Source of the DNA: Allacma fusca
Lineage: Eukaryota; Arthropoda; Collembola; Symphypleona; Sminthuridae
NCBI GenBank assembly: GCA_947179485.1
Contig: OX359245.1
Coordinates: 32,227,067 to 32,291,066 of the forward strand
Reading direction: 5' to 3'
Length of the DNA stretch: 64,000 bases
Under the pieces are notes generated by a model. It ran no database searches. It was not told the DNA's origin and saw only the letters and a list, made by a program, of their open reading frames with translations. Below are positions 1 to 64,000 of the stretch, in pieces. Position numbers and translations under genes: made by a program. How positions within the stretch are numbered: position 1 is the stretch's first letter; the number at the start of each line of letters is the position of its first letter.

Positions 1-3000
1 AGAAGAAACCCGTTATTTATTTATAGCTCCCAAACAAACCTCTCTCTCTCTTACCTGTTTAAATATAGAAGCTTTGTAAGGGTTCCGATTTGTCTTTGCC
101 ATCTTGTGCTTGTGTCTTAATTGTGACTCTGTAAATGAAGAGAACTGGTCTCTCGTGGTAATGTCTTAGGGTGACGAGGGCTATCAGGTCTTGCTCCTCT
201 GATTTCCATAGGAATAGTAAAAGCAGATTTGATATGGCTGGGCTTCAAATGCACTCTCTAATGATGTGAGATAGGTCAGCGAAAAATAGCTACCCAAAGG
301 AAAGTACCTATGGACAACAATGTATGGAGAGGTTGCGTAATTATTTAGTGCTACTACAATACTACAGCATTATATCCCTGCACCCAGACAAGCAAAAGCC
401 TCAGCATATCTTTAAGTAAGTCATAGTGTTTATCCAGTTTTGCCTTCTGAAAAAAAAAGTTTTTCAACGGAAATGACCAGGACTCATGGGAAATACATAC
501 ATTCGATAATTATTACCTTACGTGCATATTGACTCATTGGGCCTTATTGTTAGTCAGTGCTTAAACCAGTTAAACCGGCTGCATTTGTTTATACCATGTT
601 GACATATATACCTTTACTATATACATACACATCCTACCTTAAAATATACGCAAATCTCCAAAATCATTTTGATTCCTAAAAACGTCTGTCATTAGAGTCA
701 GGAATTGTAAGACCCTTGCGAATGTATATCTACACAATGTCAATTTACAGTGTCCTAAGAATCACACTGTCAGTGTCAGCTCTCCCCACATGAGATTTTT
801 CCTATCTTAAACACAATCACATACATAGAGACATACATAAAAGTACATATAGCCCTCCTGTTGAAACAAGACTGGAATTCCCTTCAAAAGTTATATTGAG
901 AGTCAAGTATTGAAATAGATGCTTATTGATTTGATACAGCTCATTTGAAGGGTATAGGAGTAACTCGTTGGACGTACATACAATCACAATCACAGTAGTA
1001 GTAGTGGTGAGTGATATACAACTTTTTTTCCGCTCAAGTTCATCCTATTTGCGTGTATATAGAAACTTGTATTGCTATATAATCACTTTAGTTAATAAGT
1101 GCTCAAATTGTTGTGGGAAGGGATTTTTTTAAATTCCCACCTTTGCATGCAATAAATTTGTAGTTATAATTATTCTCAACTTTAATAAAAAAAAAATAAT
1201 ATTCTTCGACTTGAGCAATCATATGACGTTAAGAGAATTTCCCTCTCGGAGGTGAAACCTCATGCCGCAATTTTTAAAAAAATCCACGAGGGTTTAAATC
1301 TCTATAAGAATTATACATAAGGGAAAAAAATCTATTCAAGGGTCAGTGTCAAAAATGAACATGTTCTTTCTTCCCAGCTTGGGTCTTCTCTCTCTGTCTC
1401 TTTAACTTTGGGTGCATATATGCAATTCCTAATTATTCCTCAAGGCTCCGCTCTCCTGCTATATATTGACAGTATCTTACACACTGCGGGAGCTAGACAG
1501 ACTCTGAATGTTGTTCGTGAAAAAATCAAACCCGGTTGTGTGCATTTATTATGGTCAAATTGTACAGTTTACTTTTCCTATGGGAGCTTTTATCCCTCTA
1601 TTCCAAGAGCATTTTCTCTCTAGTCGAGCAAAATGCATTTTAATTCTAGGAATTTTAAACTCTATTTTCTGCTGCTGTTATGTGCCAGCGGGAAATTCAA
1701 AAATTACTAAAATTTTTATGATTAAGGGGAAACTGGAAGGAAATTTTTTTTTCCAAGTAAAATTTGGGGGAAAAATGTATCTAATGGGGCTTTAAAATTC
1801 AAGGTAAAATATGTTCTGAAATATTTGAGATTGCCAAAGACGTCAAGAGAGAAAAGGGCAAAAGGTGAGTTCAAATGTTTGAAATGTTTTAAAAATGTAA
1901 ACTGGAATTTGCAAAGTGAGCAGCAAGTTTTTTATTTAGTGTAGGTAATTATTTATATGTAAATGGTATAAATAGATGAGTAACAAGGTATACATAGACA
2001 CGGGCCAGACGTCACTGGTAATAAATTTTTCTCTTATATTTTTCCCCCCAACTGACCATAAGATTACAATTTTCTTATTGGCACTCATTTCTGGTCTTGA
2101 AGACTCTTTTCATGTAAATGACCGGGGTGGATTAGAATAGAGCCAGTGCTCAAGAAGAATGGGTCTGGGGTGGGTCCAAAAGCCTGTAAGTGATTTACAT
2201 ATAGGCTGGGTATTCCCTACCTGACTGTCCCCGTTCAATGCACCTCTTAACAGGAAATTCTCGGTATTGGAGCAATCTTGGGCTGATGAATCATATGGGA
2301 CGGAGCAGAGGTTCTGAGGAGGAAGATTTACCATCAAACAGTTATTTTTGATTAAAATCTAGGTATGTAGAAAATCACTGGGAAATTTTGAAGGCTCCAC
2401 TGTTATTAGGATACATTAAAAGGATTTTTATGAAGCAAAGGTGCAATTACATCCGTCATGTAGTAATTAATTGAACAGGGATACCTCGAAGGTTAAAAAT
2501 GTACTTGATGTTTCTATCTGTCTGTATTTAAATAATTACAGTTATTTGTTGTTTGTAAGGATGAGTAGTCAATCAATAAAATGGTATTATTTTAGGACGG
2601 AGTACAATTTGTATATGTGAGTCAAAGTCACTGGATTTCCATCCAGTTTAATTTTGTGCCCACTGTACATACATACATACATCCGCACGTGTAACCTGCT
2701 CAGAATTAGATTAAAAAATCCATGCCGGTTTTTGATGAGAGACGTCAAACTGGGTGGAAAAAGTAGGCAATATGCTGTCTTCAGAATAAAAACTGTACTG
2801 AATTGCTGTCTGAGGCTTTTAGAGGCGGCTAGGGCAATTAGCACTTTTTTTGTTTTTTTTTTCATTGTTTTTTCTTGCTCACCCTTTATCCACCTGCGTC
2901 ATTGCTGTCACAGATGTACAGAGAGATGCAGATGCAGTGCAGCCTGGTCATTCAAGAGCGGGGCTAAAAGGACCAAAGATTAACTCTGAGGATGACATAT

Positions 3001-6000
3001 GAAGAGCGCAGAAGCAACACGACCCAAGTTTGTTTTTTAATATTTTACAGGAGGCATAAAACATTTGGGGTCTGAACTCAAGAGAATCCTAAGCTACTTT
3101 TAATTTTAGGTTGGAGAGCCATCAGGTTAAATTTTATGGGATTTTGGGGCGAAAACCCTCGGTAATGTTTAATTGGGAAAAAATCGTTTGGAATAGTTTT
3201 GGAAATTGTGTAAAGGCAGTTTCCTACAAAATACATGAATTTCAAATTGTAAGACAGTGGGGTTTCTTTATGAGAAAGTTCGGTTCTAAACTTTAGTACA
3301 GAGATTGCATGGTTTCCGTTTTATAAGAATTGTTTCTTCAAATAAGAACTTTTCAAGTATTTTTTCCTTTTGAAAGATACGAATTTAGAAATCCTTGGAG
3401 AATTTCGGTAGTTTTGCACTGGATGGCGGTTTTCGTGCGCATGTCTGAAAGTGAAATGCATATGGAGAGGCAAAAGTTAAAATTAAAATAAGGCTTGTTA
3501 ACTGGCACTCAAATCCAAAGCACGTCTTTTTAAGGGTGACGTGAAACTAAGCTCCCCTATTGTTATCGTTTTAATGTCTGGTTTCCTGCTTTTCCATAAT
3601 CACTGCCGAACCAATGTCATCACACATTTCAAATTTTACAAAGGGAAGTATTACCTGATTTGTCAGAACTCTGTTGAGTTTCTAGTAGATCGGTTTATTT
3701 GTTGGATCTCAGGAAATTACAATCACATTTAAATACAAGCTATCAAAGGCAGCTCCAAAAGATACGCTTTCCGAAGTAAAAAAAAGTCCCCCCAATTTAC
3801 TACCACATTTTAGAGAAAGCTGTTCATTTTGCTCATATTGCTCGAACTATGTGTTTGGACTTTGTCCGTCTTGAATCACAAATGACCTGTGCTTCGGAGT
3901 AATTTATTAAATCGAATGTAAAAAAATGAACGTAGGACGTTTTGACTCTAAGCTCTTCCCATGTGACGTTAATAGGAAAAAAAATGCACTTTTCAATTTT
4001 ATCCCATAATTTCACAATGCAAAACTTTTCGTACGATAATAAAATTAAAAATCCCTAGATATTTAGAGTGTACAAAGTATCCAGACAAAAAAAATCTCTG
4101 CCATTAGTACCCATAAGTACGGATACGCATTACTATACATTGGCACTTTAAATTAATCAAAGATCAAGAGAGAGCGACATTCCTCAATGATTTTCCTGGA
4201 AGCAGTTTACACGTGGATATGCATTCTCAATCAACTCGTTCCAACGCACGTTGAAACCATCAAAGAATTGGGGGAGTCATAATCATAAATATGATCACAT
4301 CTGAGGAGCATCTAAAGGTAATCCGGCTATTTGCATACGGCCAGGAACCTGTGGGTCTATTAATAAAACTTGATCTCCTGATAGATAAAATTATCCCAAT
4401 TACTGTAGCTAATAGACACTCTTATATAATAATACAAGGACCATCTCCACAAGAGTTAAAAAGTTTAGCCTGTCTCAGTATACCCCAGTGTTAGTTTTTC
4501 CTTTGATATAATTACTTATAACATTATAGCAAAAATGATTATAAGAATATTTGCTACATTTTGCACTTCCACCCAGCCAATGACTCCACACGTGCTACAG
4601 TTCATTTCCATTTCTTATTTATTAAAGGAAATAAATGTTACAGATAGGAACAAGACCCTCGTCAAGCACAAAAGCATAATATTACCAGTATGCGCACAAT
4701 AATTTATTACCATTTCCTCAGGCTCTTATCCTCCACAGGTTTATTTCAGGTACATTTATAGACTCAAGTAACATTTCCAACTTTGAGCTTATTCCACCTG
4801 ACAGTTGATTTCTTCAAATGGTTCCTTCACTCACATCCTTTAATTTTACATAATTATCTACCTGTTAGAATTTTTTTTCTACATAAACAAAATTTGGCAC
4901 TTGGAAAAAAAATTGACACCCTTAAAATAAATGCTTGACTTGGGACGTTGACAAGTCGTTGTTCCAATTGACTTGAAATAAATGTCTGGATTTGTTTTCT
5001 ACAAACTTGGTCCACGTCTTCCTATACAACTCTTTGACGGTCAAGGGAATTGACGGCGTGTTTATGGACCTCAGGAAATAATTGGGACTGTGTCTCTTTT
5101 AATGTAATTTAAAGAAAATATACGAGTATTTCGTCTGGCATGTGCAAGGGCAGGCGTGAAGGTGCGAAGGTGTGCATTTACAACAATACTCTTGTTTACC
5201 TGTGACTATGGTCAGGGTTCCCACCTAAACCTCTAAAACTTCCATGTGCCTTTAGGAAATAAATATAGAGCTCTGAGATTTCCACGATGAGGAGAGTACA
5301 ACATGACGAAATCTTGTTTATCAATTCTTTTTTCCACACAGGATAAAAATACAGACCCCTCACCATTGGACAATTCAGTCGGCTTGGGTTGGATAGAACA
5401 GGAAATGTAAACATGAAAAATCCACTGAGATAAACAACACATTATCATTGTAGAGCATACGAGTCAAATTACAAGGTAATAGCAAATGATTAGATCCGAG
5501 CTTGGAATGCAAATTCCCTCCAGAATATTACTAGATACATAACTGTTCGGAGGGATTTTATTGAGAAACATATAATTTTATTTCCTACATACATAAATAA
5601 TTACGGATTATATTATTGGAATAAATCTATTATAGTTTACTGAATGTTTTGATCCAAAAATATGTATTTCTTGGAGATCGAATCTTTCTGAATTTTTTTC
5701 ATGTATAGCAGCTATAATGAACACATCTTTTACGATCTTCCCAATGAGGCTGGGAAAACCTGTAAATAGACTCCGTGTGTCATAGCATTATGACTGTATA
5801 GCTCTGGAACAACACATTATTTATTCAATTGCAAGTGTTTTTTCTCTTGTCACTTGTAGTAAGTTGTTTTGCTCTCAAATCAAGAAAAATTCTAGTTGTG
5901 TGGTTCTAGTGTCAGTTCCTTCCAGCAATTACTTGTCCAAACTTTTATTAGCATTCAAACTATATAGGAGTATCTATGTACATGTGTACATACAAGGGAA

Positions 6001-9000
6001 GGTTTTTTTCCCAAGTGTTTCCTATGACGTTCATCAATGCACAAAATTGTTTTTAAGTTCTCAATTACAAAGGCATTGGAATAATTAATTTCTGTAGCAG
6101 ATCTCTGTAGGAGCCAGTGCCGGAGCAATTTATTTTTAATCTCTGACCTTTAAATATGAATTCTTATGTAATTTCAAAATTAGCAAACCTTTCCCCCTCA
6201 GGTCTGGCTGCATGCTAATTAATTATGTACAAACAACTTTTCTACAGGAACATATAATTTGAGCGGGGTTAATTATAGAGTTGATTATTTTAGTAGAGCT
6301 GAGGCTGTGGGAATAGCAATTGAGATTCTTGTGACGTTTTTTTTAATAGGGGATTTTTGTAGGGAATGTATGTAATTACCTATGTATGTATGTCCACCTT
6401 GTGGGATCCACTTGACTCTTGAACTTCTACTTTGAATGTTCATTTACCTTGCTCCTGACCCAAGGCTGGGATTTCCTCTGACTTTTGATTCTAGGAGAGG
6501 ACAGGATTCCAGACAGGGGGATTGATTTAGCATTTTGATTTAGCATTGTTATCCAATTTGTACAATAATAAAAAAAAAATCTCTGGTCGAATCTGATACT
6601 CTCTCAAAACAGAACATACCGGAAATTTTTATAGAGTTTGTGATGCTCATTGATGCCTCGTGGAAAACACTTGATTGATTTTCTTAGAAGATTCTGTGGA
6701 CCTAAGGTCAGCTGGCTTGAGCAGGTTTTGATGAGTGCGTTTACTCATTTTTTTACCCAGAATCGCTAAGACGGACTCAAACAGAGCACTCAGGACCAGG
6801 AAAATGTAAGCAATTTTAGAGTAAACAATTTATCACTGCGGTGAAAGATCACATTTTTTTGTGTGACATTTCCAATTTCATTCGTATATACAAGTGAGGG
6901 ATTTGAAGTGAGGGATGATGTTTTACCTAAATAAATATATTTTTCTGGTTTTTTTCCGAGCCATATTAGTTCATTAGTGCATAAGAATGAGTGTTTTTGT
7001 GTCATGGACAATTAGTTATACAAGGGGGTGATCCTATATGGGAAAACATTCCGAGACCAGTTTTTTTAGTACCTATACACACCTGAGTCAAATATTATTT
7101 GAAGTTCACATGTGACGTAAATTTACTGCATTTTTACCCGTTTCCACGCACAAAAAAATTTTGGACTTCCCAAATTCCCATTTTGCAAGGTAATAATACA
7201 CATCTAATAGACAAGTGGTTAGGAATTACGCAGAGTTTATGTTCCTCGTGTGTACAGGTTATCTTTGGATGTCTCTGGGTTTTAAAGAGTATAAAAACTG
7301 TTTGCATTAAATAATGTGTTCAGGAATGTGCATACATATGTGGCTGACGAAAAAAACTTCAGGATTAAAAAGGATGCTGACAGATGATGTCGCAATCAAA
7401 TGATATGTCTAAACCTGTTGTGAAATATGATGCACTTCCAGAAACGTGTGGAAAGTGAAAATGGAGCCTGGGAAAGAAAAAGGGCTTACAGTCCGGCCAA
7501 GATGTTAAAGCATATAACGTTCAAAAGCCGCTAAATTCGAATCTTTAAATCCCATAGACTATTTTCTATATGGGGACCCAAGGCATTGTACATCTTTAAC
7601 CCTATGAACAAATATGATGTCACATTTTTTTTTACCAAAGGGAATTAACCATCTCAGAGTGCATATAAGGTTTATAGTATGAGAACACTGTATGGAATTT
7701 TTTAATGAGCCATTTGATTTCGCAACAATTTTCTAGACAGATGTTTTTTGCTGGTAACAAAATGCTCGATCCTGAAGTATCTTCTCACCTTGTATTACAA
7801 TATTATTATAGCTTCGAACACGGATTTTCAACTGCACGGCTGCTCAACTCGTTCAGAAATGACAGGGAGGGTTTGAAACAGGAAAAATCCCATTCTCAGG
7901 GAAATTTTTTCCGGGATACGAACATGTGGATTAAAATTAGCAGTTTGAGTTTATTCAATCCGTAAGGTCAGACCTGATGCAACATGGAATTTAATTATAG
8001 TTACATCCTTCTGAGTTACGTGGTTATAGACTGTCAGATCAATTACTTGTTCTGACAGTTATTTTTAGAGGTAGACTCCCATTATAAATCGTGAGGGCAC
8101 GAGAACCAGAATATCCACAATGAGACAGTATATTGTATATAGGCACGGCATGGACAATTTCAAAGTTCGCGAGTTGCTAAGCGAGTGTTTCAAAAAGGGC
8201 ATGACTAAATTATAATTACTGGGGTTTTGTGCATATGAAACTATGTATAGTTGGGATTTAATATTCATCTATTTTCTTTTCCTGCAGGAGACCACCAGAA
8301 CGTGATGCTTTCGTTCAAGAATCAAGTTATAGATTTTTTTTGAGAGCTAACGTAACATCCCAATTAATATAAATAGTCAAGCCCTTACAATGGATACAAC
8401 TATAATTATAACATATGTTACATGTCAGCAGGGATGTAAAAAGAACATCGCTTATGGCTGCGGCACTGTTTAAAAAGCACTGTTTGCACTTAACCTACGC
8501 TTTTGAATCGGATGGAACCGCCTGTGGAAATGGCACGTGTTCAAATTTTGATAATAACGCCATGCTATTTACATGCCAATTGGGACTGGAAACGCTCAAA
8601 ATGTTCAATATGCACATAAATGAAGCAAAGCCAGGACTTTGTTCTGGTAGTTTGTTTTTTCGTTCTCAAAACATAGATTGATTTTATAAATGAATACTAA
8701 AACTGTGATTTGTAGCAATTTTTATGGACATCAAAATTTCAAATCAAATTGATCCACCTGAGCAGTCTGGATAAATCCTTTTGAAGTTTTTGTGATGATG
8801 CAAACATTTATATAGATGATTTCGTGTCCAGATAGCTCGATAGATTTTTTGGGGTCCACAAGATTCACTACAAAAACTAAGCTAATTTTAATTTTTGATG
8901 GTAATTATTCAAGAATTTTATGAAAATGCATCGTTGTGCGACTTGTACGTACACACGTATGTTTTGGCTTCATTTTGCAATTAATTCATTAGGAATTTCG

Positions 9001-9250
9001 TGCTGTCCAAATTAAGTTGAGCGACACAAAAAAAAGGCGTTATTAGGCGTACCTTCTAGAGTAATTATGTAAGGAGGATCCCTGGAGATATAATTATCTT
9101 GCAAACCTGTAAGTGCTTAGAATGATATGTCTTAAGGCAGATTTAGCCTTTAGTAATTACTTTATATGTTGCTCGCAAGTATTATTTTCCAATCTGGAAA
9201 ATATTGTTTTGTATAATTATTACCATTGATGATTTTGCTATAACACTCTT

Positions 9251-9345
9251 GAAAGTATATCGTCGTTGAAGAGGCAAAATTATCTACATGCTTTTTACAA
9301 AACCATTGAATGTAGATCATTTCTCCTCTTCAGCGAAGATATCAA
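9251..9345 (+). ncRNA. Candidate pre-miRNA-like hairpin
   Basis: Two arms of about 38 bases (roughly 9251-9291 and 9307-9345) are complementary with scattered mismatches and are separated by a loop of about 15 bases. The paired cores include TTGAAGAGG on the left with CCTCTTCA on the right, and ATCTACAT on the left with ATGTAGAT on the right. This size and mismatch pattern suits a pre-miRNA, but I recognise no known arthropod seed. It could equally be a decayed foldback MITE. No conservation or expression evidence is available. Confidence 0.25.
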
Positions 9346-10859
9346 CTCATAAGAATTAAGGGGTGGTAGTAAAGCTATGAATCAGATGGATAATGATAAT
9401 ATTTAAGAAAATTATTTCTAAAGCAATTTATTATGAATATACCTTTTAAAATGTCACGGATAAAATCCCAGCAAGGAATTCTAAAAAGACTGGGGAGAAA
9501 TGTCTCGGAAGCGTAATTATTGTTTGTTGAAGAATTTAGAATTTAGAATAGGAGCAGACCGTCCTGTTCCTGGAGGTTCCAGTAAATATATGCAAATATC
9601 AAGAGAGTTCAGCTTGATTTTTGACCCGGACATTACATTACAAGCGTAGGAGAGTTAGTTGTAATATTCACAAATTACCAGGTGCGGAGAAATGTTTCTT
9701 CTTAATTAATTTGTAAGGAGAAAAAAGCTACAAATTTTCTTTAAATCCTCTTGCACAGCAGATTCATAACTGCCGTGATACATATTGTAGAAAAAACCGA
9801 CAAATGAACCTGTCGACTCTGAAAATTCCAAATAGAGGGAAAGCTAATCTTTGTAGAGTGTCACGATTAAATTTAGACATTAAAAATGCACTATAATGCT
9901 TGAGCAACCGCTCTTTTTTACAACCCTGCCCACGTCAGGATGTGCCTGATTGAGTGTCTGTATTTAGCATGTACCCAAAATGTGAAGACACAAACCAGAA
10001 TAAACATTTTTTAAAATCCGTAGATATAAAAAACCTAAACCGACATGTTCAACAAGATATCACTTATGAGAAACAGAAAGATTATTCGGTCATCCATTTA
10101 TTAACGTGTCGAAGTGAGCATGTAAAGGTAAAAAAAAATTATTAATGGATTCTACTTACAAATCCTATATGCATTATCACTATTTAATGCTCTAAGTTTA
10201 AAACATAGGAACTGTAGACGTGCTTTGCTTTGCAATGCTCAACTTGCCTTGAATCCTTATCCCATACTGCAATATGCCTCTATACACACACATTCCACAT
10301 ATATATTTTTTTACTACTGCATCTATTCCAGTCATCAGTTTACGTCAATCCTGATTCCCATGCATGGAAGATTTTTTTTCAATTTCCGGAAGACATCAAC
10401 AAGAAAATCTTTGACGACATTTGAGCCACAAGTATTGTAATCAGCAACTCTAGGAGTCAAGGGCTAATTCATATCATCCAAAAATCACAGCACAAATAAC
10501 AACACATGTTCAGAATATCCACTTCCTAAATTCGTTAGATTAATTACACACCTGATTAAAAATAGGCATGCCTCGCATCCTCGTAATTACATATTATATT
10601 TGTAGTGACTTTGATCTTTATTACTCAACAAGTAATTACTACCTCGTGCAAGCTAGCTTGTTGGTATTCCTAAATGTGTGCACAACTTTCATTTTTATTA
10701 ACTTGTAAGTATACTTCTTAATAGCCCTTTTTAATGCCCTGTCCATTTAATTCTCAAGAGGTCTAGAAGAATAGGAAGAGTTCAGAGTCACTTTGTATTC
10801 CAACTCTATAGTTAACATATCTGCATATACGTACATTACTAAATGGATTCTCTTGAAGG

Positions 10860-11530
10860 TTGAAAATAACAGGGGTATTTCATAACTCCATTAAATTCTT
10901 CCTCCTTTCTATCAAACAACCTGTGAAACTTTCAGTTTTGAATGATGGCTAAAATTGGAATTGCCCTCATTTGCATAAAAACTCGTATCTAGAGAGTATA
11001 TTCATTTTTAATGAGACTCCTGAATTCAAAGAGAAATATTGTTCACCAAAAGTTCTGTTTGTGTCATTGTCTCATAAATTGTTGAACTTTTATCTTTACT
11101 GAAGGGCTCTTTTAGAGATTGTCTTTATTTTAGGAGATCACACTCTAACAGCGTGTGAACAACTCGGACCTCACTCAACAATCTTCTCTCCAATTTGTTC
11201 CATGTCCGCATGCAATTTATCATTTACTTTGTTGATATGTTACATATTGGAAGATTTTCAAACTGGTTTTCGTTCAGCGTAATCGTTCACACTCCTTGGA
11301 TAATTTTGTCCTTGACCCCTCCAGCTAATAGTGTGTGTGAATTAAGCTTAAATGTTTTTTAAGTTTCAAAAACAATGGGGATGGGAATTGATCCAAGCTT
11401 ATTTTTTAGAATGTCAAAACCTGTACACAGCCGGCAGGTTTCCAATTTAATACGCTTATGTGTCAACGAGCTGGGTCTATAAATTAGGAGATGACAAAAG
11501 GGAAATGTTCCAGTCATGTCTAATCCTTTA
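10860..11530 (+). repeat. Dispersed repeat, diverged copy 1
   Basis: This stretch shares an ordered series of diverged blocks with the copies at 23095-24510 and 26336-27445. Examples are TTTAGGAGATCACA-like sequence near 11130, TTCAAACTGGTTTTC near 11260, and GACAAAAGGGAAA near 11490. The order and spacing of blocks are kept, so this is common descent and not chance. I see no coding capacity or terminal repeats. It is probably an old interspersed element of unknown class. Confidence 0.5.
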
Positions 11531-11819
11531 CAATGACACGTAATAATTCGTCCTTGTTACTCCAGATAACTCCATGTTACATTTTCCTGGTGGAGATGAC
11601 ATTTATACGGTCATCATTTAAATTAAAAAATCTATGAGGATATAAAAGTCATGGGCTGTAGCTCCTTGAATACAAGTGTACGAAAATTCCTTGAATTTAT
11701 TTAAAAACAACAAACGATTTTTTGCGAGAGTGTTGATGGCAACATTTTTTACATATTCCTTCCGTTTATATTGTAAGCTGAACTTTAGAAAAACTCCTTG
11801 AACGCATAAGAGAAACATT

Positions 11820-13947
11820 TTAACGCACTAAATCCAAGGCTGGGTTGAATTTCATCGGCGCAACTACAAAAGCGCAGGTTATGGTTAGCCCCAAAATCTG
11901 TCAAATTCAGGAAGAGCGGGAAATTTTGCAATTTTTTTCAAATCAAAAAGTTTCAATTTTTTTTAAATTTAGGAAATAAATTGAAATTTACCCCGCCAAG
12001 TGTTCCGTAAGTTAATGTAAAGAGCTTCGCATCCAAGCCAAAATGATTGGCATTAATGTTCTGAAGGACGATGATACATCTTAAAGAATCTTTCTTGTGT
12101 TCCTGTAACCCCTGAACTGTTTCTTTCAGCCAGGTTTGGAATTTTGTCGGGATGGATTTAATCTAAAAGCAGTTCCCAAAGTAGTTACAGTGGCACATTT
12201 TAATATCGTCTTGATGTGTGTTTGTAAAAGAGCTACTGTTGGAGAATAATTTTTTTTATACCATTGCATGAACATCTGCTGCAGGTAGGACGGATAAAGT
12301 AGCCGCCGAAATCACTAAAAGCAGCTCAATGATTTCAATAATGTCTTGACTCGCAATTGTGGGTAGATGGACGGCATACATTGGCACGTACATTAAGGCA
12401 ACCTCACAATAGACAAATCCAGCGTAGTCAGAACAGCACTGGAAGACCTCGTATAGATTGTCCAGGACGTCTAAAACCTGGGACGGACATGTGCGCAATT
12501 AGGTAATTATATGTACAGATATATCAGGGGGTGATTTATTTGTTTTGAGCAATAAATGTGTTGCAACTTGCATAACGCACGTGATTTAACACTTGTTGAC
12601 AAAAGAAAAATACCTTTGTGAGATCCCTATTCCCGTAACTGGTTCTCAAGCAGGTTACAAAATCCGTGACGATAAACCAGCAGACGAGGGAGAAGGAAAT
12701 GCAGACAGCGAAGCCAAAGTGAAGGATTAACGAGTTTTCGAATATCACTAGTTGATATGTAAGGCCTATGACAGTCTCCCAAATCCTATAGTTGTCTCTG
12801 AATATCGCTTCAGCAGCAATGCGTACAATTAATTGTGACTTACATTCTTGACAAAATATTCAAACTGTAATAATATACATATATACCGCAAAAATAAGCG
12901 TAAGATTGTGTCAAAACATCATCTGCACAGAGCAAGCTTCCTTGCCAATGATCTGCAATACTAACTGCAATTGTACCTTTAACTATTGGACGCTGAACAA
13001 AATTTTGTAACAAGGTAAAAAAAATTCATACAAGCGTTTTTTTCTGGGGAAGGTGAAATTTTGGAAGTTTTTTGAATTTTTTAAAAATGATCATCAAAAT
13101 TTCAAGACGTTTTTCCAATAGTGTAACGTAAGATTAAAATTTATAATTCAAAACTTACGGTTATTAAGAATGGAGGATTGATTTTTCTCCTTTGAAAAGG
13201 CGTTTCGAAGATCCTCGTAGAAAAGGTCTGCTCCAATTTCAAAAATGTTTAAACTAAATCCATCGTAGCTTTGAAAAATCCGAAACATTTCGAAAGTTGA
13301 CCATGCAAGTACTAAAGTTGGTAATGTGATTGCAATGATAAAAGCCTATGAATGTGTTAGATGCATTTAGGGATAATTTAAATTACAAAATGCATACTGA
13401 TATGCTACAATGACTCATGCAAATTACTCACCCAACGTTTCCTTCTGAGAGCGCTGTGAAATCCCACTTGGTCACATACTTCCGTGGCAGCGTTTAAAAA
13501 ATTGGCAATGCTACTTTGTTTGAACCATAGCAGTCGTATGACGGAAGCATTGAAAAGCAGCCATGATGCATACAGCCCCACTAAGAGCCAAGATTGTATT
13601 TCAATGCCCTGTCGATTAAATGCAGCGACTACTTTGATGCTGAGGAGCAAGAATACGAGGACGTGAATAGAACCTACAACCACCTGACGTGTAAAAATTC
13701 GTCACCATTTACTTCCTAGAATTTTTCTTTGCCAAAGTGGTTTTAAAAATAAGTATTCATAAATATCTTCATAGAAAAAAAAATGTATATTTAAAATCAC
13801 CTTTTGAAGGGGAAAGCTGACAACTTGAAATTTATCAAATGGACTCTTGCGTAGAATGAAGAATGGGCTGGCTAGCAAAAGGGCAGATGAATTTATTAAG
13901 TATGGGACAATTTTTATAGCGTAGGTAAAATCCTGCTCTTTTAGCAT
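11820..13947 (-). CDS. Gustatory-receptor-like 7TM chemoreceptor (copy 1)
   Basis: A membrane chemoreceptor of 410 residues is encoded by seven exons on the minus strand: 13947-13801, 13683-13432, 13345-13159, 12795-12614, 12477-12262, 12162-11992 and 11897-11820. All junctions have GT/AG ends and phases agree (0,0,1,0,0,0). Several strongly hydrophobic segments alternate with short charged loops. Near the C-terminus, after a conserved NINANHFGL stretch, the last exon encodes GLTITCAFVVAP, in the position of the TM7 TY-motif of insect gustatory receptors. The neighbour at 14932-16757 has the same exon phases and nearly the same exon lengths, so the two are tandem duplicates. Family knowledge says such proteins are ligand-gated cation channels in sensory neuron membranes. 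The ligand is unknown, and an odorant-receptor-like or lineage-specific subfamily is possible. The acceptor of exon 4 was chosen by alignment to the paralogue. Confidence 0.8.
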
Positions 13948-14931
13948 TGTGGAATGAAGATTTCCTTGCTATAAAAGTCCGACGCTAAAATTAATCGTTT
14001 AATTGTACCAGGAGGAAATTCAAACGGATTTTTTTTAAATAATTTGGTACTATGTAGCAAGTTGGGACAAGAAGGGAAAGTCAATTACAATTAGTGAGCT
14101 TTAATCTAATACTCTTTGTCGCTTATCGTTCTATGCTTTCTTATATCGGAAATCAGGAAAGCTTTTACATTTGTAACGCTGATATGCTAATTATTATCTA
14201 TTTGTTGAGATATTGACGCTAAAAGTATTCCATTTTATTTGCTTTTACAACGGTGGAAACACAAGACACATCCCAAAATCAGCATATGTTTTTGTATGCT
14301 CTGCATGACGGTTTCTTATCACTGCTTGTCTGTGGAAAATTGATTTTTTAAGCAGACACTTATGCAAGGTGTCAAGTAAAGAATGTCCCCTCTAGCACAT
14401 TTAAGGGACAATAGTAAAAAATATTAAATTCCCCATGTTTTAGCAAATCTTTTTTCAGGTTCTTTAAAATTTGTCTCTTCCCGCCAGATCGTTTAAAATT
14501 CCTTATTCCTGGCTAAATTTTTCCCTACACATATTTTGACACTACAGTTGATGTGAAATCTTATGGACTTACTTTTGATCAATGCTATTACACATGTTAC
14601 CACGTTGAGAATTGGTGGTCGTAATAGCAGAGAACAAGGTTCGTGAAATTTATTTTCAGGAGCAAAAATGTGGAAAATGAGAGTTTTTGGCCCTGTTTTC
14701 ATTAACGCTCTATGGTTTACAAAAATATTTGAAAGCTGCGCATTTGTAGCAAATTTTATGGGCATTATTTGGATGCGAATATCCTCATTCTAAGTTATAA
14801 ATTGCAGTCTTTGAACATGAGGCAAGATAGAAACCAACAAAAATAGTACAACAATTTCCTTTTAGTGGTTTTTGTCTTTTTATTAAAGAAACTATTCAGC
14901 TTAATTTACATTAATAATTACAAGAGAGTTT
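13948..14931. other. Intergenic spacer between chemoreceptors 1 and 2
   Basis: AT-rich DNA of about 1 kb separating two head-to-tail minus-strand receptor genes. It must hold the 3' end of copy 2 and the promoter of copy 1. I see no coding frame or repeat that I can support. Confidence 0.6.
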
Positions 14932-16757
14932 TCAACGTGCTAGCTGAACGCTGGGGTTAAACTTCAATGGCGCAACGACAAAAGCGTAAGTTATTATAAG
15001 TCCCAAGATCTATAATGACATTCCAAAGGAGAAGATTACAAATAAAAATGATCTTGGACATATTTGAATTTGCTGTTTGTTCACTGCACGAAATTCTATG
15101 AAAGTATTTTTTTGAGATGTAGCACTTACCCCACCAATGGTACCATTAGTAAGTGTGAATAACTTCGCCCCCAGACCAAAATGATTGGCATTGATATTCT
15201 GCAAGGCAATGTTGCATCTGAAAAAATCAATCTGTCGGTCTTGCAGTACCTTACCTGCATCTTGGAACCAGCGTTGGATTATTGGTGGTATAGATTTTAT
15301 CTAAAGGACGATTAGTATTGATGCAATTATTGGCAAATAAAAATTTCAAGAGTAGCTTCTGTCTAAATACAATCATACCATTGAGTGCACATCTCCTGCA
15401 GGCATCACTGACAGAAATACACAACAAACGAATAGAGCCAGCTCTATGACATCAATAATATCCTCGCTGGCAATCGTTGGTAAATGCACAGCATACATTG
15501 GCACATAGAGCAAAGAGACTTCGCAAAAAATGAACCCCATAGATGCGGAGCAACTCTCGAAAATATCATGCAAGTCATCTATAATATCTAAAACCTGGAT
15601 TTAAGAACATATTCAAATAAAATTTTCTACTAAAAATTTTCCAAGTATTTCAAAGACAATGATCAGGTTTGTGGAAAATCCTCAGAGATTTACCATCGTA
15701 AGATTTTCAAGTCCGTAGCTGGTTTTTACGCTAGTCAAAAAATCCTTCACAATGAACCAACACACAAACGAAACTGACATGCACAATGCAAACCCAAGGT
15801 GCAGTATTACGGATGTTTCAAACAGTGCAATTTGGTACAAAAATCCGACTACGTAGTCCAGTCTCGTGAAATTACCTGAAAAATTTTAATCCATAGTTTT
15901 TTCAAACAACTTACACCCCAAAACGTTATAGTGAACACAAAGTAAAATAACAAAAACATGTTGTAGTTTTGGCAAGTAATTAAGTTCTGTGGTTCAAAAA
16001 TTATAACTGACCGGAAAATGCATATGTCCGATTTGCAGTTTGAAAAGAGTTGCGAAGATCCTGATAAAATATTTCCGCGCTGATTTCAAAAATGTTAGTT
16101 CTAAGGCCCGCATAAGACGCATAGACTCGTTTCGTCCTCAGAATGTCCACAAACGTCCAACCAAAAAGCATTAATGGTAATGCTATAGCAATGGTAAATG
16201 CCTACAGCAAAAAAATTTTTAAATAATTTCTGGAACTAAAAAGTCTTAAGGAAGGAAGAGCTTACGACAATTCTCCTTGGTGGATATCCTACAAGCGCCA
16301 CCTGGTTGCACACATTTTTCCCCAAATTTAAAAATTGTACCAGACGATGTTGTTTAAACCATAGCACGTAAATCACGGAAGTATTGAAAGCAAGCCAGGT
16401 AGCATATAACGCAATCAGAAGAAGCAAAACTATCCCCGTTTCCTTACGATTAAAGGCCGCAATTACCTTTAAACTCAATAGCGATATGCTAAGGATGTGG
16501 AGCACTGCCACTGACACCTACAAAAATTTTCTTGAATTGAACATAATTGATTTTAATATCTAAAATTTAATTATATTCAATAAATTTCTAAAACTCAGAA
16601 CCTTTTGAACCAAGCAGCTTATAACTTCATATTTTTCAATATTCCTGTCATGTCGGATGAAATATGGATTGCAAAGAAGACCATTCGATGAATTCAACAA
16701 GTACGGGATTATTTTTAAGGGATAAGCAAAATTTTGGGTATCTCTTAAATTGCACAT
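14932..16757 (-). CDS. Gustatory-receptor-like 7TM chemoreceptor (copy 2)
   Basis: A second tandem receptor of 414 residues if the start is at 16757; an in-frame ATG at 16874 would add 39 residues. The exons are 16757-16602, 16517-16266, 16201-16012, 15875-15694, 15594-15379, 15300-15130 and 15009-14932. Exon lengths 252, 182, 216, 171 and 78 are identical to those of copy 1, and phases match. Shared blocks include LPTIAS, VPMYAVHLP, NINANHFGL and the terminal ITYAFVVAPLKFNPS. Multiple hydrophobic segments predict a seven-pass membrane protein. The start at 16757 was preferred because it lines up with the start of copy 1. I infer a chemosensory channel; nothing shows its ligand. Confidence 0.8.
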
Positions 16758-17152
16758 TTTGTATTTTTTATGAAATTTAGGAGGAGTCGTTTTTCCAGTT
16801 TCTATCTTAATTTTGTATTTCGAGCCTAGTGGATATTTTTGCCTGATTTGCAAGCTCTGGTAATAATTTTGCACATGGGATAAACATTCGGAATAATGTA
16901 CAATTGCGTAGGGAATGGATAAATTTTGATATCAACATCTGGCTTTATTTTCGTAGGGGTTGTTGACATTGCCTTATCAGATGATTGTAGTGGCGGACAT
17001 TTTTTTGTAAAGGTTCAGACCGGAGATTATTATAAATTAAAATTGCTCTTTTGGGCACTACCCTCATAATCACTAAAATGTTTGCCCAATACTAATACGC
17101 GTATATACATGAAGTTATTGCGACATCAATAATTTATTCCAAGGATATATAC
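16758..17152. other. Upstream region of chemoreceptor 2
   Basis: A gene-free stretch holding the probable promoter region of copy 2 (or its N-terminal extension up to 16874) and ending at the 8-bp target duplication ATATATAC (17145-17152) of the MITE that follows. Confidence 0.6.
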
Positions 17153-17691
17153 TAGGGGTGAGTATCTCGTTGGTTTTAAAATTCTCGTTTGTCTCGTTCT
17201 CGTTTCTGAAAAAAATACGAGAACGAGATATTTTGGGAACGAGAGTAGCGAGAGTAAGCAAAGCACGAGACAAACGAGACAGGTCAAAAACATGGTTTTT
17301 GCGTTGGAATATATGCAATTTAATTGTAGCCTGCACAAATTCTGGTGAGAGAACATACAAATTTATTTGATTTCACAAATTGGAACAATTCCAATGTGCA
17401 AAATATTTATTTTTGAGTTTGGATCATAAAATGTGAAAACATGGAAGCCTTGAAAAGAATTAATGAAGACCTACCGCAATAAAAGCTAGCACCAAGAACT
17501 GCAAAATGTCTTAATTGACAAAATGGTATAACAAAACACCCCATTTTTCAGTTTGATATGGGCTTTAACAAGATTTAATTGCAAACGATATTCTCGTTAA
17601 ATAAAGCGAGATGTCTCGTACTGTCTCTTTGATGAATAAAGAGCGAGATAAACGAGATTCTCGTCTCGTTGTCTCGTTATACTCACCCCTA
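17153..17691. mobile_element. hAT-type MITE, 539 bp
   Basis: The element begins TAGGGGTGAGTAT and ends with the inverted copy ATACTCACCCCTA. It is flanked by perfect 8-bp direct repeats ATATATAC (17145-17152 and 17692-17699). TAGGGGTG-type ends and an 8-bp duplication are the hAT signature. The interior is full of CTCGTTT/AACGAGA motifs in both orientations, probably subterminal transposase-binding sites. It has no transposase frame, so it is non-autonomous. The intact duplication suggests a recent insertion. Confidence 0.9.
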
Positions 17692-17757
17692 ATATATACT
17701 CATTTGTCGTTCAGTATTTACAAAAAATAAACATTAAAATTACTACAGTGGCTTTCT

Positions 17758-19732
17758 TTAGGGTTTAAAGTTGAAAACCATAGCAGTCGTATTGCTGAGT
17801 ATAATTGCATATGTTAGGACCAACCCGCAAAACTGAAATTAAAAAAGGTTCAAAACAACAGGTAAGGATCAAATTTAAACATGCATTGTATTTACACTGC
17901 ACATGTATAATAATTTACGAATGTTTTCTTTTGAAAATGATTATTTTTTTGAACATTAAATTATGTCGTACGCTTCCCACGAAACTATACGATATGACAA
18001 AAGCTTTCCCGCTTAACCCCATTGTATTGGCATGGATATTTTGAACTATCAGGTTAGCTCTCATATTTAACCCTGTTCTCATCCAAGAAACATCCTCATC
18101 CTGGTAGCAGGATTGAATCAAAGGAACGAAAGATTTCATCTATGAAATAATCGAACAAATGCAGAGCACGAAATAATTAGAACATAAAAGGCTTGTAATT
18201 TGTACATTAATTCATGTGTATAGAAAACATTGTATCAACATAGTTCCTGTATTATTACCATTGAATGCACATGCGCGGCGGGGAACAGCACAATAATCAT
18301 AACAGTAACGGTAATTACCAGATCCATGATCCATAAAATATCACCACCATATAATAGAGACAATTTTACTGCGTAACACGGCATGAAGCCGAAAATCGCA
18401 AAAAAAACGAGAAGCCCAACTGCATCTGAGAACTTCTTAAATGCAATTTCATACTTCTCAACGGTTTCAACAATCTGTTACAAATTTGACCGGTTGAAAT
18501 TCGGCTAACATTTGGACGACAAAAATTAATAAAATCATGGAATACAAATTTATTACTTGTAGCAAATTTTTATTGCTTTCGTTGGAGTGAAAGTAATCCA
18601 AGGTTTCCTGGATGGAAATTATAAACGTAATTCCAAAACAGCTAACGAAGAGAAAGCCCCAGCGTGCTAGATTAGCAGCAGCTAAGTTCAAAATTACGTA
18701 ACTTATCCCCACCATCGAGTGCGTCACTTTGAAATAATCTAAAATAAAGGTTTTGTTATTTGACAATAAAGTGCTTCAAAATCTGTGTAACTTTATCATA
18801 AATTAAAATTTCATTTACCCTCATCGTTCAAGCTGATATTGTTAGAGTTGAAAGGTAAATATTGCTTGTATGCGCAGTTTATCATAGCCGTCCACACCCC
18901 AGAAAATGTGACGTCACTGGTTCGCACCATCATGGTCAAGTCCAGGAGAATCCAACCCAGTATGAAAATACAAAGAAACCAGGGAACCTTTGCCTGGTAT
19001 TATTATGAAATTGGAAGTTTATTTCACATGAGTTCGGAAATACACACATGCTAATAAATGTACTGTTACTAAATCAATGTTATCATGCATTTTACGGGTT
19101 TTTAAACAATTGAACAGCTAAATTACCCAAATTGAAGATCGTCCATGTATTTGCACAGTAGTGGCGGAAATGGAATTTAGCATATGCAATAAATCAACGA
19201 TAATTTCCAAACGAAAAAGCATAAAATGGAAAATTGCTATATTATAGAATATCCATAAAACAAACACAATGCAAATAAAATTCACTTGGTTTTCAATTAT
19301 AGATTTTTGAAATATGTTTTTCGTCCTCCAGCACATGAAAAGTAAAGATGTGGCATGAAGTACAATGAATCCAACCTGTGCAAAGTATAAAATTAACGAC
19401 GAAGGCTTAGTCGTAACTTAAACTCAGTAATTTAAATTTTTGAAATAATTTAAAATACTTTAAAAATCAGATTTAGCAATGCATACCTTCATGCACAAAT
19501 TTGAAGATATAATAATGTTTCCATTCTTATCACTTTTCATCCAATAAGGTGCTGCTACAACAAATGTTCCAAAATTGAAGATAGTTTTGATGAATTTAAC
19601 ACCTGAGCAAATTTCTGAATTATCAGGTATCTTTTGCATTGTGACGTTGGCGTAGACAAAAGTTAAATTCTTGTTCCTCTCGCAGTTGCACAATTCATTT
19701 ATTGGGGTTCGGAAGGCATTAAGCCCTTTCAT
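17758..19732 (-). CDS. Gustatory-receptor-like 7TM chemoreceptor (copy 3, diverged)
   Basis: A third member of the tandem set, 436 residues, with exons 19732-19487, 19375-19127, 18993-18819, 18738-18557, 18474-18259, 18139-17972 and 17832-17758. Phases are the same as in copies 1 and 2, and exons 4 and 5 have identical lengths (182 and 216). The protein is much more diverged. Shared anchors are VQNIHANTMGL, AAHVHSM at the end of exon 5, and the final LTYAIILSNTTAM, which resembles the gustatory receptor TM7 motif more closely than the other two copies do. Its N-terminal segment is longer and contains CNCERNKN. Hydrophobic segments support seven passes. I infer an older duplicate with a changed ligand range. 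Confidence 0.75.
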
Positions 19733-20706
19733 GATAGCTAGTTGTTTTCATACAGGTAAAATTGATTGGAACTCAAGAAACAATTTCCGAAAACATTTAA
19801 TGAAACGCAAACAGATGATATGCATCGACCATCGATATGGTTCCCGCTGGCTTGATATTTTTGTAATGTCTATGGTTTCTTGACTCCTCATAATAAGACT
19901 GTGCATTGTTTACACATGTAGAAACAGCAAGCTATTTTTGTTGTATCCGCCCGAATTACGACGGATGTTAGTATTGATATCCGAAGTCTATGTAAATAGT
20001 GTTGCAGGTCAACAAGTTGACAAGCAAACGCAACGTCATTGGACCAGAATCCTGGCATCCGAACATGCAGAGAAAGTGTGTATAAGGCTCTGCACGAAAA
20101 CCAATTCAATTAAGGATCTCAAATTTGTCAGGCTATTAGAAACTACAAATGTCTGCATAACATGAAGTACCTGGTTTATTATTTTTTCGGTGCTGTACAA
20201 ATATATGCAGGAATAGCTGTCTTTCTACATGCAGCTGAAGCTGTTTCTCTACTTTGCAGTTAAACTATGCGTCGTTCCACTACAAATCAATCAGCTACCT
20301 GACAGTAGCTGATGTAGATTATATGACTGAATGGAATAACTATTACAAGGAGATTTTATTTAAAAATTACAAGCTTAGTATTACGCAACGGCGTATTTTT
20401 GCATAGTCACAAGTAGTGGCTGTTCTATCCACAATACAGTGGCTATTAGTTTGAGTATACATTTTAATGTTTCCCCGCTGAAGTTGAAATTGCGAAAACA
20501 CTCACTCTTTCTCTGTTTTAGGTTTTCTTCAAAATTGTAAAATCTCTTATTCAACCTGAAAATGCCTCCCTTTGGTACACCATCATGGAACCAGTTGCTG
20601 ATGAGTCTTAAAAGGGTCAAGAAAATGTCCTTCGAAATCAAATATTTTAATAAAAAAGAAAATCCAGATTATTAAAATAATGCCCGGACTCTGATTTTCA
20701 AAACAC
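19733..20706. other. Intergenic region upstream of chemoreceptor 3
   Basis: About 1 kb with no supported gene. It holds the promoter region of the third receptor and the left flank of the next element. Short open frames on both strands show no domain or splice pattern. Confidence 0.55.
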
Positions 20707-22466
20707 CCCGCATGGAAATTGGCAGCACAATTGTGCTCAAACTACTTCCGAACGAAAAATGTGTGCACAATTATGCACAGACAAAATTTATAAATTTCCA
20801 TGTGCACAAATGTGAACAAATTCAAAAAACATAGTTGAACACATTCAAATGAGCACAACGCAATTGTGCAAAATTTTTAATACTTATTAAAGATAAGTAT
20901 TCACGCACTTCTGATTGAATCAAGATAGTTTGAAGCCGAACAAATTGTTTAAAATCTGAGCAAATGTCAAAACTTTCTGCCTTTGAGTGGATATATGTAA
21001 TAGTTATTTATAAAATTCATTATTCCAACATTTGTATAACGTTGCTTATTGCCCCACATACTTATAAATGAGTTTCTTATGGATACTAACATATTTTCAA
21101 ACGATTGGCGCAATTACTTACTTTATCCTTTTTGTTTTGCCTTATCCTGGGTATTTTCGGCCTTCCGACTCCCGAGGAAAAAATTGAATGTAAAACAAAC
21201 GCCAACAATTTGATTGTAAAAATGAAAACAACGTGACTAAAGTAAATAATAAAAGTTTTTAAACATGGGTGAAGAGACAATATGGTCAAGATGCCTATTC
21301 GATTAAAAACAACAGGCGGTATACATGGAGTTTCACTAAATACTAAAGTGTATGATCCCTTCAACTTCGTAAATGCAATTTTGTCTGCGGAGAGCACTTT
21401 GTTTTTTCTCGAAAACGCATCTAGACAACTTTACCTCTTCACCGACACCATGTGAGGTGCAAGCCACATATCTGCTTAATATGAGCGGCGGCGCACAATT
21501 ACCACCATATGCTACCAGTTGGCAGTGTAACAGCGGAGAGCTAAATCATGCGTTGTACAGCCACCAACTATAATTTTAGCGGGAGTAGAAGTTAGAAGGA
21601 AATAACGGACACGGGACTATGGGACGACCGTGTGGTTGTAGGACTGGGTAACTATATTGGTAAGTAAACACTTAATTATTATATTTCTTACGCTTGCTGT
21701 AACCTTAAGATTTTGTTAAATTAGAGTTGCACATGTATGTGCAGTGTGTAAGCACCACAATGAAAAGCGTTTAATTTATAATATATGTAAGTACTTAAAT
21801 TGTTTGTGCTGTGAAGTTTACACTGCCAGCTGTAAATATATCATTCAAATGTTGTTAATTAATTTTTTTTTGAATACTTTAAAACACTATAATAACGATC
21901 ATTTGAATGTTTGGTTTTGCAGTTGGCGTTTCCTGCAATTATAAAAGCATCACTAAAATACTTCTTTTGTTTTTTTGTTTTTTTCTTATATAGGGATCAT
22001 GGACCAAAGAAGGAATTGCGCCCAGGAGACAACTCTGTAGCTTTGAAAGCTAGCCAACCCTTTTGAAGAAATTCGTGGAGTGCGTTAAACAACTTTAAAA
22101 TAAATATTTAAATTATACTTTGGTTTTTTAGTCTTCCTAAGGGACAAATAATGTATCTAGAAGTTAAACCTAATAAAGAATATATTTTTTACAGAAATTA
22201 CAGTGTATAAGATTTTGTTAGAAATCATTTCATTTCATTCTTTTATTCAGCATGTGCATTTTTACTAGTTAAGGATGTCAGAAAATAAAATTGACGGTAA
22301 AGCTAATAATTGTGTGCATCTCGTTTTGTGAACCTTGGTTTGTGCTCAAACGTTGCGCACAAACTTCAGTGCACAATTAATTGTTCAGCATACTTTGTGC
22401 ACAAAAGTGGTCCTGTTTTGAACAGGGAATTTTGTGCACAATTGTGAACAGCGATTTCCATGCGGG
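20707..22466. mobile_element. Non-autonomous DNA element with CCCGCATGGAAAT ends
   Basis: The left end CCCGCATGGAAAT (20707) is repeated inverted at the right end as ATTTCCATGCGGG (to 22466). Both ends carry several subterminal copies of a GTGCACAATTGTG-like motif (about 20735-20880 and 22330-22455), as expected for transposase binding sites. No clear target duplication is visible, so the superfamily is uncertain. No recognisable transposase is present. The interior may include a decayed transposase or captured host DNA. Confidence 0.6.
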
Positions 22467-23094
22467 ACCAGAGCGTACGCGCTTTAATTCCGACTTTGGA
22501 AATAAGGTAGGAAATCTGGGATGCACAAAATAAGTTTAGGGTAGGGGGCGATGTATGGCTTGCCCAGTGACATCCACAAAAATGACCTATCAGAGTTGTT
22601 CAAAATGAAGATTTATTCAAAATGGTAGCAAACTTATCACTGGGACCTAAGGAGTACAGGTGATCTAAAAATTTAATAAATAAATATTAAATAATAGAGG
22701 GATGTGGAGGAAACCAGGAAGGTACATAATGCACGGGTCTTTTGTACCTTTCTTATTGTTTAGGATTTAGACTAAGGAAAGGGAAATAAAAAAGAATAAG
22801 GAAGTAAATGTAAGCAAACGATTGTTTACATTCGCCTATATTTTACAAACATATAACCATCTTACATACATACACTGCACTAGTTAACATTGCCTCCTAT
22901 TTTATTCTTGCTGAGACTTCATAATTAAATTACTTGTGAACCTGATTTAATATGTACTGGAATAGTCTTTTAAGAGTAGTATCAATACATTGTATATACA
23001 TAAGCGTTGTGTTATTCCCTCATTGCATTCATTAACAGATCACTTTCATCTCAGCAGCATCTACAATTTTCTTATTCAAGTCAAATGCACAAAA
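22467..23094. other. Spacer
   Basis: AT-rich DNA between the foldback-ended element and the next repeat copy. I see no gene, repeat structure or regulatory motif that I can support. Confidence 0.5.
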
Positions 23095-24510
23095 TCCAAA
23101 TTGAGATATATATGTACATTTTTGACATAACATATTACATACGTATTAAAATACAATCCTGTTCCGGGATGTATTATGCAGTGCAATTAAAATTTATTAC
23201 TCACTTATGTCCTCACATCTTTATTGCTGCTTCTGAATGTGATGTTCAACTTTCAACAGATCCACAAGAAAAGTGTAATACAATGGTGCATAATCCCCCC
23301 CCTTGTGTCATGCTATAAAATATTAAATAGGCAGTAATTCATGATGATCCAAAAGGTCGGAATGACACAAGTTCCTTTAGCTCCAGTTGTTCCATTCATT
23401 AAAAGACCAGTACGCAGCTTACAGTTTAGTCTGATGTTTAAAATAGGATGTGCGTTCATTTACATAAACACTATGAACTCAAGCATACATATTGTTAAGA
23501 CGGCTTCTGTGTGGATTAGAAACGGAAGTTTTAAAACATGCGATTTTTATAATAATGTAGGTACATATGCAAATTCTTTCTGCTTTATGAACTTGAATCT
23601 TAACTTATTATTTAAATTAGTCTTATATTAGGAGATCACATCATTACAATGTGTTAAAATGTCGGACAGCGCATTTGTTCCATACGCATAATTTATCAAT
23701 ACCTTTTGTAAAGGTTACACATTATTATGAGAATTTTTATTCAGGTAGATTTTTTGTCCTTGGCCCTCCTAACCTATTGTTGGAATTCCCATCTGAGTTA
23801 CTCATCAAGTATGGTCATTGGTAGACATTCAAACTGGTTTTCTGTCTTTGCAATCCTCCACATTCTTTGGGAAATATTTACCCCTTGCCCGTCCAGTTTG
23901 AACAAGATTCAAAATTTTTTGTACTTTAACTAAACAATGGAATATAAAATTGAGCTAAGCTTTTAAGCATACAACCAGCAGATTTCTAATTCGAAGCTTT
24001 TATAATAACGAGCTGATTTATTACAAAATGTGAATAGACAAAAGGGAAAATGTGTTTTGTTTTTATCTGCATGACAATTGCATAAGCCCATTTAAAATTT
24101 TCCTCTTGGACGCTGCAGATCTTTCGTAATCGAATAAATTCAAACTCACTGGGAAATAAAATGCTTTCCCCTTTGAAAATGAGACCGCACATATTTGACA
24201 CCGACTAAATTGCAAACGTAAGAGGTAATAAAACTATCAGTTTAGCTACTTGGATAGCATCATTAAAAAATCGCTTGACGTGTAAATGGGGAAAAATTAG
24301 CATTCTATCTGTAAGATGTTGCTAGTAAAAAATCATGCAAATATAATCTCCTTTCGTATTGTTTTGGCAGTGATAAGATAATGATAATATTTTGTTGGAA
24401 ATAGAATTCGAATGCATAATGACATTAAAAAAGTAAAAAAATAAATAAAAGTTACACAAAAAATAAGTGCTTTTTCATTCCCAGTAACACATATTCATTC
24501 AAAAGGTAAT
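23095..24510 (+). repeat. Dispersed repeat, copy 2
   Basis: This copy matches 26336-27445 over its length in the same orientation. Shared blocks include AATCCTGTTCCGGGAT versus CATCCTGTTCCGGGAT, CACATCTTTATTGCTG, AAAATAGGATGTGCGTTCAT, GAGACCGCACAT and CATTCCCAGTAACACATA. It contains about 250 extra bases near 24225-24470 that are missing from the other copy. No intact gene is visible; short frames are broken in both copies. The repeat class is unknown. Confidence 0.7.
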
Positions 24511-26335
24511 TATATACTTGGACGTGTGCAAATTTTTTAAAATATATCAGCACTAACGAACATATGTCCAGAGAGGTTTGGGTTAGATAAGACTCGTGGA
24601 TTTAAATCTTAATTTAAATCATTGTAAATTTTGTGGCATTTTGTTCATTTTCAGGACATTTGAGGCATGCTGACATTTTGATTATGTGAACACACAAGGA
24701 CACACAGGCAGCATGCAATAGAGTCAGACATGAATTTCAAATTATTTTACCTTTATATTTTAAATAAACTCACCCTTGCTTCAACACCCCTTCAGAAAAA
24801 GCCTTCATTTCGAAACTTCGTGCATTGCAAAATTTTAGAAATAATATCAAAACAGGAATTTTGAAAGCGACGTTGTTTTGATCAACCGCATCATAACATT
24901 TTAATATGACGAATGAAAAAATACAAAAATTTGATTACATTCCAACTTGTGCTTTGAATTTTATGCATAAGACACCTTCCGCGTGAAGAATTTAGTGCAT
25001 CCGAAGGAAAATGCTAAACCGTCCTTCATTCGCCAACTATTTTTGGTAGATTTTACGCAAATTTTGAATCTGTTAAAAATTTGTGAATCTTGAACTTTTA
25101 GTCTGAGTGGCTCATGAATTCAAAGTTTTAAGCAAAGGACGAGAAATCCTAACTAAGAATTTTCTCACGCTCCAGTTTAAGTTGAAATCAGTGTATGCAA
25201 ATTGCGTATAAAGTAATTCTTATATCATTTTAAAGAACGTTGCAGAAAGCTAGAAGTAATAATCTTAGAGTTCTAATTTTATTATTTTGGAACTCTCAGT
25301 CTTATTCTTTAAAATTACAATTATTTTTACTTGTTAATCTTTGATCAATTGTGTACCTTTAGGTATTAATCTCCAGACCAAACTTTCTGTTTCATTTTCC
25401 TAGACAAAATAATTTGCCTTCAGGTTATTATTCTAGTTCTCAGTTTTATTCAATCTTGATCGCATCATTAATAATTACAAGCACGATTATTCAGTTCATT
25501 CCAATTGTTTTGTTTATTTACAGTTTTCGTGCATATCAATAAGCTAAACTCTCAATATTATTGAGCTGTTGTAGGCACGTAATGTTGCATGACACCACGT
25601 TACTACTACCTTTTTAGTGCTTTGAAGTTCAGGATGATTCTCTATTTCAATGTCAGTACAAATAGGTTTTTTCTTATCCCTTTTATCCCTCTAGTGCACA
25701 TAAGAGAGTTACTCATTCCACCAGTTTGTAGCAAATTCTTTTCTAGATTTTATTAAATATGTTTCACTGACGACAGTCTAATTTTTTTAGGTCACAGGGG
25801 TCACTGAAACAGAATCGGAATTTGAGTTCAGCAGCTGTTTATGGTTCAGTGGCCCTTGTGACCTAACAATTGTGCGAGGTCAATGAAAAATATTTTATCT
25901 GGAAAATCAAAATCTGGAAAATAATTTTCTACAAATTAGGATGATCAAATTTTTTACGTAGAAAATTTCAGTTCAAAAAATTGTTAATCAATAGTCAAAT
26001 ATGCTAAAATTCCAAGTCACAAGCACATGATACACAAATAAATTTTTACAAGTTGAATAACTGAAATACAAAAATGTTTTTACACATTTGCAAATTTCTT
26101 TTATTAATTACAGATATACATTGAATTTCAATTCTACAGGAAGCAAAATTCTCGTTCATACAAGAAGTTTCATATTTTCGGAAGGTATGAATCGGAAAAT
26201 TTGTCTTGACAAATGAGCACTAATATTTCAAGTCTTTACCTGCAACTTTAAGTCATGGGCAAACTCATGTCATTTTAAAATGTTGACAGATGTTAAATCA
26301 TGTGTGGACTTAAATCGAATACACGAATACGAATT
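24511..26335. other. Spacer between repeat copies
   Basis: A gene-free AT-rich stretch separating the two large copies of the dispersed repeat. The only structure I see is a short inverted repeat near 25789-25863, listed separately. Confidence 0.5.
25789..25863. repeat. Short inverted repeat with AGGTCA half-sites
   Basis: AGGTCACAGGGGTCACTGAA on the left is mirrored by TTCAGTGGCCCTTGTGACCT on the right, with a central gap of about 34 bases. Each arm contains AGGTCA and a second GGTCA-like half-site, the core recognised by many nuclear receptors. It could be a binding site or just a small foldback insertion. Confidence 0.4.
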
Positions 26336-27445
26336 AAATTGAGATACTTACATATGTACATTACTGGCATAAGAACGGATTAAAATTCCATCCTGTTCCG
26401 GGATATAATATAAGGTGCCATAAATATTTATTACTGTTTTTTTTTCTCACATCTTTATTGCTGTTTCTGCGAATCTGATGCCATTCAACTTTCAACAGGT
26501 CTACCAGAAAAGGGGAATGTATACAATGCCCTTTTGTGAAACATTATAAAATACTAAATAGGCAGTAATTCATGATTATCTACAAGGACAGAAATTCTGC
26601 AAAGTCTAGTTGTACCTTCCTTTATAAGAAACCTGTACGCAGCTTACAGTTTAGTATGACGTTTAAAATAGGATGTGCGTTCATTTGCATATATATTGTT
26701 AAGACGGCTTCTGCGTAAATTTGAAACCGAAATTTTATAACAACCGATTAATTTATATATTAATGTATGGGGATTCTCTCTACTTCTTGAACTTCAATCT
26801 TAACTGTATTATTTAAATGACAGCTTTGTTTGAGAAGATCTCACCACTACACCACATAAAAATATCAGGCATCTCTTAAGTTCTCTAATTTATTCCATCC
26901 CCATTATTTAATATTAGCTTTTGTTTACGCTACAGCTAATTATAGTACTTCGTTTAGAGTTTTTGGCCTTGGCCTTCCTAACCTTCTCTAGGAATTTACA
27001 ATTTTACTTGCTCATCAAATAGTATCATTCGTAGACTTTCAAACTGGTTTTCTGTCTTCGTAATTCTCCACATTGAAAAATTTTTGCCTTCCATTTTAAA
27101 ATAGTCATGGAATGAGCTATTAAAAGAGGCTTTTAAGCATACATTCCTTTGTATTCTAATTCAAAGCTTTTGTAAAAACGCGCTGATTTATTATAAAATT
27201 TGAGTAGACAAAAGGGAAAATATGTTTTCATTTTTTTGTAAGAGAATTTTATATATACAGATAGCCCTTTATTATATTTTCCTCCTAATGGCTGCAGATC
27301 TTTAGTAATCGACTAAATTGCAAAAATCCCAAAATAAAATGCTCTCCTCTTTGAAACCGAGACCGCACATAATTATTTTACAAAGACTAAATTGCAAACG
27401 ACAAATTTTTCATTCCCAGTAACACATACAGATTTAAAAGGTTTT
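26336..27445 (+). repeat. Dispersed repeat, copy 3
   Basis: A direct-orientation partner of 23095-24510, about 1.1 kb, lacking the 250-base segment of that copy. The conserved right edge ends with CATTCCCAGTAACACATA. I see no terminal inverted repeats or target duplications, so I cannot say whether it spread by transposition or segmental duplication. Confidence 0.7.
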
Positions 27446-28235
27446 AACTTCATGTCATTTGAATCTTCTGCTTGCACAGTCATTAAAAATATCTTGGCTT
27501 GTATATGCGAAAAAAATTAACATGTTTAGATTCTGACAGTACAAAAAATCAATGGGTGTAGACCATCCAAATTTGGCACTAGTTCTTATAACATAGGCAA
27601 TCACAGCGATGCGCAAGAACTTCATACGAAGTTCTTCAAATTCATATGAAAATATTAGGTCCAGATTATCCATCAAAACTCGCTGTTAAAAATTACTTGA
27701 AAATAATGACAACTATAGCAATATGCAAGAACTCTAAAACCTAGTGCTACAAGCACAAGTTGAAATAGTAGACCCGGACCATTCAAACACACTTTATATA
27801 TGTATACACACTATATACATATAACTTAAAACAAGTGGGACGGACAGACGTCACCCGCATTAATGTCTTCATGATTATACATAAATTACATACAGATGCA
27901 TGTGTTATGCAAGAATAGGTTGCGCTACTTTGAAAAAAATAAAGTGCACCGCCATTTAACATGCACATAAATTATGAAACACAAAATCATAAAACAGGTA
28001 TTGTTTAAAAAAATATTTACGCATTTACTAAAAAGCATTTCAACACCTTCAAGCTTAGTCAATTAATTACAAAAAAATAAATACTATAAATTATTATTCC
28101 TTCCGTGCGTGTCAATGTGATTACACCGCACCCGCCAAATCGTTGTTATTGAAAGCTACTGCAAATACTTGATGTTTGTCTGTAAAAAAAATTTGTTAAA
28201 TTTAGTGCTGAAAGTGTTTATAAAATATAAATAAA
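27446..28235. other. Spacer downstream of the secreted protein gene
   Basis: An AT-rich stretch containing the 3' flank of the minus-strand gene that ends at 28236. A 73-codon open frame on the minus strand near 27500 has no recognisable domain, and I do not support it as a gene. Confidence 0.5.
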
Positions 28236-31050
28236 TTATGCCACATTATGTAAACGTATTTTAATTACATGACTCAATCGGACGCTATTAATGTTCAAAA
28301 AACGAGGCGTCCTGAAATCGAATGGGGATAAATTGATAATATGATGAACACATTTATCAATATTCCTCAGCGCCAAGTCCAAGCCAGGACCAAGTAAGCG
28401 TTCCCAATAGGCCGTGCTTTCTCTTTGTAAAGGCCTTCAAAAAAATCAATTCTTAAATTTTGGCAAAATCGCGTAGTATATTCGATGCAATAGCAATAAG
28501 ATCAATAATGGCATGTGTTGTTTGTAATTCCCGGAAATGCTTACCATCTGAACTTCATTGGGCGGGAGTATAGGTCCAGCATACCCACACCGTATCTCTG
28601 AAAAAGCCTGATATTCCCTTGGAAATTATTGAAACAATTGGCTTTTACGGATTCAAACATTAGCCAAACCACGTCCATAACCGGGTCAAAAATCATATTC
28701 GTTTGAAAACATGCTGTCGAACGGTTGCGGCCATCGTTCACAATGAAACCAAGGCAGAGGGGGTTAGTGGTTTTATTAACGGCTAAAATCTGAAATATAA
28801 TATTAGTTCCTTTTTATTTTATTTTGTTTTACAACCGAATGATACATATTTTGAAACCTTATTTTGTTTTCTTTTTTGCAAACACACAGTTCAAACCTGG
28901 ACTAAAGTTTGCGCTAGTTTGGGGTGGATCTGGCGCTAGAGGTCGCGACATCTGAATTTTTAAACACGAACAGTTCGTTTCTTGGTTTTTCTTATGGAAA
29001 TTAGCATACAAAATTTTATCGAAAACCTTTACTGTCCCAGAAAAAAAAATCAGATGGCGCGACCTCTAGCGCCAGAACCGCCAGATTTGTTCCGGCCCTT
29101 CCACCCCGAAAGGTTCCCTTATAAGATGAGATTAGATTTTTTTCCAGATAAATTTTCTACTTTTAATTTTCTATTTCAAAAGTTTCAGAGACGATTTTGC
29201 TTTTTATAAAATTTTTCAAGACAGTCCCACAACACTATAAGACTCAGAAATTTCAATAGCAACTTTAAGGAACTAAAGAACTGTACCTCTTCCTTACACT
29301 CATCCTGTATATAAGGAGCGGGCCTTGCGCCGTTCAAGCAATTCTGCAGGATCTCCTCGATCCAGCCATACTCAACATTGGAAATGAACGGAGCCCTCTG
29401 AGGGGTAGTCAAGTCATGAAGTTTTTTGAAATTTTTGATGACCATGTCCAGAAACTGAGGTCTTATAACATTTGGCGGACATAACCTGGAAAATATTGCT
29501 TTGGTGGTGTTGAGTAACTTGAACCCATTGATTGGCTCAGTTTCGTTTGTAGTTTTTTTATAAATTGCTTCAGTAATGGTTTGAATGATTAATTTCCGAT
29601 TCTGCATAGCTACAGTGTGGAGTGCACCAGTCACGTCCGCATCCGATATAGTATCATCTCCAACGGGAATGCCTCCGTTCATGGCCGCTGGCTGATTTTT
29701 CGTGTTTTGGTCTTCCGGCTTAAAATCTTCATTTACTTCACAACCCCGCTTCCGATTTTCGTTTTCTGCTACTTGGCACACAGTGGCGTAATTGGCAGGA
29801 GTTACGACCACCCCTGAGTCCCCACCACCTCCAGTGTCCTCACCGGTTGGGGGTGGCCCTTGGAAGTCAAAATAAGGGACAACGTTCCCACTGGAGCTTG
29901 TTAAATTAACGTCTACGCCTCTGCCTTGAACAGCGTTGGCTCTCTTTGAGCCAGTAAGAAGAGAATTTTTGTTGGAGTTACTGTCGCTGAAACTTCTCTT
30001 TTCTTGAGGTAGGGATTGTGGGTCAAGCTCTGACATGTCCTGCTTCGTAATATTTGTAGGTCTCGAATTTACTGGAAAAGAAGGCTGGACATCTTTGGGT
30101 CCAGGCTCCAGGGACTGTATTATCTTCGATTTTATTTTTTCTACACAAATATTCCCAAAAACAAGATAACATTTAAAAATTATTTTCGCAAGTTTTTACT
30201 GTATAGTAAAAGCTGTGCAGAATTTTAAAGGGATTTTACCTGGATTGCTTAAAACTGGGACGTTGAATTGCAAGCCGTCATTCTTTCCTTCAGATTTTAC
30301 GTAAAATTCGTCAAGTGCATTTTCATTGAGGATAACTGCTGGGGTTGGGGCTGGGGTTGGGGCTGGAGTTGGGGCTGGGGTTGTGCTGGTGGATGTAGTG
30401 GTTGAAGTCGTTGTTGTTTTCCCTGTGCACCAATTTTACTTTAAATTTTCATTTAATTTTTTTCCCCTGATTTTATGTTTTTCTTTCTGCCGTTGAAAAT
30501 TTTAATACGGATTTACAATGAGTTGAAAATATTTCCCCGTTTATTTGCACAGTCAATATTTTGTTCATTGTCTTAATCTTTGATAGTAAAAATATTGGTT
30601 ATTTACGTTTCCTATGTTTTTTGCCCTTCTTCCGGCGATTCTTCTTCTTGTGCTTTCGTTTTTGGGGTTTTTGTGTAGTGGTCTCCGGTGCTTTTGCTAG
30701 GAATTACATCAAAATATTTTTGTAATTTTCCTTTAATTTTGTGTACAAAACTTACAAATTTTGATAGGAAATCGTTTGTAAATTAACATTAATTTTTTTT
30801 TTGTTGAAACAAAATTAATGAAGATGATTTAAATAATTTTACTTTGTAGCTCAACGTCCTCCAGTGAGAAAGATTCAGAGTTTGGGCTCACGGGATCTTT
30901 TGGTTTACCGATATTCCGGTAGCGATTGTAGGCTCTGGACAGTTCCAATAAGGTTGGGTTGTTCGAGACCTGGAAAAAGTCATTGGACTCGGTTGTCTCT
31001 GTAAAGAGAACTAGGATCAGTGTAGGGACGAGGATCAGTCCAATCTTCAT
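28236..31050 (-). CDS. Large secreted protein with S/T/P-rich and basic regions, function unknown
   Basis: A six-exon gene predicted to encode 592 residues. The exons are 31050-30843, 30696-30607, 30422-30240, 30140-29287, 28789-28545 and 28434-28236, and phases agree at every junction (1,1,1,0,2). The protein starts with a clear signal peptide (MKIGLILVPTLILVLF). It then has a very basic block in exon 2 (KRKHKKKNRRKKGKKHRKR), a Thr-rich stretch and PAPT repeats in exon 3, and a long hydrophilic region. A C-terminal part of about 250 residues looks globular, with scattered cysteines. I do not recognise a family. If the exon 4 donor (GAG/GTACAG) is not used, exon 4 runs to a stop at 29185 and the last two exons would form a separate fragment. 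The secretion signal and tandem position next to another secreted peptide suggest an extracellular, matrix or secretory role. Confidence 0.6.
28930..29076. repeat. Inverted repeat in an intron
   Basis: CTGGCGCTAGAGGTCGCGAC near 28930 is mirrored near 29055 by GCGCGACCTCTAGCGCCAG, with arms of about 25 bases and a spacer near 95. It lies in the intron between exons 4 and 5 of the secreted protein gene. Its GC content is well above its surroundings. It may be a short foldback insertion. Confidence 0.7.
30343..30391 (-). repeat. 12-bp tandem repeat encoding PAPT
   Basis: GGGGCTGGGGTT-type units are repeated about four times within exon 3 and encode Pro-Ala-Pro-Thr repeats. Such repeats change copy number easily and look like linker or mucin-like sequence. 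Confidence 0.85.
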
Positions 31051-31733
31051 GCTCAAAATATTTTACGTTCAAATAATGGTCAACTTAAAGCGCAGAGAGA
31101 GAGAGAGATCATTCAACGCTCAAAAGTTGCCAGCAGAATCTTGTTGACATTTTGTTTCGAGAACACCAGCATTGAATAAGACACACTTTTACTTTCGTCC
31201 CAATGCAAGGGAAGTTTGAATAAAAGAGAAAACAATCGAGAGTATTTCGATTGTTTGTTTTCTGTGTCACGGAAATATTCTTTGGGGTCGGCCCTTATAC
31301 AAACAATTTACTATTCAGGGGATTATTGACCCCAAATATTTATTACGTTAATTTTGTATATTACTTAAACTTAGGCAGGTGTGTAATTTTTATATGCAAA
31401 ATATTAATGTTTAAAAACTTTCCAATGATTTCATTGCATATGTATATCATTTTCCCTTTAAATGTGAAATATTTGATGCTCAAGGTTTTTACACCATTTG
31501 ATGATTCCCTGTAAGCTCAAATTTTTAATTTAATACTTTGAAGCTCTGGAACATCTGGAAGTCAAATAATTATAAGCAGAGATTTTAATTTTTAAAAATG
31601 CTTATTACAAAATTCACAATAATTTCTTTCAGATATGTATTTATTTTTCACGGCATTTATGAACGTGTTCAAATACTAATTAGATCGTCTATGAAATATA
31701 AGAGAACTGAGGGAACATTTATGTAAAATTATG
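31051..31733. other. Intergenic region between two secreted-protein genes
   Basis: It holds the promoter region of the large secreted protein gene, including a GAGA run at about 31095, and the 3' flank of the small peptide gene. I see no further gene. Confidence 0.5.
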
Positions 31734-32065
31734 TCATTCTATTACTCGTCCCTTTAAACATCGTCCATTTAGTCTTGGCTGGTCACCAGGACATGGCGGT
31801 CCATCTGCTGCTGGAGGTAGTGCATGAATCTGCACACATTTTTGAATGTCTTCCAGAAACGTCTCCCCTTCTTTGCAGGGATTCGACCTGCCAAAGAATT
31901 TGTGAGGGGAAAATATAAAATCCTTTTTTTAGTGAACTTAAATGCAAAAAATAAATCTTACTTGTAATTAGTTGCAATTTGGTCTGCATTCACAATGTAT
32001 CCACTACAGTGAGGAAGTGTATAATAAAGTATCACAATAAGAAATACTGTAGCTTGTCTTTTCAT
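31734..32065 (-). CDS. Small secreted cysteine peptide (85 residues)
   Basis: Two exons, 32065-31962 and 31887-31734, joined by a phase-2 intron (donor GTAAGA, acceptor CAG), give an 85-residue protein. Exon 1 encodes a signal peptide (MKRQATVFLIVILYY, then LPHCSG). Exon 2 encodes the mature part with four cysteines in two similar pairs: CKEGETFLEDIQKC and CPGDQPRLNGRC. The peptide is short because the coding part is split, so simple frame scanning misses it. The gene at 40958-41238 has the same layout and a related C...LNG.C..GR motif. I do not recognise a named family. A defence, chitin-binding-like or signalling peptide are all possible. Confidence rests on the signal peptide, clean splice sites and the second gene. 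Confidence 0.65.
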
Positions 32066-32561
32066 TTTAACACTTTTAAACGCAATAAATACCAGAAAAT
32101 TCTAAAACTCTTCAAATTTGAATGTCTCTGACTATAAGCTATTTACGTCCATGCGAGTATTTACGTATGCATAACTGGCTTGTTGTAATGAATAACGAAA
32201 GAACATATGTAAATGATTTTATTTTTGTACAGGAAACTGGAGTAACTAAACTGGATGTAAGTGTGGCAGATTTTGTGCACTAATGTTTACAGGAAGCACC
32301 CAAATGTGGTTTTATTAGACGATGAGCAAATGCATTAAAATACAGGCTTTGTATCAGGGCAGAACTTTTTATGTGGAATTTCTCTATGTGCATATAGTAC
32401 GAGTAAAAATAATTGGTAACCTAAAGCCGCCTTTGTCGCTTAAATTTTCCTCCTTTACATGCACATGTTTGTATATCAATAGTATACTAGAATTGTGTCG
32501 TTTTTCTTCATTAAGGGGTACGTTTTTTTTCTAAATGATACGCAGCACATACAAGAAACTA
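32066..32561. other. Upstream region of the small peptide gene
   Basis: AT-rich sequence with the probable promoter of the small secreted peptide gene. No other feature is visible before the TA dinucleotide that flanks the next element. Confidence 0.5.
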
Positions 32562-32842
32562 CTGTCAAATCACTCAAAAAGTTTGCATGTCTCGTTATCG
32601 AATGATTTATTACCCACGGCGCCTCCCGTAAAAATTTACCCACCCATACGCGCGAAAATCGTATCGCAATGTTTTTCCATTGCGATAGAAATCTATTGAT
32701 CTAGAAATCCTTTGCTCTCGCAATGGAAAAACATTGCGATATGATTTTCGCGCGTATGGATGAGTCAATTTTTTACGGGAGGCGCCGTGGGTAATAGATC
32801 ATTCGATAACGAGACATGCTAACTTTTTGAGTGATTTGACAG
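32562..32842. mobile_element. Long-palindrome MITE with TA duplication, 281 bp
   Basis: The whole element is one near-perfect palindrome. CTGTCAAATCACTCAAAAAG at the left is mirrored by CTTTTTGAGTGATTTGACAG at the right apart from single-base differences. The complementarity continues almost to the centre near 32700, including CATTGCGATA-type blocks. It is flanked by TA on both sides (32560-32561 and 32843-32844), the mark of Tc1/mariner insertion. It encodes nothing. The arms are nearly identical, which suggests a young or gene-converted copy. Confidence 0.85.
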
Positions 32843-33430
32843 TACACATCGTTTTCCAAATACGGGCTCAAATGCAAAGCGTAAGGCCTCATTTGTAGAA
32901 TTACACGTGTCAGCGGAAATTGAGCTAATTGTAAATAAATGTATGTGCATTTTTAGAGAAAAATACCAAAAATCGTCACTTAGCAGCTATATTGGCCCCA
33001 TCCATCTGGAGTGACAACTGGAAGAGTGACGTAGCTGTGAAAATGTAATGTAGATTCTAAATATTTTAACGAGTTGTGTGTAATTATCACATTTTGTTTA
33101 CGAATTTCCCATTCTTATGGTATCTATCGGAATTTCGAGATATTTACCCGAATTTTAAATACAATTTCCAGAACGTTTTTTAGAATTTTGAAAACATTTT
33201 TAAGCATTTTGGATTGCTGGGAAATCTCCCACTAGCTAACACGGAAACGTGGCTTATTCATAATTTGATTCCCCCAGACCGTAACAACTATTTACATTCC
33301 TTTCTAAAATTTCGGTACATGATCTTAGCAAACTTTTAAGGTCCACATGGTATATACAAACATAATTAACCATGGTTGTAAAATTAGGAGGCAAGATTCA
33401 AAAACTCTGCCTTTTCACAGTCACATAGTT
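32843..33430. other. Spacer, ending in a hAT target duplication
   Basis: No gene is visible. The last eight bases, ACATAGTT (33423-33430), are the left target-site duplication of the 7-kb hAT element. Confidence 0.6.
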
Positions 33431-33746
33431 CACTGCTGCCCGCCGAGTTTTAATTCTATTCTATTCTATTCCGTTTACAACTAAGTCTTGGATATTCAAT
33501 TCCTATTATATTCCACTAATACTTTCGCGAGGCTATTCAAGTCTATTCACATTACAGCGAAATTATAAAATTCCTATTCTATTCCTACCACTGCTGCCCG
33601 CCGAGTTTTAATTCTATTCTATTCTATTCCGTTTACAACTAAGTCTTGGATATTCAATTCCTATTATATTCCACTAATACTTTCGCGAGGCTATTCAAGT
33701 CTATTCACATTACAGCGAAATTATAAAATTCCTATTCTATTCCTAC
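33431..33746. repeat. Tandem duplication of the transposon's left terminus, 2 x 158 bp
   Basis: The first 158 bases of the element, including the TIR, occur twice in a row (from 33431 and from 33589) with essentially no differences. The outer copy abuts the target duplication. The two TIRs could both be cut by the transposase. This looks like a very recent duplication, or an assembly artefact. Confidence 0.85.
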
Positions 33747-34179
33747 TCAAATTCTATTCAACAGGAATTAAAAACCGCGCGCTGCATAAAATAGACTTTC
33801 CTTCATAATCCCAAAACAAGGAATAATAACTTGCTATTGATTTATATGATAATAATATTAAATTCTCATTTAAACGACACAATTATCAATAATAGTGAAA
33901 ATTAATTACAAAATAATATTATTTATAGTAAGCATTTCTATACGAGTTACCTCCGGACAGACTAGTGAATTCAACAGGTTTCTAATTAATTTTATATGTT
34001 CAATATTGACGGTTATTAATATATTAGTAAAATAATTATAATAGTACCGACAATTTTTTGTTACATGGATTTCATTTTTTGATGTAGATTTTTCCAAAAC
34101 TCTAGTGTTTTGAAAAAGTTGCTAGTTGTTTGAAAAAATTATTATTTGAAAAATACAGATTATTTTGTAATTAATTAGA

Positions 34180-35812
34180 ATGTCGAACTTGAACTATTGG
34201 AAACGCAAAGAAAAGGCTATGAAATTTGGAAAGGCAGATCAGAGACCGCAAGATGATGATGCAATGAGACAGTTTCTACTGTACAGAAGACGGAAAAATT
34301 TTAATGTCATTCATCACAACAACCCCAATCGTGAACGAATAAGAAACTGGTTGCCATCAATTCCTGTTCATCTAGCACCTACAAGTTTTCATAAAGGAAT
34401 TAATATGTCAACCCACGAAAGATTCTTTTTTGTCGCAACATCTGAAGACTTCGATGCTATGCTTGATTTATTGTACGATGTTGATGTGTTTGCCCTTGAT
34501 CTCGAATTTAATGATGACCATTCGTATTTAGGTAAATTACATTTTAGCTGTCTTAAATTGTTGAAGTGCCGATTTAACCTAATTAAAATGCTTACCGTTA
34601 TGTGTACTACAAAACACTAGAGTTTTGTAGTAATATATAGTAACTTGCTCTAACATTGTCACTATTTTTTCCAGGAATGATTTGTCTTATTCAAATCAGT
34701 ACGTATCATTGGGATATTTTTATTGACCCCTTTCAACTATTTGAAGAAATTCAAGGGCAATTAAAATTTGTTCTGGAAAGTGAACACTGGACAAAAGTTA
34801 TGCATGGCTGTACTAACGATGTGAGGAATATGCAGCGAGATTTTGGAATTTACATGGTCGGTGTCATCGATACACAAATAATGTATCAAGAATACAAATC
34901 TATTGGCACCGGAACCGTACTCAAATTTGATAAACTTGCTGCAATTGTTTTTCAACCAACGATCTTTCATATTTGAGTACAATCAAAAAAGAGTGTCTAA
35001 CTCTGGCAGATTACAGACAACGACCGCTTCCATTGAAATTAACTATATACGCAAGAGCAGATGTCCATGTCCTTATTCGAATGTATTTTGAAATGAGAAT
35101 TAAAGTAAGTACAATAGTCACCTATTTACACTAGTTCCCTCATCAAAACTCTAGTGTTTTGATATGTAATGAAATAGCGACAATGATTATGACAATTAAG
35201 TTCATACGAAGACTTAAAATGTTGAATTCACTATAATTATTTATCTAGATGACTGATGTCGCATTTTCGATGTGTGTACGTAGGACGAACCAACTTCTGA
35301 TTAAACAAGGCTTGACTTATGAAACTCCAGCTGAAGTTGGAATGGTAACTGATCCACTGGTCACAAACAATAAAATTTACAGCTCACTGACTGACCGGCA
35401 AAGACAGACATTCCAGAGGATTTATCAATGGCGTCAAGACTTGGCCAAACGAATTGATGAAAAACCGGAGTACATTATAAAGTCCGCTGACATTATTAAC
35501 TGTATTGTACATCCCAGAAACCCTGAAGAAATTGCAGTTATAGTTGGCAAGTATTCCGAGTCATACCAGAATCAGTCTGCAACATTCCTCAAACTTGTAA
35601 ATAACTATGAGTACTACGACCAGCTTACCCAAAACATTTGTCACAACTGTTTAATTGCTGGACATTGCGCCTGGGGATGTCTAGAAGATTATAGCAAGGA
35701 AAATCAGCAACGATTTTATGCTGCAAATCCAGCCTCGAAAAATGTAGTAAATCGTCATCGACGGCAACATCGGGATGCAAATCGACGGGCACTTAAGAAC
35801 CAACAGCACTAA
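34180..35812 (+). CDS. Transposon-borne RRP6/EXOSC10-like 3'-5' exonuclease with HRDC and CCHC knuckle
   Basis: Three exons: 34180-34531, 34675-35104 and 35249-35812. Exon 1 ends and exon 2 begins with exonuclease motif I (FALDLEF, then a tyrosine-leucine-glycine/CLIQIST context as in EXOSC10). Exon 2 also holds motif II (HGCTNDVRNMQRDFG) and motif III (YARADVHVL) after LADYRQRPLP. All five DEDDy residues are present. Exon 3 encodes an HRDC-like segment (LTDRQRQTFQRIYQWRQDLA), then a CX2CX4HX4C zinc knuckle (CHNCLIAGHCAWGC) and a basic tail. One problem: exon 2 changes frame near a T-run at 34948-34952, so motif III lies one base out of frame with motif II. This is either a one-base deletion, an assembly error in a homopolymer, or an unusual splice. 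With frame kept the product would be about 448 residues. RRP6 enzymes trim RNA 3' ends in the nucleus; here a role on DNA or RNA of the transposon is only inference. Confidence 0.8.
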
Positions 35813-35814
35813 GA

Positions 35815-36650
35815 TTTGTTAGTGCAGCTGAAATTATGTAGTACTACAATACTCTAGTGTATTGTAGTACTTCGCTGATAATGATTTATTTTCTTTATTT
35901 TGTTAAAATGATTTAATTGACCTATATTCAAGTGAATGCAACTTTTACTTATCTACTAATTCACTTGTGTATCGATAAATCAAAGGTCACCGGCAGGGGT
36001 CGGATTTATGTGGGAAACGGGAAGAATCTTCACAGGGAAACAAATTTTGCAGCAGGGAAATGTTCGAACGGGATTGCAAACAGGGATTTTCAAATCTGTT
36101 GAGGTGTTTTACTGAAAATGATTTGTGTCGACAGGGATTTTTGAATTTGTTGGGGTGTATTACGAAAATTAATTTGTCAGCAGGGACATCATGGCCGGCA
36201 GGGAAAATCAAAAAGTTCTTCCAGAGAGATTTACAAAATCCGACCCCTGGTCACCGGTTAATTTAACCGCGATCTCATTTCATAATAAAAATGTGACTGT
36301 ATGAAATACTTTTTGGAAGTACAGCTGTAATTATGTAATACTACAATACTCTAGTAATTTTTGTATGATGATTTATGCAAAATGAAATAATATTTCGCAA
36401 GTTCAGATGTAATTATGCAGTACTACAAAACTCTAGTGTATTGTAGTACTGCCCTGATAATTATGTAATTATGTAAAATGAAGGAATATTTCGCAAGTTC
36501 AGTTATAATTATGTAGTACTACAAAACTCTAGTGTATTGTAGTACTGCCCTGATAATTATGTATGTAAAATTAAGGAATATTTCGCAAGTTCAGTTATAA
36601 TTATGTAGTACTACAAAACTCTAGTGTATTGTAGTACTACTCTTATAAAT
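35815..36650. repeat. Array of hairpin-containing tandem units between the two transposon genes
   Basis: Five copies of a unit built around TAATTATGTAGTACTACAA followed by the CTCTAGTG core and the mirrored TTGTAGTAC arm occur near 35838, 36333, 36417, 36510 and 36601. The last three form a regular array with a period of about 92 bases, each followed or preceded by TATTTCGCAAGTTCAG. The array is split by a nested MITE. It lies downstream of both convergent genes and may act in 3' end formation or as transposase binding sites. Confidence 0.8.
35994..36249. mobile_element. Nested hAT-type MITE, 256 bp
   Basis: The ends CAGGGGTCGGATTT and AAATCCGACCCCTG are perfect inverted repeats. They are flanked by perfect 8-bp duplications GTCACCGG (35986-35993 and 36250-36257). 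The interior contains several CAGGGA motifs. It has no coding capacity and inserted into the larger hAT element after that element had formed. Confidence 0.92.
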
Positions 36651-36960
36651 TTAACGTATATTTATGTGAAATGAAATTTCTGCATTATCAGTTTACAAAA
36701 AAATCGTTATGACTGTGAAATTGTTTGAAGAAAATATATTTAGACCATTAAATAGTGAAATGTATCCACATACGAAACCAGTATAAAAAGTTATCTTTAT
36801 AATATGATTTATTATTTGAATTTCAAAGAGCAATTTACTTCCAGGATTGATTTTTAAATTGACAGAACAGATGCAACATAGTTATGCAAGAATGCATTAA
36901 AGCTCTAGTGCTTTAATGTATTCTCATAGCTTGGTGGGAAGTTTTACTTACAATTTCACA

Positions 36961-39900
36961 CTACATATTTAATTTTATTTCTTCTTCAACATGCTGAGAA
37001 TGAAGAACAAGCTGTTCAAATACCGGAGCTTCAGTACATGCTCGCTTTGCTCTACCTATTGCAGTTAGCTCAGAAAATAATCTTTCCACACTACCCGAAC
37101 TGGCTGGAATTGCCAAATATAATTTTGCTGCTATTGCTAATTTTGGATACACAAATTCATTTCTTTTCCAATATTCTAAAATATTACTATCCGACGGTAT
37201 TACTGGTTCTCGCAAGAATAAATCAAATTTTGACTCTCTGATGCTGTCACCAGTTATAAGTGCATCATTTTGTGCCTGCTGGTTGACTTCATCAATAAAA
37301 CATTTACGTTGCACAGATTTGTTGGTAGGGACTGGATTAGTTGAATCGTAAGTTTCCTCCTTGAAAAACTCTTTACACATCTTTTTGGTATCGGTGTAAC
37401 TAGGAAGGCGCAGACCTGCAGTGTCTACAAGAAAAATATAAAGAAATGCAATTCGGGAACAAAAATCTAGTTTTTTGTTTAAGACCACATGTGACATAAA
37501 GAAAAATTTATGTGGTTACCCTTTAGTTTAAAAACATTTAGTTTCATCCTTGCATCCACAGCGGTTGCCAAAATGAATGAGCGATGATTAACGATGGGTT
37601 CAAACCTTTTGATAATTTGAGCAACAAGGTTGTTGCGCATTTCCAGAAAATATTTGACTTCCAATAGCTTTACTTCTGTTTGAATAAGAACACAACATAA
37701 CATTTATTGTTGTGCGTGCTTATAAATTCTTATTTTAATTGTTCTACCTTTTAACTTGCACACCAAACTGTTAATAAGAATGGAAGACGTTACTCCATCT
37801 GCTTGAAGAACGTCAGTTAAATCTGCGAAAGGGCGAAGTACCGAGGAAAATTCTTTCATTTTCTTTTTGTCACTATTCTGCAACTTGCGTGGCAATCCTT
37901 CTTTTTGCTTCAGTTTGAATGTTTGATGAGCTAGCTTCAGCAACATTTCCACAGCAAGATACACCTTTTCCTTTTAAAGATATTATGATTGTTTTTATAA
38001 ATGAATGCAAAAATTAAACAAAACTCTAGTGTTTTGTTTGAAAGAATTAATTCTTACCTCAGTTAGCCGATTAATTGCATCCACCCAGTAGTTCCAACGT
38101 GTTTGAGCACGCTTCAGCAAACCTTTGCCAGCAAGCTTTCGTAATTTTGCTAAAAATACTGTGTTGTTTGAAAAAAAATTGATGATTTTATTCATGTACG
38201 ACAAAAACGCTGCCGCCTCTTCCGTTTCTAATGCACTGTTTATTCCGAGTTGAAGTTGATGAGAAGTACACCGCAGATGTTGCAAATCGTTTCCCAGCAA
38301 GGGTTGAAAAGCGGAAAAAGAATCCGTGTCACTATTTGCAGTGAACTCGTTCGAGTCTTCGTCATTTTCATTTTCGCTTTCACAATAAATAATTATCTCG
38401 TCATCAGGAACTTCATCGTCAACCTGAATTTCATCATCACTTTCGCTGTCGAAATGCTCCTCAATTGCTGTTTTTGAGATAGGAGCTTTAAATGCCTTCA
38501 CCATATTTGCACCTGAATCTGTCATCACCATTGCCACCTGTGATAAAAATCTAATTATAATCATGATTTAAAACTCTAGTGATTTAAATTTGATTTATAA
38601 AGTTACGAAACCTTATCCCGGATATTCAATTCATCTATTAGATCGTCAAAATGCTTCCTTATGGTATCACCCGTTTGACTTTCGTTTATTTCGCGTATTC
38701 CCAGCGTCAGATTACGAACACTCCACGAGTTGTCTATACAATGGAATTTAAACGCTAAAATGCCATCTTTTCTCCTACTTTTCCAGGAATCTAATGAGAT
38801 TATTCCTTTCCCCATTGAGTTAAGAACCTGTTTTAGACTCGGAATCACCTAAAATCATAACATTTAAAGATGCTAAATATAATTTACAGAATTATTAATT
38901 TACTTTAAGGCTTCTCACATTTTTTTCGTGCTCCTGTTTGAATCTTCGTTGAACAGTTGAACGACTTGGAATAGAAAGTTTAGGGTCAATCGTTGACATC
39001 AAGTTACTGAAACCTTTTCCATTTCCTAGACTCATGGGGAGTTTGTCTTTGGCAATGCAGTAAAGCAGAGCCTTATTAAACTTTGTTTGCTGATGATCAC
39101 TTGGATGGTATTTAGATTTTTGTTTCGACCTAAACCATGAGTGCATGATATCTCTTGATTTTTCTTCACTTGCAGCTTCTTTCTTCTCAAGTTCTGCGCC
39201 TTTATCTGGATGATATTTCTAAACAGATAACGGCGCTGTGGCTATGATTATTTTGCGAAACCGCTCCAAAATACTAGAATTTTGAAGTGGAATTATTTGT
39301 GACATACCTTTAAGTGCCGAATCAAGTTGGATACACCACCAGTAGACGGAGATTGATATGAATATACTTTTAAACATATAAGACATTTTGCTTGTATTGA
39401 TGTGGAATTACTGGTGATTGGAACTCCGTTTCGGATCTCATACTTGTGACCAAGATATTCAAATACCTCTCGTAAAGATTTATTCGGAATTTGGTAATTT
39501 TCTTCCCGGATATTTACATCCTTCAGCACAGTCAACTCCTCTTCGAGATGGTGAACTATTTTATTACAGTCACCTGACATCTTTGAAACCTTAGTCGGTA
39601 CAACTGGTAACTCCGACTGATGTAAAGCTTCCGGAAGCATTTTTTTGCGACTAAGCTCGCGTAACCAATTATTATTAGTATTACTAGTTGGCAAATTTGT
39701 AACAGGTACATTTGAAGTGGATCGGTGTTCATCTTCACATTCTTCGGTTGGATCAGGCGTAGTATCGACGATTAATCTCGAGCTGGATTTCGGGAAATTG
39801 TTTGATTTTTCTTTTGGCTTAATTACCAACACGGTGCTTTCATTTACTTGAGATCTCTTTTTCGTTGTGATATTTAAAGATTTACTCGTACTTGCACTGG

Positions 39901-39985
39901 GATTTGTATTACAGTTGAAGGTTTCATTTGACTTCACATTGCTGTAAGTTGTACGAACATGTGGACTCTTCCGAGATTTTTTCAT
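36961..39985 (-). CDS. hAT transposase with BED zinc finger
   Basis: Seven exons predict 850 residues with all phases consistent: 39985-39308, 39218-38904, 38848-38612, 38537-38058, 37970-37748, 37675-37520 and 37424-36961. The BED finger spans the exon 1/2 junction (CLIC in exon 1, then HLKKYH). The RNase H-like catalytic domain begins with DSWKSRRKDGILAFKFHCID in exon 3 and continues with MTDSGANMVKAF in exon 4, an acidic insertion, then LRCTSHQLQLG and the RW motif (AQTRWNYWVDAI). Exon 6 has ILATAVDARMKLNVF. Exon 7 carries the hATC dimerisation region (YLAIPASSGSVERLFSELTA). No stop or frameshift is seen, so the protein is probably functional. It cuts and joins the element's own termini. 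Four of its six introns hold a CTAG-centred palindrome. Confidence 0.9.
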
Positions 39986-39990
39986 TTTTG

Positions 39991-40014
39991 TAACAAAAAT
40001 CTAGTTTTTTGTTA
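39991..40014. promoter_or_regulatory. CTAG-centred palindrome in the transposase leader
   Basis: TAACAAAAATCTAG followed by its mirror lies directly upstream of the transposase ATG. A sister palindrome sits at 34094-34114, about 65 bases upstream of the exonuclease ATG. Others occur in introns at 34606-34631, 35142-35163, 37458-37480, 38017-38039, 38564-38588 and 39266-39285, and near the gene 3' ends at 36890-36924. The core is kept while the arms differ but stay self-complementary. The function is unknown. Confidence 0.55.
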
Positions 40015-40492
40015 TAAATTTTAGATAATGAAATGCTGACAATAGTTTAAAATAACCAGTTCTTAATTGAAATAATCAATATTATTGGTTTACGCGTAAT
40101 AAATAACTTTCCAGCAGAATGGAATATTCTCGAAACTTGAAACGATGGGAGATAAATTGAGACTTCAACGGTTCTTTACTGAAGTATCTGCGAGTGGATA
40201 TTCTTAGGCATGCAACATACTATACTTACTAAAACAAGTATCATTTCGTAGATGTAGATGGCGTTCGTGTGTTTATGTCATTCTCGGCGGCTCATAACTG
40301 AATAGGAATTTCGCTGTTTTTACAATTCAATTCTGATGCTGTTCAACTGTTACATATTCTATTCTATTCTACTCCGGGAGTTTCAAAAATGGAACTATTC
40401 AATTCTATTCAATTCATTTCTGTATAAATTTTGACAATTCTATTCAAATTCCTATTTTCCTATTCAAGTCGGAATAGACTAGGGCAGCAGTG

Positions 40493-40957
40493 ACATAGTT
40501 TGCTTAAAATATTGATGACTTTTCCATGTCCAGCTCTTCAATTTTGCTTTTCAATTTAGGATCTCAACTGGAATTTTCACAACCTTGCTCCTTATTTAAA
40601 ACCATCATCCCAGAAAAGCATGAAAATAGATTTAAAGAAGTATATACTTCCATTAGAATGAACATACGTCGTAGCTACTTATATGTATATACAATTACAT
40701 ACAAGCATCTATTTTCATCAGCAGAATATGCGGAGCATGATATTATTGAAGAACAAAAATGCGCAAGTTACGCCAGAAATTAATTTAGAATAATAGAACA
40801 TAAATGGAAACATTGTGTTTATGAACACTTAATTTATTTCAAGAGGTTGTAATAACTGAATACGTGTGTACATAATTGAAATCTATGGCCACTTTCATAT
40901 TATGAAAACAGGAACCACTGGTTCATGATTGGTTGAATGGTCCAACCAAACTCATTG
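40493..40957. other. Right flank of the 7-kb hAT element
   Basis: It begins with the right target duplication ACATAGTT. An 85-codon plus-strand frame at 40526-40783 has no domain and no splice support, and I do not call it a gene. Confidence 0.5.
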
Positions 40958-41238
40958 TCACCCGAAAAAACGCCCTATTTGACAAATTCCGTTCAAAATT
41001 TTTCCGCTTTCACATCGGCCGCCACTTGATGCAGGAATAACATGATTTGAGGTTGGACTGAAAACATTTATTTGCAAGGTTTAATTAAAATAAATTTACG
41101 AGTTTTTTACGCTAAAATAGTGGAAAATTGTACTCACACAAATATTTTTGATAAAGATGGGAATAACTTGAAGGATCCGGTATTACAGACAAGTAATAGG
41201 AATACGCAGGCAAAAACTAATTTGGCCGGACTTCTCAT
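40958..41238 (-). CDS. Small secreted cysteine peptide (66 residues)
   Basis: Two exons, 41238-41138 and 41057-40958, joined by a phase-2 intron (donor GTGAGT, acceptor TTTTCAG), predict 66 residues. Exon 1 is a textbook signal peptide (MRSPAKLVFACVFLLLVC). Exon 2 gives a short mature peptide with one cysteine pair and the tail RCESGKILNGICQIGRFFG. The C...LNG.C..GR motif and the exon layout match the peptide gene at 31734-32065, so they probably share ancestry. The final glycine after a phenylalanine could serve for C-terminal amidation, which is inference. Both genes are on the minus strand, now separated by the 7-kb transposon. Function is unknown. Confidence 0.6.
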
Positions 41239-42399
41239 CCTAAAAGTAGCTTGTTTCAGTATTAGTTGCAGAAATACAAATATTTGCTCTTGGTTTAGTA
41301 TTTATAGGCCGCTGGCCCATTACATCTATAAAGTTTTATTTTGCTAAAATGTGGTTCCCTAATCTTTCCCTTAAACCGATCACTTCTGAAAGGCACTTCC
41401 AGCACGTGATTGATTTCTAAGTAAAGTCACATTAAAATGCACAATAACATTATGGAAGATTGGGAATATTTATCGCTAAATAAAACACTTCGTGGCTTTC
41501 CTGTTTTCAAGTGATTAACCCAAATAGCGTCCTTAAAAATGGTGAAATTATCATCTGTCCTTTCATCTATCGTAATTTAACCATCGTAATAAAGTTTGTA
41601 GTGGAAATAGTCATAGAAATATTATCATTGACTTTCAGGAAAAGAAATACAGAATTTCCCATATTTTTCATAATTTCTTTGATACCATTGTACCACAAAC
41701 AGCCGACGTATGTATACGTAATGGCGATGGGTCATATCATGACATACATTGTATGTACATATGTTCTTGTATGATAAAATCATACTGACTGTTCACTGTT
41801 CGAGAAAAAAAGTTTACACTCTAAGGGATGTTCGCATAAAATAATGAACATCGGAACATGAAGAGAATGAAAAAACATGAAACATGAAAAAGAGAAATCG
41901 GAATTAGGGGTACGGAACTACAAATAATGTTCAATTTTATGCAATGCCGAACGCAAGAAGTAAAACATATAAGTTTTGAGAACAGAGAGGTTCAACAAGA
42001 GGTTTGACATAATCAAATAACAAATACGAAGGGTGCCGAGATGTTAGGATGATGTTCTTGAAAATTATCGAAGGGAACAGGTGCTCTCAAATAAAAAACA
42101 AGGGAAATATAGACAATGAAATACAAAAATTTAATCATTTTACCTAATATTTCGAAAAACATACAAAATTGCTTAAACGGAAGCAAGCTGTTCACAGCAT
42201 GACAAAAATATGAATTATACTTTCCATCATTTTGAGGATATGGAAGTACATACTAAAAATGTTTAGCCTAAAAAACTGTTCGTTCCAATTCTCGAATCCT
42301 TGCGACCTCTATCCGTGAGAATAAAATGACTTCCTGATTTTTTCAGGGACGTTTAGTACAGCTGTAAAAAATCCAGAATATTAGCTGAAATTTATCATA
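41239..42399. other. Spacer downstream of Methuselah-like gene A
   Basis: It holds the promoter region of the small peptide gene and the 3' flank of the GPCR gene. It is AT-rich with short unsupported frames on both strands and no repeat structure that I can see. Confidence 0.5.
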
Positions 42400-45153
42400 T
42401 TACAAGACCGTCCTGAATTTCACCCGTAAAAGGAAATCCTTACGTTGGAGCAGCGGGTAATGTAAGTTCAAGGATTTATAAACGCTGGCCTTGCAAGTAT
42501 AGATGAAGAAAACTGCAAAAGACTGGATGAATACAAACGCGGACAGCGTTCCCCAATACCACATATTCAGGGGCTCATCAGTGAACCACACAATGTCATA
42601 AATGAAGTCAATTATCCAAGTGAGTCCCATCACAACAAATAGCTTCGCTATGAGATTGAAGCTGCATTCACAAAAACGAAGTCAATAAATTATACCTTGC
42701 ATAATTTTGGACATTACTAAAAATCCTCTCCTTGATAACATGAGTGCTACTGGATCTGAATTTTGTGTTTTACAAGAAGATTCCCTGACATTTCTCCGTT
42801 GTCAACAAAGCTAGGATTCAGATCCTTAAAAATAGGGGACATTATTAAAATAATTACGTACAATTCTTGCCCTTGTTTTAAACTGTCCTTCGCAATTTTG
42901 ATGCTTTTCGAGTAGCCGTAAAGCCTGTGGGTAGTATAAGAGAAGAAAATCAAGTTCACACTTAAGAGAAGTGCCTCTGGATAGAGCAAATATGGGCCCA
43001 GAGCTGCTGTGCTAATAAAACAGCTTTCCACACCGTACTGAGGCACTAGAACTTGATTGCACGGGTCGTAACTACAGCATGAGATAGTAAGAGGATTACA
43101 AATTGATTAAAATTATTTTAAGCCTGCATAGCTGGCCTAATGTAATTGTACCTCACATTAGCCACAAAAATGCCGGACATGGGTGTCAAATGACGAGATT
43201 TTACTCAAAACAACGATTACAAACGAACCTGTACATTTGATCCAGAATTAGGGACACCGTCACAAATGCAAGTGGAAACCCCCATCCAAATCCTGCATAC
43301 CGCATGTACAAGCCCAGCTTATTTTCATCTTCATTTGTTGTCTTTAATTTCCTGTATGGTATTAATAATAATATGGTAATAATAATTTTTAAGAAGACTT
43401 AAAATACAAACAATTGTAAATAAAAATGCTAATATTTACTTAAAAGACCAGAATAGCTTGAAACAAATCATTGTTAACCAACTGTATCGGGCAATACAGA
43501 AAAAATGCACGCTCACACCTGTAATGTTAATAATTAATTATTTATCTTTATGATTTGTGTATCAACAGCGTTCAAATTAGATTAAATAAATAAATACATT
43601 TTGTAATAATAAAACCTGTCCCTACCAATAGCAACGCATGAAAATGATCTTGCGGACGTTCCATCAGAGAACAGGAAAATCAGTCCGGCCAAGAAATTTG
43701 TCAGAAACAGGGTGACAAATACGCTCATGGCTATCCAACCCGGGAGTCTCTGATCTTCCCACAGAAGCAGATACACCAGGAAATTGATAAGTGGAAATAT
43801 TGATGCAGACATAGTAACGGCGGCAAACCATACAGGAAATAAATCATCCGTTCCTTCACCTTGTTTCTAGAGAAAAACATCCAGAAGACTCAAAACTCAG
43901 TACTATCTATAGCCGGGCTTTGTGAATTTTTATGTATGGATGATGTCAATGCATAAATGAATTTAAGAACCTCAGGAGAATAATTCAGCATAAAAGTGTA
44001 CTGCTCATCCTTCCCGAGGAAAGGCTGGGAACGTATTAAAGGCGTTTCTGGCGATTGAATTCCATCAAGACAATAATTTCCTCGGGGGACCGGAATCCAC
44101 TCAGAATTTTCAAGATGACTCAACGCTCCATCTTCCATTATCCGGTAACTGCGGTAAGACATTATTCTACAAAATTATTTTGCTCCATAAAAATATAAAT
44201 GTTAAATTAAGCCTGGATAACTGTAATTTTAAAGATCACCAATGCTTGCTAAAATATTGGAGTTTCTTCAAATCCTTGACAATTGCAGGTCCGGAAACCT
44301 CTTGGGAAAAAAATGATTGGACGAAGTAGTAGACAGGCCGGAGTGAGGAAGACTTCTGGAGATCCTTTCCATACATTGTTGGATTCACTCTGGCAGAGTT
44401 ATTAAATCTCGGGAGACATTTCGGAATGCCCTCAGCAGTGCTTGTTAAGAGCATGTTCATTGGACAACATTTTGGAATACAATGGCGGGTGCTGTCACAT
44501 TCTGGGGACAGCCCAGGAGTCTCATTACTAAATTCACCACAGACCCGCACTACGATGCTCGACTTTGTCCAACTGTGTCAAGACATTTTAAGTAATTACA
44601 TCCAATCAGATTTCTAATACATGGGAAAGTAACCTCAATCATGTCCATGAGTTATTTATTAATAATAATTTATAAATGAATTATCTGTACCTGGCAATAC
44701 AAAATGCTTCCGGGGGATAATAGTATTTACCATAGCGAAAAAAACCGCTGGATGAGAAATCCGATATTTGGTTTTGAGAATCTTCGAAGAACAATTCTTT
44801 GGCGTGTACGTCACTTGAGCAAGAAATGTTCCCGGGATGGAGGCTTAAACGTGTAAAATATTTTTTTTATCCTGTGAACTAATTCAAATACTTCATTTAT
44901 ACAGAATATACGTTGAAGAGAAAAATTATTACCGTATTGTAAATTTTATTCGACCCTCAGATAGATTTTCAGGGACCTGAAATACTGCAGGATTTGAGGC
45001 CGCAAAATTGTCACTGCACCATCGAAATGTGGGAGGTTCAGTGGAAATGTTCGTTCCTTCGTCAGCTCTTGTAAAACTAAAGGTGATTGCAAACAAGAGT
45101 GAAGTCTCGACAAATACAAGCAGGTTGTAACTAAAGAAGTGAACAATCATCAT
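42400..45153 (-). CDS. Methuselah-like class B GPCR (gene A)
   Basis: Ten exons predict an intact 612-residue receptor: 45153-44933, 44843-44691, 44572-44240, 44148-43971, 43866-43626, 43518-43440, 43351-43229, 43071-42858, 42824-42790 and 42661-42400. All phases agree. A signal peptide is followed by a cysteine-rich ectodomain with the Methuselah-type HCIPKCCPMNMLL motif and RIMEDGAL...WIPVP. Seven hydrophobic passes then start near VWFAAVTMSASIFP, include GYSK and QGQELY in a cytoplasmic loop, and end with LFVVMGLTWIIDF (TM6) and a final pass. A 35-bp micro-exon (42824-42790) was placed by comparison with the fragment near 62365. An earlier ATG at 45297 would put an extra hydrophobic stretch before the signal peptide, so I prefer 45153. 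Family members bind peptide ligands and act in stress response and lifespan in flies; the ligand here is unknown. Confidence 0.85.
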
Positions 45154-45330
45154 AATTCTTTGTGTGTATTTGATACGTCGGAGAGATGAATTTCCCAAAT
45201 GGGAGAAAAGAATAATTAAAAGTGTACAAATGGACAAAAGTGTTACTTCAATAAGAAAGTTAGTGTAGGCTAAATCTACTTTTAGAAGAGGATGCACAAT
45301 ACGTCGATATCTGATAACAGGAAATTAGTC
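45154..45330. promoter_or_regulatory. Upstream region of Methuselah-like gene A
   Basis: A short stretch between the chosen GPCR start and the left boundary of the duplicated GPCR/GR block. It should contain the promoter and leader, unless translation starts at 45297. No motif is recognisable. Confidence 0.35.
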
Positions 45331-47163
45331 AGTGGCTTCCTTAAGTCAACCACATATTTTAATGGACTGACTCATGCTGCATTATGAATCGTTGAGGATT
45401 TCTACGCAATTTCGCATTGTACGGAGAAGTTGAGTGATAATTTTTTTCTGCGTGCACAACACATTGGAAATGCTTTTTTTTTATCTTGTAGCTATTATGT
45501 GTTTTGCCAGTGTCTTATAAGGGGTTTGCTTGTAATTCTGTTGTATGTGCATAAATAGTTACACAGAAGTACATACTTATACGTTAGAACAGCTCGGAAA
45601 TACTTTGACAACAAACTTTCAGAACAGCGTCACAAGTTTAAATGTTGATGGGGACAGTCCACAAGTCATTTATTCTGTAAATTCCCAGTACAAACTGTAC
45701 ATTTCTACGTTATCACTTTCTGAACTTGTATCCTTAAACTATTCAATCGGTAAAACCTGGTTGTAGTTTTAAATAACTTAAAATTTCCAATATTTTATAT
45801 AATCGTCCCTTCAACTAGTGTTTACAGTTGCGGCTGCTGTTTTAAATTGGAAATGAATAAATTGGAATAATATTTGTGTACAGCAATTACGGCAATCAAA
45901 GTTGCATTGGTAAAATGATTTAATTATCCGATGGGATTTGTAATTGTAAGGAGCATTTGAATTATTGCTATTATTGTAAATACTTGTTATATCTTTCGAT
46001 CTCAAATTTGATAGGATTTTATTCCGCGGTTCTATTTTGCACAAGAATGATGAGGTAAGTCGTGATAGTGGAAATAATCTGGAATTACTTTGTAATAAAA
46101 TTGTATAGATTAAAAAATGTATTTTTTATGCTAGGACTATTGGCATTTACGGTATAAATCACTACATATGTGTCTTACAGTAGTAAATAATTTTCTGTCC
46201 ACATGAAAGTAGTCACTGGCGGAAATTGTCAGCGGATTGGATGCGATCTGATTGGCTAGCGATTCAACCTGTATAGGCAAAACCAGGAATAGCAAATATT
46301 TGTAGTGTTTTAAAAAATCAAATGACCCAGACCAATTATTGTATTTTATTATTTTTCATACTTTTTTAATGGAATTGTTGTCAAGGCCGGACTGCTGTTT
46401 GTGGCTCATTTCCGCTAACTCTCCTCCGAAACTTCCAGCTGCATCTGCCAATTTTGAAGCCTCAGTGCATAACATGTATATTTTTATTATGCAAAAGCCC
46501 CAGTAAGACGAAGTTCCCAAAATCATTGCGTACTCTCGACCCAGAACCCAGCAGTAAATGAAAAAGAAGTACATGAGCAACGTCGTGACGTTCAGGAGAA
46601 ATTCAATTAAGAGCGCAAATCCATAGAAATTATTAAATTTGATCACCAAATGCCTCACCATGTAAAACCTATCGATGCAATTCTGTAATTGATTTCCCCT
46701 CTCGCCCGGTCTAATGTCAACTGCGCAAATTAAATTAGCTTTTGTTTTTGTACATAATAAATTCTGAGCACTTAAGTCCTCTTTTACAATTAAAATCATT
46801 TTTGTGTACATTTTGATTAAAAATAATATCCAAGCAAAGAAAAGAACTATGCAAGAACATAAGAAACAAAAATAAAGCATTAAAAAGGCCAAAACTACCA
46901 CAAGCGCTATCGGATTGGGGGTTTTTTAACATTGGACGAAGACACTGCAACTAAATGGAAAATTGCTAAAGCCGTTTTAGTAATTGACCTTTGGGTATTC
47001 CCAGCCCCTGATTCGTCAAATACAGTTTTTTGACTCGGGGGAAATCTGAGAGCGCACAAAAATCTTCTATCATTCGGCAGTTGGCTTTCCAAAATTCGGT
47101 CGTTCTCTTGTTGAAAAATAACCCATGGATTTTAAACCAGGTAGTGGTAGAAATAGAGATCAA
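45331..47163. repeat. Segmental duplication, left copy
   Basis: From TCAGTGGCTTCCTTAAGTCA onward this block matches 62574-64000 in the same orientation. It is highly similar in the receptor coding exon (63274-63867 equivalent) and moderately so in flanking DNA. The block contains the gustatory receptor copy. The right copy is shorter in its non-coding part through deletions between about 45570 and 45950. Confidence 0.85.
46019..47163 (-). pseudogene. Gustatory receptor, frameshifted copy A
   Basis: The 3' part is clean. A main exon ends at 46362, then come 46268-46179 (encoding ANQIASNPLTISASDYFHVD) and 46078-46019, which encodes STITTYLIILVQN and a stop. TYLIILVQ is the hallmark TM7 motif of insect gustatory receptors. 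The main exon encodes TM5/TM6-like segments ending in SKLADAAGSFGGELAEM. Compared with copy B it has at least two one-base changes of length: one at an A-run near 47030 after DFPRVKK and one T insertion near 46845. These break the frame in the N-terminal half. Either it is a pseudogene, or the homopolymer runs are mis-assembled. An ATG at 47163 is the probable original start. Confidence 0.75.
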
Positions 47164-47520
47164 TTAAATTGCGCTGTACACAATAGCGTCAGAGGTTCCC
47201 CGACTATGGAAAATAAATTGGAACTGTGGCAGGTACAGCAAAGTAAGGTAAAGTATACCGAGAGATGCCATTGTTAGAAATAACGGCCATATTGTGAGAA
47301 GCGAGAGATTTTGAAACGCTTACAAGCCCTGACTCGAAAACCTGTGCGGGAAATACCCACAACTTTGAAGTTCTCTAAGTTAACTCTTGGCAGGTTATAT
47401 TAGACTAGTGAAAGCCCTGTGCTTCACAGGGACGATTACTTGAAGAGGTGGTGGTGTGAGTGTAGAAATTAAAAGCCAACGGTTTACGAATCAAACCCTG
47501 TCGTAGAGACTGGTTGTATG
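47164..47520. other. Spacer before the second hAT element
   Basis: No gene is visible. It ends with the target duplication GTTGTATG (47513-47520). Confidence 0.55.
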
Positions 47521-50500
47521 CAGAGCTGTTTTCAAGTCATGTCATTACGCTGACCCGACCATGGACTTGACTTGGAATTGAATATCACGTCCAAAAATAT
47601 GTTCAACCTGGACTTGATATTTTGACTTGAGATATGAACATGATTTTTCAAATCAGATTCCTTCACGTCATTTATTACATGACTTGGACATGAATAGGAC
47701 TTGGGATGTGTGGTGTCAAATAACATGACTTGATCATGACTTGAGACGTGACTTGATCATGACTTGAGACGTGAACATGAAGTCAATTAAATTATATTTT
47801 ATGATTTTATTAATCATTAAATGACTAAAGTAAAAAATAACGTATACAATATATCAACGAGTATTAAAAAATATTACTCATTTCAGTTATCCCATTCATT
47901 AAAATTCAGTCTTGCGTTTCCCCTAAAACTTTTTTAGCGACAGCTTCAGCTCGAACTTGATCAAAATTCTGCAATTGAGATTTTAATCTTAGCCATGCCT
48001 TTAAACACATGGACACCTGAATAGTTTCATCCATCATTGACAGCCCCTTTTGTGTTAAAAGATCGGTTCCCATTGAAAATAAGCATTCCATTGGAACTCC
48101 AGTTGAAGACACACTTAAATAGTCCATTGCCATTTTAGAAAGGTGGGGGTAAATAGCTTGGCGGTCCTTCATTAAAAACATAAGTTTATCATGTCATGAT
48201 TCAACCCAGATTTTCTGTAAGCACTATAAATAATATTACCTTCCACCAAGATAAAACACCAGATTCAATATCTTTGGGGCTACATGTTGGCTCGTCCAGG
48301 TACTTCGTCAGTTCATCTTGAGCGGAAATTCTGGCTTTCTTCATTTGTATTGAAAATATGTCCTCCTTAAACGATTCATCGACACTCATTTGCCCATTCT
48401 GTGGTTTGTACTCCTTTTTCCAAAGATCTGTAATCATTCTTAGAAAATTCCACCAAACAAAGTTATTGCACCACCAATCTAAAAATTAAAGTAAACTGAC
48501 TGGGGTATCAGCATACCTTCTATACTTCGGCACCATTTCTTTAAATCCGACCTGGCTATGCCACTCAAATTTTAAGCGGGGATTTAGCACTAAATAAAAA
48601 AAGGCATTAATTATCACGCTAATTTAGTGAGTTATTAACAAATAATAATTTACCGACTCCAACAATATACACTAATCCATCAGACTTCGGATAATATTTG
48701 TTTAGCTTATCGCAAGCCAATTTTGCTGCTTCAACCAATGCTGGATCGTGTCCATTTTTAATCTAAACAAATCCACATAAAATTCAAGGCAAAAGAAAAA
48801 ATTCGTGATATTTAAATTATAACAAATACCGACATATCTACATTGTAAGATTCCAAATGGTCGTATAGATGCACATAATAGGCTGCCGTTAGACATAGGT
48901 TTGGAGTGAGCTGCTTCGACATCTTATCCGTTATTAATTTAAACGGCTGCGTAAAATAATTCCATATAAATCAGTGGAAATATTTACAAATCCGTGATAC
49001 TGTTGACATACCTCCAAAAATTTGATCAACAATTCGAGAGTTTGCCATTCCCCGTCTGAAAGCGTTAACTTCGATAACCGTTTGTCACTTCTCATTGTGG
49101 ATTCAACAGGCTGGAAATAATGAGTAATTACCATAATTACAAACTTTAAAAGGTAACAACTGTACCATAACTTACAGCACGAAGATCGACAAATCTCTGG
49201 AACATTTTCAGAGTTGTGTTCCATCTAACTGGCATGTCCAAACAGAGTGTTAAGGGTTTTGTCCCTAATGATTCGCAAAAATATCGCAAAGACTCTGTCA
49301 GTAGGTTTGATTTGCGTATTGTCCGCACTGTGGTTTTAATCTTCAAAAACAATAGCAAAAAGTATGAAAAAATAGCATGGATTTTGTATAATCATATTAA
49401 TAAGTTCGATTTTGAAAATTATAAACTGTACCCTATGGTAAATAGATGACATTATTCGGTTCAGATTTTCAGTATCCTCATCATCAGTTGAACTTTCTTC
49501 AAAATCATCTATATCCAAAGCAGCATTTGTCCCAATTTTCTTAATCACAGAAAGAGCCGCTTGGCAAGACAGATTAAGAATATGAGCAAAGCATCTCACT
49601 CTGTTGTTTTCTTCCGAAAATAAAATTCCCTGTATACAAATCAAAAACCTCAATTTTTCAATGGCACTCACGTTTTTTCAACAGTTCAACTTCTGAAGGA
49701 GGTGGAAACGCGATTACTTTATCTGCCAACATTGTTTTCAAACAGGAAATCATCGTATCGTTGTTAGACGCATTGTCACAAGTCAAAGCTAACAATTTGT
49801 CAGTCACATTATAGTCCTCCAAAGTCCGAAATATAGAACTAGCAAGAACCTTTCCCTTGTGAGACCCTTTGATAATGTCAAAATTTAGGACTACTTGCTT
49901 ATAATTCCATTCTGAATCCACAAATGTTGCCATTATTCCATGAAATGATTTCCCGTTCCTTGTTGTCCACGAATCCACAATCAATGAAATCCTTCCAGGC
50001 GTCCTCTAATTAAAATTGTAAAAAGTTGAATTAGTGGAGAAACTAGCCTATTACTCTGAATTTAGTAAGCTGTAGTAAGTTTTGTCGTACTTGCAAAGTG
50101 TCCTTCACGTTTGACTTCTCAACTGAATACATTTCTTGTATTTTTCGCTTTACAATATGACGGTTTGGAATAAAAGCATTGCTAGGAGCGCTGTACTTTG
50201 CAAAGCTAATGAACCACTCGGATTCAACCACACTGAATGGAAGGCTTTGCATAATAATCATTTCGACCATCTTCCTGTGAAACATCTCGTTTGAAAAAGG
50301 CTTTAAAAATAAAATAATTGCTTACATTTTCATTTTATACTGAACAGCATGCTTTTGATAACTCATTAGTTGTAATTTTTGCTAAAATAATTTACCGTTT
50401 TGTTAAATGATATGTTTAACGGCCATGAAGTACTTGCCTCGTCACCACCCGGATTTTGAACTTTCTTTCCATCTAGTTTTTCCTTGTGCTTTGATCGTAG

Positions 50501-51361
50501 GTGTCTGAGTAAGTTTCCCGTTCCAGAATTCTTTTCTCTCGCAAACTTTGCGCTACAAATAAATAGTGTTAACTAATCTTAACTCACAATCAGGAAAACT
50601 GGATTCTATAGCATCTGAACCATTTATAAACGTCGGTGTATAAAAACGAATACGACTACCGTCAGGATTTACGGGCAATACTTGCAGTTATATTTCTTTG
50701 TCGATGAATCCAATTCAAAATATTCGTGGACTATAGATCTTTTTTTAATTCTTTCTTGGCTATTGTCTGCTTGCCCTTGTTCATCGTCTCCTTCTGAAAT
50801 GTTGACTATATCGTTCGCAGTATCCTTTTCCATTGATAATAATTATTAACTACAATTATTATTGAAGTCAAATACAGCAGCAACACTACACTGTTACGAC
50901 AGACAAACCTCTAATAATAAACGCTCTCTCGAAGGCTTGGGGCTCCTTGATGACTCCTGCGAATCTTAGTCAAAGTTTCTCAGGTTGGGTAAGGTTTAAC
51001 ACACGTGCAACCATCACATCCACGACAGTAACGGTAGGGAGTGCGACTTCTGTTGGAATTTGCAACACGTGAGTAAACGTCAACTGCTCGTTGAGACATG
51101 GGAATTGAACTTGAGGAGTCAAGTCATTTCTCAAGTCACGTCATGTCGTTTAACGTGAACATGAAATAGACTTGGTTGTCAAGTCTTTTAGAAGAACATG
51201 GACTTGAATAGACTTGAACATGAGTTCGTGTTCAAATTTCATTACGGAATTGACCCTGTACTTGAAATTTCAAGTCAAAATGTTCACTTGCACGAACATG
51301 ACTTGGACTTGGGACTTGACTTGAATGAGCCAAGTCAGACATGGACTTGAAAACAGCTCTG
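47521..51361. mobile_element. Autonomous-looking hAT transposon, 3.8 kb
   Basis: The ends CAGAGCTGTTTTCAAGTC and GACTTGAAAACAGCTCTG are perfect inverted repeats of 18 bases. Perfect 8-bp direct repeats GTTGTATG flank them (47513-47520 and 51362-51369). Both subterminal regions (about 47540-47790 and 51100-51350) are packed with ACTTGA/TCAAGT motifs, probable transposase binding sites. The single minus-strand gene is a full-length transposase with no defect that I can see. It is unrelated in TIR sequence to the 7-kb element. The perfect duplication argues for recent insertion. Confidence 0.93.
47906..50833 (-). CDS. hAT transposase with BED finger (second element)
   Basis: A gene of about twelve exons. 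The first exons are 50833-50673, 50552-50396, 50300-50091, 50005-49672, 49610-49432, 49340-49176 and 49110-49012; later exons cover about 48946-48829, 48762-48655, 48590-48519, 48457-48239 and 48161-47906. A BED finger spans exons 1 and 2 (CKYC, then RHLRSKH). The catalytic RNase H-like fold begins ISLIVDSWTTRNGKSFHGIM and continues with TCDNASNNDTMI and RVRCFAHILNLSCQAAL. Next come the RW motif (MPVRWNTTLKMFQRF) and LNPRLKFEW. The hATC region ends the protein with AIYPHLSKMAMDYLSVSSTG. Two introns use GAAG acceptors, chosen because they keep frame and give the expected motifs. I see no stop or frameshift. The family role is cut-and-paste transposition by a nuclear enzyme. Confidence 0.85.
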
Positions 51362-52644
51362 GTTGTATGCCTAAATCGTGTGCGATTATATTAAGACTTG
51401 AGCTTAAATAAACGGACAGGTAATACTCATTAATAAAAAGGAGTGCTTGGCATGCCACATTTTAGGCGTTTTATAAGGCCATTGAACTAAGATCGCGCGA
51501 AACTTTAAATAAACGGACAGAAAGTACTCTTTAATAATAAAGGATCTTTTCCTTAAACTGATGTTTTGTGGCTAGCGTCGGAATATCTATTAATTTCGTG
51601 GGTCCCATTTTTAATAAGCTTTTAACAAACGTTGTTCAAGTCAGGACAAAAGTTTATAGGATTGCCAACATCTAGTTAGCTTGAGAATTACGTAGCTTCG
51701 TAACAAATCAAATAAATTCCTGAAAGGCCGTAAATATTTACTGTTTTTTTATAATAGATTATTACAAAGGGCGGGCTCACAGCTCAGAGGAGCACGACTG
51801 CCTGCCTTAAAAACAAGACTATCGAGAAACATACGCAAGACGTAGTTGGACTTACTCATGCATATACTGTACATAAAGTTTGGGCTAATTATTGTGAACA
51901 TAGTGCTACAATAGGTTCATTCAATATTTATTCAGTATTGTTTTCGGGGTCCTTAAAATAAGTTTGTATTTGTTGTAGTGTTTCTTATCGAGACCAATAA
52001 ACCGTCCCGACCACCGTACCGTTCCAAACCGAATGAAATCTTGCAAATCAGGAACCTGTACCGTTCCGATACCCGAAATTTCGGTTCGGGAAATTATTAT
52101 CCCGAGACAAGAAAAAAATTTACTTTTTGTCCCTGTACTGATACTATCCCGAAACCGAATGACCCGACATTGGTTTATCCCAAACCGATTTTTTCCAGAA
52201 CCGTTCGGAATCAGTACCGATAACAGATTGAAATATTTAATCCACAATTTTAAGTATAAGTTCACATTCTGTATATTCATTCGCTTATACTCAAGTACAC
52301 ATTACACATAAACAAAAAAACATATCATACTTTCCACGCACTAGTCTAATCTACAATTCCCAGGTGCTCTAAGAAACTTTTTTTATACGCACGAATCCTC
52401 GTTTTTCGACCCCGCCGTGATTTCAAATAATACCTTGGTACCTTTCGTAATTGATTTCCTGACTTTCCACGTCCAACATTCTTTGGTTGGGTTATGGGTT
52501 TTAATGATAAAGTAGAATTCTCTTCACCTCAATTAAAATCCTAATTTTTGAGCCATGCAAAAAATTATACGCAAGAAGAAGTAAAGAAGGGTTCACATGG
52601 GATAGTGCACATCTGTGCTGAATGCAAAGCGCACATGGTAAGTA
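51362..52644. other. Transposon flank with GC-rich CCGAAA-type repeat remnant
   Basis: From about 51978 to 52230 the sequence is unusually rich in ACCGTTCC, CCGAAAC and TTCGG motifs. Similar motif-rich blocks lie at 56700-56890 and 58360-58460. The first two blocks lie just outside the ends of the next hAT-like element, which suggests that it inserted into an older element with such ends. I see no coding gene. A stretch near 51770 resembles a tRNA A-box but lacks the rest. Confidence 0.4.
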
Positions 52645-53278
52645 TAGGGTGCCCAGATAATTCCATTCTAAAATCAGGACTCCTAATTCAAAAAACAAAT
52701 AATACAGTTTCATTACAATTTAACTATTTAAAATTCGCATGTATATCCCCGGAATACTAGATACCTAAGAATTCAGCTTCTGTTGTAGTCATACTTTTTA
52801 GGTGACTTAGCAGCTATCAGTAAACATTTGTTCGCAATGCAATCTTTAAAACTTTGAGAACAATTTTTGATTTGATAGTTCACAATGATCAGCAGCTCAG
52901 CGTTTAAGCTAGTTACATATATTTAACGCGTTTCTTTGTGGGCCTAAATTTTATGCGTTAAGGAAAACGTTCCTTCAGCCTCAGCGTTGTTACAGTTCGA
53001 AATAAATAAGAATTAGCAAAATTTGTTACAATTACATATTCGCCAAACAGCTTATCTGTCTATTTCAATCTTAACCGTTTACACTGTTGATTTCGTTTTG
53101 AGAAACAGAAGTCTCTAGGCAAACAAACTTTAAATAATACTGAAACTTAGTCTGAAAAATGGGTCAAGTCAATGAAGCAGCTATTTTAGAATCTTGAAAT
53201 ATTTGTCTCACTAAATTAGAAAGGCAGCCCGAAGTTCTAAAATATTTGTGATGCTCATAGGGGGAAACCCTGGTATGC

Positions 53279-53366
53279 CAGAACAATACGAGATCCCTCT
53301 GGACATGGGTCTCACTTCTGACCCTTTCTCCAGAGGTGTCTCGAATTGTTCTGACCAACTACCTTG
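53279..53366. repeat. Imperfect hairpin inside the decayed hAT
   Basis: CAGAACAATACGAGATCCCT followed by CTGGA is mirrored by TCCAGAGGTGTCTCGAATTG followed by TTCTG, with a short loop of about 35 bases. It may be a small foldback or a structured RNA. Confidence 0.65.
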
Positions 53367-53401
53367 GTATGATTCATTTGAGCTGTGGGGTTTCTGGGCA
53401 G

Positions 53402-53489
53402 ACCCAGGTGACTCAGGTTCTCCGGACAGACTCAAGATGACCTAAGGTCTCCGGACAGACCCCAGGTGACCTAGGTTCTCCGGGCAGGT
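53402..53489. repeat. Three tandem units of about 29 bp
   Basis: Three successive units share a frame of CAGAC, AGGTGAC and TCTCCGG with a few differences. They lie directly beside the hairpin and are GC-richer than the surroundings. Confidence 0.75.
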
Positions 53490-53539
53490 TCCTAAGTGGC
53501 TGGATTTGTTTAGTTTGTTATGCTTTCGTCTTTTTTCTT

Positions 53540-54129
53540 TTGTCTTGTAGTTGAAGTTAAACCACTTAAACAACCTTCATTCGATTTACCTTTCTCCTCC
53601 CCACTCCGCTTCCCACTCTCCTCCTTCTTTTGGACCACTCCAATTTTCTTTTCCACTCTTCTCGTCCTTCCCTCTCTCTTTCTCTATCCCACCCCACTTC
53701 CACTACTCCTCCTGCTGCGGTTCCGTTGGAGACTCCGTCGCCCGGCCCATGAGTACGTCTGGTCTTGGTGACGGTATGAAGGGGCGGGTATTCACCACGG
53801 CGGCAGTCCGCGGCGTAACGGAGCCACCACCCTCTAGTCCAGTCCTGGACCCCATGTGTGCCCCACTGCACGGTTGAAACGGACCGTTCGACCAAGGACT
53901 CCAAACCAGGGAGCACTGTCCTGGCAATCCCGGGACTTAAACCTGGAAATAAATAAACATAAATAAACACATACATACATAAATAAATAAAATACTTACC
54001 GAAGCCGATTATAACGACGCAGCAAAGATTGGGACAGCCCAGCCAAAGGAACCTCCGCCAAGTCCAGTGGCAGCTCCCACTGCCTCCCAGGGGTGGTCCT
54101 CCAATCGCCACAATGAGTCCATTGGTAGC
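53540..54129. other. GC-rich island, possible retroelement remnant or spliced ORF
   Basis: Base composition jumps to GC-rich here. On the plus strand the island ends in an AAATAAAC-type tandem A-rich tail (53945-53995), like the 3' tail of a non-LTR retroelement. On the minus strand an exon 54129-54000 has good splice sites (CAG and GTAAGT). A CAG acceptor near 53952 could join it to a long open frame running to about 53566. The two readings conflict. I recognise no reverse transcriptase or host domain. I list it without choosing. Confidence 0.35.
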
Positions 54130-56613
54130 CTGAAAAAACCATCAATTCAATTCAATGAATTTGGAAACGTGAGATTTGTCTTTTCTTCAGAGTAACCGAA
54201 CAGTAAATACAACTAACGTCTTCACTGCTTCTTTGACGATGTGATGCAGTTAATTGAGGTTTTAAACATTAGATGCTTTGGAGCAGTGGCACCACGTTAC
54301 TGCCGTTTTCGTCGTCGAAAACCTTGATAGCAGCAATAATGTTAGCACGATCGGACTCTTTAGCAATTACCACTCCAGGTGTTTGTTGGAATCTTGAAAA
54401 AAAACTCGCATATCCAAATTATCGCTCACAAAATAGATAACAAGCGTGACGAGGGAAGAGAAAAATTGACAATAGGGCTAGTGAGTACGTTAAGCTGTAA
54501 AATGCTGGGAAGTTCATAATAGGACAAAAGTTGTTTTGGTGGACATATTTAAAATATGAGGGAGAGCAGGGGAAAGTTGAGTGGAAGAAAGACGCTGAAT
54601 TTGACTCATTTCCAACCTTTCATTATTTTGATGCAATAAAAGTTCTCCGACTATATCTACTCTTAAATAGCCTTAAAGTTTGACGACAAAACGGAGCCTT
54701 GCTTGAGGCTAGTCGTTCTAGGAACTGAGGGAAAATATTGGAATTTGTTTCAGTTTTATTTTGAACTTCACGGTAAAGTTTCATTCAAGGTCAAGTTCGT
54801 GGAAATTAACTTCATTGGTTGAACTTGAATACAGGTCTGCTCTCTAGTAGCGGATAAACGCAACTGAAATAGGAATAATTTCAAATTGCAATTAACAATC
54901 TTGACTGTAACTATGTGCATACACTTAGCGAACGACGCTTTAACTGCAGAACAACGGTGTATTTTATAACGGTAAATTGATGTCTATATGTGTTATATGG
55001 ATAAACATCACTCCTTTGCAGTCCCGTGAGGTACGCGGATTATGTGGTAGTGTGAACTATAGTTGGAGAATAGTAGCTAGAATAACTAAAGGCAGTAGAC
55101 ACCTGGCAGCTGTAATCACACGAAACTCAGTCACGACGGAAATAGAATTGGCTTACCTCCAATGACTTAAAAACCTTGAGTGTTAAGATGTTTATTTTGA
55201 AGAGTGACTGCGCCTTCTTTGGAAGCTTCGCTTCCATCTTCCGAAGGTCATACGAATATTTAATTCTTCGCGGCAAGACTCACTCCGTCTGGGCTGGCAT
55301 TTTGGCATATTTTCAAGGTAAAAATAGACGTTATTACGTTATAATAGTCTACACATATCAATTTGTTTCACAATTCATACACTATTTAAATACAGTTCAT
55401 ACACTATTTGTACACCTACTTCTTTGATATAAATTTACCACAAATAAATAATACGTGCAATAAATGCTGAATCGTATCTCCACGAATACCTTGTGCTCGC
55501 TTACTTCAGCACTTCGCTCCAAAATGTCCCCACGAATTTCACTGATTAAATAGTCGCACTTTCTTTGCTTTTACACTTTTTGTTACGTTTTTGTAAGCAG
55601 CAGAGCTGGAAGAATTGAAACACCTGGAAGTACAAACATGTTGCTTCCAAGGCTACCTCTTAATAATGAGCCGTACGAGGATTAAATATGAGCGTGAGTC
55701 TTGCCAAATGAACTTGATCACAGCAAACTATTTTGGGAATGGGAACACTTGTTGCTCCATATCCTCTTGATAGTGATATACGTTAGCAAAACCTGGAAAT
55801 GTATTTACTGTTTGCGTTTCCAAAATACTACTATATTACTATATGACATGCCCTGACCATACTCTTTTGTGGCACTCTCCTTGACTTTTTTGTGTATTGA
55901 GACCACCTGGGGACAGCCCCGGTTTCGGTGTGTGGTGATGCTTTACTTCATGATAAGCCATGGCTAATTCGGAAGCAGTGGTTTTGTCATGACTTTGATT
56001 TTTAAATGCTTGACTGGCGCACTCCATAATCTTTCATTAGCACAACTTGCATCGAATCAACAGATGCATCACCAAACATACTTGTCTCCTTTGATGTTAT
56101 AATTAATACAACTGTGTTCTTTTCCCCGCAGTACATTGTAATGAAAACTATTCTCTGGCATTCCAAATATTCAATTAAGACTATAAATTGCTAAATTAAT
56201 TTTTACAGATCTATACAACCAGGAACGAAATCATACAATTCAAACTTTTTATATGATCACATGCGCCTGTTAGATCATATTCTGTTATTGTAACTGTAAA
56301 GGAACACTTCAGAACTGCTCCGTACAAATTCAGTTTAGATTATAATTAGAACGTTCAAAGAAGAACTGTTGAAAGCATTTTACGTGCAGGGCAACATTTA
56401 GGTTCATGTGTATAGCTACTATTTGTTACTATAGTATTATTGGGGCAAATTGACTTTATAACTAATAACAATAAATTTTAGCCATTTTGCCCCGAAATGC
56501 AGCCGTGATATTTTTGTTAGCAACTGTGAAATAAGGACTACATTCAAGCCCTTCATGTGACCCTGGGTCAAATCCGGACAGTCCTGATCAAATCAGGACG
56601 TCTGGACACCCTA

Positions 56614-59093
56614 GGTAAGTAATTAGAACCATGTACATATTGGTTTTGCATTTTGTGCTATAAATTGTTTCCGCCAAGCTATGTTGCATCTTCGAGACTA
56701 TCGGTATGAATACTTCGGTTTCGGGAAACTTAGCTTGTCTAACCTTTCCCGATCGGTACTACATTACCGGTTTCTATTTCAGTCCCGAAACCCAAAACGA
56801 ATACCCTCCGATTTTATCGGATCTGATTCAGTTTTCCCGTTTCCGTCCCGGTAGCGCGGGACGTTTTCGTGGTACCGGTAACGTTCTACACGTACATAAT
56901 GTTTCAACGCATAGGGTAGCGAAATGTATAAAATGTACTGAAGGCAGACCATTTTAATTATAAATTACAAAGCTCTTCACCCATAGCGATTTATCCTCTC
57001 CATATGCATGATTTAAAACACGAATGTGAATAATGTTAAATATGAAATATCTGATGTCAACTTATTAACAATATGCTTCACAACCATCTTTAGTTTACGT
57101 ATACACATAGCGTGGGAATAGAAAACATTGCTCCTTCTCATATGTATACAGCTGTGAACCTTAAGAATACACTGCAAACGAGTCAGGTAGCTTTGATGTA
57201 AAATGGAATGAATGCTGCAAAACACAACTAGTAAGTTAATGTTAGTATTAACAATTTGGAAATACGTTAATATTGGCGGGCAAAATTACATGACTTACTT
57301 CTGTTCCCTTTTTTCTTTCTTAACTTAGTTTAAAAATACATCGTTTCGCTTGTACAAGCGTAAAAAGCGTTACATACAAGTTGAAAAACAACATAGATAG
57401 TTAATAAAATATAAATAATACTTACGCCAGACGCTAAACGTAAAAGCCATACTACAATTGTTGCATAAATATTGTTAAAAACCCAACGTTATAATATAAA
57501 TTAAAACGTAACGCATCTGTTCTATGGATTCATGTACTAATATTTCTTCGATAATGCCTTCAGTCTGGATTTTTCAGTTGTACCGTATCCAACTGCAAGC
57601 TTCTCGTTCCCCCGTCCTACTTGAACCAGATTGTACGCTTTTCCTCAGATATTGTGTAGTAATTCGACATCTATTTCTGCATTACTCTACTGTTTGGGTG
57701 AGCTTGAACCGAGAACGTATCTAACGAAATCTAAAGCGCGTAATCGACTGAAAAGAACCAGCTAAAACGATTTGGATGTCTTATACACGACATGGTTCCA
57801 TCCTCAGAACACGCAAAATGTTAAAAAACCCACGAATGGCCAGTCAATGAAATAAAATAGTTAATGGATAGATAAAAAACGTAAATAAATTGATGACCAA
57901 CTATTACTGTGTTATAGTACGGTTTCGTTCGGAGAAGTTTAACATGTTGTCCCAGCCTTCCACAGAATTGCTGGTTCTTGATTCTGGATTAGAAATGGTG
58001 TGCATTTCAATGAATCTGGTAAATAGAAAAACTCGTACCACAAATAGGTGATTCTTATAGCTTTGTCAAAAGTAATCTAACAAGGCTTCAAATCTGAGCT
58101 ACAGAAAGATACTAAATAACATTTTCTTACTCTGTATTTCCCTACACAAATTTTGCTTTAATTTTTTGGGAACGTTTCTATAGACTCCCAGAGAAAGATA
58201 GAAAAGGATACATCCCAATATGTTTCATCAATCCTGAATTCTAACAACCGAAAATAGTGTAACCAAAACATGTACTCATAATCGAATTTTATAATAGTGA
58301 CAGAACGCAATAACAATTCACAATTGCATGAATCATGTTCATTTCTTTTCATTAAGGTTTCTGTTCGGGACGAGTTGGAACGGGACAGTTTCGGAACAAA
58401 ATATTTGTCCCCACGTTATTTCAGGACGCAATCTGCAAGAATTGTCTGCGGGACGTAAACATTGTCCACAGTAACATTGTCCTAATTTTCATGATATGAC
58501 TCATCCGCATTTCTAATCTGAAACCCTTGAGCGGTATTGTACAAGTTGCAGAAATATGTCGAAGAAACTTTGCAAGACAAATTTAACTCACTGGTAATTG
58601 CAATATTTAACTTATTTATTGAGGCAAGGCACGATTTTTGGCTTTAAATTATTTATTTGTTCACAGTGTATCTACATATTTTTGATTTTTGTTAATATTT
58701 ACATAAGATATGCTGATTTAATTTGCTGTTCTGTGTATGCATAATTTATATATAATAATATGTTCATAGTCTGTGGTGAAACTAATTGGTTCAAATGAAG
58801 AAATGCTCGTCACAGTTATTTGGGGGTTCTCGAATGCAAGTCGATATTGCAGTTCCACAAACTCAAAATGAGGACTCGAACTACATCTTCACCAACATAT
58901 TAAACTGAAATTAAATACCTGGAGCTCTTTAAGCATATTGGAGGCAAGACTCATATTTATTTCTTGGAATTTTTCTGCAGAAAAGTTTGCCCTTCCTTCT
59001 TGAATTTATTACTGATAACTCTTAATATTTTCAGGGGTGCTTAACAGAGCTAGAAAGAATACATGTTTATATTAACGCAATCACATGGATGGT
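56614..59093. other. Gene-free stretch between the hAT-like element and Methuselah-like gene B
   Basis: It begins with the right target duplication GGTAAGTA. Motif-rich CCGAAA/CCCGG blocks at 56700-56890 and 58360-58460 look like relics of the same old element seen near 52000. Otherwise it is AT-rich with no supported coding frame. The 3' flank of the GPCR gene B lies at the right. Confidence 0.45.
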
Positions 59094-61885
59094 CTATTCT
59101 AGGTAATATAAAACAAACAAGTTACGTGTTAATATTGGGTAATGTTTCTTCAATGATGCAAAAGTACTCGACTTGCAACTATAAACCATAAATATCATGA
59201 AGGATTGCATGAAAATAAACACCGCCAGCGCTTTCCAATACCAATCCATTTGCCCTTCACCGTGATTCCACAAAATGACGAGAATCAAGTTGATAATCCA
59301 TGTAAGTCCCATAACAAGAATTAACTTTGCAATGAGCTTGAAACTATAAATGACAACCTAAATTTTAGTGGAAGCTTTTTATGATGTAAAAGTAAGTAAT
59401 TGAGTAATACTTTAAACAGAATTACTATCAAAAATAGAGAAATTACGTACAATTTTTTGCCCCGTGCGAAACTCTCCCTCGTGATGCTGTTACTTTTTGA
59501 ATAGGCACAAAGCTTGTAGGAAGTTATTGAAAATAGAATCGTGTTCACGATTACGAGTAGCAACACTGGGAAGACCACATACAATCCTGAAGCTGCTGCA
59601 CTAATAAAGCAGCTTTCCACACCATACTGGGGAACTAACACTTGGTTGCATGGATCGTAACTATAACATAAAGTACATCGTTGGCTAAATTTTAAATTAT
59701 TATTGTTATTATTGCATTTGGCAACCTATGCTTTTAATTCTCTTTAACTTCTCTACTGGGGAGTAATAAATTCTAAAATTTATCCAACGATATGCAGTTT
59801 AATAGAGTGGCTAGAATTTATTTTTAAGGCTGCATAAATTTAATCTCAATTGTACGATGTTATTCAGGCAGGGGAAATTTCTTTGGTGAATAGGGATTCT
59901 AAAATTGATTAAACTTTTCTAACAACTATTACAAAAATTGTTTTACCACGTACCTGTATATTTGATCCAGAATTATGGAAATCGTGGCCAATAACAAAGG
60001 TGCACCCCATCCAAATATTGCGTACCGAATGTACGACACTACGCTATCTGCGTCTGCATTCGCATTCGTAAGTTTCCTACACGAGAAATTTAAAACATGT
60101 GCATATGCACTAAGACTTGCTCTTAAACGAAATAAGAAAAAGTTTCAATTTACCGAAAAGTGTAAAATAGATTGAAGCAGATCGCAGTTAACCAGCAATA
60201 CCCCGATATGTACAAAAAATAGACAGTAGCACCTGTAATTGAACATTTACATTAGTTCTTATAACGGGGGGGGTGAAATAAAGGAAAACTGCAAAATATT
60301 TAAATAACAAACTGGTTCATATACCCGAAGCAACACATAGGAACCCTCTCGTTAAAATCCAGTCAGAGATCAATATATTTAGTGAAAAAACCACATGCGA
60401 TAGAGTCAATGTGCCAAATTGACTCAGCGCTAACCAACCCGAGAGTTTTTGCTCTTCCCATTGAAGCAGAAGAACTAGGAATGTTAGAAGATAAAATACA
60501 GAAGCAACCAGGGAAGAAATCCACGCGGGTGCCAATTCTGCTTCATTTCTCCGTTGGATCTAGCGTACACAATCCATACGAATAATTTAAATTACTGTTT
60601 TAAATGACACGGAATAACATACAAAACATATGGGCAAGCTCATGGTTACGATTATTATCATTACATACTTTAGAAGAGTATTTCAGCAAGAATAGATACT
60701 GGTCGTCTCTGCCTTCAAAATGTTGCGAACTTTTTCCTTGGAATTGAATTCCATCTAAGCAGTAATTAGAACGGGGTACTTGTATCCAATTATAATTTTC
60801 AAGGTGTTGCAACGCTCCATCTTCCATAATTCGAAAACTGTTTTGGGGTCCATTTCCGGAGGTCATGGGTAAAAATGCGAGCGTTATTATATGAGGCACA
60901 GGAGATATTTTTTTTAAACATCAACACTCACCAATGTTTGCTGAAATAAATGAATTTCTTCAAATACACGTGCGGCATAGTAACTGCAGCTTCATTTTCG
61001 TCTTGTGAAAAAAACGATTGAGTGTAGAAGTACATAGGTTTTCGAGAAGAAGACTTCTGGAGATCTTTGGCATACAATGTTGGAGTAACCCTTGCAGAGC
61101 TATTAAATTTCGGATGACATTTTGGAATATCTTCGGCAGAGCTTGTTAGGAGCATGTCCATTGGACAGCACTTTGGAATGCAATGGTTGCTAGTGTCACA
61201 CTCAGGGAATGACAACTGGTTTTCATTTTTAAATTCACTGCATACCCGTACTGCTATATTTGACTCTGTCCAACTGTTCCAATATATTTTACGAGCATTT
61301 AATTAAGATTCCGTATATATGTACGTAAAAGCATTTTTATAATACATAGATGAAATTCTTTCTTCATCTATAATTATTTAAGAATGCAGTTACCTGGCAA
61401 TACAGAACACTTCCGGGGGGAAATAGTAAGTACCATGGCGGAAGAATCCACTTGAGGAGAAATCTGATTCGTGTTTTTCAGGATCATCTAATGGGCGGTT
61501 CAAATCTAACATCAACTCTATGGCGTTCGATTCATTTGGGCACGAAAAATTTGCCAGGTTCAGCCTTACAAGTAAATGTGGTAGGTAAATTGCCAATCAT
61601 TAGATTCCAATAATTACATGGATTACAAGACGGAACTGGAGCTTACCGTATTTCAAATTTAATTCGACCTTCAGACAGGTTTTCAGGGATCACAAATTTC
61701 GCAGGTGCTACTTGCTTTAAATATTTTATTCCGTGATTTGTATTGCACCATTGAAATGTAATGGGATCCTCTTCGGCAGCATTCGCTCCATTGACATATA
61801 TTGCTAAACTTACAATCAGACATGTTGCAAACCAAATTGGTCTTGGAATTGAATGAGTGTGATATTCGAATATTTGTGCATTCAT
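59094..61885 (-). CDS. Methuselah-like class B GPCR (gene B)
   Basis: Nine exons predict an intact 611-residue receptor: 61885-61647, 61564-61394, 61273-60932, 60837-60669, 60559-60325, 60232-60154, 60076-59954, 59660-59447 and 59357-59094. Phases agree throughout. A signal peptide (WFATCLIVSLAIYVNG) precedes the ectodomain, which has HCIPKCCPMDMLL, RIMEDGAL and SNYCLDGIQ. The seven-pass region includes SGYCWLTAICFNLFY, PQYGVESCFIS and LILVMGLTWIINL. Exons 6, 7 and 8 have the same lengths as in gene A. Gene B lacks the 35-bp micro-exon of gene A and instead uses an acceptor that starts the last exon with VVIYSFKLIAKL. It is a paralogue of gene A, clearly diverged in the transmembrane loops. 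I infer a peptide or small-ligand receptor at the cell surface. Confidence 0.85.
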
Positions 61886-62353
61886 GCTGGATAATTTGTT
61901 TTGTTGGATATGGAATTGCCACTAAAAAAAGTTGGTGTGAAGTTGGAAATTTTTTGCCATTACATGGACATCCCACGTCAAGAAGGAAGTGCGCAAAACT
62001 AACGTCCTAAATTTGTACGGAAATCTAACTGTGGCTTTCATAATTAAACCGCATTTTTTGTATTCTGACAAGAAAAAAAGTAACTACGTTAGCTATAGAT
62101 GTATGCTCGTTACGTAATGCCATCATGAGAGATTGACGATATCCCGATGGACTTATGTAACATTTATCTACCAAATGTGCGGAAGTGAATACTCGTGGTT
62201 AGGTAGCTTAAGTATTTAGCATAGCGATCATTTCATGTAACTAACCCGAAGCAATTGGGCGAAAAAGTTGCATCAAACCTTAAAGTAACAATACCATCGT
62301 AAAAAAAATTAAGGACAACGTGTTAACTATACAAATGCATAACATTAAAAATT
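61886..62353. other. Upstream region of Methuselah-like gene B
   Basis: Probable promoter and leader of gene B. No repeat or further gene is visible until the truncated GPCR exons that start at about 62354. Confidence 0.45.
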
Positions 62354-62560
62354 GCTTTATTTACATTTCCCCCATGTCAATGAAGTTAGGACTCAGCTCC
62401 TTAAAACTAGGAGAAATTAATAAAAAAAATTACGTACAATTCTTGCCCATGTTTTAAAATGTCCGTCGCAAATTTGATGTTTCTTGAGTAAATGTACAGC
62501 CTGTAGGTAGTGTAAGAGAAGAAAATTAAGTTCACACTTAAGAGGAGCCCCTCTAGAAAA
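62354..62560 (-). pseudogene. Truncated Methuselah-like exons
   Basis: About 120 bases encode LLLSVNLIFFSYTTYRLYIY and GQELY, matching exon 8 of gene A (not gene B). A second piece near 62400-62365 matches its micro-exon (LSPNFIDMGEM) with a good GTAAAT donor. The exon is cut off near 62560 and joined to the GPCR-upstream sequence seen at 45331. It is the remnant of a third GPCR copy after a deletion. Confidence 0.8.
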
Positions 62561-62573
62561 GGCGGAGTGGGAG

Positions 62574-64000
62574 TCAGTGGCTTCCTTAAGTCAATCACAT
62601 ATTTTAATGGCCTGACTCATGCTGCATTATGCATCGTTGAGGATTTCTACGCAATTTTGCATTGTACGGAGAAGTTGAATGATAATTTTTTTCGGCGTGC
62701 TCAACACACTGGAAAATTATTTTGTATCTTGTGCTATATGTGTTTTAATAGTCTCCAATACGGAGTTTACTTCTAAATCCGTTGTATGTACATAAATAAT
62801 TACACCGAAGCATATACACGTTAGGAGGGCTGGGAACTACTTTGACAACAAACTTTCAGAACAGCGTCACCAATTCAAAAATTAATTATTACAATTATTA
62901 TTATTGTAAATACTTGTTTTATCTTTCGATCTCTAATTTGATAGGATTTTTTCCCAAGGTTCTATTTTGCACAAGAATGATGAGGTAAGTCGTGATAGTG
63001 GAAATAATCTGGAATTAATTTGTTTTAAATTTACATAGATTTTTTATACTAGGACTATTAGCCTTTAAGGTATATTTCATTACACGTGTCTTACAGCAGT
63101 AAATAATTTTCTGTTCACATGAAAGTATAGTCACTGGCGGAAATTGTCAACGGATTGGATGCGATCTGATTGGCTAGCGATTCAACCTGTATAGGCACAA
63201 CTACGTATAACAAATATTTGTAGTGTTTTAAGAAATCCAATGACCCAGACCAATTATTGTATTTTATTATTTTTCATACTTTTCTATTGGAATTGTTTTC
63301 AAGGCCGGATTGCTGTTTGTGGCTCATTTCCGCTAACTCTCCTCCGAAACTTCCAGCTGCATCTGCCAATTTTGAAGCCTCAGTGCATAACATGTATATT
63401 TTTATTATGCACAAGCCCCAGTAAGACGAAGTTCCCAAAATCATTGCGTACTCTCGACCCAGAACCCAGCAGTAAATGAAAAAGAAGTACATGAGCAACG
63501 TCGTGACGTTCAGGAGAAATTCAATTAAGAGCGCAAATCCATAGAAATTATTAAATTTGATCACCAAATGCCTCACCATGTAAAACCTATCGATGCAATT
63601 CTGTAATTGATTTCCCCTCTCGCTCGGTCTAATGTCAACTGCACAAATTAAATTAGCTTTTGTTTTTGTACATAATAAATTCTGAGCATTTAAGTCCTCT
63701 CGCACAATTAAAATCATTTTTGTGTATATTTTGATTAAAAATAATATCCAGGAAAAGAAAGAACTATGCAGGAACATTAGAAACAAAATTAAAGCATTAA
63801 CACGGCCGAAACCGTCAGAAGCATTTTCGGATTGTGGTTTTTTTAATATCCGGCGAACAGAGGGCACCGCTACTAAATGGAAAATTGCTGAAGCCGTTAA
63901 AATAATTGCCCACCGGGCATTCCCAGCCCCTGATTCGTCAAATACAGTTTTTTTGACCCGAGGGAAATCTGAGAGCTCACAAAAATTCTCTATCGTTCGG
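62574..64000. repeat. Segmental duplication, right copy (runs off the window)
   Basis: It is the partner of 45331-47163 and continues beyond the right edge. The coding exon is almost identical between copies, much more so than the flanking DNA, pointing to recent duplication or gene conversion. Confidence 0.85.
62919..64000 (-). pseudogene. Gustatory receptor copy B, partial and frameshifted near the 3' end
   Basis: The main exon is open from the window edge to a donor at 63280 and encodes DFPRVKKTVFDESGAG followed by TM segments, ending SKLADAAGSFGGELAEM. The next exon (63186-63095) carries two extra bases relative to copy A just after the codons for SASDY, which shifts the frame before TM7. 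The last exon (63008-62919) still encodes TTYLIILVQN but would be read out of frame. Thus copy B is intact where copy A is broken, and the reverse. The N-terminus lies outside the window. Assembly errors could explain the lesions, but two copies with separate defects favour real decay. Confidence 0.75.

Follow-up and report, generated by a model that had tools for sequence, protein, structure and literature searches.

Members of the hAT superfamily (e.g. Hermes, hobo, Ac and Buster) are alike in having an 8-bp target-site duplication (TSD), short terminal inverted repeats (TIRs), a BED finger and a hATC region. To our knowledge, the described members encode a transposase alone, and our literature search found no hAT member with an exonuclease gene; nor do we know of an internal palindrome series in any of them. 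Exonucleases are encoded by other elements: KolobokD, a eukaryotic DNA transposon, encodes a DEDD-type 3'-5' exonuclease beside its transposase (PMC9587614), and bdelloid LTR/Athena retroelements carry a DEDDy ORF3 (PMC5408684).

Here we describe a hAT transposon at positions 33431–40492 of a 64,000-nucleotide stretch of Allacma fusca DNA (the window). It carries an exonuclease as a second gene together with a series of palindromes, and within this genome the association recurs in other hAT elements and in tnp2/CACTA-like ones. KolobokD differs in belonging to the Kolobok superfamily and in having a DEDDh (TREX/ERI1-like) exonuclease (PMC9587614), whereas the window element is a hAT element with a DEDDy one. 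Athena-type elements are retroelements, not DNA transposons; the likeness is that a DEDDy exonuclease is common to unrelated element classes, apparently as a pool apart from host genes (PMC5408684). The available parts of the two papers report no palindrome series, for KolobokD (PMC9587614) or for Athena-type elements (PMC5408684).

Anatomy of the element and its two genes

The element is bounded by 11-bp TIRs inside a perfect 8-bp TSD, exactly where the first-pass annotation (made from the sequence alone) had placed its ends, and the TIR (CACTGCTGCCC) is short and begins with CA. There are four full copies (mutual identity 99.6–99.8%), all with both genes and each with its own perfect TSD. 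Because the three further copies have other, perfect TSDs, chance is excluded for the element's structure, and the possibility that the duplications do not belong to one element is ruled out. The anatomy given earlier stands for the TIRs, the TSD and both genes, but it lacked a tandem duplication of the left 158 bp including the TIR (seen in the window copy and in none of the three other full copies), the palindromes and a nested MITE. The features are as follows, with the strand in brackets where there is one:

33423–33430: left TSD, ACATAGTT
33431–33588 (+): left end with TIR CACTGCTGCCC, tandem copy 1
33589–33746 (+): left end, identical tandem copy 2; not duplicated in the other three full copies
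34095–34113: palindrome upstream of the exonuclease gene
34180–34531 (+): exonuclease exon 1, DEDDy motif I
34532–34674 (+): exonuclease intron 1
34604–34635: palindrome in exonuclease intron 1; core deleted in full copy L011
34675–35104 (+): exonuclease exon 2, carrying motifs II and III, with a frameshift in the window copy
35105–35248 (+): exonuclease intron 2
35144–35162: palindrome in exonuclease intron 2
35249–35812 (+): exonuclease exon 3, HRDC-like region and CCHC zinc knuckle
35840–35871: palindrome just past the exonuclease stop codon
35994–36249: nested hAT-type MITE, 256 bp, TIR CAGGGGTCGGATTT, TSD GTCACCGG
36373–36655: tandem array with three palindromes, centres about 36435, 36531 and 36623
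36889–36924: intergenic palindrome
36961–39985 (−): hAT transposase gene, 7 exons, GT-AG, 850 aa, BED and hATC
37460–37478: palindrome in transposase intron 6 (37425–37519)
38019–38037: palindrome in transposase intron 4 (37971–38057)
38569–38587: palindrome in transposase intron 3 (38538–38611)
39267–39285: palindrome in transposase intron 1 (39219–39307)
39994–40012: palindrome immediately upstream of the transposase start codon
40482–40492 (−): right TIR GGGCAGCAGTG, ending at 40492
40493–40500: right TSD, ACATAGTT, as on the left

The 850-aa transposase model is intact, with no internal stops, and both its BED finger (PF02892, E 6e-7, 29.8 bits) and its hATC region (PF05699, E 5e-13, 49.2 bits) score over the cut-off, in agreement with the full hAT transposase called earlier. 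Its RNase H-like DDE motifs look right by eye and are presumably in place. Of the four PDB sequences that match it, two are named Hermes transposase and the other two simply transposase.

The exonuclease gene is convergent to the transposase gene. In the window copy a frameshift in exon 2 interrupts it, so that the exonuclease of this copy is probably dead, and the frame is open in two (L009 and L011) of the three other full copies; the RRP6/EXOSC10-like DEDDy gene with HRDC-like region and CCHC knuckle described at first thus stands in its motifs and introns, but not as an unbroken frame in this copy. The profile searches proposed then found the exonuclease domain (PF01612, E 4e-28), the hATC region, and HRDC at 21.8 bits, just below the Pfam cut-off of 23.8; a structure model of P0001, an A. 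fusca exonuclease of this type, has predicted helices at 308–346 in the HRDC region (pLDDT mostly 55–66). The best solved relatives by sequence are RRP6/EXOSC10 (E 1e-27), which are also the top matches of the fold in structure comparison, and the likeness extends over the exonuclease fold and the HRDC-like region. The element exonucleases differ from them in three respects: no PMC2NT domain (PF08066) was matched in a profile search of the window exonuclease (it is present in P0005, P0010 and P0011, three out of seven EXOSC10-like proteins, some of the remaining four being partial); there is a C-terminal zinc knuckle (CCCH fingers in the f29 exonuclease; P0007 has two CCCH fingers); and they form a separate group in the tree. 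Both the DEDDy residues (within the PF01612 domain) and the C-C-G-H of the knuckle are invariant in all seven aligned element exonucleases. Seven element exonucleases form one group (84/77) apart from seven EXOSC10-like proteins (95/89), in a tree that has long branches and samples EXOSC10-like proteins other than the host's own; the tree suggested earlier places the element proteins outside this sampled EXOSC10 group. An RPQ stretch is seen by eye upstream in the exonuclease, as in RRP6/EXOSC10.

Relatives in the same genome

Besides the window family, six further hAT lineages have the convergent exonuclease/transposase pair (diverged loci f40, f26, f29, f30, f32, L048 and f49). The pair, for which the first-pass annotation had recommended a search, was recovered from the genome in four out of four full copies and in diverged lineages, where the two genes are again convergent. 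This bears out the earlier proposal that the exonuclease belongs to the hAT element as a second gene, and a chance nested host fragment is ruled out. In two more families (f28 and f35, whose transposases share 37% identity) the exonuclease is convergent with a different, tnp2/CACTA-like transposase; their tnp2/DUF4218 matches, with E values of 0.006 and 0.003 (0.011 each with exons joined), are under the cut-off. In two copies of the f35 element the TIR is CCCACACCATGG, with TA at each end; this is not a CACTA terminus. TSD searches found no ends for f28 and no convincing ends for f26, f27, f29 and f32; for f30 the search gave a 12/12 match (353 and 7837) that is not hAT-like in look.

Exonuclease protein searches reaching beyond A. 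fusca, in which shared 5-mers were required, returned element-type proteins from A. fusca only (P0001, P0007 and P0008); the other matches were EXOSC10-like proteins, the RNase D-like P0006 and P0013 and a short metagenome protein, P0004. Two comparisons point to selection: between the exonucleases of L029 and L031 there are 14 non-synonymous changes in 764 sites vs 10 synonymous changes in 205 sites (two exons), and between those of the window family and f40 pN is 0.27 and pS 0.85. The f30/L048 exonucleases give dN/dS of 0.67 and 1.16, as expected of dead copies.

The palindrome series

The window element has 13 palindromes and one half-site between 34095 and 40012. All 13 lie outside coding exons; every intron above 72 bp in length (six in all) has one, and the two shorter introns have none. 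The palindrome next to the exonuclease stop and the one preceding the transposase ATG may belong to mRNA UTRs. The core is TCTAGT or ACTAGA, its orientations being mixed with respect to transcription, so that DNA fits as well as RNA. Across families the palindromes are family-specific in sequence, 16–36 bp long, and found in introns, in leaders and between the genes with a median spacing of 585 bp, and their placement is similar in families whose exonucleases are 24–29% identical to that of the window. The arms co-vary within sites compared with a cross-site control; the f29 and f30 arms taken as a whole have no excess pairing (the permutation reached 17642 and 18302 out of 20000).

An exact search of the 392.7 Mb genome with two palindrome patterns gave 29 sites, all 29 in exonuclease-bearing elements, and the reversed control patterns gave none. 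Two loci (L048 and f49) were found blind by such patterns, which are thus a handle for finding elements of this kind in unannotated genomes. In a uniform test (with the complexity filter removed), a recurrent palindrome family (at least three) was present in 10 out of 11 extended exonuclease loci vs 0 out of 24 control stretches, and in eight out of nine when the two blind finds are set aside. No series was found in the 57 kb of window flanks, in six hAT stretches without a detected exonuclease, or in nine MITE loci (L014 has one unrelated 16-bp palindrome). The palindromes are absent from L051 and L053, whose hAT genes are split into exons and where no exonuclease was detected. A general host DNA feature is disfavoured by the flanks and the genome-wide pattern searches, and transposase end sites by the nine MITEs; known RNA families gave two matches in the element, both below the gathering score.

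Three out of 13 diverged exonuclease loci are without a palindrome family in the 3.2–3.5 kb examined: the exonucleases of L027 and L033/L038 have stops, and the exon of L037 is open. In f40 the exonuclease is open, yet there are 3–4 palindromes and none in its exonuclease introns. L039 is a cut-off f35 copy with one palindrome site.

Possible roles of the exonuclease and the palindromes

Since the exonuclease is the sole gene found in all palindrome-bearing elements, we infer that the two form one module common to transposon types; their pairing in several very different relatives suggests a common system to recognise or protect the element's own nucleic acid. A more far-reaching view, to which we give a probability of about 0.38, is a self-recognition module: a captured RRP6-like exonuclease would read dispersed, family-specific palindromic tags, would have been passed on or exchanged between unrelated transposase superfamilies, and would let the element tell its own unspliced or antisense RNA (or DNA) apart, shielding it from small-RNA silencing or internal deletion. 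That the exonuclease reads the palindromes at all is quite possible, at somewhat less than an even chance. In the likeliest mechanism, whose RNA-clearing version is doubtful in itself, each family's exonuclease, via its zinc knuckle or CCCH fingers, would act on nascent RNA, where it would recognise the palindrome of its family as a hairpin that folds alike in sense and antisense. As the sites are in introns and between genes, at about one per 0.6 kb, unspliced or antisense RNA carries them and spliced mRNA mostly does not; the nuclease could remove the former, a source for small-RNA silencing, while leaving the mRNA alone. The open exon without palindromes in L037 slightly lowers our confidence in both the reader and the RNA-clearing version. 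The roles that the first-pass annotation had suggested, processing of ends and degradation of small-RNA precursors, are likewise conjectural. Egalitarian, a host transport adaptor, is a weaker fold match to the element exonuclease than RRP6. This RNase D-like domain protein, of the Egalitarian–BicD system, is reported to have been solved bound to RNA stem-loops, including that of the I-factor transposon, and would be a precedent only for stem-loop reading by a fold relative.

Accessory nucleases of DNA transposons are rarely understood, and here one has a countable, sequence-defined partner; as the series spans two transposase types, the function of the exonuclease becomes directly testable. 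The pair may turn out to be a means, encoded by the transposon itself, of answering small-RNA silencing. Elimination of the paternal genome is reported for males of A. fusca (PMC9630974), and germline silencing is of interest in such a setting.

It is unlikely that the exonuclease instead meets the palindromes at the DNA level, as Chi-like stop or marker sites: during excision or gap repair, hairpins extruded from single-stranded DNA would limit resection, the long element would be copied back whole with fewer internal-deletion derivatives, and the non-coding placement would be a mere coding constraint. The orientation-independent core, the even tiling (in three bounded elements the first site comes 509–570 bp after the left end), the nine short derivatives without sites and the core deleted in one out of four copies (as hairpin-forming DNA does) all fit this, but RRP6/EXOSC10 enzymes act on RNA, and the CCCH fingers of the f29 exonuclease are of a type that is usually RNA-binding. 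We consider it rather unlikely that the exonuclease is unrelated and the palindromes bind the transposase (as BED finger dimers) or a host factor, as internal transposition or chromatin sites. They occur with unrelated transposases (hAT and tnp2-like), are absent from all nine MITEs (apart from the unrelated palindrome of L014) and from the six other hAT stretches, and their arms co-vary where the sequence is free to vary, something that a dimer site would not need; however, 16–18 bp dyads whose half-sites (ACAA/TTGT) are spaced by one helical turn do resemble dimer sites, the sequences are family-specific, and L037 has its open exon without them.

RNA hairpins for ordinary control of splicing or translation are improbable: one site immediately precedes the transposase ATG and the longer introns have one each, but several sites are intergenic, the same sequence is used in both genes and in both orientations, and the exon-split hAT genes of L051 and L053 have none. 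Very improbably, the palindromes have no function: template-switch correction of quasi-palindromes (a known mutational process) would have made them and kept them symmetric, gene conversion would have spread them among copies, and the exonuclease would be a passenger. Against this are the similar placement across the diverged families, the fact that both patterns searched for are confined to such elements, and the finding that position 3 of the palindrome never pairs, in 21 out of 21 sites of two families.

Ends, genes and copies of the window element

The left terminal inverted repeat (TIR) of the window element, CACTGCTGCCC, starts at 33431 and its complement ends at 40492, both inside an 8-bp target-site duplication (TSD), ACATAGTT, confirming the boundaries proposed in the first-pass annotation. 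The left 158 bp including the TIR form a tandem duplicate in this copy (33431-33746; 100% identity, no difference), of which the outer unit alone abuts the TSD; they are single in the other three full copies. The element encodes two genes:

34180-35812, plus strand: exonuclease gene, three exons, convergent to the transposase gene
39985-36961, minus strand: hAT transposase gene, seven exons, GT-AG introns, 850 aa, no internal stops

The BED finger and hATC region of the annotated transposase both score above the Pfam cut-offs. The annotated exonuclease gene stands as an intron-split gene with a PF01612 domain (98.9 bits, Pfam) and a CCHC knuckle; its HRDC match falls slightly below the Pfam cut-off, and exon 2 is frameshifted in the window copy. 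The exonuclease is open in two of the other full copies (L009 and L011) and has a different break, in exon 1, in the third (L010); the L009 transposase has a 189-nt deletion. Where their bases align, the four full copies share 99.6–99.8% identity, and each has a perfect TSD of its own (ACATAGTT, GCGTACAA, ATACGTAG and CCCAGATA); the exonuclease is therefore part of the element and not a chance insertion. A hAT-type MITE of 256 bp (TIR CAGGGGTCGGATTT, TSD GTCACCGG) is nested between the two genes at 35994-36249; it seems to have been inserted before the four copies spread, because their alignment has no indel there.

A search with the left end gave at least 41 matches: five at 100%, within the four full copies, and 36 at 89–92%. 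All nine of the 36 that were retrieved in full are derivatives of 0.92–1.9 kb with only the ends in common with the window element (seven of the nine have perfect TSDs).

Diverged elements and their exonucleases

A genome search with exonuclease exon 3 gave 19 matches, counted as 17 loci: four of the window family and 13 diverged. Eight of the 13 were extended, five of them after palindromes had been seen there, together with two later finds. The annotated gene pair recurs outside the window family: by tblastn, exonuclease and hAT transposase are convergent in the diverged loci f40 (TIR CAGTGCTGCCC, TSD GTCTCCGT), f26, f29, f30, f32, L048 (an internally deleted relative of f30) and f49. The tblastn match in f26 covers the C-terminal part of the exonuclease only; the C-terminal exon and palindromes persist at this locus (L034). 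By eye, degenerate AT-rich repeat-like sequence is found there (C10:49953069-49954550) at the expected catalytic exons. Locus f27 is a relic with stops, for which tblastn gave no transposase match. The A. fusca database protein P0001 corresponds to f40, where all three of its segments are letter-identical, and P0007 to f29 (long stretches compared by eye).

By tblastn, the partner gene that converges on the exonuclease in f28 and f35 is not hAT. Between the two partner proteins identity is 37%. They have matches below the cut-off to tnp2 (E 0.006) or DUF4218 (E 0.003), with E 0.011 each once exons are joined, so we label them CACTA-like transposases tentatively. A database search returned three relatives only, with no domains. 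The f35 element is 8768 bp long, with TIR CCCACACCATGG and TA at each side (two copies, 99.7% identical, were compared). Similar small plus-strand ORFs, perhaps a third gene, are seen by eye beyond the tnp2-like gene in f28 (L028 and L044) and f35 (L035 and L047); the f28 ORF has no Pfam match.

The best solved relatives of the window exonuclease are RRP6/EXOSC10. We aligned seven exonucleases (the window family, from L011; P0001; f28, f29, f30, f32 and f35), keeping out f26, f27, f49, L031, L033, L036, L037, L039 and L048, which were partial, redundant or outside the retrieved set. The sequences are 24–60% identical to that of L011, and D107, E109, D166, Y243, D247, C392, C395, G399 and H400 are invariant in all seven; P0007 (f29) has two additional CCCH fingers. 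L029 and L031 are separated by 14 non-synonymous changes over 764 sites and by 10 synonymous ones over 205 (two exons), and between the window family and f40 pN is 0.27 and pS 0.85 (saturated); contrary to these, f30 and its damaged relative L048 give dN/dS of 0.67 and 1.16. A tree places all seven element exonucleases in a group of their own (84/77; 88% of bootstraps), apart from seven EXOSC10-like proteins (95/89); its branches are long and its sample lacks the host EXOSC10. A 258-aa metagenome protein named ribonuclease D (P0004) clusters with the exonucleases of the springtail elements (91/89), on a long branch, and may derive from an element of another organism. The AlphaFold2 model of P0001 (mean pLDDT 62) has high confidence across most of the exonuclease domain (∼80–280), but is weak near 200–230 and poor outside the domain. 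Its first 14 PDB matches in Foldseek are RRP6/EXOSC10 chains or complexes (from E 7e-17); lower-ranked matches include Egalitarian complexes with RNA stem-loops, one from I-factor.

The nearest published cases found are KolobokD, which carries an exonuclease of the DEDDh type (PMC9587614) and not the RRP6-like DEDDy type, and bdelloid elements that share a DEDDy ORF (PMC5408684) but are retroelements, whereas the window element is a hAT transposon. A literature search without subscription papers, preprints and Repbase entries found no RRP6-like exonuclease in any hAT or CACTA element, and no comparable palindrome series.

Family-specific palindromes

The window element has 14 matches to CAAAACTCTAGTGTTTTG at up to four mismatches, one of them a half-site; the 57 kb of window flank has one, with four mismatches. 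All 13 palindrome centres are outside the coding exons of our gene model: six are intronic, five lie between the genes and one is upstream of each gene. Each of the six introns exceeding 72 bp has a palindrome, and neither of the two shorter ones does. In L011 a 13-nt internal deletion (equivalent to window 34614-34626) has removed the core of the intron-1 palindrome. The palindromes differ by family, with ACAAN-CNNG-NTTGT common to four of the seven diverged ones listed.

Palindrome, where listed, and size of the largest recurrent palindrome family per stretch (uniform test)
Window element: CAAAACTCTAGTGTTTTG; 9
f26: TCAAAACACTAGAGTTTTGA; 4
f28: ACAACAAACTAGTTTGTTGT; 9
f29: GACAARCTAGYTTGTC; 8
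f30: AGACAANCCGGNTTGTCT; 8
f32: ANACAAGCATGCTTGTNT; 10
f35: ACAACACACATGTGTGTTGT; 11 (2 with a complexity filter, other exonuclease loci unchanged)
f40: CAAAGCTCTAGTGCTTTG; 3
f49: 11 (discovered via palindromes, not independent support)
L048: 5 (likewise)
f27: 1

Spacing in seven families has a median of 585 bp, with 48 of 61 gaps in 440–840 bp, six shorter and seven longer; the longest (2.4–2.8 kb) lie between the two genes of f28, f29 and f35. The first palindrome is 509–570 bp from the left end in three bounded elements (in the window, measured from the inner tandem unit).

We compared the pairing of left and right arms within a site with that of left and right arms taken from different sites (68 sites, leaving out four weak sites and all f40 sites). 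Own arms pair at variable position 3 in f30 (8/8 versus 25% across sites) and f29 (11/11 versus 36%), and at position 8 in f32 (10/10 versus 29%). Pairing extends past the shared core in the window element, f28 and f35, where 0 of 20000 permutations reached the observed total; 414 did so in f32 and 434 in f26. The arms of f29 and f30 as a whole have no excess pairing (17642 and 18302 of 20000), as these palindromes stop abruptly. At position 3 from the centre, 21 of 21 sites of the window element and f26 are unpaired, and the core is TCTAGT or ACTAGA, in either orientation. Base pairing within a site is thus maintained, beyond what a dimer-binding site requires; a mutational process that corrects the arms could contribute to the symmetry.

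Two patterns were run genome-wide (392.7 Mb), and reversed-pattern controls of both gave 0 matches. AGACAANCCGGNTTGTCT is found in 10 places (six in f30, three in L048 and one in f49); L048 and f49, first recognised through this search, turned out to be exonuclease–transposase elements. CAAAACTCTAGTGTTTTG is found in 19 places: the four copies of the window family account for 15 and f26 for the other four. The uniform test gave 1, 1, 1, 1, 2 and 1 for six hAT stretches without an exonuclease match (5–6 kb each, so that an exonuclease may lie farther out), 0–2 for nine window-flank chunks and 1–2 for nine MITE loci. Nine of the 13 diverged exonuclease loci (3.2–3.6 kb each) have a palindrome family of at least two sites, and L039, a cut-off f35 copy, has a single site. 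No palindrome family was found within the 3.2–3.6 kb examined at each of L027, L033/L038 and L037; the exonuclease exon has stops in L027 and L033/L038 and is open in L037. The open exon of L037 (C10:33865276-33865743) is 46% identical to that of f35, with no palindrome family in 3.5 kb, and L037 is an exception to the association.

Possible readers of the palindromes

The palindrome series is associated more closely with the exonuclease than with the transposase, because it occurs with two transposase types and is missing from the six hAT stretches in which no exonuclease was detected; the three exonuclease loci without a series count against the link. From this association we think that the reader of the palindromes is the exonuclease itself or a host partner. 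We prefer a version at the RNA level: since palindromes fold alike in RNA of both strands, intronic and intergenic sites would tag unspliced and antisense RNA, the raw material of small-RNA silencing, for the RRP6-like nuclease, and most sites would be gone from spliced mRNA. Host small-RNA precursors often remain unspliced in Drosophila. Alternatively, the palindromes may act in DNA, as hairpin stops in gap repair, which would account equally well for their tiling and orientation.

Elsewhere in the window, a dispersed repeat is present in two copies 17 kb apart (46131-46256 and 63049-63174), and an inverted repeat around GGCGCTAGAGGTCGCG / CGCGACCTCTAGCGCC at 28914-29085 is possibly a small MITE.
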